A stretch of DNA of 64,000 nt from Synechococcus sp. WH 7803 (lineage in GTDB: Bacteria > Cyanobacteriota > Cyanobacteriia > PCC-6307 > Cyanobiaceae): positions 1,147,918-1,211,917 of the forward strand of contig CT971583.1 in the NCBI GenBank assembly GCA_000063505.1, given 5' to 3'. The notes below the pieces were generated by a model. That model was not told the origin of the DNA and searched no databases. It worked only from the letters and a program-made list of their open reading frames with translations. Positions 1 to 64,000 of this stretch are shown in pieces. Positions within the stretch are counted from its first letter, which is position 1; every line of letters begins with the position of its first letter. The translations under genes and the position numbers were made by a program.

Positions 1-1
1 G

Positions 2-715
2 GATTCCGGCCGAACGATCGAGGGTGAGCCACCCGTTCCTCCCAAGGCGTTGTCCTGGTCATCCCCCTTGGCACGCCAGTGTTCCGGAATCGATCCGAGC
101 GTTCGCAAGCGCTTGTTGCAACGCAAGCGCACCCTGTCCGAGCAACGCAAAACCATCCCTGCCGATCCAACCAACTTCGGAACCCGTTATCGACGCAATC
201 CGTGGGGCCAACCCCTCAACCCTGATCCGAGGGTGGTGGTGCTGCATGAAACCGTGTATTCCCTTGGTTCAGCCCTGAACACCTTTCAGACGCCCCATCC
301 CCGTGATGAGGATCAAGTGAGTTACCACACCCTGATTGGTTTGGATGGGGCGATCGTGGATCTTGTCGATCCCCTGCAGCGCGCCTTCGGCGCTGGTTAT
401 TCGGCTTTCCTGGGCGAATGGGCTGTGACCAACGCCAAATTCAAGGGTTCAGTGAATAACTTCGCGCTTCATTTGAGTTTGGAAACTCCCAAGGACGGAC
501 ATGACAACGACAAGCGTCACAGCGGGTACACGCCAGCGCAATATGACGCGATGGCCCTTGTTCTCGACAATTGGATCGAGCGATTTGGCTTTCAGCCTGC
601 AGCCATCACAACCCATCAACATGTAGACCTTGGTGGCGTGCGAGCTGATCCACGCAGCTTCTCATGGGCTGATTTGCAAATTCGTCTAGCGGCCCTTGGA
701 AAGCTTTGCCTTTAA
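2..715 (+). CDS. N-acetylmuramoyl-L-alanine amidase (AmpD/PGRP type), 5' end cut by window edge
   Basis: The reading frame is open from the first bases of the window, so the true start lies upstream; the first start-like codon inside is a TTG at 50. The visible 238 codons carry an amidase_2 fold: a metal-type His in VVLHET near the middle, the SYHTLIG strand, the FALHLSLET segment with a second His, and a C-terminal THQHVDLGGVRADP segment that matches the family's GH-x-D-x(n)-DPG zinc/substrate region. The family is a zinc hydrolase that cuts the bond between muramic acid and the stem peptide of peptidoglycan. Location (periplasm or cytoplasm) cannot be told because any signal peptide is missing. 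It stands alone, convergent with the next minus-strand gene. Confidence 0.8.
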   Translation, partial: DSGRTIEGEPPVPPKALSWSSPLARQCSGIDPSVRKRLLQRKRTLSEQRKTIPADPTNFGTRYRRNPWGQPLNPDPRVVVLHETVYSLGSALNTFQTPHPRDEDQVSYHTLIGLDGAIVDLVDPLQRAFGAGYSAFLGEWAVTNAKFKGSVNNFALHLSLETPKDGHDNDKRHSGYTPAQYDAMALVLDNWIERFGFQPAAITTHQHVDLGGVRADPRSFSWADLQIRLAALGKLCL

Positions 716-739
716 CAGGCAATCTCCACAGGGAGTGAC

Positions 740-1564
740 TTAGATGAGATAAGCCTTCGCCGGTTGTCGCGCGCTGTAGATCAGTCCATGAAGGGCGGGA
801 TCCTGCATGTAGCGCAAAATCCTCGCCGGATAATCGAGCTTGCCGTTGTGCAGATAGGCCAGGGTGGCAATGGCCTTCGCATCCACATAAGAACGGCTGG
901 CGATCAGAATTGCTCCCTGATCGAGACCGAGTTCACTCTTCAGCCTTGATAACTTCGCTGCAAGCAGCTCGATGTTGGCATCGGGGTTCATCAGCAAGTC
1001 ACGGGCTGCGCTGATCTGTTCGCTGGTGGGCTCTGCTGGAAGGCGGCCCTGGTGGATCAGTTCACTGATCCCGAGTTGCGCCGGGCCGTGGGTCTCAACC
1101 AAGCCGGAATGCACCACAAATGGAAGGTCCTCTCCAGGCTTGGAGTGCTGGATTTCATCGAAAAGAATTGCCGTGATCAGCATCGGGTTGATGCGATGGC
1201 GGAAGGCCTCGCGCTGGATTACCGGTTTCAGATCGCGCAACCGGGAGAGCGTGTTGGCGCGAAGCGGCTGCAATTGATCCACCCCTCGGGTGAAGAGCTG
1301 GGCGAGAGGGGTCTGGGGACCATGCACCCCGAACCGACGCTGCAGAAGTTCCAACTCCTCGGCACTGAAATCAGTCGGATCCGGATTGGATTCATTGGTG
1401 CTCGAGTCCGCCTGATCCTCTGTTGAAGAACGCGTTGCGATGTCGTTGATGGACAGCGGCTGCAAAGACGCGTGGAAAGCCAGGGAAGTGGCTGCCAGTG
1501 CAGCGGCAGCGCAGAGCATTCCGCGCATGGAGACAACTCGGACTGGAAACCTGTTTAGGGCCAT
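740..1564 (-). CDS. Exported protein with lysozyme-like fold (putative)
   Basis: A 274-residue protein with an N-terminal signal-type segment (basic MALNRFPVRVVSMRG, then an Ala/Leu-rich stretch to about residue 33), so probably periplasmic. After a polar Ser/Asp-rich linker, the segment INPMLITAILFDEIQH near residue 125 looks like the catalytic helix of soluble lytic transglycosylases, with a Glu in the expected place, and HGPAQLGI near 160 resembles their G-P-x-Q substrate motif. I infer a peptidoglycan-binding or cleaving role, which fits the amidase on the other side of the convergent gap. The assignment rests on motif resemblance only; a non-enzymatic member is possible. A second start at residue 13 would also leave a signal peptide. 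Confidence 0.55.
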   Translation of the reverse strand: MALNRFPVRVVSMRGMLCAAAALAATSLAFHASLQPLSINDIATRSSTEDQADSSTNESNPDPTDFSAEELELLQRRFGVHGPQTPLAQLFTRGVDQLQPLRANTLSRLRDLKPVIQREAFRHRINPMLITAILFDEIQHSKPGEDLPFVVHSGLVETHGPAQLGISELIHQGRLPAEPTSEQISAARDLLMNPDANIELLAAKLSRLKSELGLDQGAILIASRSYVDAKAIATLAYLHNGKLDYPARILRYMQDPALHGLIYSARQPAKAYLI

Positions 1565-1646
1565 GGGCGGAGATTAGCCGCGGTGTTCCAGTTGATGGGC
1601 AGAGAGCCGGATTGTCGATACCTTCAGTGCGTGCATGCACCTCGTG

Positions 1647-3245
1647 ATGAGTTTCCCGGATTTCAGCGCCACTGACACCCAGATTCAATGGCAACGCTTC
1701 TGCGATCTCCTCTGGTATCACGACGATCTCGGTGTCTGGCTCGATGTCAGCCGCATGCATCTCAACGCCGCAGCATTGGCCGAGCTCACGCCTCCTCTCG
1801 AGCAGGCGTTCGAAGCGATGGGCAAGCTCGAGGCCGGTGCCATCGCCAATGCCGATGAAAACCGACAGGTGGGGCATTACTGGCTTCGTGATCCGCAGTT
1901 GGCGCCCGATCAGAGCGTGGGCCAACACATTGCCGCCGAAATCAACGATATCGAGCAATTCGGACAGGCTGTCGTTAACGGTGAAATCAAGTCCCCCACG
2001 GGCGAGCCGTTCACAGACGTGCTCTGGATCGGCATCGGAGGTAGCGGTCTTGGTCCTCTTTTAATGGTTCGCGCCCTGCAGGACACAGGCAAAGGTCTGC
2101 CTTTCCATTTCTTCGACAATGTCGATCCGAATGGCATGAGCCGTGTTCTCGGTGAACTTGGCGACGCCTTGCGCACGACGCTCGTGGTCACCGTCAGCAA
2201 GTCAGGAGGGACGCCTGAGCCCCACCTGGGCATGGAGCAAGCCCGTCACCGAGTGGAGTCTCTGGGGGGCAATTGGCCGGGTCAGGCGGTCGCCATCACC
2301 ATGGCCAACAGTCATCTGGATCAGCAGGCCAAGGAAGAGACCTGGCTGAAACGGTTCGACATGTTCGATTGGGTGGGTGGGCGCACCAGCATCACCAGTG
2401 CCGTGGGCCTGTTGCCCGGAGCCCTGATCGGCAGCGATATCCGCGATTTCCTGGCTGGTGCTGCTCAGATGGATCAGGCCACCCGCGTCGCCGATGTGCG
2501 GCGCAATCCTGCTGCTCTGATGGCAGCTGCCTGGTACACCGCAGGAGAAGGGAAGGGGAAGCGCGACATGGTGGTGCTGCCTTACCGCGATCGGCTGGAA
2601 GTCTTCAGCCGTTATCTGCAGCAGCTGGTGATGGAGTCCCTCGGCAAGCGGCTTGATCGCAGCGGAGCCGTTGCCCATCAGGGCATCGCTGTCTACGGCA
2701 ACAAGGGTTCAACCGATCAGCATGCCTATGTTCAGCAGCTCCGTGATGGCGTCGATAACTTCTTCGTCACCTTTATCGAAGTTCTGCAGGATGTGGACGA
2801 TATTCCCGAGATCAACGGCGAGCGTCCTGGAGACTTCCTCGATGGATTCGTGCAGGGCACCCGATCGGCGCTCACCGAAGGAGGGCGGCAAAGCCTGAGC
2901 ATCAGCATGCGCACGTTCGATTCCCGCAGACTCGGGGCATTGATCGCCCTGTTTGAACGTGCTGTGGGCTTCTACGGCGAGCTTGTGAACATCAATGCCT
3001 ACCACCAGCCGGGTGTTGAAGCTGGGAAGAAGGCTGCTGCAGCGATCCTGAAACTTCAAAAGCAGGTGGAAGAGGTGCTCAGTGATGGCACCTCTCGGTC
3101 AGTTCTGGAGATTCAGCAGGCCATCGGTGAGGGTTCCGATGAAGCCATCTTCTGGATCCTGCGTCATCTCACCGGAAACAACCGCGGTTACCAGGCCCAG
3201 GGATCCTGGGACAGCCCTGCGTCCTTGCGCTTCGCCAAGGGTTGA
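1647..3245 (+). CDS. pgi: Glucose-6-phosphate isomerase
   Basis: Interconverts glucose 6-phosphate and fructose 6-phosphate, the branch point between Calvin cycle products, glycogen synthesis and the oxidative pentose phosphate pathway. The 532-residue product has the SIS-domain fold, with IGIGGSGLGP near 135-145, the phosphate-binding VVTVSKSGGTPEP near 180, and the C-terminal catalytic region around GNKGSTDQHAYVQQLRDG. I chose the ATG at 1647 (MSFPDF) because the protein family normally begins there; an in-frame ATG at 1635 would add four residues. Neither has a clear Shine-Dalgarno. It is convergent with leuS, six bases away. Length matches the bacterial long form. Confidence 0.95.
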   Translation: MSFPDFSATDTQIQWQRFCDLLWYHDDLGVWLDVSRMHLNAAALAELTPPLEQAFEAMGKLEAGAIANADENRQVGHYWLRDPQLAPDQSVGQHIAAEINDIEQFGQAVVNGEIKSPTGEPFTDVLWIGIGGSGLGPLLMVRALQDTGKGLPFHFFDNVDPNGMSRVLGELGDALRTTLVVTVSKSGGTPEPHLGMEQARHRVESLGGNWPGQAVAITMANSHLDQQAKEETWLKRFDMFDWVGGRTSITSAVGLLPGALIGSDIRDFLAGAAQMDQATRVADVRRNPAALMAAAWYTAGEGKGKRDMVVLPYRDRLEVFSRYLQQLVMESLGKRLDRSGAVAHQGIAVYGNKGSTDQHAYVQQLRDGVDNFFVTFIEVLQDVDDIPEINGERPGDFLDGFVQGTRSALTEGGRQSLSISMRTFDSRRLGALIALFERAVGFYGELVNINAYHQPGVEAGKKAAAAILKLQKQVEEVLSDGTSRSVLEIQQAIGEGSDEAIFWILRHLTGNNRGYQAQGSWDSPASLRFAKG

Positions 3246-3251
3246 GCAGGG

Positions 3252-5888
3252 TCAGGATGGCACCAGATTGACAAGCTTTCCCGGAACCACGATCACGCGC
3301 CGGGGAGGCTTGCCCTCAAGCCATCTCTCTGCGACGTCACTGGCCAAAGCCAATTCCTCCAACGTCTCCTTGCTGCAATCCGCTGGAACAGTGATCGTTC
3401 CGCGCACCTTGCCCTTCACCTGAATCACCAAATCAACGGTGTCACGCACCAATGCAGCGGGGTCATGCAAAGGCCATGGTTGCTTGTGAACGCTGTCTTG
3501 GCCGCCGAGGCTGAACCAGAATTCCTCGGCCAGATGGGGCGCAAACGGAGCGAGCAGGCGGATCAGCGCTGAAACTGCTTCGGCTTGTACAGCCCGTGAC
3601 GCTTCAGGGAGAGCACCCGAGAGGGTATTGGAGAGCTTCATCAACTCTGAAATCGCCGTGTTGAATTGGAAATCGCCCTTCAGATCGTCACTGACCGCTT
3701 CGATGGCGGTGTGCACAGCACGGCGGATTTCCCCCTCTTTGTCAGACAGGCCAGAGCCCTCAGGAGGATCAACGGGGTCGCCGAGCAGCTGATCCTGGTC
3801 ATCCGAGCGCACGCTCTCGATCAGGCGCCAGAGTCGTTGCAGGAATCGGAACTGACCTTCAACATCGGCGTCGTCCCATTCGAGATCTTTTTCAGGCGGT
3901 GCCTTGAACAGGATGAACATCCGTGCCGTGTCAGCTCCGTAGCGGTCGATCACGGCCGCTGGATCCACACCGTTGTACTTCGACTTCGACATTTTCTCGA
4001 ACAGCACCTCAAGCTCGCCGCCGTCCACCGGATCTTTAGGTGCGTTCTCGTCACTGACCTCAGAAGGCGCCACGTAACGACCCGTGCGGGGATTGCGGTA
4101 GGTCACGCCCTGAACCATCCCCTGGGTGAGTAGACGCTCGAACGGCTCTCGGATGTTCAGTAATCCACGATCACGCAGCGCTTTGGTGAAGAAACGGGAA
4201 TACAGAAGATGAAGGATGGCGTGTTCGATGCCGCCCACGTATTGCTGCACGGGCAGCCAGCGTTCCACTGCATCCGCATCAAACGCCCGTTCCGTGTTGT
4301 GCGGATCGGCAAAACGCAGGAAGTACCACGATGAGCACATGAAGGTGTCCATGGTGTCCGTTTCCCGGCGTGCGTCTCGTCCGCAGCTGGGGCATTTCAC
4401 GTTCACCCAGGACTGCAAAGAAGCCAGAGGAGATCCGCCTTTGCCTTGAAGATCCACATCCTTGGGCAAGGTCACCGGAAGCTGATCCGCCGGCACGGGC
4501 ACAGCGCCGCAGTGATCACAGTGAATGACCGGAATCGGGCAACCCCAGTAGCGCTGACGGGAAATCAGCCAGTCCCTCAGCCTGTACTGGCGTTTGGGCC
4601 GAGCCCAGCCCAACTCCTGACCATGAGCTGTGATCTCCTGCCTGGCTTCCTCGCTCGATTGACCATCGAAGCGGCCGCTGTTCAACAGAATCCCCGGGCC
4701 TGTCCAGGCCTCGCCATCACTGAGATGGTCACTGGTGCCGGCAGCCTGGATCACCCGTTTCACCGGAAGCTCGTAGGTGCGGGCAAACAGGAAGTCGCGC
4801 TCATCGTGGGCTGGAACTCCCATCACAGCCCCGGTGCCGTAGCCGGCGAGAACGTAGTCAGCGATCCAGATCGGGATTGATTCGCCGTTGGCCGGGTTCA
4901 CTGCAGTGGCCCCGATGGGCACACCACGCTTGGGTCGATCATCCGCTGTGCGTTCATCCGCACTGAGCTCTCCCACGAGATCCCTGAAGGCGGCAACGGA
5001 TTCGCGCTGGTGCTCCGCGGTGAGCGTTGCGACCAGGGGATGCTCAGGAGCCAGCACCACGTAGCTCACACCATGCAGGGTGTCTGCCCGAGTGGTGAAA
5101 ACCGTGATCACCGCATCGTCGTGATCGCTGACGCGGAAATCAATCTCCGCTCCGATGGAACGACCGATCCAGTTGGCCTGCATCGTGCGCACCCGCTCGG
5201 GCCATCCCTTCAGCAGGTCAAGGTCGTCGAGCAGTGCGTCGGCGTAGTTGGTGATGCGCAGGAACCACTGCCTGAGATTTTTCTGTTCAACAAGGGCCCC
5301 GGATCGCCAGGAGCGCCCTTCACTATCAACCTGCTCATTGGCCAGCACGGTTTGGTCGACAGGATCCCAGTTGACCGTGGCGTCTTTCTGGTACGCCAGT
5401 CCCTGGTCCATGAGCTCCAGAAAGAGCCACTGGGTCCAGCGGTAGTAGTCCGCGTGACAGGTGGCTTGCTCCCTTGACCAATCGATGGACAGCCCCAGAC
5501 GTGCCAGCTGGGCTTTCATCTGTTCGATGTTGCGATCGGTCCAGACCCCTGGATCCACCTGACGTTCAATCGCTGCATTCTCAGCGGGGAGTCCGAACGC
5601 ATCCCAGCCCATGGGGTGCAGAACCGAATCTCCGCGCATGCGTTGAGCTCTGGCAATCACATCGGTGATCACGTAATTGCGCACATGGCCCATGTGCAGG
5701 CTCCCCGATGGATAGGGAAACATCGAGAGGGCATAAAACGCGTTCTGACCGGGCTCCGGTGAACGGGTTGCATAGAGATCGTCTTGTTGCCACTGGCTTT
5801 GCCAGCGCTGCTCGAGCGCAATGGGGTCGTACCGATCCGGGCGGTCAGAGGCCGATGCGGTGGCGGAGGAAGACTTGGAGGCCGTCAC
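3252..5888 (-). CDS. leuS: Leucyl-tRNA synthetase
   Basis: Charges tRNA-Leu with leucine. The 878-residue class I synthetase shows the HIGH signature as HMGH at 65-68, the CP1 editing insertion in the middle with a Zn-type CDHCG segment, and the KMSKS loop as KMSKSKYNG at about residue 633. The C-terminal part has the usual anticodon-binding and LeuRS-specific domains ending in a [10 protein letters not shown] tail. The first 18 residues are a low-complexity Ser/Ala leader before RYDPIALE, typical for picocyanobacterial versions. Convergent with pgi and 54 bases upstream of the hfq stop on the same strand. Complete, no frameshift seen. Confidence 0.97.
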
Positions 5889-5942
5889 GGCACGAAAACA
5901 CCTGGGGGGATCGTGACATAACCAGGGAACGGATTCGCTGGG

Positions 5943-6164
5943 TCAGATCAAGGTGCGAATGGTCAGCACTAACTGACGATTGACCAAAATCGGGTCGGAC
6001 GCGTCATCACGCTGAACGGCCAGGTAAAGCGGGTCTTGCCACGTGAGGCGGCCGTCGATGCGTTTCCCATCACTCAGCTCGACACTGAGCGTGCGCTGAT
6101 CGCGGATCCAGGATTGCAGAAGTCGGATTCCGGGAAGACTCGGATCAAAGCTTGTCGGCTCCAT
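5943..6164 (-). CDS. hfq: Cyanobacterial Hfq-like Sm protein
   Basis: A 73-residue Sm-fold protein: N-terminal helix (SLPGIRLLQSWIRDQR), Sm1 strands (LSVELSDGKRIDGRLTWQD) and an Sm2 end with QLVLTIRTLI. The frame is open much further upstream (to 6548) but that part is only the antisense of dapF; the ATG at 6164 gives the family length. As in other cyanobacterial Hfqs, the enterobacterial Y-K-H RNA-binding motif of Sm2 is absent; members of this group are known to work at the type IV pilus ATPase PilB rather than as classical sRNA chaperones. Start codon lies 27 bases from the divergent dapF start, so the two share a promoter region. Confidence 0.85.
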   Translation of the reverse strand: MEPTSFDPSLPGIRLLQSWIRDQRTLSVELSDGKRIDGRLTWQDPLYLAVQRDDASDPILVNRQLVLTIRTLI

Positions 6165-6191
6165 AGGATCACTCAGGGGAAACGAATCGCC

Positions 6192-7298
6192 ATGCTGCAA
6201 TTCAGTAAATATCAAGGTCTCGGCAACGACTTCATCTTGGTGGAGGGTCGTGATGGCCGGCTTTCGGAGAGCATCGTCTCTCCCGATTCTGACTGGGTCC
6301 GAAAAATTTGCGATCGCCGTTTCGGCCTTGGCGGCGATGGCTTGATTCTGGCGCTGCCTCCTCAGGGCCAGGGCGAACTGCGCATGCGCATTTTTAACGC
6401 CGATGGTTCGGAAGCTGAGATGTGCGGAAACGGAATCCGCTGCCTCGCCCGTTTCCTCGCCGACAGTGATGGCGATAGCCCCGGACGCAGCTGGAGCATT
6501 GAAACGCCAGCCGGGATGATCATTCCCGAACTTCAACAGGACGGACAAATCCGCGTCGATATGGGCGCTCCGTTCTTGAAGCCTGAGATGGTTCCGACGC
6601 TCTTGAGCCCGGACGCCAAGGGCTTGCCCCGCGGTGAAGTGTCCCGAGAAGGACTCACACTTTCATTGGCAGCAGTGGGGATGGGGAACCCCCATGTGGT
6701 GGTTCCCGTGGACGATCTGGAGGCGATTCCGTTTGAAGCACTGGGTGCTCAGCTCGAATGCGACCCGCTCTTCCCTGCGAAAACCAACGTTCACTTTCTC
6801 AAGGTGCATGGCCGTCAGCATCTGGAGATTCGCGTCTGGGAACGGGGAGCAGGTCCAACCCTGGCTTGTGGGACCGGGGCCTGCGCCACTTTGGTGGCGG
6901 CCGTTCTGATGGGACTTAGCGACAGCGAGGCAACCGTGGTCCTTCCCGGCGGTCCCCTCAGCATCCGTTGGTCTGATCAGCAGGGGTCGGTCTTCATGAC
7001 CGGTCCAGCTGTGGCTGTCTTCGACGGCGTCATGAATCCAGACCTGATGCCTGAGGGGCGTCCTGATGGGTTGGCAGCCGAACCCAAGCCCTTGGAGTCT
7101 TCAACGCCTCCAGGGTTTGACTGCGCCAACGACTGCAAAGAGGGCTGCAGGCAACCTGATCGTTGTCTGCGCGAGGAGGCCCAGGCCAAGGTTCAAGCGT
7201 TTCTGGCATCCACGTCCCTGGATTCCATGATCAATCTCGCCGGAGATTCCCTCGAGCAGCGCACGCTGTCCCGCATCCAGCGTGATGGACAAGGCTGA
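6192..7298 (+). CDS. dapF: Diaminopimelate epimerase with cysteine-bearing C-terminal extension
   Basis: Converts LL- to meso-diaminopimelate for lysine and peptidoglycan. The start at 6192 (MLQFSKYQGLGNDFI) is set by family alignment; the frame upstream overlaps antisense hfq. The two catalytic cysteines of the racemase fold are present, Cys78 in MCGNGIRC and Cys226 in ACGTGAC. The epimerase core ends near residue 280 (VFDGVM), but the frame runs on for about 88 more residues, containing C311-x3-C315-x3-C319-x5-C325 and a helical tail. Total 368 residues against about 280 for the usual enzyme. The end overlaps the start of the cysteine desulfurase by 14 bases in another frame, suggesting coupled translation. 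Confidence 0.93.
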   Translation: MLQFSKYQGLGNDFILVEGRDGRLSESIVSPDSDWVRKICDRRFGLGGDGLILALPPQGQGELRMRIFNADGSEAEMCGNGIRCLARFLADSDGDSPGRSWSIETPAGMIIPELQQDGQIRVDMGAPFLKPEMVPTLLSPDAKGLPRGEVSREGLTLSLAAVGMGNPHVVVPVDDLEAIPFEALGAQLECDPLFPAKTNVHFLKVHGRQHLEIRVWERGAGPTLACGTGACATLVAAVLMGLSDSEATVVLPGGPLSIRWSDQQGSVFMTGPAVAVFDGVMNPDLMPEGRPDGLAAEPKPLESSTPPGFDCANDCKEGCRQPDRCLREEAQAKVQAFLASTSLDSMINLAGDSLEQRTLSRIQRDGQG

Positions 7299-8466
7299 CG
7301 CGAGGCCGATTTACCTCGATGCCTGTGCCACCACACCCCTGCGACCGGGAGTGCAGCAGAGGATGGTTGCGGTTCAGAATCAAGCCTGGGGCAATCCTTC
7401 CAGCCTCCACTGTTTCGGGATCGCCGCAGCGGAAGCCCTGGAACGCACAAGGGTTGAAATCGCTTCACTGCTCGGCGCTGAAGCCAACGAGGTTCTGATT
7501 ACTTCAGGAGCCACTGAATCCATTCATCTCGGACTTCGAGGCTTGGCGTCGTCCCTCCCGCCTGGTCGGATCGTGATCTCCGCTGTTGAGCATCCTGCTG
7601 TCACGGCGGCGGCGCAGGCCCTGACCCCATTGGGGTGGCAGGTGTGCATGGCCCCTGTGGATGCCCAGGGCACCATCCAGCTGGATCGTTTCGCCGAGCT
7701 GCTGCAGCCCCCCACGCGCCTGGTGTCTGTGATCTGGGGACAGAGCGAGGTGGGCACGCTTCAACCGATCCAGACGATCGGCGCACTCTGCCGCCAGCAC
7801 GGCATTCCTCTCCACACCGATGCCACCCAGGTGATCAGCCAGGCCCTTCCAGACTGGAGCACCTTGCCGGTGGATTTACTCACCGCGTCAGCTCACAAAT
7901 GTGGTGGACCCAGGGGCGTGGGCCTGCTGTTGGTACGCGGAGCCTGGAAACAGCAACTCACCGCGCTGTTGACCGGTGGTGGGCAGGAGAGCAACTTGCG
8001 CAGTGGAACCGAATCCGCCGTTTTGCTCGCTGGCATGGCTGAGGCGCTCTCGCAGATCCAACGCTGTGGCGTGGATGCCCTGTCCAACAGTGGCAACGGC
8101 ATCCGGCGGCTCAGGGATGCACTGGAGCTGCAGCTCGGTCAACGATTCGGTGTCGCAACGATCGGCCAGCCTGACCAGCGTCTTCCGCATCACTTGGCTT
8201 TGCTGCTTCGCGACCGTTCAGGCCAACCGTTGTCTGGTCGGCGCATGGTGCGTGTTCTCGATCGGGAAGGATTGGCCGTGAGCAGCGGAAGTGCCTGCTC
8301 GTCGGGGCGGGACACCGACAGCAGCGTGCTGACAGCGATGGGTCTCCCAAGGGAGATGAGACGCTCGAGCTTGCGGCTCAGCCTCGGCTTCTGGAACAGC
8401 GACGATCAGATCGAGAGCATCGTTGAGCGTTTTGAACGCGCGTTGCTCACCTGCAGTGAGGCTTGA
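7285..8466 (+). CDS. Cysteine desulfurase (NifS/IscS family)
   Basis: PLP enzyme that takes sulfur from cysteine for Fe-S clusters or thiolation. The 393-residue class V aminotransferase fold begins with the family's YLDACATTPL; the PLP lysine is Lys205 in SAHKCGGPRG and the mobile-loop catalytic cysteine is Cys338 in SGSACSSG. A GTG directly before the ATG (7282) is an alternative start. It overlaps dapF by 14 bases. That dapF carries an unusual four-cysteine tail directly upstream is suggestive but unproven. A second desulfurase (SufS) would be expected elsewhere in the genome; this one is of the NifS/IscS type. Confidence 0.92.
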   Translation: MDKADARPIYLDACATTPLRPGVQQRMVAVQNQAWGNPSSLHCFGIAAAEALERTRVEIASLLGAEANEVLITSGATESIHLGLRGLASSLPPGRIVISAVEHPAVTAAAQALTPLGWQVCMAPVDAQGTIQLDRFAELLQPPTRLVSVIWGQSEVGTLQPIQTIGALCRQHGIPLHTDATQVISQALPDWSTLPVDLLTASAHKCGGPRGVGLLLVRGAWKQQLTALLTGGGQESNLRSGTESAVLLAGMAEALSQIQRCGVDALSNSGNGIRRLRDALELQLGQRFGVATIGQPDQRLPHHLALLLRDRSGQPLSGRRMVRVLDREGLAVSSGSACSSGRDTDSSVLTAMGLPREMRRSSLRLSLGFWNSDDQIESIVERFERALLTCSEA

Positions 8467-8510
8467 AGGCTCGATCGCAGTACGCTCCCGCCCAGTTGCA
8501 TGGATGCACC

Positions 8511-9206
8511 GTGAGTGCTGTTCTCCCCGCTGATCTTCTCGAGGCTGAGCAGCGCACCGTGTCGGCGTTGGACGCCGTCTTCGGCGGGAGCCGCCGTGGA
8601 CGCTGGATGGTGACCTGGCGTTTTGAAGGCCTGCGGGTCATGGGTCCTGCATTGCGTTTGGCCAGAACGCTGCTGGACAGCAGCCGCCCTCTGCTGGTGG
8701 CTTTTCCTGATGCAGGTGCAGCAGCGCTCGCCAAACGTGATGCGCCGGATCTCGCTGACAGTTGCGTTGATTTCATGCAGCTGCAGCGGGACCCGGCCTG
8801 GGCTGATCGAGGCCAACTGCTCCTGCTCGTTGGTGCTCAGCCCAGTGATTACGAGACTGTTGAAGCGATCTGCAACCTCTGGAAAGAGCCAGTGGTGCTC
8901 GTGAACGGCCGGCTTGAGGATGCGGGAGTCGGCATCGGCAGTGTGGCCCGTTCAAGGCGACGCGGTTTTCTGTCCACCTGGTCGACGGCATTCCATCTGG
9001 AGCCGCTTGCCCAGGGAGCTTTGATGCTGGAACGCCAGAAGGAATGGGAGCTGTTCCGCTGTGATCCCGATGGATACCGCTGGATCCAGCGGTTCGAGCA
9101 ACGCCCTGATCCTGAGCAGATCGATGCGGCTCTTAGCCCATCAGCAGATGGTTTGCGCCAGACATTGGGTGCTGTGGATCGGTTGATTGACGATCTCAGA
9201 GGTTGA
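8511..9206 (+). CDS. DUF1995 family protein
   Basis: A 231-residue protein of the DUF1995 family found in cyanobacteria and plastids; its function is not established. I start it at the GTG at 8511 (MSAVLPADLLEAEQ), since the frame upstream to 8463 reads a poorly conserved leader. Visible features are the LLEAEQRT start, an Arg-rich LRLARTLL helix, the core strand GQLLLLVGAQPSDYETVE with the Asp/Tyr/Glu typical of the family, and a C-terminal YRWIQRF segment followed by an acidic tail. No signal peptide or membrane helix. It follows the desulfurase by 44 bases on the same strand. Confidence 0.75.
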   Translation: MSAVLPADLLEAEQRTVSALDAVFGGSRRGRWMVTWRFEGLRVMGPALRLARTLLDSSRPLLVAFPDAGAAALAKRDAPDLADSCVDFMQLQRDPAWADRGQLLLLVGAQPSDYETVEAICNLWKEPVVLVNGRLEDAGVGIGSVARSRRRGFLSTWSTAFHLEPLAQGALMLERQKEWELFRCDPDGYRWIQRFEQRPDPEQIDAALSPSADGLRQTLGAVDRLIDDLRG

Positions 9207-9251
9207 TCACAGGCCGTAACACTTTTAGTGTGCGGTTTCCTTCTGAGTCAC

Positions 9252-9767
9252 ATGGGCATCAAGGAACGTTTTCGCTCCCTGTCGGTCATTGATGCCGCTG
9301 CCGTCGTTGTGGCCGTTGCCGCCGTCGCTGGAGTGCTCTGGAGCCCAAAACTCAGCAACGCGGTTGCCAAGGCAACAGGCTCTGTGAAGCCTGTTCTGGT
9401 GAGTGTGGATGTGCGCAATTCCAGCGCGGCAGACCCAGATCGTCTGATCAAGCAGGCCCTTGATCGCGGTCGCACCAACCTTGTGATCCGCAATCAGCCT
9501 GCTGGCAGTGCGGAACTCATCCGTGTGGATGACATCAGCAGGAAACTCGTCGCGGTGCAACCCGACGGCCGGGTCGTCTCTGCCGTTGATCCCAACCGCC
9601 AAGTGCAAGGAATTCTCGACGCCCGCTTTGTTCTGCGAAGCGATGCCAGCGTGACCGCCTCAGGGGTGGTGATGGCAGGCACCAAGCTCAAGGTGGGAAC
9701 GCCTGTTGAACTGGACGGGCCTTTGTATCGACTCAACGGAATTGTTAGCGGGATCGACGTGCAATGA
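9252..9767 (+). CDS. DUF4330 family single-span membrane protein
   Basis: 171 residues beginning MGIKERFRSLSVIDA, then one hydrophobic helix (about residues 14-33, Ala/Val rich), then a soluble domain with repeated beta-strands (VLVSVDVRNSS, TNLVIRNQPAGS, VVMAGTKLKVGTPVELDG). This is the DUF4330 pattern, an anchored protein with its domain on the outer face. Function unknown. The ATG at 9252 is preferred to the in-frame GTG-type start at 9228 because it gives the conserved N-terminus. Its stop overlaps the start of the downstream carboxypeptidase gene in an ATGA, so a shared envelope role is likely. Confidence 0.75.
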   Translation: MGIKERFRSLSVIDAAAVVVAVAAVAGVLWSPKLSNAVAKATGSVKPVLVSVDVRNSSAADPDRLIKQALDRGRTNLVIRNQPAGSAELIRVDDISRKLVAVQPDGRVVSAVDPNRQVQGILDARFVLRSDASVTASGVVMAGTKLKVGTPVELDGPLYRLNGIVSGIDVQ

Positions 9768-11074
9768 AGACGCTCATCCTTCCATTCGCTCTCCTTGCCG
9801 GAACGCTGCAGGCCGGAGCCATGGCCGAAGAGGTCATTCCCTTGATCTCCCCGCCAGCTCCTGAGACCCAGCAACCACTCCCTGAGCTTCAAAAGGCTCG
9901 CTCCTGCCCATCGCTGCAATCAGCTGTTCAGGCCAATCTCGGCGCCGAGACGCGGGTTTGGTCCGTCACGGTGCTGAACAGTGATGGCGATGTACTCAGC
10001 GACATCAATGGATCCATCGCTCGGATTCCCGCTTCTAACCAGAAACTGATCAGCACGGCGTACGCGCTGGATCGTCTGGGACCAGATTTCCGCTTGAAGA
10101 CGCGCTTGATTCAGCGTTCGGATGGCTCGATGGAACTCAATGGAGAGGGGGATCCAGACCTTGGCATCGCTGGACTCCAGCGCTTTGCACTCGCTGCTCT
10201 GCGCCAGGGTGGATCCCTGGGTGCAACGTCCGCACCGGTCAATCTGATGGTGCGCGAGGAGCCGCGGCGGAACTGGTGGCCGAGTGACTGGCACCCGGCT
10301 GATCGTGGTTACGCCTACGGGGCTCCCATCACGCGCTTGGCCCTTACCAGCAACGCTGTTGGTGGAGCTGTCAGCGATCCCTACAACCGATTGCAGCGAC
10401 TCTTTCAAAAAGAGGTGCAACGCAGGGGTGGAGCCGTGAGCATTCAGCAGGCGAAACCTCGGACCATGGCTGAAATCTCAGAGATGGGAGACCGCGACGA
10501 CATGGTGGTCCTGCATGAAGAGACATCAGCTCCCATGCACTCCCTGCTCAGTCTTGCCAACACCGAAAGCCACAACTTCACAGCGGAAGTGTTGATGCGT
10601 CAGGCCGCCGATCTCTGGGATGTGAAGGCTGCCTCAAGAGCGACGGAGCGTTGGATGTGGGAACAGGGTCTCCCCATTCAAGGGCTGCGGGTTGCTGACG
10701 GAAGTGGTCTATCAAGGAACAACTGGGTGACCAGCCAGACCATTGCCGCCTTGCTGATGCGCATGGATCAGCATCCCTACGCCCCCTACTACCAAGCCTC
10801 CATGGCCATCGCCGGTCGACGGGGCACCCTCAGAAATCTCTACAGGGGCACGCCGATCGATGGACGTTTCCGCGGCAAGACGGGAACCATCCGAGGGGTT
10901 CGCAGCATCTCGGGGATTCTGCAAACCAGCGACGGCCCGCGTTACGTGAGCATGATTTCCAATGGTTCAGTCCGACCGAACACGGTGATCGGTCAGATCC
11001 TGCGTTCCGTGCTGAAATTCAGCCCGTGCCCTTCATTTGACGCACCCGTGAGGCCACGCGGCGTGCTCGGCTGA
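9764..11074 (+). CDS. dacB: D-alanyl-D-alanine carboxypeptidase/endopeptidase, PBP4 (DacB) type
   Basis: Removes terminal D-Ala or cuts cross-links in peptidoglycan in the periplasm. The 436-residue product has a signal peptide (about residues 1-21, ending AMA), the S-x-x-K nucleophile motif as Ser91-N-Q-Lys94, the S-x-N motif in GSGLSRNN, and the K-T-G motif in GKTGTIRG, in the order expected for class C penicillin-binding proteins of the S13 family. It is shorter than the enterobacterial enzyme, in line with a reduced extra domain. Translationally coupled to the DUF4330 gene. Its last 56 bases overlap, tail to tail, the coiled-coil gene on the other strand. Confidence 0.9.
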   Translation: MKTLILPFALLAGTLQAGAMAEEVIPLISPPAPETQQPLPELQKARSCPSLQSAVQANLGAETRVWSVTVLNSDGDVLSDINGSIARIPASNQKLISTAYALDRLGPDFRLKTRLIQRSDGSMELNGEGDPDLGIAGLQRFALAALRQGGSLGATSAPVNLMVREEPRRNWWPSDWHPADRGYAYGAPITRLALTSNAVGGAVSDPYNRLQRLFQKEVQRRGGAVSIQQAKPRTMAEISEMGDRDDMVVLHEETSAPMHSLLSLANTESHNFTAEVLMRQAADLWDVKAASRATERWMWEQGLPIQGLRVADGSGLSRNNWVTSQTIAALLMRMDQHPYAPYYQASMAIAGRRGTLRNLYRGTPIDGRFRGKTGTIRGVRSISGILQTSDGPRYVSMISNGSVRPNTVIGQILRSVLKFSPCPSFDAPVRPRGVLG

Positions 11075-11948
11075 TCGGGACAGCCTTCGTCTCGCTTGAT
11101 TCGTTGACAGAAGCGTCAACACGGCCGGTCTGAATTTTCACCAGTTCCTGCCGACCGGCCAGCACCACCTGAGCCATTTCCTTCAGGCGCTGCTCCAATT
11201 CACCGAGGGTCTGCTCGGCATAACGGTTGGCACCGTCTTGCACACTTGACGCCTCCTGGCGACTGCGCTGAATCAAGGACTCACACTGTTGCTGGGTCTG
11301 CTGCCGGAATTGCAGTGCATCCTGATGCAAACGTTCGGCTTCGCTCTGAGCCTCTTTCTGAAGTCTCAGCCCCTCCTGACGAATCTGATCCAGCTCCTGC
11401 ATGGATTGGAGGCGATTGCGCTCATGTTGTTCGCTGAGTTGACGCTTCAACTCATTGGCTTCCTGATCAAGCTGTTGACGGCGTTGCAGGGCCTCCTGTT
11501 CCAGCTGCTGTCGACGGGTGGCGTACTGCTGCTCCAGCTGGGCTTGCTTGGTTTGCATCTCCTGTTCCATCTGCGCGGACTGATGGCGCGCCGTTTGCAG
11601 AAGCTGCTCACACTGCTGGCGAACTTGTTCCCGCATCTCATTCACCTGCCGCTCAGCTTCCTGACGAATCGAGGCCTGCGCCACCAGCTGTTCGCGTTGC
11701 TGCTGCGCAGTCGCGACGATTTCGTCTGCTTGGGAACGAGCCGTGGCGATGAACTCGTCACGCTTCTCCAGCAACTGATCAGCTTGCGCCACCTGGGAAG
11801 GCATGGCCTCGCGAACCGCGTCCAGCAGCTCAACGGCATCCTGCTCGTTCACAAGCCTGCCACCGCTGAAGGGAATTCGGCTTCCCTCGAGCATGATCTC
11901 CTCAAGCTGATCGAGCTGGTCGAGTACGGAGAACCGGATCTCGCTCAT
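11019..11948 (-). CDS. Long coiled-coil protein, DivIVA/Cdv3-like (putative)
   Basis: 309 residues: a short N-terminal domain ([24 protein letters not shown] and following, to about residue 70) and then some 180 residues of nearly uninterrupted Gln/Glu/Arg-rich coiled coil, with a basic C-terminal tail. The N-terminal LDQLEE...GSRIPF segment resembles the cyanobacterial DivIVA-like cell-division protein Cdv3, so a cytoskeletal or division-site role is plausible, but coiled-coil similarity is weak evidence. It is followed on the same strand region by overlap with the dacB tail, and it itself sits just downstream of coaD, overlapping it by four bases (ATGA), so the two are one transcription unit. 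Confidence 0.6.
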
Positions 11949-12442
11949 CGCGACGGGGGGGCGAAAGCCGAATTAAAGAACCTTGCAAGGTCTTCCGCCA
12001 CCACCCGGGGCACCATGTGATCAACTGCACCACCAAATCGGGCCACCTCTTTCACCACTGAGCTGCTCAGAAAGCTGTAGTGGGCGGATGTCGTAAGGAA
12101 AACGGTTTCGAATTCCGGGGCGAGCGATCGATTGGTGTGAGCGATCTGCAGTTCATATTCGAAATCGCTCATGGCCCGAAGTCCTCGCAGAATCAGACGC
12201 GTGCCTTGTTCTTTGGCACAGGCCACTGTCAGCCCGTCGAAACTGATCACAGACACATTGCCGAGGTGTTCCGTCGAAGCGGTGATCTGTCGCAAGCGTT
12301 GTTCGAGGGAGAAGGCCGGCGACTTCCCAGGGTTCTGCAGAACAGCGACCACCAATTCATCCACAAGGGAAGCCCCCCTCTCAATCAGGTCGAGATGCCC
12401 GAGGGTGAGAGGGTCGAAGCTGCCTGGGTACAGCGCTTTCAT
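11945..12442 (-). CDS. coaD: Phosphopantetheine adenylyltransferase
   Basis: Transfers AMP from ATP to 4'-phosphopantetheine, the penultimate step of coenzyme A synthesis. The 165-residue nucleotidyltransferase has the T/HxGH motif as TLGHLDLI at residues 13-20 after the [11 protein letters not shown] strand, and the conserved C-terminal ISSS/T-type motif as [11 protein letters not shown]. Length is normal. Divergent from uvrC with 58 bases between the start codons, and coupled by a four-base overlap to the downstream coiled-coil gene. Confidence 0.97.
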
Positions 12443-12500
12443 CCGTTCGATGGTGCGGTCGGGCGGATCCTATGCACACCGGTCTCTTTAGATTGGATCC

Positions 12501-14459
12501 ATGCCCACCCTGATTGAGCAACCGGACCGGCTCGAACAGCGCCTGAAGGAGATCCCCACCGAGCCCGGTTGTTATCTGATGCGGGACGGAGACGATCGGC
12601 TTCTCTACGTCGGTAAATCAAAAAGCCTGCGCAGTCGTGTGCGCAGCTATTTCCGCAGCAGACACGACCTCAGCCCGCGCATCCGTTTGATGGTGCGTCA
12701 GATTTGTGACATTGAGTTCATCGTTACTGACAGCGAGGCCGAAGCACTCGCGCTGGAGTCGAATCTGATCAAGAACCAGCAGCCACACTTCAATGTGCTG
12801 CTTAAAGATGACAAGAAATATCCCTATCTCTGCATCACCTGGAGCGAAGCTTATCCACGCATTTTTATTACCCGTCGGCGCCGCTTCCGCAGCCCCCTCG
12901 ATCGTTTCTACGGCCCTTACGTGGATGTGGGACTGCTCAGGAGAACCCTCTTCCTTGTGAAGAGGGTCTTTCCGCTGCGCCAGCGTCCCCGCCCTTTGCA
13001 TCCCGACAGAACCTGCCTGAATTACAGCATCGGACGTTGTCCCGGTGTTTGTCAGGAAAAAATCACCTCTGATGATTACCACCGCACCCTGCGCAAGGTG
13101 GCGATGGTGTTTCAGGGGCGTAGTGATGAACTGCAGACGTTGTTGCATGCGCAGATGGATCGCTACGCAGAACGGCTGGATTTTGAGGCTGCCGCCAAGA
13201 TCAGAGATCAACTCCAGGGGCTCGATCAACTCACGGCCGATCAGAAGATGAGCTTGCCTGATTCCTCGGTCAGTCGTGATGTGATCGCCATGGCCGGAGA
13301 TGATCGTTTGGCTGCGGTGCAGCTGTTCCAGATGCGTGCTGGAAAGCTTGTGGGCCGCTTGGGGTATCTCGCTGACGCATCCAATCAACCATCAGGACTC
13401 ACACTGCAAAAGGTGATCGAAGAGCACTACAGCCAGGTGGATTCCGTTGAAATTCCTCCGGAACTCCTGGTGCAACATTCCCTGCCTCAGCAGACACTGA
13501 TTGAGGAATGGCTCTCAGAACAACGCGAACGCAAGGTTCAAATCCACTGTCCAAAGCAGCGTCAGAAGGCTGATCTCATCGAACTGGTTCAGCGCAATGC
13601 CGACTACGAATTGCAGCGCGCCAAACAAGGTCAGGAACAGCAGGCTCTGGCCACAGAGGATCTGGCCCAACTCCTCGAGCTTCCCGTCCCGCCACGACGG
13701 ATCGAGGGGTATGACATCAGTCATATCCAGGGCAGCGATGCCGTTGCTTCCCAGGTTGTGTTCATCGACGGACTTCCGGCCAAGCAGCATTACCGCAAAT
13801 ACAAGATCCGCAGCAGCAGTATTCGCGCTGGTCACAGCGATGACTTCATGGCCATGGCCGAGATCATGCGCAGGCGTTTCCGGCGTTGGGCTCGGGCGAA
13901 AAGAGACGGTGTGGATGTGGGAGCCCTGCGCCAGAAAGGAGGGAGTGCGCTGCAAACCGATGGCCTCAACGACTGGCCCGATGTGGTGATGATCGATGGA
14001 GGGAAAGGTCAGTTATCGGCGGTGATGGAGGCCCTAAGAGAGCTCGATCTCCACGAGGATCTCAACATCTGCTCTCTGGCCAAACAACGGGAGGAAATTT
14101 TTCTTCCGGGGGAAAGCCAACCGCTCGACACGGATCAAGACCAGCTGGGAGTGGCCCTGCTGCGCCGACTTCGTGATGAAGCCCACCGCTTTGCCGTCAG
14201 CTTCCATCGCCAGCAGCGTGGAGAACGCATGAAACGGTCGCGCCTTTCCGACATTCCGGGGGTGGGTCCGAAGCGGGTGAAGGATCTGCTCGCCCATTTC
14301 CATTCGATCGATGCCATTCAGCTGGCCTCGGTGGAGACCCTCGCCAAGGCCCCCGGCGTGGGTCTTGCCCTGGCACGCGATATTCGCCGTTTTTTCCACC
14401 CTGAGGAGGACACCCAGCAGGATGGTGCCGTTCTTGAGTCGGAGCCGGTCAGCCGATGA
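12501..14459 (+). CDS. uvrC: Excinuclease ABC subunit C
   Basis: Makes both incisions in nucleotide excision repair, an important repair route in a phototroph. The 652-residue protein has the N-terminal GIY-YIG nuclease domain ([20 protein letters not shown] near 22-42), a central UVR motif near residue 215-245 ([18 protein letters not shown]), the RNase H-like nuclease domain ([17 protein letters not shown] near 400) and C-terminal helix-hairpin-helix repeats ([16 protein letters not shown] and [15 protein letters not shown]). All main motifs are intact. Its stop overlaps the start of the following small secreted protein. Confidence 0.97.
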
Positions 14460-14758
14460 TCCGCATTCTTCCGCTGATTCTTTGTCTGATCGGCATGGTG
14501 TCAGCTCTCTGGTTGCCGACCATGGCGCACGCTTCACCGGGGCTCTGTACTGGTCCGGTTTGCGCTGACGACATCACCCGCAGTGCGAAAAACCACTGGC
14601 AACTCGTGCTGAAACTGAACGATCAACAAGGACATCGGGAAAAGGTGGTGATGAACTGCCTGGCAGGGCAACTGAGCCCGAGCGCCGGTCCCGTGGATCG
14701 GGCCTATGCCACTGCCCTGGGTCGCCGGGCCTGCCGCCTCGCTGGTGAGGGTCGCTGA
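14456..14758 (+). CDS. Small exported cysteine-containing protein, unknown
   Basis: 100 residues starting at an ATG that overlaps the uvrC stop. It has a clear signal peptide (residues 1-26, cleavage likely after AHA) and a mature part of about 74 residues with four cysteines (C31, C36, and two further on in MNCLAG and RRACRLAG), which could form two disulfides. I do not recognise a family. Translational coupling to uvrC and to the photolyase-like gene two bases downstream places it between two DNA-repair genes, but the signal peptide argues for a periplasmic product. Confidence 0.6.
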
Positions 14759-14760
14759 CG

Positions 14761-16248
14761 ATGGACATCACCCTGGTCTTTCCTCATCAGCTGTTTGCGG
14801 ACCATCCGGCCCTCCACAAGGGGCGAGCTGTCGCTCTGATCGAGGACCCACTTCTCTTTGGCACCGATCCCCAGTGGCCGATCCAGGTTCACAGGCAGCG
14901 ACTCCTCCTGCACAGAGCCTCGATGACGGCCTACGCCGAGACGTTGCGAGCGCAGGGATACACAGTTTTTTATCGACGCCATCACCAAGCAAGCAACACC
15001 GAGGAGCATCTCCAAGCTCTGCGGGCTTCAGGGTTCGTCAGTTTTTACCTTGCTGATCCAGTCGACGACCTGCTCGAAAAGCGCTTGCGTCAGTTTGTCG
15101 CTCGCAGCGGTGGAGATCTGCGAATCCTCGACTCACCCATGCTTCTCACCCCTGCGTCGATGGTCGAGGAGCATTTCGCCGGCGGGCGCAAACCCTTCAT
15201 GGCCAAGTTCTATGAGCACCAGCGCCGGCGGATGGGTTTGCTCCTCGATGACAACGGAGGTCCGCTTGGAGGCCAATGGAGCTTCGATGCTGATAATCGC
15301 AAAAAGCTTCCGAAAGGGATCAGCGTTCCAAGCGAGCCCTGTCATCACGGCGACGCTGAAATTGATCAAGCCCGCAGAGAGCTTGAGACGGAGACGCTTC
15401 CCTTCATTGGCAACTGGGACTTCTTCAGTTATCCCATTCGCCATGAAGACGCGGACCGATGGCTCCAGATCTTTCTCGACCAGCGATTCCGTGACTTTGG
15501 TGCCTATGAGGATGCGATCAGCACCCAGCATCGCGTGATGTGGCACAGCGTTCTCACACCAATGCTCAATGTGGGTCTCTTAACGCCACAGCAGGTTATT
15601 GATCGCACCCTCGAACGTGCTGCGGACGGTGACATTCCTCTCAATTCCCTGGAGGGATTCATTCGTCAGATTGTGGGCTGGCGGGAATTCATGGCCGTGA
15701 TGTACAGACGGCATGGTGTGGCCATGCGCAAGAGCAATTTCTGGGAGTTTGAAGACCGACCAATCCCAGATGCCTTCTACACCGGCACAACGGGTCTGCC
15801 CCCGGTTGATGACGCCATTCACCACGCCTTAGCTCACGGCTACTGCCATCACATCGAACGGCTGATGCTGCTCGGCAACATCATGCTTCTCTGTGGATTT
15901 CATCCCCAACGGGTGTACCAGTGGTTCATGGAGCTGTTTGTCGATGCTTACGACTGGGTGATGGTTCCCAACGTTTTCGGAATGAGTCAGTTTGCTGATG
16001 GTGGACTCTTCACGACCAAGCCCTACCTGTCAGGGTCGAATTACGTCCGCAAGATGTCCGACTACAAGAAAGGTCCTTGGTGTGATGTCTGGGATGGCCT
16101 GTTCTGGAGCTTCATCAAACGGCACGAAGACTTTTTCCGAAAGCAGTACCGACTGGCAATGATGGCCAGAAATCTCGATCGCATGGATCCAGGCACTCTC
16201 CTGGGTCATCAACGCTGCGCTTCCGGGTTTCTTGACGGGCTTGCCTGA
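14761..16248 (+). CDS. Cryptochrome/photolyase family protein, prokaryotic (6-4)-photolyase-like group
   Basis: A 495-residue flavoprotein of the photolyase-related group (N-terminal Rossmann antenna domain from MDITLVFPHQLF, then the helical FAD-binding domain). The FAD-domain signatures seen are GFIRQIVGWREFM, HIERLMLLGNIMLL, DAYDWVMVPNVFGMSQFADGG and the SGSNYVRKMSDYKKG loop. Relatives bind FAD and, in many members, one 4Fe-4S cluster through four cysteines. Here the C-x2-C pair expected in the SNYVRKMSDYKKG region is replaced by non-cysteine residues and only WCD remains near the CPFN-type position, so a cluster looks unlikely. Repair of (6-4) photoproducts or a light-sensing role are both possible. 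It lies in a repair context after uvrC. Confidence 0.82.
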   Translation: MDITLVFPHQLFADHPALHKGRAVALIEDPLLFGTDPQWPIQVHRQRLLLHRASMTAYAETLRAQGYTVFYRRHHQASNTEEHLQALRASGFVSFYLADPVDDLLEKRLRQFVARSGGDLRILDSPMLLTPASMVEEHFAGGRKPFMAKFYEHQRRRMGLLLDDNGGPLGGQWSFDADNRKKLPKGISVPSEPCHHGDAEIDQARRELETETLPFIGNWDFFSYPIRHEDADRWLQIFLDQRFRDFGAYEDAISTQHRVMWHSVLTPMLNVGLLTPQQVIDRTLERAADGDIPLNSLEGFIRQIVGWREFMAVMYRRHGVAMRKSNFWEFEDRPIPDAFYTGTTGLPPVDDAIHHALAHGYCHHIERLMLLGNIMLLCGFHPQRVYQWFMELFVDAYDWVMVPNVFGMSQFADGGLFTTKPYLSGSNYVRKMSDYKKGPWCDVWDGLFWSFIKRHEDFFRKQYRLAMMARNLDRMDPGTLLGHQRCASGFLDGLA

Positions 16249-16284
16249 ACCCTGTTTATCGTCTCTCCCACTGGCTCCCTGGCG

Positions 16285-16839
16285 ATGACGCTTCCTCCTG
16301 AGGCCTATCTCTGGTTCAAGACCCTGCACATCGTGGGTGTGGTGGTCTGGTTTGCAGGCCTCTTTTATCTGGTTCGTCTCTTCATCTATCACGTGGAAGC
16401 CGAGGAGCTGGAACCCGAGGTGAGCTTGGCTTTCAAGAACCAGTACGGCCTGATGGAAAAGCGTCTGGCGAACATCATCACCACCCCTGGAATGGTTGTG
16501 GCCGTGTCGATGGCCATCGGATTGCTGGTTGCCCAACCCTCATGGCTGCAGCAGGGATGGATGCACGCCAAGCTCGCCTTCGTCGCAGCATTGCTTGCTT
16601 ATCACTGGTTTTGCTACAGGCTGATGGGACAGCTGCAAGCGGGTCGCTGTGCTTGGAGCGGAAAGCAGTTACGCGCCCTCAATGAGTTGCCAACGCTGCT
16701 CCTGGTGATCGTGGTGATGCTGGTGGTGTTCAAGTCGCAGTTTCCGACCAATGCGGCAACCTGGTTCATCGTGGGTCTTGTGGTCTTCATGGCTGCATCC
16801 ATTCAGTTCTATGCCCCGATGGCGTCGGCTGAAAGCTGA
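16285..16839 (+). CDS. hemJ: Protoporphyrinogen IX oxidase, HemJ type
   Basis: Oxidises protoporphyrinogen IX to protoporphyrin IX, the last step shared by heme and chlorophyll synthesis. The 184-residue membrane protein has four predicted membrane helices and the HemJ landmarks LWFKTLHIVGVVVWFAG at the N-terminus (with the conserved His) and GWMHAKLAFV near residue 93, including the conserved His and Lys, then NELPTLLLVIVVML. HemJ replaces HemY/HemG in most cyanobacteria. It belongs functionally with hemA found 30 kb further on. Confidence 0.9.
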   Translation: MTLPPEAYLWFKTLHIVGVVVWFAGLFYLVRLFIYHVEAEELEPEVSLAFKNQYGLMEKRLANIITTPGMVVAVSMAIGLLVAQPSWLQQGWMHAKLAFVAALLAYHWFCYRLMGQLQAGRCAWSGKQLRALNELPTLLLVIVVMLVVFKSQFPTNAATWFIVGLVVFMAASIQFYAPMASAES

Positions 16840-16862
16840 ATCCGATGCTTTGGAGTCTGGTC

Positions 16863-17519
16863 ATGCCAGCTGAACACCATCCCCTGCGGGCGGTCCTGGA
16901 GACAGTCGGTCCTCAGAGCTGCCCTGGCGAGCTCAACTTCCACTGCCACACCATCTGCAGTGATGGAAGCCTTGAACCGAAGGATCTGATCCAACAGGCC
17001 AGCAGCAATGGGCTGCGTCACCTCGCGGTGACCGACCATCATTCCAGCGCTGCCTACCTACCGATGCAGGCCTGGCTTCGGGCCGAGCAGGAGCAAGGCC
17101 AGCCAGTGCCGACGCTTTGGACCGGCATGGAAATCAGTTGCATCCTGCGCGGCTGCTTGGTGCACATGTTGGCCCTGGGCTTTGAAGCGGGACATCCAGC
17201 TTTGGCCGCTTACAACCGTGGCGATGCAGTGGTGGGAGAAGCACTCCGTGCCGACAGCGTGGTGAAGGCCATTCACGACGCTGGTGGACTCGCCGTTCTG
17301 GCGCATCCGGCCCGCTACAGGCTTGGATTTCGTGAATTGATCGATGCCGCGACCGAGCTGGGGATCGACGGTGGCGAAGCTTGGTACGACTACGACATGC
17401 AACCGCACTGGCAATGGACCCCGATGGTCTGTGAACAGATCGATGCGCAGTTGAAGAACCTTGGCCTTTTGCGTACGTGTGGAACCGACAGCCACGGAGT
17501 TGACCTAAAGGGCCGCTAA
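16863..17519 (+). CDS. PHP-domain metal-dependent phosphoesterase
   Basis: 218 residues. The PHP metal motifs are clear: NFHCHTICSDG (motif I, H-x-H-x4-S-D-G), AVTDHHSS (motif II), HMLALGF with a following His (region III), LAVLAHPARY (motif III) and CGTDSHG (motif IV). Such stand-alone PHP proteins hydrolyse phosphoester bonds, in some cases 3',5'-nucleoside bisphosphate or oligonucleotides; the exact substrate here is unknown. I use the ATG at 16863 (MPAEHH); six codons upstream another in-frame ATG exists. It follows hemJ by 23 bases. Confidence 0.85.
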   Translation: MPAEHHPLRAVLETVGPQSCPGELNFHCHTICSDGSLEPKDLIQQASSNGLRHLAVTDHHSSAAYLPMQAWLRAEQEQGQPVPTLWTGMEISCILRGCLVHMLALGFEAGHPALAAYNRGDAVVGEALRADSVVKAIHDAGGLAVLAHPARYRLGFRELIDAATELGIDGGEAWYDYDMQPHWQWTPMVCEQIDAQLKNLGLLRTCGTDSHGVDLKGR

Positions 17520-17546
17520 GTTCAACCAACGTCCCTCATTGCGGGT

Positions 17547-18119
17547 ATGGGTTTCTTCGACCGTCTGCTCAATTCCGGTTCCTCCGATTCCGACAGCTCC
17601 CGTGAAGGTTCCGGGCCCAAGCAGGCAAAACCCAAGCCCGAGGCCTACTACCTCGATAGCGACAGTTCCTCGTCGCTCGGGAACAGGGATTACATGCGCG
17701 AAGCCAAAACCATCCGCAGAACCTTCCCCGGCACCCTTGATAACCCTGGCGGCAAGGAACTCATCACCGAAGTGGATGCGCTTGATCTCAAGGTGGACAA
17801 GCGCAGCGAAGGGCTTGGAGATCCCAAGGCTGAAAAGCCCATGGAAAGTCTGATCAAAGACGGAATCCCCAAACCGGTGAAGAAAACGTTCGCCGAAACC
17901 ATGACCCAGTCGGAACTGGATCAGAAACTGAAAGGCAACGCCCTGAAAGCATCCGGTGTGAACACGCCAACAGCACCGGACGCTGCACCCGTCGCTCGCA
18001 AGGAAGAGCTCAAGCCCCAGGAGGAGACTGTTGTGCCGTCGCGCGGAGGCAGTGCTCCCAGCGACAAACCCGGTTCAATCGATCCGTTCCGGGCCATGGT
18101 CCGTGACATGAAGAACTGA
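17547..18119 (+). CDS. Conserved hydrophilic protein, unknown function
   Basis: 190 residues, rich in Ser, Asp, Pro and Lys, with no membrane segment. It starts MGFFDRLL, a short amphipathic segment, then a Ser/Asp-rich disordered stretch; the middle part (YMREAKTIRRTFPGTLDNPGG to about residue 75) looks the most ordered and conserved-like, and it ends in DPFRAMVRDMKN. I do not recognise a characterised family; the pattern resembles cyanobacterial proteins of unknown function. It is 27 bases after the PHP gene and convergent with cobN, eight bases away. Confidence 0.65.
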   Translation: MGFFDRLLNSGSSDSDSSREGSGPKQAKPKPEAYYLDSDSSSSLGNRDYMREAKTIRRTFPGTLDNPGGKELITEVDALDLKVDKRSEGLGDPKAEKPMESLIKDGIPKPVKKTFAETMTQSELDQKLKGNALKASGVNTPTAPDAAPVARKEELKPQEETVVPSRGGSAPSDKPGSIDPFRAMVRDMKN

Positions 18120-18127
18120 GCTGTCGC

Positions 18128-21100
18128 TCAGCGATTCAGGTCACCACCGCACTCCACTGTTCGCTCCGCTTCGAGCAGCAGGGCTCTGATCCTGTCGAGG
18201 AGTGACGCATCGGCATCACTCCACAGTTGGCGATGGGCGGCCTCCAACAAGCGTTCCGCCATGTCCCTCAGAACCCAGGGATTCGCTGTCTGCAAGAACG
18301 TCCGGATGCTGTCGTCCAGAAGCCAGCGCTCGGCAATTCGGGCATAGCACCAGTTGGGGACCGTTCCCGTTGTGGCGTCGTAAGCGAAGAGATAGTCAAG
18401 GCTGGCACCCATTTCGAAGGCCCCTTTGTACCCATGCTGTTGCATCCCCTCGATCCATCGAGGGTTGAGCAGGCGACTGCGCACAACCTTGTCGATCTCC
18501 CGCTCAAGACCATGAATCCGTAGGCGTTCGCGGCGTGAATGGTCTGCAAACAGCAGTGTGGGTGCCTGACCTCCCGCCTCTTGAACGGCGGCGGCCATGC
18601 CCCCCTGAAACTGGTAGTAATCATCAGAGTCCAGGAGGTCGTGTTCGCGGTTGTCCTGGTTGTGAAGCACCACCTGCACGGAGCGAAGGGCCTGTTCCAA
18701 ACCCTGTCGGTCCTCATGGGCGACGGCTTCGCCGTCGTAACGCCATGAGCTCCAGGCGAGATAAGCCTCGCCCAGGTCAGATCGCTGCTCCCACTGACCG
18801 GAATCGATGAGAGCTTGAAGACCGGCTCCATAAGCTCCGGGTGCAGAACCGAACAGCCTCGACTGTGGCCCCTCGCTTCGGGTGCGAGCCGCCAGGGGAT
18901 TGTCGCCGTCTGGTTCGTCGCGTGCGGCAACCAGGGTGAGGGCGCGATGGACCCAACCCAGGAGCTGGGGAAACGCATCCCGAAACAACCCAGACATGCG
19001 CAGCGTCACATCAACCCGTGGCCGTCCCAGCAAGCTCAGGGGGATCAGCTCGAGGTCCACCATGCGACGGGTTGGCCCGTCCCAGACCGGTCGGACGCCC
19101 AGCAAGGCCAACATCTGGGCAATGTCTTCCCCTCCGTTGCGCATCGTGGCCGTCCCCCAGACCGATAACGCCAAATGGCGCAACGGTTCACCGTGCTCCA
19201 GTTCATAGAGCTCTACCAGCTGTTCAGCACTGCGCCGCCCAAGATCCCAGGCAGCTTCCGTCGGCAATCCCCGTAGATCCACGGAGTAGAAATTGCGTCC
19301 TGTGGGCAGCACGTCATCCCGTCCCCGCGTGGGTGCTCCCGATGGACCGCTCGCAATGCGTCGCCCGGAAATCCCTGCGAGCAAAGCGTTCCGTTCCCGT
19401 GTTTCACATTGCTGCAGTCGAGGCCAAAGATCCGCCTTGATGAACGCCAGCACGGCGGGGAGCGGTGATTCCTCAAGACTGTGAATCAACGGATCTGCCA
19501 GTGGGCTGGAGACGTCCTCGATCCCTTCGGCTTCAAGGCCGAGAAGGCGTTGCAACAGCTGTTGCGCCTGGCCTTCCATCCATTCCGCTGCATCACTGAC
19601 CCGACGGCAGCCTGGAACACCCAGTTCGCTCAAAACGTTTTGGTCTTGGTTGGCGAGAAGCAGCCCATCTTCATCGCCCCATGGATCGACGCAGAGACCA
19701 CACTGGAGAGCGATCCATTGGGTGAGACCCGGTCGGTCCGCAACAGGAGCTCTAGCGATTGCGATCAACAGTTCGAGCAGAGAAGCCGATGAAGGCAATT
19801 CCCCGAGTCGATGCAGGCCTGTGCGGATCTGGGCTTCCTTCAGTTCGCAGAGGTAGGTCTCGACCTGCTCCAGGGTGGCGCTCCAGTGCGCCGACTCAGT
19901 GCCGCTCTCGAGGGTGTCAGGTCGACCCGGCCAGTCCAATTCAACAAGCAGTGCCCTGAGTTGTTGTTCCAGCGCGCGGCAACGGGATGCGCCCAGCTCA
20001 CGGGCCTCGATGTATTCATCGAGCAGCGATTCAAGAGACAGCAGGTTGCCGTGCAACCCAGCCCTGCCAAGCGGAGGAGTCAGGTGATCAAGGATCACGG
20101 CATGTCCGCGACGTTTGGCCTGGGATCCTTCCCCCGGGTCGTTGACGATGAAGGGATAGAGGTGCGGGATCGCGCCGAGCGCCAGGGCCGGGCCACAGCA
20201 CGTGCTGAGTCCGACGGACTTACCTGGCAACCATTCGGCACTTCCATGCTTGCCCACATGGATCATCAGTTGACAGCGCTCTTCATGGCGCAACCAGAGG
20301 TACTGGGCCAGGTAGCGATGGGGAGGCGGAAGATCTGGTGAGTGGAGATCGCTGAGCTGCTCAGGGTCGTAACCACGACTTGGTTGCACCAGCACGCTGA
20401 CCTTTCCGAAACGGATTCCATGGATCGCAAATCCTTCAGCCTCCAGGTCTTCAGCCTTTTGGGGCTGACCCCAACGGTTTTCAATCAACTCCCTGGCCGA
20501 AGGCGAAAGCGTTGACCACCACGTCAGGTAGGTCTCGAGCGGGAGATGGGTCAGGGGCGGCCTGAGCTCACTCTCAGGGTCGTTGGTCCTCCCAGCAAGA
20601 ATCATCGCCATCAGGGCGTCGGAATCCTGGGGCAAGGGCTGCGTTCCAAGGTCGTAACCGTCGTCTTGCAGCCAACGAAGAATGTTCAGACAACTCGCTG
20701 GGGTATCGAGCCCGACACCGTTCGCGAGACGTCCATTGCGAACGGGATAGTTCGCCAACAGCAGCGTCAGTCGCCGTTCACTGGCTGCGGTCGTCTGAAG
20801 ATCAGTCCAGGCGAGGGCATGGTTAGCGATCCAGTCGATTCCAGCACTGTCGGGTTCGAGACGCTTCACCGCCGTGCAGAGCTGTTCGTCCGCTTTCAGA
20901 ACCTCACGGAACGCGCCGATTCTTGTGGTGATTCGTCCATCCAGTTCGGGGAGGACAACCTGCAGCGAGAGGTCGATGGGATCCAGGCCCTGAAACGACG
21001 ATGTCCAGGCGCTGCGTGGACGCGATGAGCTCAGAAGCTGGAGGACCGGACAGTCGAGACCATCCCAAAGCGGAGTTCCCAGACCGGCTTCTGAAAATTG

Positions 21101-21904
21101 AACCGATGCGAAGGAGGTGGTCGTGATCACCAGGGCGACCTCTTGTTGGCGGAACAGCCGTTGAACGGCCTCCTGCACAGCCGCGTCACGGAGACTGCTG
21201 ACCCAGAGAGCCCTCGGAGCGAGTCCGTGCTGGCGAAGAACGCTCAGCAGGGCATCACACCAAAGCCAATCACCGGACTGGCGGTGCGCTCTGTAAAGGA
21301 TCACGCCGACCCGTGAACCCGACTCCTCCTGCCAGTCGTAAGGATCTGGATCTGGAGACGGAATCGCCTGGAGCAGAGGCTCTGCCAGAGACTCCGATCG
21401 TTCCTGATCGCTGGCGAGTATCCAGCTCAGGCCTGACAACCAGGTTTGAAGATTGTCGGTTCCACCCTCACGCAGCAGCAGGGCCATGGCATCACCGATG
21501 CCCTCAGGCAGTGAGCCAAGGCTGTGCAGCTCGCGATCCTGATCAGAGGTTCCGGCAAGGACGAGGAGAGTGCGGCCAGGTTCGGCGGATTCCCAGAGCG
21601 AGCACTGTTCCAACCCGTACGACCAATGCCCGCGTCCTCCGAGCAGACGCACCACGATCAAGCGCGTGCGTGAGGTGCAATTGGAGAGATAGTGATCAAT
21701 CTGTGCGGGATGACTGAGCGCATCGAGGGGGAGTGCGCGGATTCGGCCATCCCAGTTCTTCGAAGCAGACGTCTCCAAAACCCGTGCCAGAGCGGATAAA
21801 TCCGTACTGGCGCTGCTGAGAAACAGCACTTCAGCGCTCGGTTGCTCCACAAAAGCAACTGGATCGTCGGTATCGCCTCCGGGGAGACTGGTTAAACGAT
21901 GCAT
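18128..21904 (-). CDS. cobN: Cobaltochelatase subunit CobN
   Basis: Large subunit of the ATP-dependent chelatase that inserts cobalt into the corrin ring; homologous to ChlH of Mg-chelatase. The 1258-residue product shows CobN blocks such as GVILYRAHRQSGD near 205, ANYPVRNGRLANGVGLDTPAS near 400, MIHVGKHGSAEWLPGKSVGLS near 570 and FYSVDLRGLPTEAAWDLG near 865, with the GYKGAFEMGASLDYLFAYDATTG block near the end. The first in-frame codon is a GTG at 21907; the ATG at 21904 follows directly. CobS/CobT partners are not in the window; ChlI/ChlD may serve. The B12-dependent metH lies 1 kb away on the other strand. Confidence 0.95.
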   Translation of the reverse strand: MHRLTSLPGGDTDDPVAFVEQPSAEVLFLSSASTDLSALARVLETSASKNWDGRIRALPLDALSHPAQIDHYLSNCTSRTRLIVVRLLGGRGHWSYGLEQCSLWESAEPGRTLLVLAGTSDQDRELHSLGSLPEGIGDAMALLLREGGTDNLQTWLSGLSWILASDQERSESLAEPLLQAIPSPDPDPYDWQEESGSRVGVILYRAHRQSGDWLWCDALLSVLRQHGLAPRALWVSSLRDAAVQEAVQRLFRQQEVALVITTTSFASVQFSEAGLGTPLWDGLDCPVLQLLSSSRPRSAWTSSFQGLDPIDLSLQVVLPELDGRITTRIGAFREVLKADEQLCTAVKRLEPDSAGIDWIANHALAWTDLQTTAASERRLTLLLANYPVRNGRLANGVGLDTPASCLNILRWLQDDGYDLGTQPLPQDSDALMAMILAGRTNDPESELRPPLTHLPLETYLTWWSTLSPSARELIENRWGQPQKAEDLEAEGFAIHGIRFGKVSVLVQPSRGYDPEQLSDLHSPDLPPPHRYLAQYLWLRHEERCQLMIHVGKHGSAEWLPGKSVGLSTCCGPALALGAIPHLYPFIVNDPGEGSQAKRRGHAVILDHLTPPLGRAGLHGNLLSLESLLDEYIEARELGASRCRALEQQLRALLVELDWPGRPDTLESGTESAHWSATLEQVETYLCELKEAQIRTGLHRLGELPSSASLLELLIAIARAPVADRPGLTQWIALQCGLCVDPWGDEDGLLLANQDQNVLSELGVPGCRRVSDAAEWMEGQAQQLLQRLLGLEAEGIEDVSSPLADPLIHSLEESPLPAVLAFIKADLWPRLQQCETRERNALLAGISGRRIASGPSGAPTRGRDDVLPTGRNFYSVDLRGLPTEAAWDLGRRSAEQLVELYELEHGEPLRHLALSVWGTATMRNGGEDIAQMLALLGVRPVWDGPTRRMVDLELIPLSLLGRPRVDVTLRMSGLFRDAFPQLLGWVHRALTLVAARDEPDGDNPLAARTRSEGPQSRLFGSAPGAYGAGLQALIDSGQWEQRSDLGEAYLAWSSWRYDGEAVAHEDRQGLEQALRSVQVVLHNQDNREHDLLDSDDYYQFQGGMAAAVQEAGGQAPTLLFADHSRRERLRIHGLEREIDKVVRSRLLNPRWIEGMQQHGYKGAFEMGASLDYLFAYDATTGTVPNWCYARIAERWLLDDSIRTFLQTANPWVLRDMAERLLEAAHRQLWSDADASLLDRIRALLLEAERTVECGGDLNR

Positions 21905-21976
21905 CACCCCATTGTCTCCAGTGACAGGCGCGGCGGTGGGTACAAGTGAGAAGATCTGATCATCGGATCGTCATCG

Positions 21977-22894
21977 ATGCATCAGTTCCTTCCCTATGCC
22001 TGGTTCCAGGGACGCTGCGTTCCGTTTGAGGACGCCAAAGTTTCGGTGGCGACCCATGCCTTGCATTACGGGACGGGTGCCTTTGGCGGGATGCGCGCGA
22101 TCCCAGATCCTTCGAAACCCGGAGGCATGCTTCTGTTCCGTGCCGAACGGCATGCACGACGCCTGTCTCAAAGCGCTCGCCTGCTGCTTGCGGAGCTGAG
22201 TGAGGCCACGGTGATGGACGCTCTCGTCACGATGTTGCGAGCGAATCGACCGACAACACCGATTTATCTCCGCCCTTTTGTGTACACAAGTGATCTTGGG
22301 ATCGCACCCAGGCTTCACAACATCGAGACCGATTTCCTGATCTACGGATTGGAACTCGGCGACTACCTCTCCCCTGAGGGTGTGAGCTGCAGGATCAGCA
22401 GCTGGACCCGGCAGGAAGATCGCTCCCTGCCCCTGAGGGGCAAGATCAGCGGCGCCTACATCACCAGCTCGCTGGCCAAGACGGAAGCCGTGAGCAGTGG
22501 TTTCGACGAGGCACTGCTCATGAACACCCGTGGCAAGGTGAGTGAAGCCAGCGGCATGAATCTGTTCATCGTCCGCGATGGTGATCTCATTACCCCTGGA
22601 GTGGATCAAGACATCCTCGAGGGGATCACCCGCGCCAGCGTGATTGAACTGGCGAAATCGATGGGCCTGAACGTGATCGAACGACCGGTCGACAAGACGG
22701 AACTGTTCATCGCAGATGAGGTGTTCCTGACTGGAACGGCTGCCAAGATCACGCCGATTCGCCAGCTTGAATCCACGGTTCTCTCCAATCAACGTCCAGT
22801 GATGGACGCCCTGCGACAGCGACTGATCGCCATCACCGAAGGTCGGGATGAGCAGTTTCGTCACTGGGTGACCCGCGTCGAGCTGGATCGCTGA
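21977..22894 (+). CDS. ilvE: Branched-chain amino acid aminotransferase
   Basis: PLP class IV aminotransferase that completes leucine, isoleucine and valine synthesis. The 305-residue protein starts HQFLPYAWFQG and carries the family blocks THALHYGTGAFGGMRA, the PLP lysine in LRGKISGAYITSSLAK, the FDEALLMNTRGKVSEASGMNLF signature, and the phosphate-binding FLTGTAAKITPI. The closely related 4-amino-4-deoxychorismate lyase is a less likely alternative given length and the YEGMR-like FGGMRA motif. Divergent from cobN with about 70 bases between starts. Confidence 0.93.
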   Translation: MHQFLPYAWFQGRCVPFEDAKVSVATHALHYGTGAFGGMRAIPDPSKPGGMLLFRAERHARRLSQSARLLLAELSEATVMDALVTMLRANRPTTPIYLRPFVYTSDLGIAPRLHNIETDFLIYGLELGDYLSPEGVSCRISSWTRQEDRSLPLRGKISGAYITSSLAKTEAVSSGFDEALLMNTRGKVSEASGMNLFIVRDGDLITPGVDQDILEGITRASVIELAKSMGLNVIERPVDKTELFIADEVFLTGTAAKITPIRQLESTVLSNQRPVMDALRQRLIAITEGRDEQFRHWVTRVELDR

Positions 22895-22976
22895 CCCTTG
22901 ACCTGGCCGACGGCGATGCCGGCTGTCCGAGGTGGCTCGGTGCAGTTCTTAGGATGGGCGCAGCGGTTTTGGTGAG

Positions 22977-25900
22977 ATGCAGGCAGTTCAGAGCAAATCC
23001 GGTCCTGCAACCTCCCGTTTTCTGGCGCGTCTCCACGATCCTTGCAAGCCTGTTCTGGTGTTTGACGGCGCGACTGGTACGTCGCTGCAGCAGATGGATC
23101 TCACCGCTGAGGATTTCGGCGGAGAAGCGTTGGAGGGTTGCAATGAAAATCTCGTTGTCACCCGTCCAGATGCGGTTCAGGCCGTTCACCGCCTGTTCCT
23201 GGACGCAGGCTGTGACGTCATCGAGACCGACACCTTTGGAGCCGCCTCCGTGGTGCTCGCCGAATACGGCCTGGAAGATCAGGCCTTCGAGCTGAATCGA
23301 CGGGCCGCGGAGCTGGCCCGGGAGATGGCCGATCACTACAGCAACGACACCAAGCCCCGGTTTGTCGCTGGTTCGATGGGACCGACGACAAAACTGCCGA
23401 CGTTGGGGCACATCGACTTCGACACGCTGCGCGATTCGTTCCAGGAACAGGCCGCAGGTTTGCTGGCAGGTGATGTCGATCTGTTCATCATCGAGACCTG
23501 TCAGGACGTTTTGCAGATCAAAGCGGCCCTGCAGGGGGTGGAAGCAGCGTTTGAGGCCAGTGGCCAGCGCCGCCCCCTGATGGTGTCTGTGACCATGGAG
23601 ACCACCGGCACCATGCTGGTGGGCTCCGATATTGCGGCTGTGGTATCGATTCTCGAACCCTTCCCGATCGATGTTCTGGGGCTGAACTGCGCCACTGGCC
23701 CGGAACAGATGAAAGAACACATCAAATATCTTTCCGAGTACTCCCCATTCGTGGTCAGCTGCATTCCCAATGCAGGACTACCAGAAAATATCGGTGGTGT
23801 TGCCCATTACAGGCTCACACCTCTTGAGCTGAAAATGCAGTTGATGCATTTTGTCGAAGACCTCGGGGTTCAGGTGATCGGTGGTTGCTGTGGCACAACA
23901 CCGGCTCACATCAAGGCACTCTCTGAGATTTCAGAAGAACTCACGCCCGCGACGCGTGATGTGCGCACCCTCCATCTGGAGCGTCAGCAACTGAGTTATG
24001 AACCGTCGGCGTCCTCGATTTACGGGTCAACGCCATACTTCCAGGACAACTCGTTCCTGATCATCGGTGAGCGCCTGAATGCAAGTGGATCGAAGAAGGT
24101 CCGTGAGCTTCTCAACGAGGAAGATTGGGATGGTCTTGTTGCAGTCGCTCGTGGCCAGGTGAAAGAGAACGCCCACGTTCTTGATGTGAACGTGGACTAC
24201 GTGGGACGGGACGGAGAAAAAGACATGCATGAGCTGGTGACGCGAGTCGTCACCAACGTGAATCTTCCATTGATGCTCGACTCAACAGAGTGGCAAAAGA
24301 TGGAGGCCGGCCTGAAGGTGGCTGGTGGAAAGTGCATTCTTAACTCAACGAATTACGAAGATGGCGATGAACGCTTCTTCAAGGTTCTTGAGTTGGCTCG
24401 GCGCTTTGGAGCCGGTGTGGTGATTGGCACGATTGATGAAGATGGAATGGCTCGAACCGCTGAAAAGAAGCTGGCAATCGCAAAGCGTGCTTATCGCGAT
24501 GCCGTTGAATTCGGTATTCCAGCAAGAGAGATTTTTTACGACCCGCTAGCACTCCCAATCTCGACCGGAATTGAGGAGGATCGGCGCAATGGTGCGGAGA
24601 CCATCGAGGCCATCCGGCGCATTCGCAGTGAACTCCCCGGTGTTCATGTTGTTTTAGGGGTCTCCAATGTGAGTTTCGGGTTGTCACCAGCAGCGCGAAT
24701 CACGTTGAACTCGGTGTTTCTTCACGACTGCTGCGAAGCGGGGATGGATGCAGCCATTGTTTCTCCGGCAAAAATTCTTCCTCTCATCAAAATTGATGAC
24801 GACCATCAGCAGGTTTGCCGTGACTTGATCAGCGATGCGCGCCGATTCGAAGGTGATGTGTGCGTTTACGACCCTCTTACCGAGCTCACGACATTGTTCG
24901 AGGGTGTCAGCACAAAAGATGCCAGAGCGTCGGGACCCTCCCTCGCCGATCTTCCGGTTGAAGAAAGGTTGAAGCAACACATCATCGATGGAGAACGGAT
25001 TGGCCTTGAGGACGCACTCAATGAAGGGCTTCAAAGCTATCCGCCTCTCGACATTGTGAATACGTTCCTGCTCGACGGGATGAAAGTGGTTGGGGAGCTC
25101 TTTGGCTCAGGGCAAATGCAGCTTCCTTTTGTGCTTCAGTCGGCTGAAACGATGAAGGCTGCTGTTGCTTTCCTCGAGCCTCACATGGAGAAAAGCGATG
25201 GCAAACGCAGTGCCAAAGCGAAATTTCTCATCGCGACAGTGAAAGGTGATGTTCATGATATCGGCAAAAATCTTGTAGACATCATTCTTACGAATAACGG
25301 CTATGAGGTCATCAACTTAGGGATCAAGCAAGACGTTGGGGCAATCATCGCAGCTCAACAAGAGCATGAGGCTGACTGCATTGCAATGAGTGGTCTTCTT
25401 GTGAAGTCAACTGCTTTTATGAAGGATAATCTGCAGGCCTTCAATGAAGCCGGAATCAACGTTCCTGTGGTCCTCGGTGGCGCTGCACTGACACCTCGAT
25501 TCGTCAATAAAGATTGCAGCGACGTCTACAACGGGAAAGTGATTTATGGCCGAGACGCGTTCACCGATCTCCGTTTCATGGACGCGTTCGTGGAGGCGCG
25601 CAAGGACGGAAGTTGGGACAACCTCAAGGGCTTCATCAACGGCAATCCCGAGGGGGTCAGCGTCGGCGGAGACTTTGAATCAGCGTCTGATGAGACGACA
25701 GACGTTGGGGCATCAACACCGGAGAGTGAACAACAAGCCAACCTTCAAGTCACTGATGAACGCTCGGACGCTGTTCCGGAAGAAGCCGCATTACGCCCCG
25801 ATTTTCTCGGTTCCAAAGTTCTGCAAGGCGTTGAACAAATCCCTCTGAACGAGGTCATTGCCTATCTGGATCGTCAGGCCCTGTTTGCAGGCCAGTGGCA

Positions 25901-26594
25901 AATGCGCAAAGCCAAGGACCAGACCCGGGAGGACTACGAAGCTGATCTCAAAACCAAGGCGGAGCCGATCCTGCAGACCTGGCTGGAGCGTTCGCTGAAC
26001 GAGGATCTGCTGCAACCGGCTGTTGCCTATGGCTACTTCCCTTGTGGCCGAGACGGCAATGCCGTCGCTGTCTTTGACCCCGACTCAAACCAAGAACTTG
26101 GGCGCTTTGCGCTTCCGCGTCAGCGCAGCGGTAACCGCTATTGCATCGCAGATTTCTATCGCGATCTCTCCAGTGGGCAACCCACGGATGTGTTGCCCAT
26201 GCAGGCCGTCACGATGGGTGAGAAGGCTTCTGTCTTCGCTCAGAAGCTTTTTGAGGCCGATTCCTACAGCGATTATCTATTCTTCCACGGTTTGGCCGTG
26301 CAAATGGCTGAGGCTCTCGCCGAGTGGACCCATGCCCGGATCCGCCGCGAATGTGGCTTCGCGGATCCTGATGGCATGCCATTGAGGGATGTGTTGGCGC
26401 AGCGCTACCGCGGCAGCCGCTATTCCTTCGGCTATCCCGCCTGCCCGAATGTGGCTGATTCTCGGCAACAACTGCTCTGGCTTGGAGCGGAACGCATCGG
26501 CTTGAGCATGGATGAAAGCGATCAACTCCATCCCGAGCAGAGCACCACGGCTTTGGTGGCTCTGCACAGCGCTGCGCGGTACTTCAGCGCTTGA
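22977..26594 (+). CDS. metH: Cobalamin-dependent methionine synthase
   Basis: Transfers methyl from methyltetrahydrofolate to homocysteine through methylcobalamin. The 1205-residue enzyme has all modules: homocysteine domain (residues about 20-325) with zinc cysteines in GLNCATGP and GGCCGTTP; pterin-binding domain (about 350-620, from [16 protein letters not shown]); cobalamin cap and Rossmann domain with D-x-H-x2-G as GDVHDIGKN, His760 being the lower cobalt ligand; and an AdoMet-binding reactivation domain (about 950-1200) with [16 protein letters not shown]. An acidic linker of about 50 residues precedes the last domain. The middle of the gene (about 24.0-25.5 kb) looks AT-richer than its ends. 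Clusters with cobN. Confidence 0.97.
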
Positions 26595-26639
26595 CGCTGC
26601 GGCGTCCTGCAGACTGCAGCGGCCTCGTATCACCAGACC

Positions 26640-26912
26640 ATGGATCTCAGCGGGCCTGACGCCATCGACAAGGCCATCGATGCAGGGATTGATCTTGATG
26701 GGTCACCTTTGCCCGAATCAATGCTTGTGCTCTATCGCGAGGTGATGACCCTCGAAGGGCAGCGCAAGCGCAGCGGTGTCTTGAAGTCGATGCGCAATCG
26801 CGTTGTGCGAACTGGAGCGAAACACTTCGACCAAGAAACCCTCAATGAGCGCTTGTTGCAAGCGGGATGGGAGGGTCTGAAGGCCAAGGAGATCGCCTTC
26901 TTCTTCGGTTGA
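26640..26912 (+). CDS. Small conserved protein, unknown function
   Basis: 90 residues, soluble, predominantly helical (PESMLVLYREVMTLEGQRKRSG and ETLNERLLQAGWEGLKAKEIAFFFG). The compact sequence with a Trp-containing C-terminal helix resembles small proteins conserved across picocyanobacteria, but I recognise no named family. It starts with an ATG 45 bases after metH on the same strand and ends convergent with the next small gene, 27 bases away. Confidence 0.6.
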   Translation: MDLSGPDAIDKAIDAGIDLDGSPLPESMLVLYREVMTLEGQRKRSGVLKSMRNRVVRTGAKHFDQETLNERLLQAGWEGLKAKEIAFFFG

Positions 26913-26939
26913 CCCGAACCGAAAACGAAGCTCTGCCGC

Positions 26940-27170
26940 TCAGTCCTGGCAGAGCTTTTCCATCGTGTCGATCACTTCCTGCTGAAACTCGTCGAGAGCA
27001 CTCGACTCACTCAGATCAATCCCTTCGCCTGCCGCATTCTGTGCAAGGTCTTGAAAGTGGAACGCACCCTCACCATTGGCCAAGAACTCAATGGCCGAGG
27101 ACTCGCCGCTTTCGCGAAAGGCATCGCAGAGGGCGAGGAACGCCGCGTCTTCAGTGAACTCCCAATCCAT
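26940..27170 (-). CDS. Small acidic conserved protein, unknown function
   Basis: 76 residues, strongly acidic, helical, without membrane or signal segments: MDWEFTEDAAFLALCDAF, then a Gly/Glu region and EFQQEVIDTMEKLCQD at the end. No family recognised. The ATG at 27170 follows a GGAGG-like sequence (tcgaggagg seen on the plus strand reads as a weak site on the minus), so the start is reasonable. A protein this acidic could act as a small regulator or binding partner, which is only a guess. Confidence 0.5.
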   Translation of the reverse strand: MDWEFTEDAAFLALCDAFRESGESSAIEFLANGEGAFHFQDLAQNAAGEGIDLSESSALDEFQQEVIDTMEKLCQD

Positions 27171-27281
27171 CGAGGAGGCATAACTGAATGACCTTTAACG
27201 CCTCGCCCCCGGGATCCGTCAACCACCTGTTCGCGCAATGTGGCACTCCTTCGTCAGAATTCAAAGGATTGATTGGCCTGA

Positions 27282-27689
27282 ATGACCAGCCTGAGCAATG
27301 CTCAAATCCAAGACCAGAGCAAGGATCTCAATGTTTTTGGCTCTGCGCTCGAGCTTTGTAGCTGTAACCCTTTAACGGGTTGGTTTCGTGATGGTCATTG
27401 CAAAAGCGATCCCTCCGATCACGGCCAGCACACCGTGTGTTGCGTGATGACGGAGAGCTTTCTCCGCTACAGCAAGGCACAGGGAAATGATCTGAGCACC
27501 CCGATGCCCGCCTATGGCTTTCCAGGGCTCAAGCCTGGCGATCACTGGTGCGTCTGCGCTCCGCGATGGAGACAGGCCTTGGAGGACGGGATGGCACCCC
27601 CTGTCCGTTTGGAAGCAACGGAGCAGGGGGCCCTGGCGATCATTCCTCTGGAAACCCTGCGTGAACACGCCTACCAGGGAATGGACTGA
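27282..27689 (+). CDS. DUF2237 family protein
   Basis: 135 residues with the full DUF2237 pattern: NVFGSALELCSCNPLTGWFRDGHC, HTVCCVMTESFLRYSKAQGNDLSTP, FPGLKPGDHWCVCAPRW and a C-terminal helix. The family is widespread in bacteria and has many conserved cysteines (here at least seven), suggesting metal or redox function, but no activity is established. Its last 19 bases overlap the SDR gene end on the other strand. The ATG at 27282 is followed closely by the conserved part, so the first 16 residues are the only uncertain stretch. Confidence 0.85.
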   Translation: MTSLSNAQIQDQSKDLNVFGSALELCSCNPLTGWFRDGHCKSDPSDHGQHTVCCVMTESFLRYSKAQGNDLSTPMPAYGFPGLKPGDHWCVCAPRWRQALEDGMAPPVRLEATEQGALAIIPLETLREHAYQGMD

Positions 27690-28399
27690 CCATCCCACGC
27701 CAGAAAAGCACCGGATTGTTCAGGCGTCTGCTGCAGCAAGACATCGAGCAAATAATCAGCGGTTCGCTTTGGACTGAACAACTTCTCAGGCGGGACAAAG
27801 CTTTGAAACGGTTCTGATAAGGGGGTATCCGTCGTTCCTGGGTGAAGCACCGTCACGGTGGCTTCGGGGTAACGTCGCGCCCACTCAACACTGAGTGTGC
27901 GAAGCATCATGTTCTGTGCTGCTTTGGCTGAGCGATAGGCGTACCAACCGCCACTGCGGTTGTCCCCGATGCTGCCGACCCTTGCGCTGAGACTGGCGAA
28001 ATGAAACGGTTGATCGCGGCGGATTGCCGGTTCGACGGCCTTGGCCAAGAGCAGAGGTCCGGCCGCATTGATTCTGAACGATTCGATCAGAGCGTCTTGC
28101 TGAACATGCTGAAGGCGTTTCTCCGGCTGCAGAGAGGGACCGTGCAGGCGGCCAGTGGCGTTGAAGACCAGCCGTAGGGGTAATGGGTCATCAGCAACCA
28201 TTTCGGTGAGCCTGGAGAGGCTCTCGGATTTCTCCAAATCGAGAGGCCAGTCGGATGGGTCCTTCGGGGTGCGTCGGCAGAGCGTGACAGTGAGTTGCGG
28301 GCAGCGATCCGCAAGCCTGGTGGCCAGTTCTGAACCGATACCACCACCACCCACAATCAGTGCGCGACCCAACCAGCAGTCCTGGCTTGATTCAGGCAT
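27671..28399 (-). CDS. Short-chain dehydrogenase/reductase
   Basis: 242 residues with the Rossmann glycine motif GGGGIGSELA near residue 17, an NATG-type segment (VFNATGRLHG) near 80, the catalytic Ser region (FASLSARVGSIGDN) near 133, and the Y-x3-K pair in YAYRSAKAA near 150. This is a classical SDR; NAD(P)-dependent oxidation or reduction of an unknown carbonyl or alcohol. The Arg after the nucleotide strand (CRRTPKD) suggests NADPH preference. Overlaps the end of the DUF2237 gene. The ATG at 28399 is close to the divergent SpoIID start (25 bases). Confidence 0.88.
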   Translation of the reverse strand: MPESSQDCWLGRALIVGGGGIGSELATRLADRCPQLTVTLCRRTPKDPSDWPLDLEKSESLSRLTEMVADDPLPLRLVFNATGRLHGPSLQPEKRLQHVQQDALIESFRINAAGPLLLAKAVEPAIRRDQPFHFASLSARVGSIGDNRSGGWYAYRSAKAAQNMMLRTLSVEWARRYPEATVTVLHPGTTDTPLSEPFQSFVPPEKLFSPKRTADYLLDVLLQQTPEQSGAFLAWDGQSIPW

Positions 28400-28423
28400 G
28401 ATTCAGCCGCCGCTTTCGCGGAT

Positions 28424-29365
28424 ATGAAGGTTCCGGTTCCACTGTTGCTGACCATCCTCACCAGTGTGCTTGCAGTGGCTCTCTGGGATGGACTCACGTC
28501 CCGCTCTCCGATGCAGGACCCAACCGCGTCTGAAACCCTGCTGCAAACTCTCCTGGATGGGACGGATGGGGAGAAACCATTGTCCGAATCCATCCCCGCC
28601 GAGCCTTCTCGCACGGAGGTCTCAAGCCAGAACGCTGTCACGGTTCCCAAAATTCCAGCAGCCGGTCCCTCCCCTGATCCCGATCTCAGGGTGGCGCTTC
28701 TGAGTCAATCGCCTCCTCGCAGCATTTCGCTTCAACAAGGCGCTCGTTGCCGTCGCTCCAATGGTGAAGTGATCTCCAGGACGACACTGATGGATCTTCT
28801 GGCCCATCAGAAGCAGGGATTGATCAGTTGCGGTGGAGCACGCGGTCGGGTGTTGGTGAATGACAGGGCCTATGAAGGAACCATTCATCTCCTCAACAGA
28901 GGGCAAGGGTGGACGGCCATCAATCAGATCAGCCTCGAACGCTATGTGGCCTCCGTGGTTGGCGCTGAAATGCCCTCGCACTGGAACAGCGAAGCGCTGA
29001 AAGCGCAAGCTGTGGCGGCACGCTCCTACGCCCTTGTGCATGTGATCCGTCCGGCTACGGATGACTGGAACCTGGGTGACACGACACGGTGGCAGGCGTA
29101 CGCCGGCTTGATGAGTAACACTGCCTCCACACGCAACGCAGCCTCCGCAACCAAGGGAATCGTTCTGAGTTTCCAGGGTGGTCTCGTGGAAACCCTCTAT
29201 GCGGCAACCCGGGAGATCTCTGCGGAAGCCCATGGTCATCTGGGCGCCAGCATGAGCCAGCATGGAGCGCAGAAACTGGCCGAGAAAGGCTTGCCCTTCA
29301 ACGAAATCCTCGGCAGTTACTACGTCGGAGCATCACTGGCACGGATCAGAACCGATGGGGAATGA
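28424..29365 (+). CDS. SpoIID/LytB domain protein
   Basis: 313 residues with a signal/anchor helix (VPLLLTILTSVLAVALWDGL) and a Ser/Pro-rich linker, then the SpoIID domain: QISLERYVASVVGAEMPSHWN with the catalytic Glu, EALKAQAVAARSYAL, and the C-terminal MSQHGAQKLAEKGLPFNEILGSYY block. SpoIID members are lytic transglycosylases acting on peptide-free glycan. The stretch between the two blocks (YAATREISAEAHGHLG) is short compared with Bacillus SpoIID, as often in cyanobacteria. Overlaps the next gene start by 11 bases. Confidence 0.88.
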   Translation: MKVPVPLLLTILTSVLAVALWDGLTSRSPMQDPTASETLLQTLLDGTDGEKPLSESIPAEPSRTEVSSQNAVTVPKIPAAGPSPDPDLRVALLSQSPPRSISLQQGARCRRSNGEVISRTTLMDLLAHQKQGLISCGGARGRVLVNDRAYEGTIHLLNRGQGWTAINQISLERYVASVVGAEMPSHWNSEALKAQAVAARSYALVHVIRPATDDWNLGDTTRWQAYAGLMSNTASTRNAASATKGIVLSFQGGLVETLYAATREISAEAHGHLGASMSQHGAQKLAEKGLPFNEILGSYYVGASLARIRTDGE

Positions 29366-30266
29366 ACACTTCTGGTCAGCAGCGCTGAGCCGGTCCAGTG
29401 AGGCCCTTGAGCATGGTGCTCTGATTCCACTGACAACCTCTCGATTGCAGTGTCCTGGCCCTGGTGGTGAACACTTCGAGCTCCGTCAACTCAATGCCCA
29501 GCTGCCGCGACATCACCGGCCGGAAGGGCCCAAGCCCAACCCGTTCAGGCCTTGGGATTCAGAACTCGAGATCGAGGCGATCGGACTCGAGCATGTGCTG
29601 ATCCTCAACAAATATCCCGTTCAATTAGGGCACATGCTCTTGATCACCAGGCAGTGGGCGCCCCAGGTGCACTGGCTGACCTTCGCCGACTGGAACGCCC
29701 TGGTGCAGGTTGACCGTGACACGAGCGGATTGTGGTTCTTCAATAGCGGGCCGAAGGCTGGCGCAAGCCAACCGCACCGCCATTTGCAGTTGCTGCGTCG
29801 CCCGAACGGTGAAACAAGCTGCCCGCGGGAAGGCTGGTTTTGCAGCCTGCTCGCGAAACGCTCCGCACAACAGTCAGGTGGAACTGACGACGTATTGATG
29901 AACAGCTGCGTCGTGGCGCAGCGTCCGAATCACGCTGACCCAGTCCAGGAAGCTCGCGTGCTGCATGGCCTCTATCGATCCCTGGCCATGGGCCTTGCTC
30001 TTGGGGATGCCGAGACAGAGCGAGCTCCTCTCGCTCCCTACAACCTCCTCCTCACTCCCGATTGGATGGCCTTAATCCGACGGAGACAGGAGCGCTCTTC
30101 AGGATTCAGCCTGAACGCCCTCGGTTTTGCTGGCTATCTGTTGGCCACCGAGAACTCCGACCTTGACTGGTTAGAGCGCAACGGTGGTGAACGTCTGCTC
30201 CAGAAGGTTGTGAGCCAGATCAGTGATGCCACGGATGACAGCGAATCTTCGATGACGTCTGGATGA
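29355..30266 (+). CDS. ATP adenylyltransferase (Ap4A phosphorylase)
   Basis: 303 residues with the HIT-superfamily nucleotide transfer motif as QPHRHLQLL near residue 137 and the preceding HVLILNKYPVQLGHMLLI strand, FNSGPKAGASQPH loop, and a C-terminal LLLTPDWMALIRR block typical of Ap4A phosphorylase II. The family splits diadenosine tetraphosphate with phosphate, giving ATP and ADP. The frame is open from 29262 but that part overlaps SpoIID; the ATG at 29355 begins the conserved protein and overlaps the SpoIID stop. Only one base separates its stop region from the next frame. Confidence 0.87.
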   Translation: MGNEHFWSAALSRSSEALEHGALIPLTTSRLQCPGPGGEHFELRQLNAQLPRHHRPEGPKPNPFRPWDSELEIEAIGLEHVLILNKYPVQLGHMLLITRQWAPQVHWLTFADWNALVQVDRDTSGLWFFNSGPKAGASQPHRHLQLLRRPNGETSCPREGWFCSLLAKRSAQQSGGTDDVLMNSCVVAQRPNHADPVQEARVLHGLYRSLAMGLALGDAETERAPLAPYNLLLTPDWMALIRRRQERSSGFSLNALGFAGYLLATENSDLDWLERNGGERLLQKVVSQISDATDDSESSMTSG

Positions 30267-30306
30267 AGTGAGTCCCTGCCAAGACAGGGGATCAAGAGAC
30301 CAGACC

Positions 30307-30900
30307 ATGAAAAGGCAAATCAGGCGGCGCAACCAGAGGGTCAATGACCACTTGCAACTGGTCAGTCCGATCGCGAGGCACTACGCCAATCGTTGCGGGG
30401 TCGAATGTGATGACCTGAACCAGGTGGGGTTGATGGGTCTGCTCCGTGCAGCGGAGAACTTCAATGCTGACCGCTGCATTCCCTTCCATGCATTCGCCAG
30501 GCCTCATATCAGAGGCGCCATCCTTCATTACCTAAGGGACAACGCATCGATGGTACGCATGCCGAGACGATGGCAGGAGAGCAAGGAGAATGAAGAGGGG
30601 GCCCAGAACAGTGGAGCTCCGCTTCGGCGGGTGTACTGCTGCGCCGAGGCGGTTGCAGATCCGAATCACGAACTCACCGTTGCGATCGAGCAGATCGAAC
30701 GATCGAAGCTCGTTCAAACGACATTGAGCGGGTTAGGCGGACCTGAACGCACAGCCATTGAAGAGGTTGTCTTACACGGCCTAAGCCTCCGCGCCGCAGG
30801 AAAGGCGTCAGGCGTCAGTGCCATGACCATGCAACGACGCGTGAAGCGCGGTCTTGAACAGCTCCGCTCGGCCCTTGAACCTCAGCTCTGTGCTGACTGA
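30307..30900 (+). CDS. Group 3 sigma-70 family RNA polymerase sigma factor
   Basis: 197 residues with sigma region 2 (HLQLVSPIARHYANRCGVECDDLNQVGLMGLLRAAENFNADR split across residues about 15-60, then AFARPHIRGAILHYLRDN) and a C-terminal region 4 helix-turn-helix (LSLRAAGKASGVSAMTMQRRVKRGLEQL). Region 3 is replaced by a linker. This is the SigF/group 3 type that directs stress, motility or surface genes; no target can be named from sequence. I use the ATG at 30307; the frame is open back to 30268. Overlaps the small antisense-strand gene by 19 bases. Confidence 0.88.
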   Translation: MKRQIRRRNQRVNDHLQLVSPIARHYANRCGVECDDLNQVGLMGLLRAAENFNADRCIPFHAFARPHIRGAILHYLRDNASMVRMPRRWQESKENEEGAQNSGAPLRRVYCCAEAVADPNHELTVAIEQIERSKLVQTTLSGLGGPERTAIEEVVLHGLSLRAAGKASGVSAMTMQRRVKRGLEQLRSALEPQLCAD

Positions 30901-31172
30901 TCGCGCTCGATCTGTTGTTCAAGAGTGGAGATCGCGGCAGACACGGCTGCAAGCTGACGCTCGAGACCATCGCGCCAGAAGCGCAGCATGCGCAATTTGC
31001 GGGATTTTTGCTTCTGCTGCCAATCAGCATCGGCGCAGGACATGCAATCGAGGGGAGGGAACATGGTGAAACGTCTGATGACACCATCCTGCCCAGAGAA
31101 AATCTTCGCTGCGGGCTTCTCGGCGACTTGGCGGTTTTTGATCTGACGATTAAGTTTGGAACTTGCGCTCAT
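30882..31172 (-). CDS. Small basic protein with two Cys and coiled-coil tail, unknown
   Basis: 96 residues from an ATG at 31172: a basic N-terminus (KLNRQIKNRQVAEKPAAK), a central FTMFPPLDCMSCADADW with C-x2-C, and a C-terminal predicted coiled coil (RMLRFWRDGLERQLAAVSAAISTLEQQIERDQ). I recognise no family. The frame is open to 31358 but that stretch is antisense of the DUF3370 gene. Its start overlaps that of the divergent DUF3370 gene in the bases CATG. Its tail overlaps the sigma factor tail. Confidence 0.5.
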   Translation of the reverse strand: MSASSKLNRQIKNRQVAEKPAAKIFSGQDGVIRRFTMFPPLDCMSCADADWQQKQKSRKLRMLRFWRDGLERQLAAVSAAISTLEQQIERDQSAQS

Positions 31173-32826
31173 GCGCTCCCCAAGGAACCAGTCTCGCGTG
31201 TCTCGCCGAATCCCAAAACTGGTCCTGTTGAGCGTCTCAGTTGGGATCATTGCATCCGCTGAAATTCGTCCTGCGTCTGCGTATGTGCCTCTGATGGCCG
31301 GACAACGCGCCAAGCCCTTGAATGGCGCGTTCAACAACGTTCCAGTGCTGCATTCCAACCAGCCTGAAATTGTTAAAGGTCCAGGAATATTGGTGAATAC
31401 CGCACCGGGACAAGCCGTCGCTGCAGAAACGAATCAACCCCTCAAAAACGCCACTTACACGTTTGACGGTGAATTTGGTGTTCACATGCACCATAAATAC
31501 TATCCGAACGATTCCAGCAAATTGGGAGGACGCAGGGCGAGAGGACTTTTAACTGTTGCCGCCATTGCTATCAATCCAGGCGCAACACCTGTCACCCTTC
31601 AATTTAAGCGGGGTTCTGTCAAAAATAGCTTCGAAGCTCCTTATCAAGCCAATCGTTTGATGGGCGTCAAGCCCTTGGGCCGAAGACCCTGGAACACGGG
31701 GCCGGGTGATGCTACGGCCGTACAAATTCTCCGTGGAGAACTCGACCGCCGTCTGCCCGACACCGTGGTCATTCCGCCTAAAAGCAAAAAGGTGATCGTG
31801 AGTAGCGTTGTTCCTGCTCGTGGAATTATGAATGGCCTGTTGCGTGGGCAGAGCGATGGGCCTTTTCATATGGCCGTGATTGCTGCTGAAGAGACGAAAA
31901 ATGAAAACGATTTGATTGCTGTTCTGAACAGTGGTCGCCTTGCTCCAGGGCGGATTTACCTCAATCGTGTGAGGGAAATTCAAGCAGGGACAATCTTTTC
32001 TCGAGTCGCTGGTGTTGCCCTCGGTGATGAATACAAAGCATCCATCAGGCACGATCTGAACCAGGCACCTTTGCATGTGCCGCTCACAAGCACGCGCAAG
32101 CATCACTTCGGAACGCGCGACATTCAAGTCAATCAGTTAGCCACCAAGATGGTGGATTCTGCCGTTAATAATGTGGGCACCTACGGTGTTCGTTTTGATG
32201 TTGAATTGAATCTCTCCGGTGAGGGACCACACGATCTCGTGTTAAGTCATCCCGTGGCATCGGGGCGCCCATCATTCACAGCGTTTCGAGGTTCGATTGG
32301 TATCAAGACTGACGAGGGATATCAGGAAGTTCATGTTGGAATGCGCTCTGGACAGAGTCTTTCGCTCGCCCAGTTGAATCTCAAGGGACAGGCCCCCAAT
32401 CAGGTCACCGTGAGTGTTGTTTACCCAGCGGATGCCACCCCGGGACATTTGCTGAGCGTGGTTCCCAACACTCAGCTCGCCATGCTCAAGCAACGGCAAG
32501 AGAGGCTCCAAGCAGCACGTAAGGCCGAGGCCGCAGCCAAGGCGCGCAAAGTCCGACCGGCCACACCCCCTCCAGCCGTCACAACAAAACCTCAACCGAC
32601 CAAGGAGACTCCGGCTCCGAAGCCAGCAACGACGCAAACACCTCTCAAACCGAAAGTGATCACAGCACCACCACCGCCACCTGTCTTGGTGGCGCCGCGC
32701 GGTGGACTGAACCCGATGCCACCGGCCATGATCATGCCCCAACGAGTGAACAGCACTCTGGAGCAACGCTATCGCGAGGCCATCAAAGCCCAGCAAGAGT
32801 GGCTGCGGCGTCTTCAGGGTCGATAG
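31171..32826 (+). CDS. DUF3370 family exported protein with proline-rich tail
   Basis: 551 residues. N-terminus basic then hydrophobic (IPKLVLLSVSVGIIASA, about 18-34), a signal peptide, so the product is exported. The body to about residue 425 is the cyanobacterial DUF3370 domain (e.g. MAGQRAKPLNGAFNNVPVLHSN at its start, HHKYYPND, DIQVNQLATKMVDSAVNNVG). It ends in an Ala/Lys stretch, a Pro/Thr-rich linker (about 460-505), and RVNSTLEQRYREAIKAQQEWLRRL. Function unknown; cell-surface localisation is the fair inference. Base composition in 31.4-32.4 kb is AT-richer than the flanks. Confidence 0.8.
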   Translation: MRSPRNQSRVSRRIPKLVLLSVSVGIIASAEIRPASAYVPLMAGQRAKPLNGAFNNVPVLHSNQPEIVKGPGILVNTAPGQAVAAETNQPLKNATYTFDGEFGVHMHHKYYPNDSSKLGGRRARGLLTVAAIAINPGATPVTLQFKRGSVKNSFEAPYQANRLMGVKPLGRRPWNTGPGDATAVQILRGELDRRLPDTVVIPPKSKKVIVSSVVPARGIMNGLLRGQSDGPFHMAVIAAEETKNENDLIAVLNSGRLAPGRIYLNRVREIQAGTIFSRVAGVALGDEYKASIRHDLNQAPLHVPLTSTRKHHFGTRDIQVNQLATKMVDSAVNNVGTYGVRFDVELNLSGEGPHDLVLSHPVASGRPSFTAFRGSIGIKTDEGYQEVHVGMRSGQSLSLAQLNLKGQAPNQVTVSVVYPADATPGHLLSVVPNTQLAMLKQRQERLQAARKAEAAAKARKVRPATPPPAVTTKPQPTKETPAPKPATTQTPLKPKVITAPPPPPVLVAPRGGLNPMPPAMIMPQRVNSTLEQRYREAIKAQQEWLRRLQGR

Positions 32827-32861
32827 CCTTCGAGGGCGAAGGGCCAGAACGTTTCGTCGAT

Positions 32862-33887
32862 ATGTCAGGTAAACGCATCAGCGTCGAACTACCCGAACAT
32901 CTTGTTGATCGGCTTGATCAGCTGCGCAAGGAATGGCATGCCCGCTCCAGGGGGGCCTGCCTGGAACGGTTGTTAGAGGAGATTTTCGAATCCGACGCTG
33001 AGACCATCTCCCCTGAACCAGCCGTCGATGGTGCCGCAACCCCAATTCAAGTCACCGGGTCAGATGGCAACGATCCCGTTTACGACGAGGACAGGGCCAT
33101 CGTGTTGGTGGGATCGCACCATCACAGAAGCGGATCCCCGCTTGAAGAGCCTGTTCGCACGCCGTCACCTCCACCACGCCGATCGTCAGGATCCAATGGC
33201 GGTGGCATTGATCTTCCCGGATTTGTCAGAAATCGCACCGCAGCGATTCGATCCAGCCTGGAGGCGACGGAAGCCTCTGTTGATGCTCCAGTGGTTCCAT
33301 CAATCAGTGCAAGCCAGCTTCAGGCATGGTCTGATTCGGCGCTGCAGCACTGGATGAGCCTTTACGGTTCATCCCCAGGTGACACTGTGATGGACGCTGT
33401 GATGCTTTGGATGGCCAGGGACATCTGGCCGCAGATCGATGGCAGCGAGGGCCGTGCGTTCACTTGGTCTCAGGTCAAGAATGCAATGGATCAGATATGC
33501 GGCAACTGGCCTGTGCAGAGCCCTCGCTTTGAACACGTCATTGTTGCTGCAGCGGTGTTGGAAGATCCCTTCGCCACAGCAACCGTGATCGACCGGATCC
33601 CAACGTTGATTCGTCGCTTTGTGAACCGTTTCAAACGCAGCCGCAAGGTCACCTCGTTTGAAACTCTCGAATCCACCATGACTTTGCATGGTGCATTGCG
33701 ACAACTTGAATTACCAACCCAGGCAGGCCATTCGTTGACGCTTCGCACCATTCGCGATGCCTACAAGCGCAAGGCTGTGGAAGTGCATCCCGACTCTGGT
33801 GGATCCACGGAAGCGATGCGTCGATTGAATGAGGCTTATCAGATGCTCAAAGAGCTGTATCGGCAAAAGGATCAGAGCCAGGAGTAG
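32862..33887 (+). CDS. Ribbon-helix-helix / J-domain fusion protein
   Basis: 341 residues. Residues 1-42 look like a CopG-type ribbon-helix-helix module (SGKRISVELPEHLVDRLDQLRKE, then LERLLEEIFE), normally a DNA-binding dimer unit. A disordered Ser/Pro/His linker (about 50-140) and an unrecognised helical middle (ISASQLQAWSDSALQHW onward) follow. The C-terminal 50 residues are a J-domain with the HPD triad at 309-311 in EVHPDSGGSTEAMRRLNEAY, the part that stimulates DnaK ATPase. No Gly/Phe or zinc domains, so it is a type III-like J protein. I infer a targeting J protein. The ATG at 32862 begins the conserved region. Confidence 0.72.
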   Translation: MSGKRISVELPEHLVDRLDQLRKEWHARSRGACLERLLEEIFESDAETISPEPAVDGAATPIQVTGSDGNDPVYDEDRAIVLVGSHHHRSGSPLEEPVRTPSPPPRRSSGSNGGGIDLPGFVRNRTAAIRSSLEATEASVDAPVVPSISASQLQAWSDSALQHWMSLYGSSPGDTVMDAVMLWMARDIWPQIDGSEGRAFTWSQVKNAMDQICGNWPVQSPRFEHVIVAAAVLEDPFATATVIDRIPTLIRRFVNRFKRSRKVTSFETLESTMTLHGALRQLELPTQAGHSLTLRTIRDAYKRKAVEVHPDSGGSTEAMRRLNEAYQMLKELYRQKDQSQE

Positions 33888-34386
33888 ACGGGCGCCAGAC
33901 AGGCCAACAAGTCTTTATCGAGAGAGCCAGGTAAGACCCTTTTTGAGACTCAAAATGCAACCCAGGTGAGACGGTCAAGCTATTTCTATCAACATTGATT
34001 TTTCTGCATTTTTAAATGCTCGTGATTGGTATTTGCATCGCAATGCCCTTGGTGACTTGATGTGCTGTTGAGTGGCGCGTCAGCGCGTCCATGCCAGAAC
34101 TGCCAGAGTCCAGCGAATATAAAACCCCTCAAATCCATTGCAAACACAAGGCTGTCTCGCTTGCGTACCTGCTGTAGACACAGTGACGCAGCTTTTAAAC
34201 GCTGCACTGACCCCCGACGACCTGGGTTTCCTCTATTCTCACTGCTCTCGCATGTGAATCGCACTGAGTCTATAAATAAGTCTCACATGGGATCTTTAAT
34301 GCGTTGATTGGCCTGCTCCCGAGGCAGCAATCCAACAAAAAAGGCCCTCGTTTGAGGGCCTCAGGGGAGCTCGGGAGCTGCAGGAG
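33888..34386. other. Intergenic stretch with no confident gene
   Basis: About 500 bases between the RHH/J-domain gene and apcD. It contains an imperfect hairpin at 34181-34209 (GCAGC / GCTGC around the loop ttttaaac, with flanking CAGT / ACTG pairing) and, at its right end, the apcD terminator listed separately. The open frames here (up to 91 codons on the minus strand, 81 on the plus) show no start signal or protein-like pattern. A non-coding RNA around the hairpin is possible but I see no recognised RNA family. Confidence 0.5.
34335..34361 (-). terminator. Rho-independent terminator of apcD
   Basis: On the minus strand the sequence reads GGCCCTC-AAAC-GAGGGCC followed by a run of seven T residues, starting 26 bases after the apcD stop. 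The seven-base GC-rich stem with a four-base loop and the U tract is a textbook intrinsic terminator. Confidence 0.85.
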
Positions 34387-34881
34387 TCAGGTGCTGGTTT
34401 GCATCCCTTGGATCAGAAAATCGAAATAAGGGCCAGCAAGCCGTTGTTGGTCGTCGGAGAGAAGAACCAAAGAGGCTTCCCGCATGGCACGCATCGCATC
34501 CACCATTCCGGGCATGGGGACGCCAAGGCTGTTGTACATCTCCCGGGCACCGATCAAGCCGATCTGCTCAATCATTTCGGTGCTGCCGGCCAGAACGCCA
34601 TAGGTGACAAGCCGCAAATACCAGCTGTAATCCCTCAAGCATTGAGCACGCTGCTTCTGCCCGTATGCATTGCCACCGGGTGCGACGTACTCAGGACGAA
34701 GACTGAACAACTGGCGCGCCGATTCATCAACGATCTTCTTTTCGTTGTCGGAGAGGATCCGCACCACAGAGAGACGAAGGGAGCCTTGACCAAGAAACTC
34801 GACGATCGAGTTGAGCTCACCGCTGCTGGGGTAGCGCAAATCGTCATCGGCTTTGAGGATCAGATCCCTTACAACGCTCAT
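34387..34881 (-). CDS. apcD: Allophycocyanin alpha-B subunit
   Basis: Terminal energy emitter of the phycobilisome core, passing excitation to photosystem I or II. The 164-residue globin-like phycobiliprotein begins MSVVRDLILKADDDLRYPSSGEL and contains the bilin-attachment cysteine in the ApcD-like QRAQCLRDYSWYLRLVTYGVLAG block, then IGLIGAREMYNSLGVP. ApcD is distinguished from ApcA/ApcB/ApcF by the N-terminal DDxLRYPSSGEL and PEYVAPGGNAYG segments. I prefer the ATG at 34881; an upstream ATG at 34893 adds MPAV. Monocistronic with its own terminator. Its presence marks a phycobilisome-containing organism. Confidence 0.92.
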   Translation of the reverse strand: MSVVRDLILKADDDLRYPSSGELNSIVEFLGQGSLRLSVVRILSDNEKKIVDESARQLFSLRPEYVAPGGNAYGQKQRAQCLRDYSWYLRLVTYGVLAGSTEMIEQIGLIGAREMYNSLGVPMPGMVDAMRAMREASLVLLSDDQQRLAGPYFDFLIQGMQTST

Positions 34882-34961
34882 GACGGCTGGCATGCTTGGG
34901 AAAGTTTAAAGCTCCTGAACCCCAGCCATGGATGTGAGGTGGGGGGTGTTACGCCTTTGCA

Positions 34962-36362
34962 ATGACATCAAGCTCTGATTCACCCAGGCCAGGCCTGACC
35001 ATCGCCGTTCACGGAGAGGATCTAGACCAGCAGGGGCGAGGCATTGCGCGCTGGAACGGCTGGGTGATCACGGTGCCGGAACTGCTTCCTGGTGAGCTCG
35101 CCAGCGTCCAGCTGCTGCAGCGACAGCGTCGCCAATGGCATGGAAAAAAAATCCAGAGCATCGAGCCCTCAGCCGATGCCAGGCGACCACCTTGCATCCT
35201 TGCCCATGCCTGTGGTGGATGCACGCTCCAGCACCTCAGCGTGGAGGCACAGAACCGCTGGAAGCAGGATCATCTCCATGCAACCCTCCATCGAATCGGA
35301 GGATTGACGGATCTGGCTGCGCCTCTGGTCAGCCCTGAAGCTCAATCCCTTGGGTACCGCAATCGTGCCCTGATCCCGCTTCAACGGCTTGAGGGAGAAC
35401 TTCGGCTTGGCTATTACCGCCGCGGCAGTCATCGCATCGTGAATCTGAATCACTGTCCGGTGCTTGACCCACGGCTGGATGCCTTGATCGAGCCCATCAA
35501 ACGGGATCTGAGCGACACCAACTGGCCGATGGACTCCGATTTGCGAGGCAAACCGGGGCTGAGACACCTCGGGCTACGGATCGGCGTGAGAACAGGAGAG
35601 TTGCTGATTTCACTGGTATCAGCGACGGAGCATCTCCCCGGGCTGGAGCAACTGGCTGGGCAATGGATGCAGCGTTGGCCTGCGTTGAAGGGGGTCACTC
35701 TGAATGTGCAACCCAAGCGGAGCAACACCGTGCTCGGTGCGCAGACGCTCTGCCTACAGGGACAGGACGTGATCGAGGAGTACTTCTGCGGCTTGACGCT
35801 TCAGCTTGGAACCACGACGTTCTTTCAAGTGAACACCGAACGGGCGGAGCAGGTGGTGACGTTGATCCGTGACTGGATTGTGGGTGTCGCACCGTCGGCG
35901 AATGTGATTGATGCGTACTGCGGCATCGGGACCATCGCCCTGCCGTTGGCAGCTGCTGGATTGAACGTGATCGGATTGGAAATCAATCGCGCGTCAGTGA
36001 TTCAGGCACAGGAGAATGCGCGACGCAATGCACTCAGAACGGCAACCTTCATCGATGGGGATGTTGTGGATCACTTACGCCAACTTCTGCCGATCCATCA
36101 AGTTTTGGTTGTCGACCCTCCACGAAAAGGTCTTGCTCCTGACGTGTTGCAGATGATTCTGGCGATTCCGCCAGCATTCTTGATCTATCAGAGCTGTGAT
36201 CCCGCAACTCTGGCCAGAGATCTGCAGCAGCTAGCAGGTCCTGATGGCCCGTATCGGATTGAAACGATCAGGCCCGTTGATTTCTTTCCCCAAACCTCCC
36301 ATCTGGAATGCCTGGTGATGATGGTTCGGATCAGCTCCGAAGTTCGACCTCGAACTGCTTGA
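34962..36362 (+). CDS. rlmD: 23S rRNA (uracil-5-)-methyltransferase, RumA type
   Basis: Methylates a uridine of 23S rRNA with S-adenosylmethionine. The 466-residue protein has an N-terminal TRAM domain (about 10-65), the 4Fe-4S cysteines of RumA as C-x5-C-x2-C in PCILAHACGGC near 78-87 and a fourth Cys in NLNHCPVLD, the SAM-binding VIDAYCGIGTIALPLA near 310, DPPRKGL near 385 and the catalytic Cys in YQSCDPATLARDL. The fold matches RlmD/RlmCD; which uridine is modified cannot be told. Starts 80 bases from the divergent apcD start. Its last 32 bases overlap the pheT tail. Confidence 0.88.
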   Translation: MTSSSDSPRPGLTIAVHGEDLDQQGRGIARWNGWVITVPELLPGELASVQLLQRQRRQWHGKKIQSIEPSADARRPPCILAHACGGCTLQHLSVEAQNRWKQDHLHATLHRIGGLTDLAAPLVSPEAQSLGYRNRALIPLQRLEGELRLGYYRRGSHRIVNLNHCPVLDPRLDALIEPIKRDLSDTNWPMDSDLRGKPGLRHLGLRIGVRTGELLISLVSATEHLPGLEQLAGQWMQRWPALKGVTLNVQPKRSNTVLGAQTLCLQGQDVIEEYFCGLTLQLGTTTFFQVNTERAEQVVTLIRDWIVGVAPSANVIDAYCGIGTIALPLAAAGLNVIGLEINRASVIQAQENARRNALRTATFIDGDVVDHLRQLLPIHQVLVVDPPRKGLAPDVLQMILAIPPAFLIYQSCDPATLARDLQQLAGPDGPYRIETIRPVDFFPQTSHLECLVMMVRISSEVRPRTA

Positions 36363-38787
36363 TCAGTGCCTGACGCACCTTCTCATGCACGGGCTGGATT
36401 TGGTCATCGGTGAGGGTGCTGTCTTTGCCGCGGTAGCGCAGACGGAACGCTTGACTGCAGCGGTCGGCTCCCAATTGGTCGGATTCAAAGTGGTCAATGA
36501 GTTCAACTGATTCCAGCAAGGGTTTACCGGCCTTGCGAATGGCCTGGAGCAAATCACCGGATGGGAGAGACTTTGAAACCACCATGGCTAAATCCCGCTC
36601 CGCTGCTGGCAGGGTTGAATAGGTCTTGAACTGCGGAATCCAGCGATTGTTTCTTGTGGCAGCATTGAGAAGCAGTGCTGTGTCGAAATCGAAGAGATAG
36701 GTCTCAGGAGGCAACTCAAAGTCATCGCAAAGTGATGGATGCAGCTGTCCGAAACATCCAAGGGGTTTCCCTTCCACGACAACTGTGGCGGCACGCCCTG
36801 GATGTAGACGCACGTCATCGCTGAGACGCCGATCCATGCTGTCGATACCCAAAGATGACAAGAGAGCCGTGAGGATTCCCCGTGCTTCGAAGTAACTCAG
36901 TGGCGCCGTCTTGCCGCTGGTACGCCAGCGGGAGAGGCGGCGCTCGCCACAGATCACGCCACCGAGGCGAGATTGCTGATGCACTCCGCTGGAATCGGGT
37001 GAAAAGACGTTGCCAATTTCAAACAACCAGCAACCAGGTTGAGAGGCTTGCAGATTGCGCTGGCAGATTTCGAGATGCTCTTGCCAAAGTGCCGTGCGCA
37101 AATGGCTTGTTTCGGCAAGCAGAGGATTGCTGATGGCAATCCGATTCGCATCCGAGTCGTCCGCACGGGTGAGGGACAGCGTTGTGACTTCCTGAAGACC
37201 GAATGCACACAGGCGCTGACGCAATCGACGTTCTGCTTGCTGCGCCGTGGACAACTGACCAGGCCGTAGTGGGTCAGGCAGATGGGACTCAAAGTGATCG
37301 AATCCAACAAGACGGGCCACTTCCTCGATGAGGTCAACTTCCCGCAGCAAATCGAGGCGACGGGACGGGGGCACGATGACTTCCCATCCGTCGTCCGTTG
37401 CCGTGAGCGAACAGCCGAGCGACTTCAGACATGCTTCGACGCGACCATCGTCGAGGTCTTGAGCCTCTGCATCAGGGGCTGTGGGAGCCAGTGGTCCCAA
37501 CAATTGGTGCAGAGCGTTGCGACGAAGCTCCACAACCGGTGCTGGACCAGGTTCGGCAGCGCATTGCCATGTCTGTCCGATTTCGGCCCCCAGCATCGTT
37601 TTCAGGAGTGAGAGCGCCCGTCCTGCAGCCAGCAGAGTGATTTCCCTGGGCAAACCCTTCTCGTAACGGCTGCTGGAATCCGTGCGCTGGCCAGTGGCAC
37701 GGCTACTGCTGCGTACGGACGTGGGCGTGAAGAGCGCTGATTCCAGCCAAATCCGCTGGGTTGTGTCGTTGACTGCAGTGTTTGCACTGCCCATCACGCC
37801 AGCAATGGCAACCGCTCGATCGCAGCACGTCACTACCTGAACTCTGGAATCAAGCACCAGGTCACGGCCATCCAAGCCACGGAAGGGTTCCTGGTCGTGC
37901 GCCTGACGCAGGCCGAAATCCGCTGCCTTGATGGGCTGCCCGCAGAGCGATTCGAGGGCGTCGGCGTCGAACGCATGCAGGGGTTGTCCCTGTTCCAACA
38001 TCACCAGATTGCCGATATCCACGACGGCATTCACAGGATTCACTCCAGCGCGTTGAAGACGCTGCTGCATCCATTGAGGTGAGCGCTTGGCGCCGTCGAG
38101 CTGCATGACCTCGGTGACGGCGTAGATCCCACCTCTCTGCATGGCCTCGGCGGATCCGGCGCTGGGAGTTAAGGCCTCGCAAGAGGTTGGTGCTGGTGTA
38201 TCTGGGAGAGAGAGATCAGATCCGGTCAGGGCTGCCACTTCACGGGCGATGCCTGTCATCGACAGTCCATCAGGGCGATTGGCCGTAATCGCGAGTTCGA
38301 GAACGGTGTCGTCGAGTCCCAACACCGGTGCGATTGACACACCAGGTGCCGGTACTTCAAACACCAGATCCTCAAGAATGGCAATGCCGTCGACAGCACT
38401 GGTTTGCCCCAGCTCTGCGAGGGAACAGATCATGCCCTGACTGCTCACTCCTCGCAGTTCCCCGGCTTTGATGGTGAGTTTCACCGCAGGAAGCACAGCA
38501 CCCACCATGGCCACAGGTACATGGATGCCTGCTCGCACATTGGGTGCACCGCAAACGATCTGAAGCGGAGCCTCAGCCCCCACATCCACCGAGCACACAC
38601 TCAACTTGTCGGCATTGGGATGCTTGGTCTTCTCAAGAACATGGCCCACCACAACCCCCTGGGCCAGAAGGCTGAGATCCTCGAGTTCCTCAACCTCAAA
38701 GCCCGCCATCGACAGCCGATCCCCCAGCTGATCGGCAGGTTCATTCACTTGAACCAGATCCTTCAGCCAGGAGAGGGAAACCCGCAT
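36331..38787 (-). CDS. pheT: Phenylalanyl-tRNA synthetase beta subunit
   Basis: Large subunit of the alpha2-beta2 PheRS. The 818-residue protein has the N-terminal tRNA-binding (EMAP-like) domain (about 40-150, VVGHVLEKTKHPNADKL), the B3/B4 editing domain (about 210-370), the B5 domain (about 405-490), the catalytic-like core, and the C-terminal FDX-ACB domain (about 720-818, with DLAMVVSKSLPSGDL). It starts at an ATG at 38787 (MRVSLSWLKDLV), the normal family start. pheS is not in the window. Tail overlaps rlmD by 32 bases. Confidence 0.97.
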   Translation of the reverse strand: MRVSLSWLKDLVQVNEPADQLGDRLSMAGFEVEELEDLSLLAQGVVVGHVLEKTKHPNADKLSVCSVDVGAEAPLQIVCGAPNVRAGIHVPVAMVGAVLPAVKLTIKAGELRGVSSQGMICSLAELGQTSAVDGIAILEDLVFEVPAPGVSIAPVLGLDDTVLELAITANRPDGLSMTGIAREVAALTGSDLSLPDTPAPTSCEALTPSAGSAEAMQRGGIYAVTEVMQLDGAKRSPQWMQQRLQRAGVNPVNAVVDIGNLVMLEQGQPLHAFDADALESLCGQPIKAADFGLRQAHDQEPFRGLDGRDLVLDSRVQVVTCCDRAVAIAGVMGSANTAVNDTTQRIWLESALFTPTSVRSSSRATGQRTDSSSRYEKGLPREITLLAAGRALSLLKTMLGAEIGQTWQCAAEPGPAPVVELRRNALHQLLGPLAPTAPDAEAQDLDDGRVEACLKSLGCSLTATDDGWEVIVPPSRRLDLLREVDLIEEVARLVGFDHFESHLPDPLRPGQLSTAQQAERRLRQRLCAFGLQEVTTLSLTRADDSDANRIAISNPLLAETSHLRTALWQEHLEICQRNLQASQPGCWLFEIGNVFSPDSSGVHQQSRLGGVICGERRLSRWRTSGKTAPLSYFEARGILTALLSSLGIDSMDRRLSDDVRLHPGRAATVVVEGKPLGCFGQLHPSLCDDFELPPETYLFDFDTALLLNAATRNNRWIPQFKTYSTLPAAERDLAMVVSKSLPSGDLLQAIRKAGKPLLESVELIDHFESDQLGADRCSQAFRLRYRGKDSTLTDDQIQPVHEKVRQALIKQFEVELRS

Positions 38788-38914
38788 GGGGAAACATGAC
38801 GTCGGTGGGGGATCCTACGGACTCTTTCGTGCTGGGAGAGTGATTAAGAAGAGGAAGGCTGCCCTGTAGAGTTGTTGTTTCTCATTCGCTTCGCAAGCGC
38901 GGCGTAACGTCCTT

Positions 38915-39109
38915 ATGGCCAAGAACAAGGGCGTCCGGATCGTTGTCACTCTTGAGTGCACCGAATGCCGGTCCAGCACCGAAAAACGTTCCCAGGGTGT
39001 GTCTCGATACACCACTGAAAAAAACCGTCGGAACACCACCGAGCGGTTGGAGCTGAAGAAGTTCTGTCCCCACGACAACAAAATGACGATTCACAAAGAG
39101 ATCAAGTGA
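38915..39109 (+). CDS. rpmG: 50S ribosomal protein L33
   Basis: 64 residues, [21 protein letters not shown] at the start, then TTEKNRRNT and [20 protein letters not shown]. The C-x2-C pair and the later Cys/His are the zinc-ribbon residues of the C+ form of L33. A short hairpin (GCTTcgcAAGC) lies just upstream near 38890-38900. Followed 50 bases later by rpsR, as in many bacteria. Confidence 0.97.
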
Positions 39110-39159
39110 TCTGCTGAATCCGAACTTTCTGTCCAAACGTCTTCTTCAACACCACCGCA

Positions 39160-39381
39160 ATGTCCAGCTCCTTTTTCAAGAAGCGCCTTTCACCGATTAA
39201 GCCCGGCGATCCCATCGATTACAAAGATGTGGATCTGCTCAAGAAGTTCATCACTGAACGCGGCAAGATTCTGCCCCGTCGTCTCACAGGTCTGACGGCG
39301 AAGCAACAGCGTGACCTCACCAACGCCGTCAAGCGTGCTCGCATCGTGGCCCTCCTGCCCTTCGTGAATCCCGAGGGCTGA
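39160..39381 (+). CDS. rpsR: 30S ribosomal protein S18
   Basis: 73 residues with the S18 core: [26 protein letters not shown] and [23 protein letters not shown]. Binds S6 and 16S rRNA in the platform. Its stop is followed by three bases and then the likely non-AUG start of the RNase gene, in the same frame. Confidence 0.97.
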
Positions 39382-39384
39382 TTT

Positions 39385-41442
39385 CTGGCGATCGCTGATT
39401 TCCAACCTGGTGACCTTGTCGGGGTCAGCGACCTCAAAGCTCCTCAACTTGCCGTCGTCCTTTCAGTTCAGGGCAGCAAACGGCGTTTGAGCGTGGGTTT
39501 CAAGGCCAAGGAGCAAGTCCTCCCGGCCCGGCAGCTCACCCTGATAGCCCCCAGCTCACCGTCCACCGCTGTGGCCGGCAAACTGGGGGTTTTTCCATGG
39601 GATTTCAACGAACAAGCCCTGACCAGAGCGCGTCTCATGCATCGCGATTGGGGCCAAGCCTGGGTCTTGCTCGGTGAATCAGGTGAGACAGTTGCGCTGT
39701 CTGATTTTGCAGATCTTGTTTATGGGTCTCAAGATCCCCTGCACTGTGCGTCCGCTTGGTTGAATCTCGAGTCAGGGCATGATCTTTTCCGCCTCAAGCA
39801 AGGCTTGGTCAGTGCGCGGCTGCTGGATGAGATCCGCTCCCGACGGCTCGAGAGGCGACGAGAGCAACTCGGGCAGGCCCGATTTCAACGTTGGCTGGAT
39901 TACCTCGGCGCCAAAAAAGGTGTGGAACGGCAGGTGCTGGATCCACTCCATCTCGAATGGATTGAGCAACTGATTGGTTTCTGCGCTGGAAGCAACAGCT
40001 TCGACGACCTCACGGCTGGGCTTCGACAGTCGCTGACACAGTTGCGCTTCGATCAAAACCGTGGGGATGTTCGCGAGCGTCTCGTGACCCTGGGTCATCT
40101 CGATCCTCATCAGCTTTCATCCATCGCCGGAACGCCGTGGTCTTACGGATTCAGCGCGGAGCTCACAGCTGAAGCGGAACGCTTGATGCGTTGCAGCATG
40201 CAGGCTCAGCCTGGTGATTCCGAGCGTCGCGATCTCACCCACCTTGCCTGCGTCACGATCGATGACGCCGAAACAAAAGATATCGATGATGCCCTAGGGC
40301 TTGAACGACTGGCCAATGACCATCTCCGAATCTGGATTCACATTGCCGATCCCAGTCGGTTGATCACAGCAGGCTCTCCCCTCGATCTCGAGGCGCGCCG
40401 CAGGGGAAGCAGCTTGTATCTCTCCAGGGGACTCTTGCCCATGTTCCCTTCAAAGCTCTCAAGCGAAGTGTTCAGCCTGAAGGCAGGCCAGCGCAATCCA
40501 GCCTGGAGCACCTGGGTGGATCTTGATGCCTCCGGTGACGTCACAGCCAGTGGACTCTGCCGAAGCTGGGTCACCCCGCGCTATCGGCTCACCTACGACG
40601 ATGCCGACGAATTGATTGATTTCGCGCCACCGGAAGAGGCCGATCTCTCGGATCTTCATGACTTGCTGACCACCAGACGTCAGTGGCGCGTGCAACGGGG
40701 AGCGTTGTTGATGGATTTGCCGGAAGGTCGCATTCGCTGTCGGGATGGTCAACCAACCATCGAGATCACCGAACCAAGTCCATCTCGGGACATGGTGGCC
40801 GAAGCCATGATCCTTTGCGGCAGCGTTGCGGCATCCCAGGGCATCGAGCACGACCTGCCTCTTCCCTTTCGAAGTCAGCTTCCTGCTGAACTTCCATCAG
40901 CGGCTCAACTGGAGGGCCTTGGTGATGGTGCCGTGCGTTTTGCAGCCATCAAGCGCTGTCTCAGTCGCGGGTTGATGGGCACCACTCCCGCAGCCCATTT
41001 CAGCCTTGGTCTTTCCGCGTATGCACAGGCCACATCCCCGATCAGGCGCTACAGCGATCTGGTGGTGCAGCGTCAGTTCGCAGCCCTGCTCTACCCACAT
41101 GCAAATGAAGAGCCTCTGAACACCGAGTCATTGCAAACCCTTCTCCAGCAGATCGACACAGCCGTTCGTGAAGGCATTGCCGTCACCCGGGAAGATCAGC
41201 GCCACTGGCAGCAGGTTTGGTTCGAGCAACACGCCAACGCGCGTTGGCCGGTTGATTTTCTGCGCTGGCTGCGCCCTCAGGATCGCCTGGGGTTGGTGCG
41301 CCTCGAAGAGTTGGCCCTTGATCTTGCTGCTACCTGTCCAGCTGGCAGCGAACCCGGTGATGCCCTGGTGCTTGAGGTGGCAGGTGTTGACTCCATCCGC
41401 GACCAGTTGCATCTCGTCGCCAACGTCTCTAGCGGTCGTTGA
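39385..41442 (+). CDS. rnb: Exoribonuclease of the RNase II/R family, apparent CTG start
   Basis: A 3'-5' exoribonuclease for mRNA decay. The RNB domain carries CVTIDDAETKDIDDAL with the catalytic Asp cluster (near residue 285), HIADPSRLI, and the ATSPIRRYSDLVVQR block near 555; an S1-like segment closes the protein. Family-like N-terminal sequence (FQPGDLVGV, then LAVVLSV) runs right back to the rpsR stop, yet there is no in-frame ATG, GTG or TTG before the TTG at 39487. CTG at 39385, seven bases after GAGGG, fits best; ATC at 39391 is another. Starting at TTG would remove 34 residues of the conserved N-terminal domain. The coordinates given assume CTG. Confidence 0.85.
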   Translation: MAIADFQPGDLVGVSDLKAPQLAVVLSVQGSKRRLSVGFKAKEQVLPARQLTLIAPSSPSTAVAGKLGVFPWDFNEQALTRARLMHRDWGQAWVLLGESGETVALSDFADLVYGSQDPLHCASAWLNLESGHDLFRLKQGLVSARLLDEIRSRRLERRREQLGQARFQRWLDYLGAKKGVERQVLDPLHLEWIEQLIGFCAGSNSFDDLTAGLRQSLTQLRFDQNRGDVRERLVTLGHLDPHQLSSIAGTPWSYGFSAELTAEAERLMRCSMQAQPGDSERRDLTHLACVTIDDAETKDIDDALGLERLANDHLRIWIHIADPSRLITAGSPLDLEARRRGSSLYLSRGLLPMFPSKLSSEVFSLKAGQRNPAWSTWVDLDASGDVTASGLCRSWVTPRYRLTYDDADELIDFAPPEEADLSDLHDLLTTRRQWRVQRGALLMDLPEGRIRCRDGQPTIEITEPSPSRDMVAEAMILCGSVAASQGIEHDLPLPFRSQLPAELPSAAQLEGLGDGAVRFAAIKRCLSRGLMGTTPAAHFSLGLSAYAQATSPIRRYSDLVVQRQFAALLYPHANEEPLNTESLQTLLQQIDTAVREGIAVTREDQRHWQQVWFEQHANARWPVDFLRWLRPQDRLGLVRLEELALDLAATCPAGSEPGDALVLEVAGVDSIRDQLHLVANVSSGR

Positions 41443-41450
41443 CCATTGCG

Positions 41451-41813
41451 TCAGGCCAGCAACGCTCGCAGCCGGCGAGCCAACGCTTCGAGCGAACCAC
41501 CATCATTGGGGGCTGTGCACCGCTCACCTGTCTCCCCGTTCATCCACACAGGGTGCTGTCCGTGCCAAAGGATCGGTCGTGTGGGTTGATCGGCCCATGA
41601 AAGGGTCAGATTGAGATCGGATCCGCTCTGGTAGAGCTCCAGCTCGAGATCATTGCGTTCGAGACGAATCCCGTCAGCATCACGGCACTCGATCCTGCAG
41701 CAGTAATCCTCAGGGGTTGCATCCTCAGCGGAAACAACCGCATGAAGCCAAGGCTTGCAACACAGATCAGCTGCTGCTGCGATCAGGATTTCCAGGGGCG
41801 CACAGGACGCCAT
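41451..41813 (-). CDS. Small conserved protein, unknown function
   Basis: 120 residues, mixed alpha/beta with several Cys (EILIAAAADLCCKPWLHAVV, DYCCRIECRDADGIRLER). Strand-rich core (LELELYQSGSDLNLTLSW) and C-terminal helix. No named family recognised; picocyanobacterial-type hypothetical. One base after the CIA30 gene on the same strand, so probably co-transcribed with it and with the sugar-phosphate genes upstream. Convergent with the RNase gene. Confidence 0.6.
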   Translation of the reverse strand: MASCAPLEILIAAAADLCCKPWLHAVVSAEDATPEDYCCRIECRDADGIRLERNDLELELYQSGSDLNLTLSWADQPTRPILWHGQHPVWMNGETGERCTAPNDGGSLEALARRLRALLA

Positions 41814-41814
41814 C

Positions 41815-42387
41815 TCAGAAGGCTTCGATGGAACGGATCAACAACGCAATCGATCCTGATCGGAAGCCGGGGTTGGCTTCGCCATCGTCGCCGAATCGGG
41901 AATGCAGCAGTTGAAGCCGCGTGATGCAGGTGGGATCAAAGCGGAGTGGCAACTTGATGGGGCTGGCCCTCACAACGGGCTTGAGCTGATCAAAAGGAAT
42001 GTCAACCACGGTGGTGCCTTGCGATTGAGTCGGCACGGTGGACACCCATCGCAACCCGCCAGGGATGAGCTCTGTTAATCCGAGCACGCCATCGCGGCAC
42101 GCCACTGCAAACTTGAAACTCCGTCCCTGCCCATCCAGGGACAGACGTAGCCCTCGGAACGCAGACAGATCCAAGGGCGGTTTGTAAACCGGAGAGCGGC
42201 AGCTGACAAAGCCGCCACCCTCGCTCACGACGTTGCCTTCCAGTCGAAGGCCCTCATCGGTGACGCGGCAGCCAGCCCTGCTCGACCCGCCCATGATCGT
42301 GTCATTAAGGCTGGCCCATCCATTGAAGGAGGCGCCGGAAGCAAGCACACGGATCTGGGGAGCGGGCTGGGATGGTGGCGTCGTCAA
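41815..42387 (-). CDS. CIA30 family (NADH:ubiquinone oxidoreductase assembly-type) protein
   Basis: 190 residues of a jelly-roll carbohydrate-binding-like fold: NGWASLNDTIMGGSSRAGCRV at the N-terminus and the FVSCRSPVYKPPLDLSAFRGLRLSLDGQG centre are typical of the CIA30 family, named for complex I assembly in fungi; cyanobacterial and plant members are linked to other assembly roles. What it does here is unknown. Start overlaps the pgl stop (ATGA), so it is translated with pgl. Confidence 0.85.
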   Translation of the reverse strand: MTTPPSQPAPQIRVLASGASFNGWASLNDTIMGGSSRAGCRVTDEGLRLEGNVVSEGGGFVSCRSPVYKPPLDLSAFRGLRLSLDGQGRSFKFAVACRDGVLGLTELIPGGLRWVSTVPTQSQGTTVVDIPFDQLKPVVRASPIKLPLRFDPTCITRLQLLHSRFGDDGEANPGFRSGSIALLIRSIEAF

Positions 42388-43100
42388 AGACCTTGGGAAG
42401 CAGCCTGATCAGCAAGCACAAGAATTTCCGTGCTCGGAGTCACCAGTTTGGCAGGGGTTCGTTCAGACGATTCTGAAGGGTCAATCAGGCGCGACAGTGC
42501 CTGATGCTTGCCTTCTCCACTCACAAGGAACAACACTTTCCTCGCGGCACTCAGAACCGGTGCTGTGAGTGTGATCCTGTCGAGTCCCTTGCCTCGACCG
42601 ACCGTGCTCCATTGATCCTGCACCTTCGGAGCATCCGTTCCTGGGAACAGCGATGCGGTGTGACCGTCATCACCCAGACCGAGCAACATGAGATCAAACA
42701 CCGGCGGATTTCCCTCACAGACCTTGGTCAGCAGGGAGGCGAAAGCCTCCGCACTGGCTTCTGCAGTGGGCAACTCCACGGTGGGAACGGGATGAAAGCA
42801 GGCGTGGGAGCCTGGTTGTCCTGCTTTAAGAAGCGTGTTGCGTAGCATCCGGGCATTGCTGGATTCATCATCAGCTGCAACCCAGCGTTCATCGCCAAGC
42901 ACGACATCCACACGGTCCCAGGGAAGATGCTCTTGAGCGAGACGCTCGTAGGCACGGGCGGGTGTGCTTCCTCCTGAGAGGGCAATCTGGGCGCGATCGC
43001 GCTGATCAAGAGCCAAATCGATGGCAGCACCGATGTGCTCAGCGGCGAGGCGGGCCAGATCCTGAGGATCTGAGGCCCGCTCGATGCGATAGGAGGTCAT
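42384..43100 (-). CDS. pgl: 6-phosphogluconolactonase
   Basis: Hydrolyses 6-phosphogluconolactone in the oxidative pentose phosphate pathway. 238 residues of the DevB/Pgl type: IALSGGSTPARAYERLA near 40, VDVVLGDERWVAADDE near 65, and MLLGLGDDGHTASLFPGTDA near 145. The ATG at 43100 follows AGGAGG-free context but lies only ten bases after the gnd stop, so pgl and gnd form one unit, giving two consecutive pathway enzymes. Confidence 0.95.
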   Translation of the reverse strand: MTSYRIERASDPQDLARLAAEHIGAAIDLALDQRDRAQIALSGGSTPARAYERLAQEHLPWDRVDVVLGDERWVAADDESSNARMLRNTLLKAGQPGSHACFHPVPTVELPTAEASAEAFASLLTKVCEGNPPVFDLMLLGLGDDGHTASLFPGTDAPKVQDQWSTVGRGKGLDRITLTAPVLSAARKVLFLVSGEGKHQALSRLIDPSESSERTPAKLVTPSTEILVLADQAASQGL

Positions 43101-43110
43101 CGTTCTGAGC

Positions 43111-44529
43111 TCAGTTCAACCATTCAGTGTGGAAGATTCCGTCCTTATCGACACGCTCATAGGTGTGTGAACCAAAGCAGTCGCGCATGGCTTGCACCAG
43201 GTTCTGAGGCAATCGCGCCGTGCGATAGCTGTTGATGTAGTCAAGCGTGCTGCTCAAGCAGGGGACAGGAATTCCAGCTTCGGCAGCTCCGGCGACCACC
43301 TTGGCCAGACCTGGAAGCCTGCGGTTCACCTGCTCCGCAAACCAAGGATCGATCAACAGGTTGGCCAGCTGAGGATCAGCATTGAATGCATCCTGAATGC
43401 GTTTCAGAAGCCGAGCACGGATGATGCAGCCACCCTTCCAGATCTGAGCGATCGAGGGCATGTTCAGGTTGTAATTGTGCTCAGCTGAAGCAATGCGCAA
43501 CAGCTCCATTCCCTGGGCGTAGCTCGCCATACAAGCCAAAACCATGGCATCCATCAGTGGAGCCATTCCATCGGCTGGGGTCCCCATATCAAACGACTTG
43601 ATCGCCGGGCCCTTGAGGATTGGCTCCGCCTTGATCCGCTGCTCCTTCATCGAACTCATCACTCGTCCGTTCAAGGAGGCATAGATCGTGGGGACAGAGG
43701 CCCCCATCTGCAGGGCACTCACAACGGTCCAGAGCCCTGTTCCCTTCTGCCCGGCCTTGTCTTGAATTTTTTCCACCAAATCGGCGCCATCGTCGGGATC
43801 CTTGGTGCGCAGGCACACTTCTGTGATTTCAACGAGGTAGGAGGACAGCTCTTCGGTGCTGTTCCAATGGGCGAAGACGTCGGCCATCTGGGTGCCGTTC
43901 ATGCCACCCACGCGCTTCATGAGGTCGTAGCCCTCGGCAAGGATCTGCTCAATCCCGTATTCAATGCCGTTGTGGACGGTTTTCACGAAGTGGCCAGATC
44001 CCCCTGGACCGATGTAGGTCACGCAGGGGCCGTCCTCCACTTGGGCAGCCATTTTGCGAACCAGGCTCTCAATGGCGTCGTAGGACGCCTTGGTCCCGCC
44101 TGGCATCATGCTTGGCCCCTCGAGAGCACCTTTGGCGCCACCGGAGACGCCCATGCCGATAAAGCCGAAACTTTTGCTCTCCAGCTCAGCGACTCGGCGT
44201 TCGGTGTCGTGATACTCGGAATTTCCACCATCGATCAGCAAATCTCCCTCTTCCAGAAAAGGAGAGATCTGCTGAATCACCGCATCAACCGGTCCCCCAG
44301 CCTTCACCATCATCAGGATGCGGCGGGGGCGCTCCAGCTTGCTGACGAAGTCTTGAAGGTCGGTGGCACCCTGAATGTTTTTACCGGCTCCCCGTCCAGA
44401 CAAGAACTCCTCTGTCTTGGCGTAGGTGCGGTTGTAGACGACGCTTGAAAAACCGTTGCTCTCTGCGTTGAGGACAAGGTTTTCCCCCATCACACCGAGC
44501 CCGATCAGACCGAAGTGGGCCTTAGACAT
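43111..44529 (-). CDS. gnd: 6-phosphogluconate dehydrogenase (decarboxylating)
   Basis: Converts 6-phosphogluconate to ribulose 5-phosphate with NADPH. 472 residues from the ATG at 44529 (MSKAHFGLIGLGVMGENLVLN, NADP-binding), a GTG two codons upstream being possible. Further landmarks are the GGAKGALEGPSMMPGG region near 130, the catalytic Lys in GSGHFVKTVHNGIEYG near 183, and a C-terminal NRRLPGLAKVV tail. Ribulose 5-phosphate links to rpe in this window. Confidence 0.97.
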   Translation of the reverse strand: MSKAHFGLIGLGVMGENLVLNAESNGFSSVVYNRTYAKTEEFLSGRGAGKNIQGATDLQDFVSKLERPRRILMMVKAGGPVDAVIQQISPFLEEGDLLIDGGNSEYHDTERRVAELESKSFGFIGMGVSGGAKGALEGPSMMPGGTKASYDAIESLVRKMAAQVEDGPCVTYIGPGGSGHFVKTVHNGIEYGIEQILAEGYDLMKRVGGMNGTQMADVFAHWNSTEELSSYLVEITEVCLRTKDPDDGADLVEKIQDKAGQKGTGLWTVVSALQMGASVPTIYASLNGRVMSSMKEQRIKAEPILKGPAIKSFDMGTPADGMAPLMDAMVLACMASYAQGMELLRIASAEHNYNLNMPSIAQIWKGGCIIRARLLKRIQDAFNADPQLANLLIDPWFAEQVNRRLPGLAKVVAGAAEAGIPVPCLSSTLDYINSYRTARLPQNLVQAMRDCFGSHTYERVDKDGIFHTEWLN

Positions 44530-44616
44530 GGTCACACAAACGACACTCTGGCGTCAGTGTGACCACGTAATCAAGGTTCGGCTGCAACCTGGATAACCTC
44601 TGTGAGGATTAGGGGA

Positions 44617-45912
44617 TCAGATCACCGTTCCGTCGGGGATCGAGGCGTTTTTCACCACAACAACAATTCCGTTACGGATGTAGAAGCCGTGCTCGGGACG
44701 GTCGGCTTCTTCAACGTGGTCCTTGTTGACGATGGTGACGTTGCTGCCGATGCGGGCGTTCTTATCGAGGATTGCTCGCTTCACAGTGGTTCCTTTGCCC
44801 ACACCCAGAGGGATTCCCCCACGCTCCCTCAAGACGGCTCGTTCGCTCGATGACTCGAAGAAGTCCGAACCCATCAGCAGCGAATCTTGAAGAACCACCT
44901 CGTCTTCAACACGGCTTCTCACCCCAAGCACTGAATGATGGATGCTGCAGGACTTGAGGATCGAGCCCTCACCGATGATTGAGTCGGTGATCTGAGAATC
45001 CACAAGCTTGCTGGGAGGCAAGTAACGAGGACGGGTGTAGATCGGAAACTCAGCGTCGTAAAAACTGAACGGCGGAGTTGGCTGCTGGGTCAACGCCAGG
45101 TTGGCTTCGTAAAACGCACCGATGGTGCCGATGTCTTCCCAGTAATCATCAAAGACATAGCTCTTGAGACGATCGCCACGCTGAAGCGCTTCAGGGATCA
45201 CCTCTTTGCCGAAATCCTTGTGGGTTGGATTCTGGTGAAGGAGATCAAACAGGGTGTCACGACTGAACACATAGATCCCCATGGAGGCCAAGTAAGGGCG
45301 CTCTTTGGCTGACTCAGCACTGAGCCCGAACCGAGACGTGTCGACCGCCATCTCCAAGAGGGAATCACCCTTGGGCTTTTCCCTGAATTCCAGGATGCGG
45401 CCATCCTCGTCGGTGCGCATTAAACCGAATGCCTCAGCCTGCTTGGCGTCAACGGGGAGAGCCGCAACAGTCAAGTCTGCGCCAGTGCTGCGGTGGTGAT
45501 TGATGAACAGGCTGTAGTCCATTCGGTACAGCTGATCACCCGAAAGGATCAGATACTCATCAACGTCCCACTCTTGGAAAAGCCATTGGTATTTGCGAAC
45601 AGCATCCGCTGTCCCCTCGAACCAGGATGGACTTTCCGGGGTCTGTTGGGCAGCCAGGACCTCAACGAAACCCTGACCAAAACCCGCTGAAAGGTTATAG
45701 GTCTGGCTGAGGTGCCTGTTGAGTGAGGCGCTGTTGAACTGCGTCAACACATACATCTTGTTGATGTTGGAGTTGATGCAGTTACTGATCGGTATATCAA
45801 TCAGTCGGTACTTACCAGCGAGTGGCACTGCGGGCTTGGCCCGCATCTTGGTGAGAGGGTAAAGGCGCGTTCCAGCGCCTCCCCCGAGAATGATGGCCAG
45901 AACGCGCTTCAT
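44617..45912 (-). CDS. glgC: Glucose-1-phosphate adenylyltransferase
   Basis: Makes ADP-glucose, the committed step of glycogen synthesis, regulated in cyanobacteria by 3-phosphoglycerate and phosphate. The 431-residue protein has the substrate signature [22 protein letters not shown] at the N-terminus, [11 protein letters not shown], the catalytic-centre [11 protein letters not shown] near 120 and C-terminal left-handed beta-helix repeats ([20 protein letters not shown]). Between gnd and hemA on the same strand, with gaps of about 87 and 94 bases, so it may also have its own promoter. Confidence 0.97.
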
Positions 45913-46006
45913 GCCGCCCCCGCAGATCGGCGTTGCGGAGCAAACTTACCGGACTTTTCCCGATCTCAACCGGGGAATGGGCAAGATCCAGCAAGAATGG
46001 TGCGAA

Positions 46007-47323
46007 TCAGTTCTGGACTGAGTCTTCGTCGGCTTGCAGATCAAACAAGCGCTCCACGACTGAAAGGGCGTTCTGACGATCGGAACGTGGCTGAGGGCTT
46101 CTCAGCGCCGTGACAGGAGTGTGCAGGATTTTATTGATGATGCCCTTGCTGAGAGCCTCCACCACCTTGCGTTCCCGCGCTGAAAAATCAGGACCCATGC
46201 GGCTCAGGGCTTTCATCAGCTCCTCCGAACGGATGGATTCCATGGAGGAACGCAAGCGATTGATTGTGGGGACAGCCTCCAGGGAGTCCCACCACTCAAG
46301 GAACTGCCGTGCTTCACCATCCAGAAGACCTTGGGCTTCCCGGGCCACCTGCTGACGGGCCTCTTGGTTGCGCTCAACCACCTCTTTGAGGTCATCAACG
46401 TCGTGGGCATCGACTCCGCCAATGCCCTCAACATCGGCTGCAATATTGCGGGGAACGCCGATGTCGATCAAACGCAGTGAACTGCGTCGATTCAGCTTGG
46501 ATAGCCGCTCTGCATCAATGATCGGATCATCAGCAGCCGTGCTGGTGAAAATCAAGGAGCAAGTGCTCAGGCAGTGATCGAGATCCTTGAGCGGTCTGCA
46601 TTGCACAGGCAGGGTTGGGAAGTCTGCAGCGAGAGCTTCCGCTCGCGCCACTGTGCGATTGAGCACAACCACCCCTGAAGCACCTTTGGCCTGCAGATGT
46701 TGCAACAGCAAACGACTCATCCGGCCTGCGCCGACAACGGCGACCTGCTCATCCTCGAGGGTGACAAGCTCGTCAAGACCACGGCTTTGGCCCAGCTTGA
46801 GTTGGGCCAGTTCAACAGCGGCAGAACTGATGGAGACGGCTCCAGTGCCGAGATTTGTTTCTGAACGGACGCGTTTGCCAGTGCTTACAGCCTGGGTCAG
46901 CAGACGATTCAGGATCGGGCCAAGGGACTTGTGTTCCTGCCCAAGGCGCATCATTTTTTTGACTTGGGAGAGGATCTGTCCTTCTCCAAGCACCAGACTG
47001 TCGAGGCCAGCAGCGACTCGCAGGAGATGCCCCACGGCATCTTCGTGGTGATAAGCAAACAGGTGGGGTTTCAGGTCCCCAGTTTCCAAACCGGAATGGC
47101 TGCTTAGGAATTCGCGAACAGCACTGATTCCAAGCTCGGGATTACGAACCAGTGTGTAAATCTCAAGACGGTTGCAGGTGCTGAGGATGGAAGCCTCAAG
47201 CACCTGATCATGACCGCGCAGGTTCTGAAGAGATTCCTCCATGGTCTGCTCAGGGATGCTGAGCTTTTCGCGCACTTCAACCGGTGCCGTTCGATGACTG
47301 AGGCCGACAACGGCGATGTGCAT
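46007..47323 (-). CDS. hemA: Glutamyl-tRNA reductase
   Basis: First committed enzyme of C5 tetrapyrrole synthesis, making glutamate-1-semialdehyde. 438 residues with the catalytic Cys50 in ILSTCNRLEIY, the GLDSLVLGEGQILSQVK loop, the NADPH-binding VAVVGAGRMSRLLL region near 200, and a C-terminal dimerisation helix. It supplies heme, chlorophyll and bilins; hemJ in the same window acts seven steps later. Thirty-one bases after the glpX stop. Confidence 0.97.
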   Translation of the reverse strand: MHIAVVGLSHRTAPVEVREKLSIPEQTMEESLQNLRGHDQVLEASILSTCNRLEIYTLVRNPELGISAVREFLSSHSGLETGDLKPHLFAYHHEDAVGHLLRVAAGLDSLVLGEGQILSQVKKMMRLGQEHKSLGPILNRLLTQAVSTGKRVRSETNLGTGAVSISSAAVELAQLKLGQSRGLDELVTLEDEQVAVVGAGRMSRLLLQHLQAKGASGVVVLNRTVARAEALAADFPTLPVQCRPLKDLDHCLSTCSLIFTSTAADDPIIDAERLSKLNRRSSLRLIDIGVPRNIAADVEGIGGVDAHDVDDLKEVVERNQEARQQVAREAQGLLDGEARQFLEWWDSLEAVPTINRLRSSMESIRSEELMKALSRMGPDFSARERKVVEALSKGIINKILHTPVTALRSPQPRSDRQNALSVVERLFDLQADEDSVQN

Positions 47324-47354
47324 GGAGGAATCCCTTGTTGCGTGTACGAAAAAG

Positions 47355-48359
47355 TCAGCTCAGCGCGATGCTCTGAGCTCCGTCCTTGATGTGCACCGTG
47401 TTGGTGAAGCGGCAGGTGTTATCGAGATTGCTGATCACCAGGCTGCTTGTGCGCGTGCAGTCCGACTCGAACTTAACGCCATGGAAAAGCAACCCGTCAG
47501 TGATTCCACTGCCGGCGAACACCACGTGCTCCCCAGAGGCCAGTTCCTCGGCTTCATAGATCTTGTCGGGATCAGCGATACCCATTTCAGCCAAGCGGGC
47601 GAGATTGCCCTCTTTGGTGAGATCAGCCCATTCCTTGGTCTGCGCGACGGCGGGGTCGTAGACGAGCTGGCCTTGGAAGTGTCCGCCGAGAGCACGCATG
47701 GCAGCTGCGGAGATCACGCCCTCGGGAGCTGCGCCGATGCCCATCAGACAGTGGGTGCCAGTGCCAGCAAATCCGCAAGCGATTGCGGCCTGCACATCGC
47801 CATCGGAGATCGGTTGAACCCGAGCGCCTGTGGCACGGATCTCAGCGATCAAGTCCTTGTGGCGAGCACGGTCCATCACCACGATTGTGAGCTCACTCGC
47901 CGCCATTCCCAGACACTCGCTGAGAATCTTGATGTTTTCGGTGGCCGACTTGCGGATATCCACCTTGCCCTTGGCAGCCGGAGGTGCAGCCAGCTTCTTC
48001 ATATAAAAGTCTGGAGCGTTGAAGAGACCACCGCGATCGGAGGCAGCCAGAACGGCCATGGAGCCTCTCTGGTTGTTGGCGCACAGATTCGTGCCTTCGC
48101 AGGGGTCGACTGCGAAGTCAACGCCCGCACCTGATCCACTGCCGACTTCCTCACCGATGTAAAGCATGGGAGCTTCATCACGCTCGCCTTCACCGATCAC
48201 GATGCGGCCCTGCATTTCGATCTGACCCATGCGCTGACGCATGGCCTCGACAGCGGCAGCATCGGCTTCATCCTTCTTGCCGAGACCAGTGAGGCGGGCT
48301 GAGGCGATAGCCGCCTGCTCAACGACCTCGAGAATTTCCTGGATGAGAGTGCGGTCCAC
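47355..48359 (-). CDS. glpX: Fructose-1,6-/sedoheptulose-1,7-bisphosphatase, class II (GlpX type)
   Basis: The bifunctional Calvin cycle phosphatase of cyanobacteria. 334 residues: [20 protein letters not shown]-type N-terminus, the metal site [18 protein letters not shown] near 58-75, the [13 protein letters not shown] block near 90, and [20 protein letters not shown] near 210. First gene of the minus-strand glpX-hemA-glgC-gnd-pgl run, and divergent from rpe, with 143 bases between the start codons. Confidence 0.95.
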
Positions 48360-48470
48360 GGGAGTGCGGCGGGGGGGACGGATGCGATGAGTGTCAGCTC
48401 ACTGGGCTTGGTGCCACTGGGCTTTTCACTCAAAAGCGCGGCTAACTGTATCAGCGACTTCCGCACTCTT

Positions 48471-48476
48471 TACAAT
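48471..48476 (+). promoter_or_regulatory. Possible -10 element upstream of rpe
   Basis: TACAAT lies 27 bases before the rpe ATG in the glpX-rpe divergent spacer. No good -35 hexamer is seen at the right distance, so this is a weak call. Confidence 0.3.
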
Positions 48477-48502
48477 CTCCTGGTCTCAGCAGTCTTCCCG
48501 TC

Positions 48503-49186
48503 ATGAGCACCAAGTCCCTGGTGGTCTCTCCATCCATCCTTTCTGCGGATTTCTCACGACTCGGCGAGGAGGTCAAAGCTGTTGACCAAGCCGGCGCTGA
48601 TTGGATCCACGTCGACGTGATGGACGGTCGCTTCGTTCCCAACATCACGATCGGTCCTCTGATCGTTGAAGCACTGCGACCAGTCACGACCAAGCCCTTG
48701 GACGTGCACCTGATGATCGTTGAACCCGAAAAGTACGTTCCCGATTTCGCCAAAGCCGGTGCCGACATCATTTCGGTTCAGGTTGAGGCCTGCCCCCACC
48801 TGCATCGGAATCTTGCTCAGATCAAGGACCTCGGCAAACAGGCCGGTGCCGTTCTGAATCCCAGCACGTCCTTGAGCACCCTGGAGTATTGCCTGGAGTT
48901 GTGTGATCTCGTGTTGATCATGAGCGTCAACCCCGGGTTTGGCGGTCAAAGCTTCATCGAAAACCAGGTTCAGAAAATTCGCGATCTCCGTCGCATGTGC
49001 GATGAAAAAGGTCTTGATCCCTGGATCGAAGTGGATGGCGGCGTGAAGGGTGGCAATGCTTGGAAAGTGATCGAGGCTGGAGCCAACGCCATTGTGAGCG
49101 GCTCAGGAGTGTTCAACCAACCCGATTACGCGGCTGCCATCCAAGGCATCCGTGACAGCAAGCGTCCTGAGGCCGTCCTGGTCTGA
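48503..49186 (+). CDS. rpe: Ribulose-phosphate 3-epimerase
   Basis: Interconverts ribulose 5-phosphate and xylulose 5-phosphate for the Calvin and pentose phosphate cycles. 227-residue TIM barrel with [20 protein letters not shown] near the start, [19 protein letters not shown] (metal His/Asp) near 32-50, and [14 protein letters not shown] near 138, with [10 protein letters not shown] near 176. Divergent from glpX. A 7-bp inverted repeat (GGGCCGA / TCGGCCC, 49211-49238) follows but without a T run. Confidence 0.96.
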
Positions 49187-49785
49187 GATTGACGTCCGGA
49201 CACCCTTGGCGGGCCGATCGCTCAAACGCTGTCGGCCCCAGCAAGGTGTTGTCTGCGGGATGTTTAAAGAAAATCGCAGTGATCGTTATCACTTTCAGCT
49301 TCTCTTGCCTGAATCGCCAATGCGGAGAGGGGTAAGAGCATGGCCAATCCGATGAACAATTCCATGGTGCGGATGCATCAACAACAGCAATGATCGACGC
49401 GTGAGATTCTGAAGTCTGAATCAATCATTACCGTTCTAAACTATGTTTTGAAGCGAACACCTGAATCTGGGTTGTATTATTCATTTTCCATCGGTTGTAA
49501 TTGATACATTCAATCAATAAAAGCTTGCTTACGTTTAAATGAGATGATTTGGTCTTGTGCCCTGGAATCCTAATTTGATCTTCAGAATCTCTGAATCGGA
49601 CAGCATGCGGATGTCAGGAGGTGACTACCGGCACTGTGATGAACATCATCAATGCAGAGTCGTAAGCGTACAAAGGTTGACAGGTGCTTTTGAAGACTTT
49701 CAAAACAGCAGTCATTACAGTGCCTATCCCAGTGATTGATGTTGTCATGCCTGCAAAAGGTTGATAGCGCAAGACGTTGTTCTTG
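49187..49785. other. Long intergenic stretch with only small candidate frames
   Basis: About 600 bases between rpe and ccsA, clearly AT-richer from 49420 on. It holds one plausible small frame on the minus strand (49264-49365, listed separately), and two further small frames of 44 codons, one on each strand near 49600-49750, that I do not call. A GC stem without T tract lies at 49211-49238. No RNA gene or repeat family is recognised. Confidence 0.55.
49264..49365 (-). CDS. Possible 33-residue membrane peptide
   Basis: ATG at 49365 opens a frame of 33 codons: a hydrophobic N-terminal segment (MELFIGLAMLLPLSALAIQ) followed by a polar tail rich in Asp/Glu with a His-Cys (DNDHCDFL). The pattern of one short membrane helix and charged tail is that of the many tiny membrane proteins in picocyanobacteria. 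No good Shine-Dalgarno and no recognised family, so this remains a candidate. Confidence 0.3.
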   Translation of the reverse strand: MELFIGLAMLLPLSALAIQAREAESDNDHCDFL

Positions 49786-50757
49786 CTACGCATCAAAAAA
49801 CCAGCCATAGCTATGCAGTCCGATACCCAGCAAGTTGACGCCGATATAGCAAACCACAATCACGACCAAACCCAATGATGCAACCATTGCTGGTCTCCGC
49901 CCTTGCCAGCCGCGACTAAGGCGCGTGTGCAGGTAAGCCGCATAAACCAACCAACAGATCAGAGCCCAGGTCTCCTTGGGATCCCAGCTCCACCAACTTC
50001 CCCAAGCCTCGTTGGCCCAAACGGCTCCACTGATAATTCCCACTGTCAACAACAGGAAACCCACAGTGATGGTTCGATAACTGAGACTGTCGAGCTGTTC
50101 ACTCCGACTGAAATCGATCGATGACAACTGCAGTTCGGGCGCAGCTTGCACTCCAACGGCACTTGTCTCACCTGTGATCGACACGGCTTTTCGGAATGCT
50201 CCGCTTCCAATGGAACTGCTGCGAAGCTCCAGTTGCTGACCACGATCCGTCATCAGAACAGCAACCGAGAGCAGAGAGCCCACCAGAAGTGCCGCATAAC
50301 TCACCATGATCACACTCACATGCATCACCAGCCAGCTGCTGCGCAAAGCAGGAACCAAGGGCGATGCTTGCTGCAATTGATCCGGCAAAGCGAAACTGGC
50401 AAAGGCAATACACCCGAGCCCCATGGGTGTGGCGGAGGCCGCCACAAGTGGTGAAGGCCACTGACGTTCCACTAAGAGCTGGGTCAGGGTGCACGCCCAA
50501 GCCAGGAAGCACAGTGATTCGTAGAGATTGCTGATCGGGAAATGCCCTGATTGCCACCAACGCAACACCAGCTGTGCGGTTAGCAGCAGATTCGATAAGC
50601 CCAAAAGAGAGCGAACCCCACTGGAGCTGCGGCCGTTGGACACGGCCCAGAAGCACCACGGAAGGGCTGTGAGCAGCAAAGCAAACGCTGCCAATCCCAA
50701 CAGCAGCACCGGTTCTGAAGTGATGGATTGCAGGTCGAAACTCCCCAAAGCAGCCAA
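49786..50757 (-). CDS. ccsA: Cytochrome c maturation protein CcsA (system II)
   Basis: Heme export/handling protein that, with Ccs1, attaches heme to c-type cytochromes on the lumen side. 323 residues, about eight membrane helices, with the W-rich heme-handling motif [18 protein letters not shown] near 252-268 and conserved histidines in the flanking helices ([12 protein letters not shown] near 70, [12 protein letters not shown], ending GLHSYGWF). The first start codon after an upstream in-frame stop is a TTG at 50757 (MAALGSFDL); no in-frame ATG or GTG precedes it. Annotation pipelines sometimes call this protein CcsB. Confidence 0.9.
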
Positions 50758-51045
50758 TAGACGATCAAGTGTGTCTTGATTCTGCCGGGAAGGAACAGCG
50801 CCTGGCTAGATCAGATGAGAATCCAGTCGTTAACGGTGCTCGCAAGCGTGGTTCAAGAGCGACGATCAATCCTTAACAGGAATCCCTTTGCCTTGGAAAA
50901 CAGAAAGAAATCTTAAGCTTGTTAGAGGCGCGTGGTTTGACACACGTGTAAATCGCAGAACCATCTTTAGGAAATGTGTAAAAACCAGTTGACTGCCATA
51001 TCGCCGTAGGGCAATCAGAATAGGCCTGGATTCTATGGTCTGTAC

Positions 51046-51708
51046 ATGTTGTTCAACTTGCCACAGAAACTTCAGAGCCTGAAAATGGTCGCTGCGGTGT
51101 CCAATTTTTTGGAGAAGCCGGATCTCGATAATGTTTATGGGGTAGGGGCCAGCCTCCAAGGTTCAGAAATGTCGCGCCAGATGGGCCGACACTTAATGGA
51201 CAACTCTCGCTTCCGTGCACTTGTTGAAGAAAATTGGAGACCGCCTGCGGTTCAGCTCAACGAATTATTAGCGATGCCAGCGGGCAGCTTAGGTCAAGTT
51301 TATGCCGATCAACTCTCTGTTCAGGGACTAAACCCAGAAAGCACAATTGATCACTCCGAAATCACTTCACCATCGAGTTATATCAAACATCGAATGCGTG
51401 AAACTCACGACATTATTCATGTTTTAACCGGCTTTGGTGTTGATGCCGCAGGTGAAATGGGTGTATTAGCATTTGGCTTGGCCCAAAATCGTCATCCCCT
51501 AGCTGTACTCCTTATTCTTGGAACCCTTTTGAAAGCGTTACAAGAAGACGTTGACTTAGCACCAATATTGAGGGCCATTAGCAAGGGCTTCAAGCTTGGT
51601 TTATCTGCACAGACTGCAGTGGCATTTAAATTAGAGGACGCTTGGCAGCGCCCAATTGAAGAATGGAGAGACGAAATCGGACTTCCCCGCAATCCTGAGT
51701 CAGCTTGA
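51046..51708 (+). CDS. Coq4 family protein, copy A
   Basis: 220 residues of the Coq4 family, known from ubiquinone synthesis in eukaryotes and some bacteria, where it removes or replaces the C1 carboxyl of the ring. The family metal motif H-D-x2-H-x11-E is intact as His121, Asp122, His125 and Glu137 in ETHDIIHVLTGFGVDAAGE. No membrane span. Cyanobacteria make plastoquinone, so the substrate is uncertain. A paralogue of the same length lies 3.1 kb further on (54796-55458) and shares the same start (MLFNL), end block and motif. Strong terminator 32 bases after the stop. Confidence 0.82.
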   Translation: MLFNLPQKLQSLKMVAAVSNFLEKPDLDNVYGVGASLQGSEMSRQMGRHLMDNSRFRALVEENWRPPAVQLNELLAMPAGSLGQVYADQLSVQGLNPESTIDHSEITSPSSYIKHRMRETHDIIHVLTGFGVDAAGEMGVLAFGLAQNRHPLAVLLILGTLLKALQEDVDLAPILRAISKGFKLGLSAQTAVAFKLEDAWQRPIEEWRDEIGLPRNPESA

Positions 51709-51739
51709 TTGATCAATGCCAAGAACTTAATAAAGAAAG

Positions 51740-51766
51740 GGTGGCTAACTTGCAGCCACCTTTTTT
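51740..51766 (+). terminator. Rho-independent terminator of Coq4 copy A
   Basis: GGTGGCT-aacttgc-AGCCACC followed by TTTTTT; a seven-base stem with a seven-base loop. It also lies in the convergent gap with the minus-strand MFS gene, where the minus reading has CTTTCTTT and may serve weakly too. Confidence 0.85.
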
Positions 51767-51832
51767 ATGGTCGATTTTCCGCGCCACACTGAGACCAAAG
51801 AGAAGGGAGCGATGCTGCTCACTAAAGAGTTG

Positions 51833-53392
51833 TTATCTCCGGAAGGGAGAATGAATTGAAAGTTGCCTGCCGATCGTACTTGTCAATCGACGTCCGCCTT
51901 TGGATTGCATTAAGAGGACGAAGAAAGCGAGCATGTATAAGACGATTGCTAATATGTAGAACTCTCGATATCCATCAACAAATGCGACTTTTGCTGCTTC
52001 AATTAGGGTGTTACGTTCGTTGAATGGCAACGAGTCAGCAACCCGAAAGGCGCCACCGATTGAACCGGTCGCATTCAACTTCGCCGACTCACCGAGACGA
52101 GAGAGAGTTTCGCTCATCATTCTGGACAAATTGCCCGAAAGAACCACGCCTGATAACGCGATACCAGTGGACAAGCCATATCGCATCACCATGGCATTGA
52201 GAGAGGCACCGAAACTTCGCTGATCTTCGTCATAGGAGGCGAGAACTCCATGCACCATGACTGCTGGTTCGATACCAGCACTGCCGGAAAGGATGAAGCC
52301 AAGGGTTAAGACAATCGGGTTTGGGGTAACACCGGCAAAACCAATCAATCCATAGCCTAAAGATGCGGTTAATAAGCCCAGCATTGCTAAACGGTAAGAA
52401 CCAATGCGCTTGCTGAGTACTCCAGAAAAAGAGCTACAAAGAATCCACACAAACGTTGCTGCTACAACGAGTAATGCTGCCGTGAAGGCCGATAATCCCA
52501 CCACCAACTGCAAATATTGCATGTTCAGAAAGATCATGCCTCCATACACTAATTGAACAATCCAATTGATACCCGTTGGGACAAGAAACGTCCGTTTACG
52601 AAGTTGCTTGAACTGAAAGAGTGGATTTGAACAACGAGCTTCGTGTACAACTAAAGTGATAAGTGACAAAACGGCGATGCCAATTGAGCTGAAAAAAATA
52701 AATTGATTTGCTGATGCGTTCGTCAAGTTAACCATAAAGAGCAAGCTACTGGTGCCAAACAATGCGGTAAGTGCAGCTCCGATCTGGTCAAACGTTCGCT
52801 TTTCCCCTTTAGGACCTGCCCGCTTCGGTATTTCTGAGTAAACAATCAAAATCGAAACCAAGAGCAAAGGCGCCACAGACAACAAAGCTGCTCTCCAGGA
52901 CACAGTCGTAATCAAATAGCCAGCAAGTAGAGGTCCAAGGAGACCACCAATTGCCTGAGCTGCAGTAACAAGTCCAATCGCAGTGCGACGACGGGATTCA
53001 TCAACAACTTGATAGGCCAAGACCAGCGCTGAAGGCATGACAAGAGCACTTCCAAAACCGGAAAATGTTCGAAATGCGATCAGTGTGTTTACATCCACAA
53101 CCATCGAAGCTCCCACAGCCGATACCGTCAGGATTGATAAGCCGATCACAAGGATGCGGCGAAAACCGTATTGGCTTGCCCAATGTCCACCAAACAGCAT
53201 GAATGCTGACGCGGCCAGCGGTGTGCAATTCACGATCCAGGTGAGCTGCTCGGAATTAACCACAAGCGCCTTTGATATCGGAGGTAATGCAACGCTGGCA
53301 ACGGTGGTGTTAATGGCGACTGCCACATAGGCCAGAACAAGACCCCAAAACGCAATTGGCATTTGGGGGGACAACCGTTTAAATGAAATCAT
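51833..53392 (-). CDS. MFS exporter, DHA2 (14-helix) type
   Basis: 519 residues with about 14 membrane helices. DHA2 signatures include NTTVASVALPPISKAL and WIVNCTPLAASAFMLFGGHWA at the N-terminus, the motif A-like DRxGRR-type loop (QYGFRRILVIG), and motif C-type GGLLGPLLAGYLI near 150. The family exports hydrophobic drugs and metabolites by proton antiport. The ATG at 53392 lies two bases after the stop of the upstream membrane gene (GTG at 53398 would overlap it), so both are translated as one unit. I infer export of whatever the neighbouring enzymes make. AT-rich like its neighbours. Confidence 0.85.
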   Translation of the reverse strand: MISFKRLSPQMPIAFWGLVLAYVAVAINTTVASVALPPISKALVVNSEQLTWIVNCTPLAASAFMLFGGHWASQYGFRRILVIGLSILTVSAVGASMVVDVNTLIAFRTFSGFGSALVMPSALVLAYQVVDESRRRTAIGLVTAAQAIGGLLGPLLAGYLITTVSWRAALLSVAPLLLVSILIVYSEIPKRAGPKGEKRTFDQIGAALTALFGTSSLLFMVNLTNASANQFIFFSSIGIAVLSLITLVVHEARCSNPLFQFKQLRKRTFLVPTGINWIVQLVYGGMIFLNMQYLQLVVGLSAFTAALLVVAATFVWILCSSFSGVLSKRIGSYRLAMLGLLTASLGYGLIGFAGVTPNPIVLTLGFILSGSAGIEPAVMVHGVLASYDEDQRSFGASLNAMVMRYGLSTGIALSGVVLSGNLSRMMSETLSRLGESAKLNATGSIGGAFRVADSLPFNERNTLIEAAKVAFVDGYREFYILAIVLYMLAFFVLLMQSKGGRRLTSTIGRQLSIHSPFRR

Positions 53393-53394
53393 GG

Positions 53395-54690
53395 TCACTT
53401 CACAGACCCAGGTAATTGCAAAAGACCAGACATTGCTTGCGAATACTTAAGCAATCCAGTTGTCGTCCATGCGAAGTACTGGGCTCGGAACCGAAGCGAG
53501 GATGCTTGCCAGAAAAGATCGTTTATGATTAACTTAATCAAGAATATACTTTTAAGTCGGTAACGACTGTACCAACCAAAAATTGATATTTCCAAAGCAT
53601 CCACGACAGTTGTACAGCAATTTTGCCTTGTTATGTGATAAGTGAGGCGCTCCCGTGCGTAGTTCTGAAAATGGCTTAGTCTTTCATAAGAGTAATTTGT
53701 AACTTGAATTGTATGGGTAGGTTCACCGCGAAGCTCAAGATCTTCTCGGTAGGACATCCTCCAACGAGCTGGCATTCTGTAGTGTTGATCCATGCGAATT
53801 GCTCGTTTCATATTGGATGCACTGCTTTTTTCGGGATCTAAATGGGCTAAATCATTTTGAGGGCAAAAGCTGATATAAATATCGGAACCACATTCAAGGG
53901 TTGCATGGTGTGCCGTGGGGCCTGAGTTCGCTCGATGTGGCGATAACGTTGAACTAAAAAAGTTCCACAATTCAGCAATATATGGATAAGGAATCATCTG
54001 TTCACTATTCGTGAGCCATATACGGATTGTCATGGGTACTGGCTGGCCATCGTCGCCGATCAATGGACCATCGTTACGTGAAGTGGTTGGTCCGTCTGTA
54101 AAAACCGGTATTGAGGTATTTGTGAGCCGACCACGACGAAAGGCTAGACGAAGACATGAGATCGAAAAAACAATCAATACCAGAGCCAAAAACAAATTAG
54201 GTTTTTCGGGCTCTGGTATAAAATCAGCAACAAAAAAGATCGCTAAGCATAAATAGATAACCGCTTTCAGGCACTGCACTCTCCACCTTTTTGGCCGGAT
54301 CATCACTGAAAAGAGTCCAAAGATGATTGCATTGATAAACAATACTGCTCCAATGATTTCTCCCCAAATAAAAATCATTATTCCGCTCTGCTGTTGCAAT
54401 CGCAATATCAAAGCAAGTGCAGTAATGCTAATCAGAATAAGTCTTGGTTGGTTGAGTCGAGATCGCGCGAAGGCCGAATTACTCGGCATTATAAATCCGA
54501 TCCATATCGATAATAGTAAAAATAAAGAAAAAGCGATTGCAACCGAATGAAGAAAAGGATTTGGCTCTGCGTTAACATTGAATAAGAAGAGTAAACCTAG
54601 GATTAAGCTTGCGAAAGCCATGACTCCTAGGATCGTGCGATAGCGGCCAATACCTCGAACACCCAAAAAGAGTGGTAGTAAATCGAGCAT
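53395..54690 (-). CDS. Membrane protein with C-terminal permuted papain-like domain (putative)
   Basis: 431 residues. Six hydrophobic helices (about 18-38, 48-68, 82-97, 104-130, 138-156, 165-182) give an HdeD-like membrane half. The soluble C-terminal half (about 220-375) has a His block, TAHHATLECGSDIYISFCP (His261/262), followed by a Cys block, ITRQNCCTTVVDAL (Cys358/359). That His-before-Cys order and the NC-x-T-V context resemble circularly permuted papain-fold enzymes such as LRAT-like acyltransferases and related proteases. The function is unknown; a hydrolase or acyltransferase at the membrane is my inference. Coupled to the MFS gene, in a low-GC stretch. Confidence 0.6.
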   Translation of the reverse strand: MLDLLPLFLGVRGIGRYRTILGVMAFASLILGLLFLFNVNAEPNPFLHSVAIAFSLFLLLSIWIGFIMPSNSAFARSRLNQPRLILISITALALILRLQQQSGIMIFIWGEIIGAVLFINAIIFGLFSVMIRPKRWRVQCLKAVIYLCLAIFFVADFIPEPEKPNLFLALVLIVFSISCLRLAFRRGRLTNTSIPVFTDGPTTSRNDGPLIGDDGQPVPMTIRIWLTNSEQMIPYPYIAELWNFFSSTLSPHRANSGPTAHHATLECGSDIYISFCPQNDLAHLDPEKSSASNMKRAIRMDQHYRMPARWRMSYREDLELRGEPTHTIQVTNYSYERLSHFQNYARERLTYHITRQNCCTTVVDALEISIFGWYSRYRLKSIFLIKLIINDLFWQASSLRFRAQYFAWTTTGLLKYSQAMSGLLQLPGSVK

Positions 54691-54795
54691 GAATGGTCTT
54701 TACAATCACTCCAACGTTAGCCAGTGATTCTCTTTTTACCAACTATTGGCAGCTAACAAATATTTGACTAGTCTTGGATCACTTGATCGATTGGT
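54691..54795. promoter_or_regulatory. Divergent promoter region with inverted repeat
   Basis: A 105-base spacer between the divergent membrane-protein gene and Coq4 copy B. GTTAGC at 54716-54721 and GCTAAC at 54752-54757 form an inverted repeat with a 30-base gap. It could be an operator, but the repeat is only six bases long and no matching promoter hexamers stand out. Confidence 0.25.
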
Positions 54796-55458
54796 ATGCT
54801 TTTCAATCTCGATAAAAAAGCGCAAGCGCTGAAGATGGTTGCGGGATTGTCATTGTGGATGAAAAATCCTGATGAGCTAAATAATGTTCGTGCCGTAGCC
54901 GGGAGCCTGCGTGGTACGAATCTATTTGCACAATCGATGGCTCACCTCCTGAAGAATTCACGGTTTCAGGCTCTCGCAGACGAGCGTTGGCGTCCTCCTA
55001 CCAAATCCCTGAAAGAACTTTCTTTGCTTCCTAGTGGAAGCCTTGGGAAGACTTATGCGGATGAATTAATCAAGCAAGGATTTTCGCCGGATGAGCTTAT
55101 GGACAGCGGTGAAGTGACAAATTTAAAGAGTTTTGTTTCTCATCGGCTACATGAAACTCATGACATCATTCATGTGTTGACGGGCTTTGGCACCGACCTG
55201 GTTGGAGAAATGGGTCTTCAGGCTTTTGCATTGGCGCAAAACCGTGCACCGCTTGCTGTTCTTTTAATTGCGGGCTCACTTCTGCGTGCATTGCAAAACG
55301 ATGAACCCCTTGAACCTTTGTTGATGGCTCTAAGCCGTGGATTTGAGTTGGGTCTTAATGCTGATTTAGTCATTGCATATAAATTAGAAGATCAATGGAA
55401 GTTATCCGTTGAGGAATGGAGAAAAACTCTTGGCATTACGGATCATCAAAACAATTGA
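54796..55458 (+). CDS. Coq4 family protein, copy B
   Basis: 220 residues, paralogue of copy A with roughly half of positions alike (for example RWRPPTKSLKEL, THDIIHVLTGFGTDLVGEMG, KLEDQWKLSVEEW). Its H-D-x2-H-x11-E motif is intact as His122, Asp123, His126 and Glu138, so both copies should bind metal. Two intact but clearly diverged copies suggest two different steps or a heteromer rather than a recent duplication. Upstream spacer is shared with the membrane-protein operon. No terminator seen after it; convergent with the DUF2063 gene 39 bases away. Confidence 0.82.
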   Translation: MLFNLDKKAQALKMVAGLSLWMKNPDELNNVRAVAGSLRGTNLFAQSMAHLLKNSRFQALADERWRPPTKSLKELSLLPSGSLGKTYADELIKQGFSPDELMDSGEVTNLKSFVSHRLHETHDIIHVLTGFGTDLVGEMGLQAFALAQNRAPLAVLLIAGSLLRALQNDEPLEPLLMALSRGFELGLNADLVIAYKLEDQWKLSVEEWRKTLGITDHQNN

Positions 55459-55497
55459 TCGCCATCATCTTTCTTTGCCCTTGTTGTGAGCAGTAAT

Positions 55498-56346
55498 TTA
55501 CTTCAGTTCTGACTGAAGATCAACGATCACTCCTTCTGTGATCAAACGTTGGACGAGATTGATTGTATCCATATCTCCGTAGTTATAAAAACTGCCTTCA
55601 TGCTTTAATGAGGCAAGTGTGTGTGTCCCGTCACAATGATTCAATAACAGCGATTCTTCATGATTTAAGCGTCGAACAATAACTTGATTCTCAAGGTCTG
55701 AATAAATTAAAAATGTAGCGATTCCTCCTTCAACCATTGGCAAGCGATGCTTTGATGCATCGGTTCCGGCAAGAGCTTTCAGTGCTTCAAGATCAACTCC
55801 TGATACGCAAAGTCTCGTACCCCGATTCAGCCTTGGACGTGCCCAAATGTGACAACGGTGGTGTAAATCTTGAATGAGTTCTTGAACAGGTTTGCGGTTG
55901 CGAGATGGTGCAAGTTTTGCCCATAAGCATCGCCAATCCAACATCCCTGCTGCCAATAACATCTGAGGGAAATTGACATCCGTGATATCGAGACTGTACG
56001 AAGCAGACAAAGAGTCAAGAGTAGACTTGTCGATGCATCCTAAAAAGCATGCAAATTCTGTCGCTAATGTTTGCGCATTGAGTGGTTCTCCAGGTGACGA
56101 CTCATAGAATTTTTCGAGAATCTTTTCAAACGCTTCAGCGCCAATCAGCCATCTCACAGTCTTGAACACATCGTGCAGTGGATCGACAGTTCGTGCCATC
56201 GCTCGATGAAGGTAGATCTTGAGAATCTCTTCAGCACCCGTGAAACCTTGTGCAGGAATGATCTGATCAACAATCCAGGGTGTTGGTTCTCGATGCAAGC
56301 TCGCCAAGAATTGCTGTTGAAGACGCAGGAGCTGGGGGGACTTCAT
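55498..56346 (-). CDS. DUF2063 (BufC/HvfC-type) protein with PqqD-like C-terminus
   Basis: 282 residues. N-terminal DUF2063 domain (about 1-105: LLRLQQQFLASLHRE, EILKIYLHRAMARTVDPLHDVF, LIGAEAFEKILEKFYE). Middle part with a Trp/Cys-bearing segment (MLDWRCLWAKL). The C-terminal 60 residues (about 223-277: VIVRRLNHEESLLLNHCDG, then TINLVQRLITEGVIVDL) look like a PqqD-type winged helix, a peptide-recognition element. DUF2063 proteins are partners of DUF692 oxygenases and bind the precursor peptide. The DUF692 gene lies 145 bases upstream on the same strand, so the pair probably forms the complex. Confidence 0.72.
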   Translation of the reverse strand: MKSPQLLRLQQQFLASLHREPTPWIVDQIIPAQGFTGAEEILKIYLHRAMARTVDPLHDVFKTVRWLIGAEAFEKILEKFYESSPGEPLNAQTLATEFACFLGCIDKSTLDSLSASYSLDITDVNFPQMLLAAGMLDWRCLWAKLAPSRNRKPVQELIQDLHHRCHIWARPRLNRGTRLCVSGVDLEALKALAGTDASKHRLPMVEGGIATFLIYSDLENQVIVRRLNHEESLLLNHCDGTHTLASLKHEGSFYNYGDMDTINLVQRLITEGVIVDLQSELK

Positions 56347-56420
56347 GACAAGTAAGAGCTTTGAGAGTTGAGTGGTGTGGCGTTGAACTGAGCGTGTCGT
56401 AAGGTTTTGGATTGTTGTGC

Positions 56421-56449
56421 TGAATGAATGCTTGAAAAGCGTTCATTCA
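56421..56449. repeat. Long hairpin in the DUF692-DUF2063 spacer
   Basis: TGAATGAATGCTT and AAGCGTTCATTCA are inverted copies with one G-T type mismatch, separated by GAA, giving a 13-bp stem and three-base loop in the mRNA between the two minus-strand genes. Neither side has a T run in the reading direction, so it is not an ordinary terminator; it could stabilise or process the message, or act as an operator. Confidence 0.55.
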
Positions 56450-56491
56450 AAAATCGGAGAGAAGTGATCGAAGCAAGCCATCGCCTATGAA

Positions 56492-57379
56492 TTATGTTGC
56501 TCCTGGTGCAACAGATAAATCATTCAGGTAGCGGGTAATTCGGCTCACTTCTTGAAGTGTGCGTTCAAGTGGAGGAACATGATTTTCCCATTCCAACAGG
56601 GTTGGCCATGGTCCAAAGTGTCTTAGTGCTTTTTCATAAAGATCCCAAACTGTTTCATGAACTGCCTCACCGTGATAATCAATGTAGACATCTCCATCGC
56701 CTGCTTGCTGACGCGTGCATCCTGCGAGATGGTATCCCCTGACGCTGCTTTGGCGATATTCCATTAATTGGGTCAGTGGGTTCTCTCCAAAATTAACTGC
56801 ATTGGCCCAAAGATTATTGACATCCATTAATACATAAGCACCAGTTCGCTCCGTTAAAGCGTTGATGAAAGATGGTTCATCGTAAGTGGAGTCACGAAAG
56901 CGCATGTAACTGCTGATGTTCTCGAGCAGAATGGGTTGGCCGATCAATTCCTGAGCCTGGTCAATCCGTTCTACCAAATAATCGAGTGTCTCATCATTCA
57001 TGACCAGTGGAAGCAAATCGTGGAAGTGATGATGAGAGAGTGAGCTCCAAGAGACATGATCAGAAAAGAAGGCTTCTGGATGTTCCTTCAAGACACGCTT
57101 TACTAGCTGCAAATAGTCCTGATCCAGTGGTGCGCAGGAACCCAGAGACAAACCAAAACCGTGCAAGACAATTGGATAGGCGTGCCTGAGATCATCCAAT
57201 TGGTCGCGATACGTGCCCCCTTCCTCTTGGATGAGGTGTTCTGGGTGAATCTGTAAAAAATCTAATGGCGGTCTTTGATGCCACACTTCAGATGCGTTCT
57301 CATGGCACAGGTTGAGCCCAGCGGTCGCTCTGGCAAGACCTGTGGACAGAGGAGAGAGAGACGTGGATGTTGACGGCAT
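56492..57379 (-). CDS. DUF692 multinuclear non-heme iron oxygenase (MbnB/TglH/BufB type)
   Basis: 295-residue TIM-barrel enzyme. The family's metal-ligand blocks are all present: LHGFGLSLGS (His73), SDHVSW (Asp107, His108), LLENISSY (Glu153, Asn154), DVNNLWAN (Asp186), YHLAG (His217), DYHGE (Asp234, His236) and LLEWEN (Glu263). Relatives bind two or three irons and oxidise cysteines of ribosomal peptides to oxazolone/thioamide or other products. I use the ATG at 57379 (MPSTSTSL); a TTG at 57445 would add 22 residues. The DUF2063 gene follows. No DUF2282-type precursor gene is seen in the window. Confidence 0.85.
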   Translation of the reverse strand: MPSTSTSLSPLSTGLARATAGLNLCHENASEVWHQRPPLDFLQIHPEHLIQEEGGTYRDQLDDLRHAYPIVLHGFGLSLGSCAPLDQDYLQLVKRVLKEHPEAFFSDHVSWSSLSHHHFHDLLPLVMNDETLDYLVERIDQAQELIGQPILLENISSYMRFRDSTYDEPSFINALTERTGAYVLMDVNNLWANAVNFGENPLTQLMEYRQSSVRGYHLAGCTRQQAGDGDVYIDYHGEAVHETVWDLYEKALRHFGPWPTLLEWENHVPPLERTLQEVSRITRYLNDLSVAPGAT

Positions 57380-57573
57380 AACGCAGAACCGATGAATCGC
57401 AGGAAACACGACCGTCTCCGTCTTCTCATTTTGATCAAACGGCAAGCAGTACGCATCGCTCCAACGAGCTCAGACGTCAGACTGCAATGCTTTTTTCGAT
57501 TTTGCTTACAATTGCGGCGCTTCAAGCTGCATCGATTGTCTCGCTTCGGTAAGCGCTCCAACGTTCTGGCGGT

Positions 57574-58740
57574 TCAACGACTCGCTTGTCTCAAGAGCCA
57601 ACCACCACCAGCCAATGAAATCAAAACCGGTGACCAAGCGGCCAACAATGGAGGCAGGGTGCCTTTGACGCCAAGGGAACTGAAGCTGAAGCTCAACACG
57701 TAATACACAAGGATCAACACAACGCTGATTCCGAACCCTTGGCTTCGGCTTGTACGGCTATTAGGCTTCGCCCCCAGGCTGGCGCCGATCAGGCCGAAAA
57801 CCAGGCAAGCCATCGGTAGCGTGAACTTCTCTTGAATTCGCACCTGAAGCCGCCGTGCTTCTTTGATATCACCCGCTTGTTCCAGCAGCTCCCGCGCACG
57901 TAGGGCTTCGGCAACCGTCATGTTGTTGGCATCTTTCGGCAATTGAGCAATGCGGATCGGCGCTGCACTGAGTGGATAGAGGTATTGATCGAAGTCAGCT
58001 GATGTTGTGCTCCCAGAAGGGGTCAACGTAAGAATTTGCCCATCAAAGAACTGCCACTTGGCTTGGCGCTCGTTCCAGACAGCTCGATCGGCTACAAGCA
58101 TCTGCGTGAAGCCAGCGCGGGTGAAATCGAGAACGGTGACTCCGCTCATCACGCCATCTTTGAACTGCCTGGCATAAAACAGTTGCGCGAGTCCTTTGCT
58201 ACTGCTGCCATCGGGGTCCTGAATTCGACCAAAGCGGGAATACACAATGTTGCTTCCCTTTTCTGTGGCAATTGCTTTCCCAAGCGCACGACGCAGGGTG
58301 ATTTCAGCAGATCGATTGGCTCTGGGCACCACAACGTCGTTAAAGACGAAGGTGAGGCCTGACATCAACAGCGCCACAATCAGGGCGGGCACGATCATGC
58401 GCGTGGCTGTCACGCCAACACTGCGCAGGGCTGTGAGCTCGCTGTTGGCTGACAGACGGCTATAGGCCAACAAGGTTGCCATCAGAGTGGCCATCGCAAA
58501 TGAGATCACTAGAAAGCTGGGGAGCCTTAGCAAAAGCACTTGCACTGCAATGGCGACAGGAAGGCCCGACTCAACGATCTGACGCACCAGTTCGAACATC
58601 ACCCCAACCGAAAGGGAGACCACAGTGAAGGCGGCAATCGCAAAAAGCAGCGGACTGAGAAGCTCCCCGATCAACCAACGATCCAACAGGGGGATCCGCT
58701 GAATGAGCCGACGGATGGAGGCCTTAATGGTGTCGATCAC
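57574..58740 (-). CDS. LptF/LptG family lipopolysaccharide export permease
   Basis: 388 residues: membrane helices at the N-terminus (RWLIGELLSPLLFAIAAFTVVSLSVG and following) and C-terminus around a periplasmic beta-jellyroll middle (about 165-270). Key family sequence is LRSVGVTATRMIVPALIVALLMSG near 105-125. With LptB it moves lipopolysaccharide (here picocyanobacterial LPS) out of the inner membrane toward LptA. Picocyanobacteria often have one such permease that may act as a homodimer. ATGA overlap with lptB. Confidence 0.9.
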   Translation of the reverse strand: MIDTIKASIRRLIQRIPLLDRWLIGELLSPLLFAIAAFTVVSLSVGVMFELVRQIVESGLPVAIAVQVLLLRLPSFLVISFAMATLMATLLAYSRLSANSELTALRSVGVTATRMIVPALIVALLMSGLTFVFNDVVVPRANRSAEITLRRALGKAIATEKGSNIVYSRFGRIQDPDGSSSKGLAQLFYARQFKDGVMSGVTVLDFTRAGFTQMLVADRAVWNERQAKWQFFDGQILTLTPSGSTTSADFDQYLYPLSAAPIRIAQLPKDANNMTVAEALRARELLEQAGDIKEARRLQVRIQEKFTLPMACLVFGLIGASLGAKPNSRTSRSQGFGISVVLILVYYVLSFSFSSLGVKGTLPPLLAAWSPVLISLAGGGWLLRQASR

Positions 58741-59465
58741 AGCTGGAAACCCTCACCGAGATAGTGACGACGGACCAACGGGTCATGGGCGACCTGTTCA
58801 GACAATCCGGAGGCCAAGATGCTTCCATCGGTGAGGATGTAGGCACGATCTGTAATCGCGAGCGTCTCACGTACGTTGTGGTCGGTGATCAAAATGCCCA
58901 TGCCCCGTTGGCGCAGGGAATGAATGAGTTGCTGCAAGTCGGCAACCGCCAGCGGATCGACACCAGCGAAGGGTTCGTCCAAGAGAAGGTAACGGGGTCC
59001 TTCCAATCCCACTGCCAAAGCCCGGGCGACCTCGCACCGTCGTCGCTCACCACCTGACAACTGATAGCCGCGGCGGTTGAGAAATGGTTCGAGATGAAAG
59101 TCCCTGATCAGTTGCTGCAGGCGTTCTCGGTACTGAATGCCACTCAGCCCACTCTGATCAAGCACCAATTTCAGGTTGTCCTGCACCGTGAGCTGACGAA
59201 AAACACTGGGCTCCTGAGGCAGATAGCCGATTCCGAGACGGGCACGCTGAGGCATGGACAAGCTGGCGACAGGATGGCCGTCCAGCAAAACCTCCCCGCA
59301 GTCTGGGCGGAGAAGGCCGATCACAAGATTGAAACTGGTTGTTTTACCGGCGCCATTCGGCCCAAGCAACCCAATCACCTCTCCAGGTTCCAGGCTGAGA
59401 GTGAGATTTCTAACCAGCGGCCTTCCCCCCAACGAAAGAGACACGCCATTGAGGCTCAAACTCAT
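58737..59465 (-). CDS. lptB: LPS export ABC transporter ATPase
   Basis: 242 residues with Walker A GPNGAGKTT near 36-44, Q-loop, signature LSGGERRRCEVARAL near 138-152 and Walker B RYLLLDEPFAGVDP near 158-171, plus the H-loop LITDHNV. The Arg-rich region after the signature is usual for LptB. Overlaps lptA and the permease gene by four bases each, so translation is coupled along the operon. Confidence 0.96.
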   Translation of the reverse strand: MSLSLNGVSLSLGGRPLVRNLTLSLEPGEVIGLLGPNGAGKTTSFNLVIGLLRPDCGEVLLDGHPVASLSMPQRARLGIGYLPQEPSVFRQLTVQDNLKLVLDQSGLSGIQYRERLQQLIRDFHLEPFLNRRGYQLSGGERRRCEVARALAVGLEGPRYLLLDEPFAGVDPLAVADLQQLIHSLRQRGMGILITDHNVRETLAITDRAYILTDGSILASGLSEQVAHDPLVRRHYLGEGFQL

Positions 59466-59947
59466 GGCGTTAGCGGGGTCTTTGCAGGCTGATCAGGACG
59501 CAGGATCATGGTTGCTCGCACCTGCGTGCCCTCACTCGGAACGGCCAAAGCACGTTCATCATCGAGGTTGTAGGTCACTCTTTCAGCTCGCAGAGTGCTG
59601 CCATCGTCTTGAATCACGTCCACATCACCACTGAGAACCAAACGCCCTTCGCGGCTGAAATATTGGGCCTGTCGCGATGTAGCCACCATTCCCCTGGCTG
59701 GATAAACGATTCGAACATTTCCCGAAGCAGTGACCACACCGGTGACATTGTCGGCGCTCTGGCTGTCCGACTCGATGGTGATCAAACCATCGTCGATCGG
59801 CCCTGACTGATTCATTGGTGCCGGCAAGGACTGGGAGCGTGCCAACCCAATGGAGCCAACCGCCACCAACGCCACAAGCCAATGTCTCAGGGCAGGGATG
59901 GCAGTCAGCGAACGAGACTTGAACAATGGTGCTCGGTGATGAACCAT
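59462..59947 (-). CDS. lptA: LptA/OstA-like periplasmic LPS transport protein
   Basis: 161 residues from the ATG at 59947 (the frame is open far upstream over DUF309 but is not protein-like there). Signal peptide to about residue 38 (HWLVALVAVGSIGLARS), then the OstA beta-jellyroll repeats (DGLITIESDSQSADNVTGVVTASGNVRIVYPARGM broken here into its strands, then REGRLVLSGDVDVIQDDGSTLRAERVTYN). Forms the periplasmic bridge for LPS. Seven bases after the DUF309 stop. Confidence 0.82.
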   Translation of the reverse strand: MVHHRAPLFKSRSLTAIPALRHWLVALVAVGSIGLARSQSLPAPMNQSGPIDDGLITIESDSQSADNVTGVVTASGNVRIVYPARGMVATSRQAQYFSREGRLVLSGDVDVIQDDGSTLRAERVTYNLDDERALAVPSEGTQVRATMILRPDQPAKTPLTP

Positions 59948-59954
59948 CAGAAAC

Positions 59955-60329
59955 TCATGATCCCACGGCATCATTCGTATGAATAAGCTTTGGGGGCGGA
60001 TCGTCGTCCGGGTTGCGTTCGTTTTGCAAGGCATGCAGGCGAACGCTTGACGCTGTGTGCAGGGCCTGGAGATCAAGCCCCAACGCTGAAGGAAGCGATG
60101 GCTTGAGACGACCGATTCCTTCCCCCATAAGGATGGTGGCCCCACGGGTGTTCCCGCGCTCAAGGTGAACATGAGCAACGGCGATTTGAAGAATTCCCTG
60201 TAGCAGGCGTCTGTTGGGATCAACCTGCTCATGCCAGAGTTCTTCAAAGGCATCGTGCGCTTCATACCAGGCCCCTGAGTTGAACAACTCAAGAGCCTTG
60301 CTGAATCGAGGATCGTCTAGCAGGTTCAA
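59955..60329 (-). CDS. DUF309 family protein
   Basis: 124 residues with the DUF309 helix-rich core: ALELFNSGAWYEAHDAFEELWHEQVDPNRR with conserved Glu/His/Trp-His, and LLQGILQIAVAHVHLERGNTRGA, a TPR-like helical bundle. Function not established. Sits between typA and lptA, with four-base overlap with typA (ATGA). Confidence 0.88.
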   Translation of the reverse strand: MNLLDDPRFSKALELFNSGAWYEAHDAFEELWHEQVDPNRRLLQGILQIAVAHVHLERGNTRGATILMGEGIGRLKPSLPSALGLDLQALHTASSVRLHALQNERNPDDDPPPKLIHTNDAVGS

Positions 60330-62134
60330 CGCTTGGACTTGGCCGCCTTCTTGGAAGGAAGTTTGCGCAGACGGATCGATTCAGGCGTGACTTCGAGCAT
60401 TTCGTCGGGACCGATGTACTCGAGGGCTCGCTCGAGCGTCATCTGAACAGGAGATTGAAGGGTGTCGAGTTCTTCGGCACCAGCTGAGCGCATGTTGGTG
60501 AGCTGTTTCGTCTTGCAGACGTTGATCTCCAAATCCTGGGGACGGTTGTACTCACCAATAATCATTCCCTTGTACACCTTGGTTCCAGGGGAGATAAAGA
60601 ACTGGCCGCGGTCTTCGGCATTCTTGAGGGCATAGAAGGTTGCAGTTCCCTCCTCGAAGGCGATCAGCACACCATTGCGTCGGGTGTCGAAATCGCCAAG
60701 CATCGGGCGGTATTCGAAGAATGAGTGACTCATGATCCCTTCGCCGCGAGTCGCTCGGATGAATTCACCGCGGAAGCCGATCAAGCCGCGGGATGGCACC
60801 ACGAATTCAAGCTGTGTGCGGCCGTCCTGACCGGTTTCCATGTTTTGCATTTCACCCTTGCGAGTCCCGAGCTTCTCAATGCAGCTGCCCACAGATTCCT
60901 CCGGTACATCCATCACCAGGGTTTCCACTGGCTCACAGGGAGTGCCATCAATCGTGCGATAGATCACCTGCGGCTGGGAGACCTGGAACTCGTAGCCCTC
61001 ACGACGCATGGTTTCAATCAAAATGCCGAGGTGAAGCTCACCACGACCACTGACAGCGAAGCGATCCGGAGAGTCAGTGTCCTCAACCCGCAGAGCGACA
61101 TTGGTGAGCAGCTCGCGCTGAAGCCGGTCTCTGACCTGGCGGCTGGTCACGAATTTGCCTTCCTGACCGGCAAAGGGTGAATCATTGACCACGAAGGTCA
61201 TCTGCAGCGTGGGTTCATCGACCTTGATCAGAGGCAATGCCGAAGGCTCGTCAGGACAAGCGATGGTTTCACCGATGTTGACGTCGTCAAAGCCGGCGAC
61301 AGCCACAAGGTCACCAGCGGAGGCCTGATCAATCTCCACGCGCTGGAGACCTTCAAATCCAAGCAATTTGCTAATACGACCTTTCTTGACGTTGCCGTCA
61401 TCCTTGATCAACGCAGCATTTTGCCCCTGTTTGATCACACCATTGTGAACCCGGCCGATGATGATTCGACCCAGAAAATCTGAGTAATCCAGGGTTGTGA
61501 TCTGTAGCTGCAGCGGCTTTTCGGGATCGCCGACCGGGGGCGGAACATGCCGCAGGATCGCATCAAACAGCGGGCGCATGTTTTCGCTGTCGGTCTTCAT
61601 GTCCGGCTTGGCAAAACCTCCCAAGCCACTTCCGAACAGATAGGGAAAATCGCACTGATCGTCGTCAGCACCCAGTTCGATAAACAGATCCAGCACTTTG
61701 TCGACCGCTGTCTCGGGGTCGACGCGGGCTCGGTCAATCTTGTTGACGAACACGATCGGACGCAGTCCCTGCTCCAGTGCTTTCTTCAGCACGAAGCGGG
61801 TCTGGGGCATGGGGCCCTCGTTGGCGTCAACGATCAGCAGGCAACCGTCCACCATGCCGAGCACGCGCTCAACCTCACCACCGAAGTCGGCGTGGCCAGG
61901 GGTATCAACGATGTTGATTCGCGTGTCGTTGTAGGTGACCGCTGTGTTTTTGGAGAGAATGGTGATTCCGCGCTCACGCTCCAGATCGTTGGAGTCCATC
62001 ACGCAGGTGGGAACGGCCTCGTTATCCCGGAAGATGCCCGACTGGGCCAGCAGAGAGTCGACCAAGGTCGTTTTGCCGTGGTCAACGTGGGCGATGATCG
62101 CGATATTGCGGATCGCCTTTTGCTGGGCGCTCAT
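60326..62134 (-). CDS. typA: GTP-binding protein TypA/BipA
   Basis: A translational GTPase related to EF-G that acts on ribosome assembly and stress adaptation. 602 residues from the ATG at 62134 ([23 protein letters not shown]): G1 HVDHGKTT near 16-23, G2 with RERGITI near 50, G3 [14 protein letters not shown] near 76, G4 NKIDRA near 130. The C-terminal region ends in the TypA-specific [16 protein letters not shown]-type tail. The frame upstream to 62374 is only extension over spacer. Part of the U32-typA-DUF309-lpt operon. Confidence 0.96.
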
Positions 62135-62198
62135 GGGGGGTCCGTGTTGGGTCGAGAGGTCGCTGGGACGCCCGCAGGCGCAGCCGGTGAAGACTATC

Positions 62199-63998
62199 TC
62201 AACGTGAGATCGATGGAGTTCCCTGCGCACGATCTGCGCGAAGACTGCCCCGCGTGACGCCGAGGCGATGTTCAATCTGCTCGCGGCGCCACACCTCAGC
62301 AGAGGGCATGCGTCCACCCAGGGCCTCGCCATAAAGCCGCACGCGCCGCTTGGCATCCTCGGCATCTTCATCAAGCAGGTCCAGCCGGAAATGCCTCAAT
62401 CCGCGCGAGCGCATGGCTGGGAAGGCTTCGATTCCGGTTTGCGCGGTTCCGTTGAACAATGTGTTGCGACATCCGAGGTCTGCGCGCAAGGGGTGTTCAA
62501 CACCGCTGCGGTCTTTCAGCAGAACGGTGTGGGACTCACAGGGTCTGCCGCAATCCGTGTGATCATGCCCATCCGAAAGCAAGGCGCAGAACAGGCAATG
62601 CTCCATGTGAAAGAGGGGCATGTGCTGGTGCAGCACGACCTCCAGCCGATCAGAGGGCGAGTTTTCGGCTAAATCCAGAAGCTGCTGAAGATTTAAGTCA
62701 CAACTTGCTGTGACCCGTTGCAGTCCCCAGTGCTCGAGAAACCACAAAAGACTGAGAGGGTTGGCCACATTCAGACTGAAGTCCCCCCGGCAGGGGGCTG
62801 ACTCGCAGAGACGTTCAAGCTGATCGGCGTTGCGCACAAGGAACCCGTCAGGTTTGGCACGCAGGAGCGGGTCCAACGTCCATCCCTCATTGGGACGCGT
62901 GACTTTGGGACCGGTTAGCCAAATGCCATCACTCCAGCAACCCCGTGCGATGGCAACAGCCTCCTTGAGCTCACGGGGTTGCTCCAAGTCGGCGATGACC
63001 CCTTCAATCGGCGTGTCATCGCCTAGCTCGATCAACCCCTTGAGTTGATCGAGACTTCGTACCAACACCGTGAGTCTTGCGGCCTGAGTGTGATCGGCCG
63101 TGTTGGCAGGAAAACGCCCATAGCAGCTGCGAATCAGCTGCTGACGTTCAGCACGACTCGGTATTGCCCCACAGCGTCGTTGTGACTTCAAGCGATTTAC
63201 AGGCGACAGTCCGGCGTCAGCCATCGCTTGGAGCAGGGCTCGTCGGAGACGGTTGAGATCGCCGATTGGCAGGAAAAGCGACCCAGAGAGGTCCAAGTGC
63301 AGAGTCTCAAGTCGCCAGCCTGTGCCCCCAAGACGGCCTAACTGAGCCTCCAGGCGCTCCCGATCTAATCCGTGATCCTTGGCTGGCTCGAGCAAGCGTT
63401 CACTGACAACGGCGAGGGGTTGGCCCCCAGAGCTATGGGCGCCTTCAAGCTCAAGAACCAGTGGTTCACCGATTCGGCCGCGAACGACCAGAGAAAGGGG
63501 AGCCTCTTGCGGAGGCGTCTGTCGACCAGCTCGGCGAGTCCAGGTGGAGTGCCACTGAGGATCGCTTGTGAGCCACACCGGAGCGCCAGGGAGCAGTCCC
63601 CTTGCATCAACGCGACTCGGGCCAAGCTTCAGTCGCCAGCAGGCTGGTCCTGAACGCTCAGATTCCATGATTCGGCCCCCCACCTCCCGTGGAATCTGAA
63701 AAGCTCCGCCCTCGCCTGCAGCCACTTCCAACACAATGCCCTGACCGCGCTGAGGCTCAATCTCCGCCTCAACTTCGATCCAACCCCGGGGATGGACTTT
63801 GACGAGGCATCCGAAGGACGGCCCACGCTTTTTGCTCCAACGGCCATCCACGAGTTCTGCATGGTCAATGCCTTCAAGCCAACCCGTGCCCAGTCCCCGG
63901 GAAAAACCAAGTTCCAGCTGTAAACGAACGGACTCTGGATCATCGAGAACTCCGTCGAGGGCGCGGCGATACACGTCGGTCACCGCGGCGACGTACGT
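62199..63998 (-). CDS. U32 family peptidase/RNA hydroxylase-type protein, N-terminal part cut by window edge
   Basis: The last 599 codons of a U32-family protein whose start lies beyond the right edge; the frame is open to the last bases (a GTG at 63983 is inside the coding region). The visible part includes the YVAAVTDVYRRALDG junction, a beta-rich DUF3656-like middle (about window positions 63.2-63.9 kb), and a C-terminal U32-type barrel with cysteines in HMEHCLFCALL, DHTDCGRPCESH and GCRNTLF. Bacterial relatives RlhA and TrhP hydroxylate rRNA or tRNA bases with an Fe-S centre. Which substrate applies here is unknown. Confidence 0.82.
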   Translation of the reverse strand, partial: TYVAAVTDVYRRALDGVLDDPESVRLQLELGFSRGLGTGWLEGIDHAELVDGRWSKKRGPSFGCLVKVHPRGWIEVEAEIEPQRGQGIVLEVAAGEGGAFQIPREVGGRIMESERSGPACWRLKLGPSRVDARGLLPGAPVWLTSDPQWHSTWTRRAGRQTPPQEAPLSLVVRGRIGEPLVLELEGAHSSGGQPLAVVSERLLEPAKDHGLDRERLEAQLGRLGGTGWRLETLHLDLSGSLFLPIGDLNRLRRALLQAMADAGLSPVNRLKSQRRCGAIPSRAERQQLIRSCYGRFPANTADHTQAARLTVLVRSLDQLKGLIELGDDTPIEGVIADLEQPRELKEAVAIARGCWSDGIWLTGPKVTRPNEGWTLDPLLRAKPDGFLVRNADQLERLCESAPCRGDFSLNVANPLSLLWFLEHWGLQRVTASCDLNLQQLLDLAENSPSDRLEVVLHQHMPLFHMEHCLFCALLSDGHDHTDCGRPCESHTVLLKDRSGVEHPLRADLGCRNTLFNGTAQTGIEAFPAMRSRGLRHFRLDLLDEDAEDAKRRVRLYGEALGGRMPSAEVWRREQIEHRLGVTRGSLRADRAQGTPSISR

Positions 63999-64000
63999 GG

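Follow-up and report, generated by a model that had tools for sequence, protein, structure and literature searches.

The stretch analysed here (the window, 64,000 nucleotides in all) belongs to a genome of 2.37 Mb in a single contig (G000) and contains a gene for a predicted MNIO (DUF692) enzyme followed, after 145 bp, by a gene for a DUF2063 partner, with a gap of 194 bp upstream of the first. These two genes and their neighbours are listed in Table 1.

Table 1. Genes of the MNIO cassette in the window, with the evidence for each assignment
Feature	Position	Strand	Evidence
MNIO (DUF692) oxidative enzyme, predicted	56492..57379	minus	PF05114, 304 bits; conserved blocks
MNIO partner, DUF2063 with predicted C-terminal PqqD-like RRE (PME-type 1)	55498..56346	minus	PF09836; structural model
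Coq4-like protein, convergent on the partner gene, possible accessory	54796..55458	plus	PF05019, 74 bits (cut-off 22.9); HDxxHx11E
431-aa protein, no assigned family	53395..54690	minus	C-terminal part weakly Lnb_N-like, 12 bits, E 0.16, below cut-off
MFS transporter, DHA2/EmrB kind, possible exporter	51833..53398	minus	MFS_1, 133.5 bits
Second Coq4-like protein, possible accessory	51046..51708	plus	PF05019, 70.8 bits; HDxxHx11E

With the ATG at 57379 as its start the MNIO has 295 aa (317 aa if a TTG further upstream is used), and its PF05114 score, against a cut-off of 25, places it in the MNIO superfamily. BufB is its best NCBIfam model with 272 bits, below the equivalog cut-off of 310, which the second MNIO copy of this genome (268 bits) also fails to reach, and the MbnB model gives 47 bits against a cut-off of 325. 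The blocks LHG, SDH, EN, DVNN, HLAG, DYH and LLEW, which we take to hold the metal ligands of these enzymes, are all intact in the comparison of sequences. Compared with the MNIO of G022 the dN/dS ratio is 0.054 at a dS of 1.2 (such values come from 4 of the 8 pairs compared), which suggests that the gene is under purifying selection.

The partner matches PF09836 (DUF2063) with 52.6 bits (cut-off 27.2), while by sequence alone it matched no NCBIfam model and no solved structure below E 0.66. Its structural model (pLDDT 79) resembles NGO1945 (3dee) at Z 15.9 with 194 residues aligned, TglI at Z 13.6 and 13.5, and MbnC at Z 4.4-4.9. The C-terminal part resembles PqqD (5sxy, Z 5.7) and a lasso-peptide RRE (6jx3, Z 5.8), each of these matches being weak when taken alone. 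With the DUF2063 signature and a C-terminal RRE fold, the latter as judged from the model, the protein qualifies as a partner of PME-type 1. A preliminary description of this DNA had proposed that the enzyme keeps every metal-ligand block and that the partner ends in a PqqD-like element. The blocks are indeed there, and the modelled fold bears out the second proposal.

Around the pair, the 431-aa protein is common to G022, where it has an orthologue (in L008). The MFS transporter matches the SmvA and EmrB subfamily models below their cut-offs and could possibly export the product of the pair. Cyanobacteria make plastoquinone, and here a cyanobacterium has two Coq4-like proteins bearing the HDxxHx11E motif. 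In the genes of the cassette, from 51046 to 57379, the G+C is 0.42-0.48, whereas ccsA, lptF and the gene after them have 0.55-0.57, and the same is seen in G022; since its G+C is below that of the flanking genes, the window cassette looks acquired.

A second, paralogous MNIO-partner pair lies elsewhere in this genome (C1:65.4 kb), between clpX and clpP, in a cassette with a G+C of 0.62-0.67, the same as its own flanks. The two MNIO copies are 75% identical. PF05114 is present in 2 of 31 genomes of the genus and 20 of 400 of the family. A phylogeny of 36 MNIOs unites the window enzyme with the second copy and nine others in one clade (11 rows, 100/100) that excludes the bufferin enzymes of cyanobacteria and plasmids. 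This tree omits the second G098 copy, G147, G319 (two) and G391 from the family sample and 14 rows of ≤34% identity from a sample of 386 genomes, and for plasmid matches it uses 3 of 350 records. Two genomes of another family (G507 and G516) fall inside the clade, their MNIOs being 55-56% identical in the 386-genome sample, and one genome (G083) carries both kinds, clade and bufferin. Among plasmids the relatives of the enzyme reach 42% identity at best, and in viral contigs no relative was found. On one 38 kb contig of G098 (C68; L064, L065) the MNIO, the DUF2063 gene and a multicopper oxidase (MCO) gene occur twice as mirror images, perhaps an assembly artefact, and we have counted this locus once.

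DUF2063 was present in 10 of the 16 genomes tested, exactly the ten that have a clade MNIO. In G507 and G516 it may not be the true partner, since it is remote from the MNIO and shares only 29% identity with the partner protein of the window. The presence of an RRE-bearing partner in all 10 clade genomes suggests a peptide substrate. Neither between nor beside the genes of the window pair could a precursor-like ORF be found, and the same was true beside the second pair, so that the DUF2282 or BufA2 precursor that precedes the MNIO in bufferin operons is missing at both. At six of six bufferin-type loci from the same bacterial family, our positive control, a Cys-bearing BufA-like ORF was recognised by eye directly upstream of the MNIO. 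A search of the whole genome with the DUF2282 profile gave one match (G000:C1:1711933; 22.3 bits, 22.5 with frame neighbours, cut-off 22.4), which we consider spurious, as it has an internal TGA and is antisense to an ORF read by eye as ctaB. The best BufA2 score in the whole genome was 12.9 bits (cut-off 60), and a degenerate EGKCG pattern, characteristic of oxazolin and fontiphorin precursors, had no matches. The preliminary description had reported no DUF2282 or other known precursor beside the pair; this stands for the gaps around both pairs, and the three genome-wide searches brought up nothing credible elsewhere. At one of the bufferin-type loci (L071), where the MNIO clears the BufB cut-off (368 bits against 310), the precursor, the only one tested, scores just 22 bits with BufA2 against 60, hence a divergent and distant precursor could escape the profiles.

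We also collected 206 short ORFs from gaps near the MNIO and MCO genes in 12 stretches of 9 genomes (G516 left out), discarding any that overlapped a named gene by more than 35%, and compared the 192 of them with ≤130 aa. There were 14 cross-genome matches at E ≤0.01, of which 11 were in the MCO flanks of G000 and G022, one was between G284 and G208 and two were apparently low-complexity. No short ORF was common to the MNIO neighbourhoods across genera among these 192, with first-start calling and blastp-short, a procedure that can miss very short peptides.

What does accompany the clade, both by co-occurrence and by adjacency, is a giant MCO of 1459-1758 aa. In 7 of the 10 clade genomes (G083, G098, G258, G270, G284, G507 and G516) an MCO of 1459-1631 aa adjoins the MNIO or the pair, or is located within a few genes. 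There are also remains of this arrangement: in G208, an eighth clade genome, the pair adjoins an MCO remnant that contains a stop, and G147 has an MNIO fragment and an amine-oxidase fragment, both with a stop, beside an intact MCO. In this genome the MCO (1744 aa, C1:882187-887418) is outside the window and unlinked to the pair, and in G022 it is likewise present and unlinked. Within the family sample the MCO was found in 14 of 400 genomes (E under 1e-100; G276 included on a partial match, and seven weak partial matches with E from 1e-30 to 1e-38 left out), namely in 7 of the 8 that have a clade MNIO and in 7 of the remaining 392 (Fisher p 9e-11, ignoring kinship and assuming that the MNIO and MCO searches covered the same 400 genomes). 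In the phylum sample it appeared in 4 of 377 genomes (G000, G012, G507 and G516), of which all but one are clade genomes, while the plasmids yielded no MCO.

The linked MCOs carry the His and HCH copper motifs of multicopper oxidases. That of this genome matches Cu-oxidase_2 with 45.4 bits (cut-off 20.4), and Cu-oxidase_3 with 19.2 bits, below the cut-off of 21 that is exceeded in L003, L061 and L063. Its nearest solved relative scores 52 bits. The protein also has DUF4114 (39 bits over 27) and a DUF4214 match below cut-off (17 bits against 23.2), a domain make-up from which we judge it to be probably secreted. The C-terminal part was modelled, with modest confidence (pLDDT 72.5, pTM 0.54), as beta-propeller-like and then helical, with integrin-like matches at a TM of ca. 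0.25. The DUF4114-bearing region of another protein of this genome, a 1263-aa Beta_helix/NosD-like protein (L137 7777-11568, G000:C1 ca. 832.8-836.6 kb), is 51% identical to the N-terminus of the MCO.

A tree of 15 MCOs splits them into 11 and four (100/100). The 11 linked sequences comprise nine from genomes with a clade MNIO, that of G147 with its remnant and that of G310, on a 10 kb contig, a genome in which the family-sample search found no MNIO; the sister group comes from G012, G023, G296 and G322. The presumed type-1 copper site reads HCHILPH in the linked group and HCHLLEH in the sister group, and the nine differ from the four at 18 positions, several of them close to copper motifs. 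In G012, G023 and G296 the surroundings of the MCO include an MFS gene and a GMC oxidoreductase (the Pfam run covered G012). Related MCOs are thus accompanied by different intracellular redox enzymes, and the carrier is frequent in the two settings, MFS genes being present also in 8 of 11 clade loci. The GMC oxidoreductase beside the G012 MCO (L109 4956-6503) scores 358 bits with the model of the mycofactocin dehydrogenase MftG (cut-off 387) and 359 with that of the choline dehydrogenase PRK02106 (cut-off 605).

Because the clade MNIOs travel with the giant MCO, the pair most likely serves the pathway of this enzyme. The explanation that we tentatively prefer, with somewhat less than even confidence, is that the pair, which belongs to a separate cyanobacterial clade, is not coupled to any neighbouring RiPP precursor and acts in the pathway of a giant MCO that is probably secreted. 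The RRE partner would present a ribosomal substrate encoded elsewhere, the MNIO would oxidise it in the cytoplasm, an MFS carrier would export the oxidised product, and the MCO would act on it, or together with it, outside the cell. The Coq4-like or amine-oxidase proteins may be optional accessories. There is evidence against this explanation too. In this genome and in G022 the MCO is unlinked, and the MFS genes of the clade loci fall into at least three dissimilar kinds, with none found in 3 of 11 loci. The linked-type MCO of G310 is without a detected MNIO, and G284 retains an intact-looking MCO together with an altered MNIO. The latter (L066 9297-10178) is still an open frame, as is that of G208 (L067 9196-10077), and both have lost presumed iron ligands (H108Y, D186N and H236R in the first; D186N, H236R and E263D in the second).

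One alternative is that the MCO is itself the substrate, a residue of which would be oxidised by the RRE-guided MNIO before export to give a modified side chain or cofactor. Apart from the partner, no protein gene but that of the MCO was found to accompany the clade, in G083 ca. 30 bp separate the end of the MCO from the MNIO that follows, a position occupied by bufA in bufferin operons, and the MNIO landscape paper allows for protein substrates (PMC12452194). We compared the MCOs in search of residues kept only alongside an apparently active MNIO, and the outcome was a single Gly (of 165 label swaps 3 gave higher counts and some others equal ones); no residue of the compared MCOs behaved like an MNIO target. 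The only Cys column that they have in common is the presumed type-1 copper ligand, and the sister MCOs keep their copper motifs without any MNIO. Given this lack of a tracking residue, the cases of G284 and G310 and the variable accessories, we consider the MCO rather unlikely as the substrate. The further proposal that the pair matures an enzyme and not a peptide, with an MNIO devoted to a copper enzyme and oxidising a residue of the giant secreted MCO, we hold to be unlikely.

The pair might also make an ordinary metallophore, modifying a distant small Cys peptide outside the models used, in which case the link with the MCO would reflect a shared copper or metal stress. Copper is common to both systems, the window MNIO has a BufB score of 272 bits, and MNIO-PME1 pairs form 5-thiooxazole metallophores (PMC13097082); for thiooxazole the same paper reports a UV-visible signal at about 305 nm. 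But the searches for DUF2282, BufA2 and EGKCG gave no precursor in this genome (with the reservation about divergent ones illustrated by L071), the clade is separate from the bufferin enzymes and G083 has both kinds, and we consider this reading unlikely as well. A small-molecule pathway, in which Coq4-like and amine-oxidase proteins would take part and the MCO would oxidise an exported aromatic or aminophenol-type product with no ribosomal substrate involved, is very unlikely. In its favour, Coq4-like genes are part of three loci (G000, G022 and G083); the partner gene adjoins an amine oxidase in G083, in G270 and at the second pair of G000, while G507 and G516 have one elsewhere in the genome; and the NCBIfam model that names the MCO best is that for O-aminophenol oxidase PhsA, with 41 bits (cut-off 950). 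Against it, all 10 clade genomes have an RRE-bearing partner, 5 of the 10 lack the amine oxidase (present in five of 16 genomes, plus the G147 fragment), and the other loci examined showed no Coq4-like gene. In G507 and G516 a thiamine-diphosphate decarboxylase adjoins the MFS gene near the MNIO (L068 15075-16805, L069 5552-7282); it resembles indolepyruvate decarboxylase (414 bits for the one in L068, cut-off 946).

Pairs of the MNIO-PME1 type are known for producing peptides that bind copper. With a clade that has no adjacent precursor and tracks a giant MCO, enzyme maturation or an exported redox product would be added to what these pairs do, and the MCO provides a concrete candidate partner for an MNIO pair in picocyanobacteria. 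Such a case also shows that, where an MNIO has no precursor next to it, gene calling has not necessarily overlooked one. The main text of the landscape paper (PMC12452194) contains neither “cyanobacteri” nor “Synechococcus” nor “copper oxidase”, the available text of PMC13097082 neither the first nor the last of these, and the only match in the literature searched for DUF692 together with multicopper oxidase concerned the copper response of Caulobacter. The association of the clade with the giant MCO is not described in these sources (mostly open texts, without supplements), in keeping with the original suggestion of an undescribed system. The interpretation given in the preliminary description is thus supported in part, the action on cysteine and the release by the nearby exporter being proposals. 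A pair of this kind, linked to an MCO and with no precursor found, points to an undescribed job.

Among the known systems closest to the window pair are the bufferins (BufA-BufB-BufC), with which it shares the order of MNIO and then a DUF2063 partner with a predicted RRE, as well as BufB as the best model. It differs from them in having no adjacent precursor or DoxX, in the sub-threshold BufB score and in belonging to a separate clade associated with a giant MCO. TglHI (pearlin) and MbnBC (methanobactin) also combine an MNIO with a helical partner, and the model of the window partner is, as described above, much closer to TglI than to MbnC. No TglA-like or MbnA-like precursor is seen at the window pair, however, and the MNIOs of these systems match the window enzyme with 24-54 bits only. 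As for the MCO, it shares with the CotA, PhsA and CueO type the Cu-oxidase domains and the His and HCH motifs, and is set apart from them by its giant size, by a predicted beta-propeller-like and helical C-terminal part and by its distance from any solved relative.
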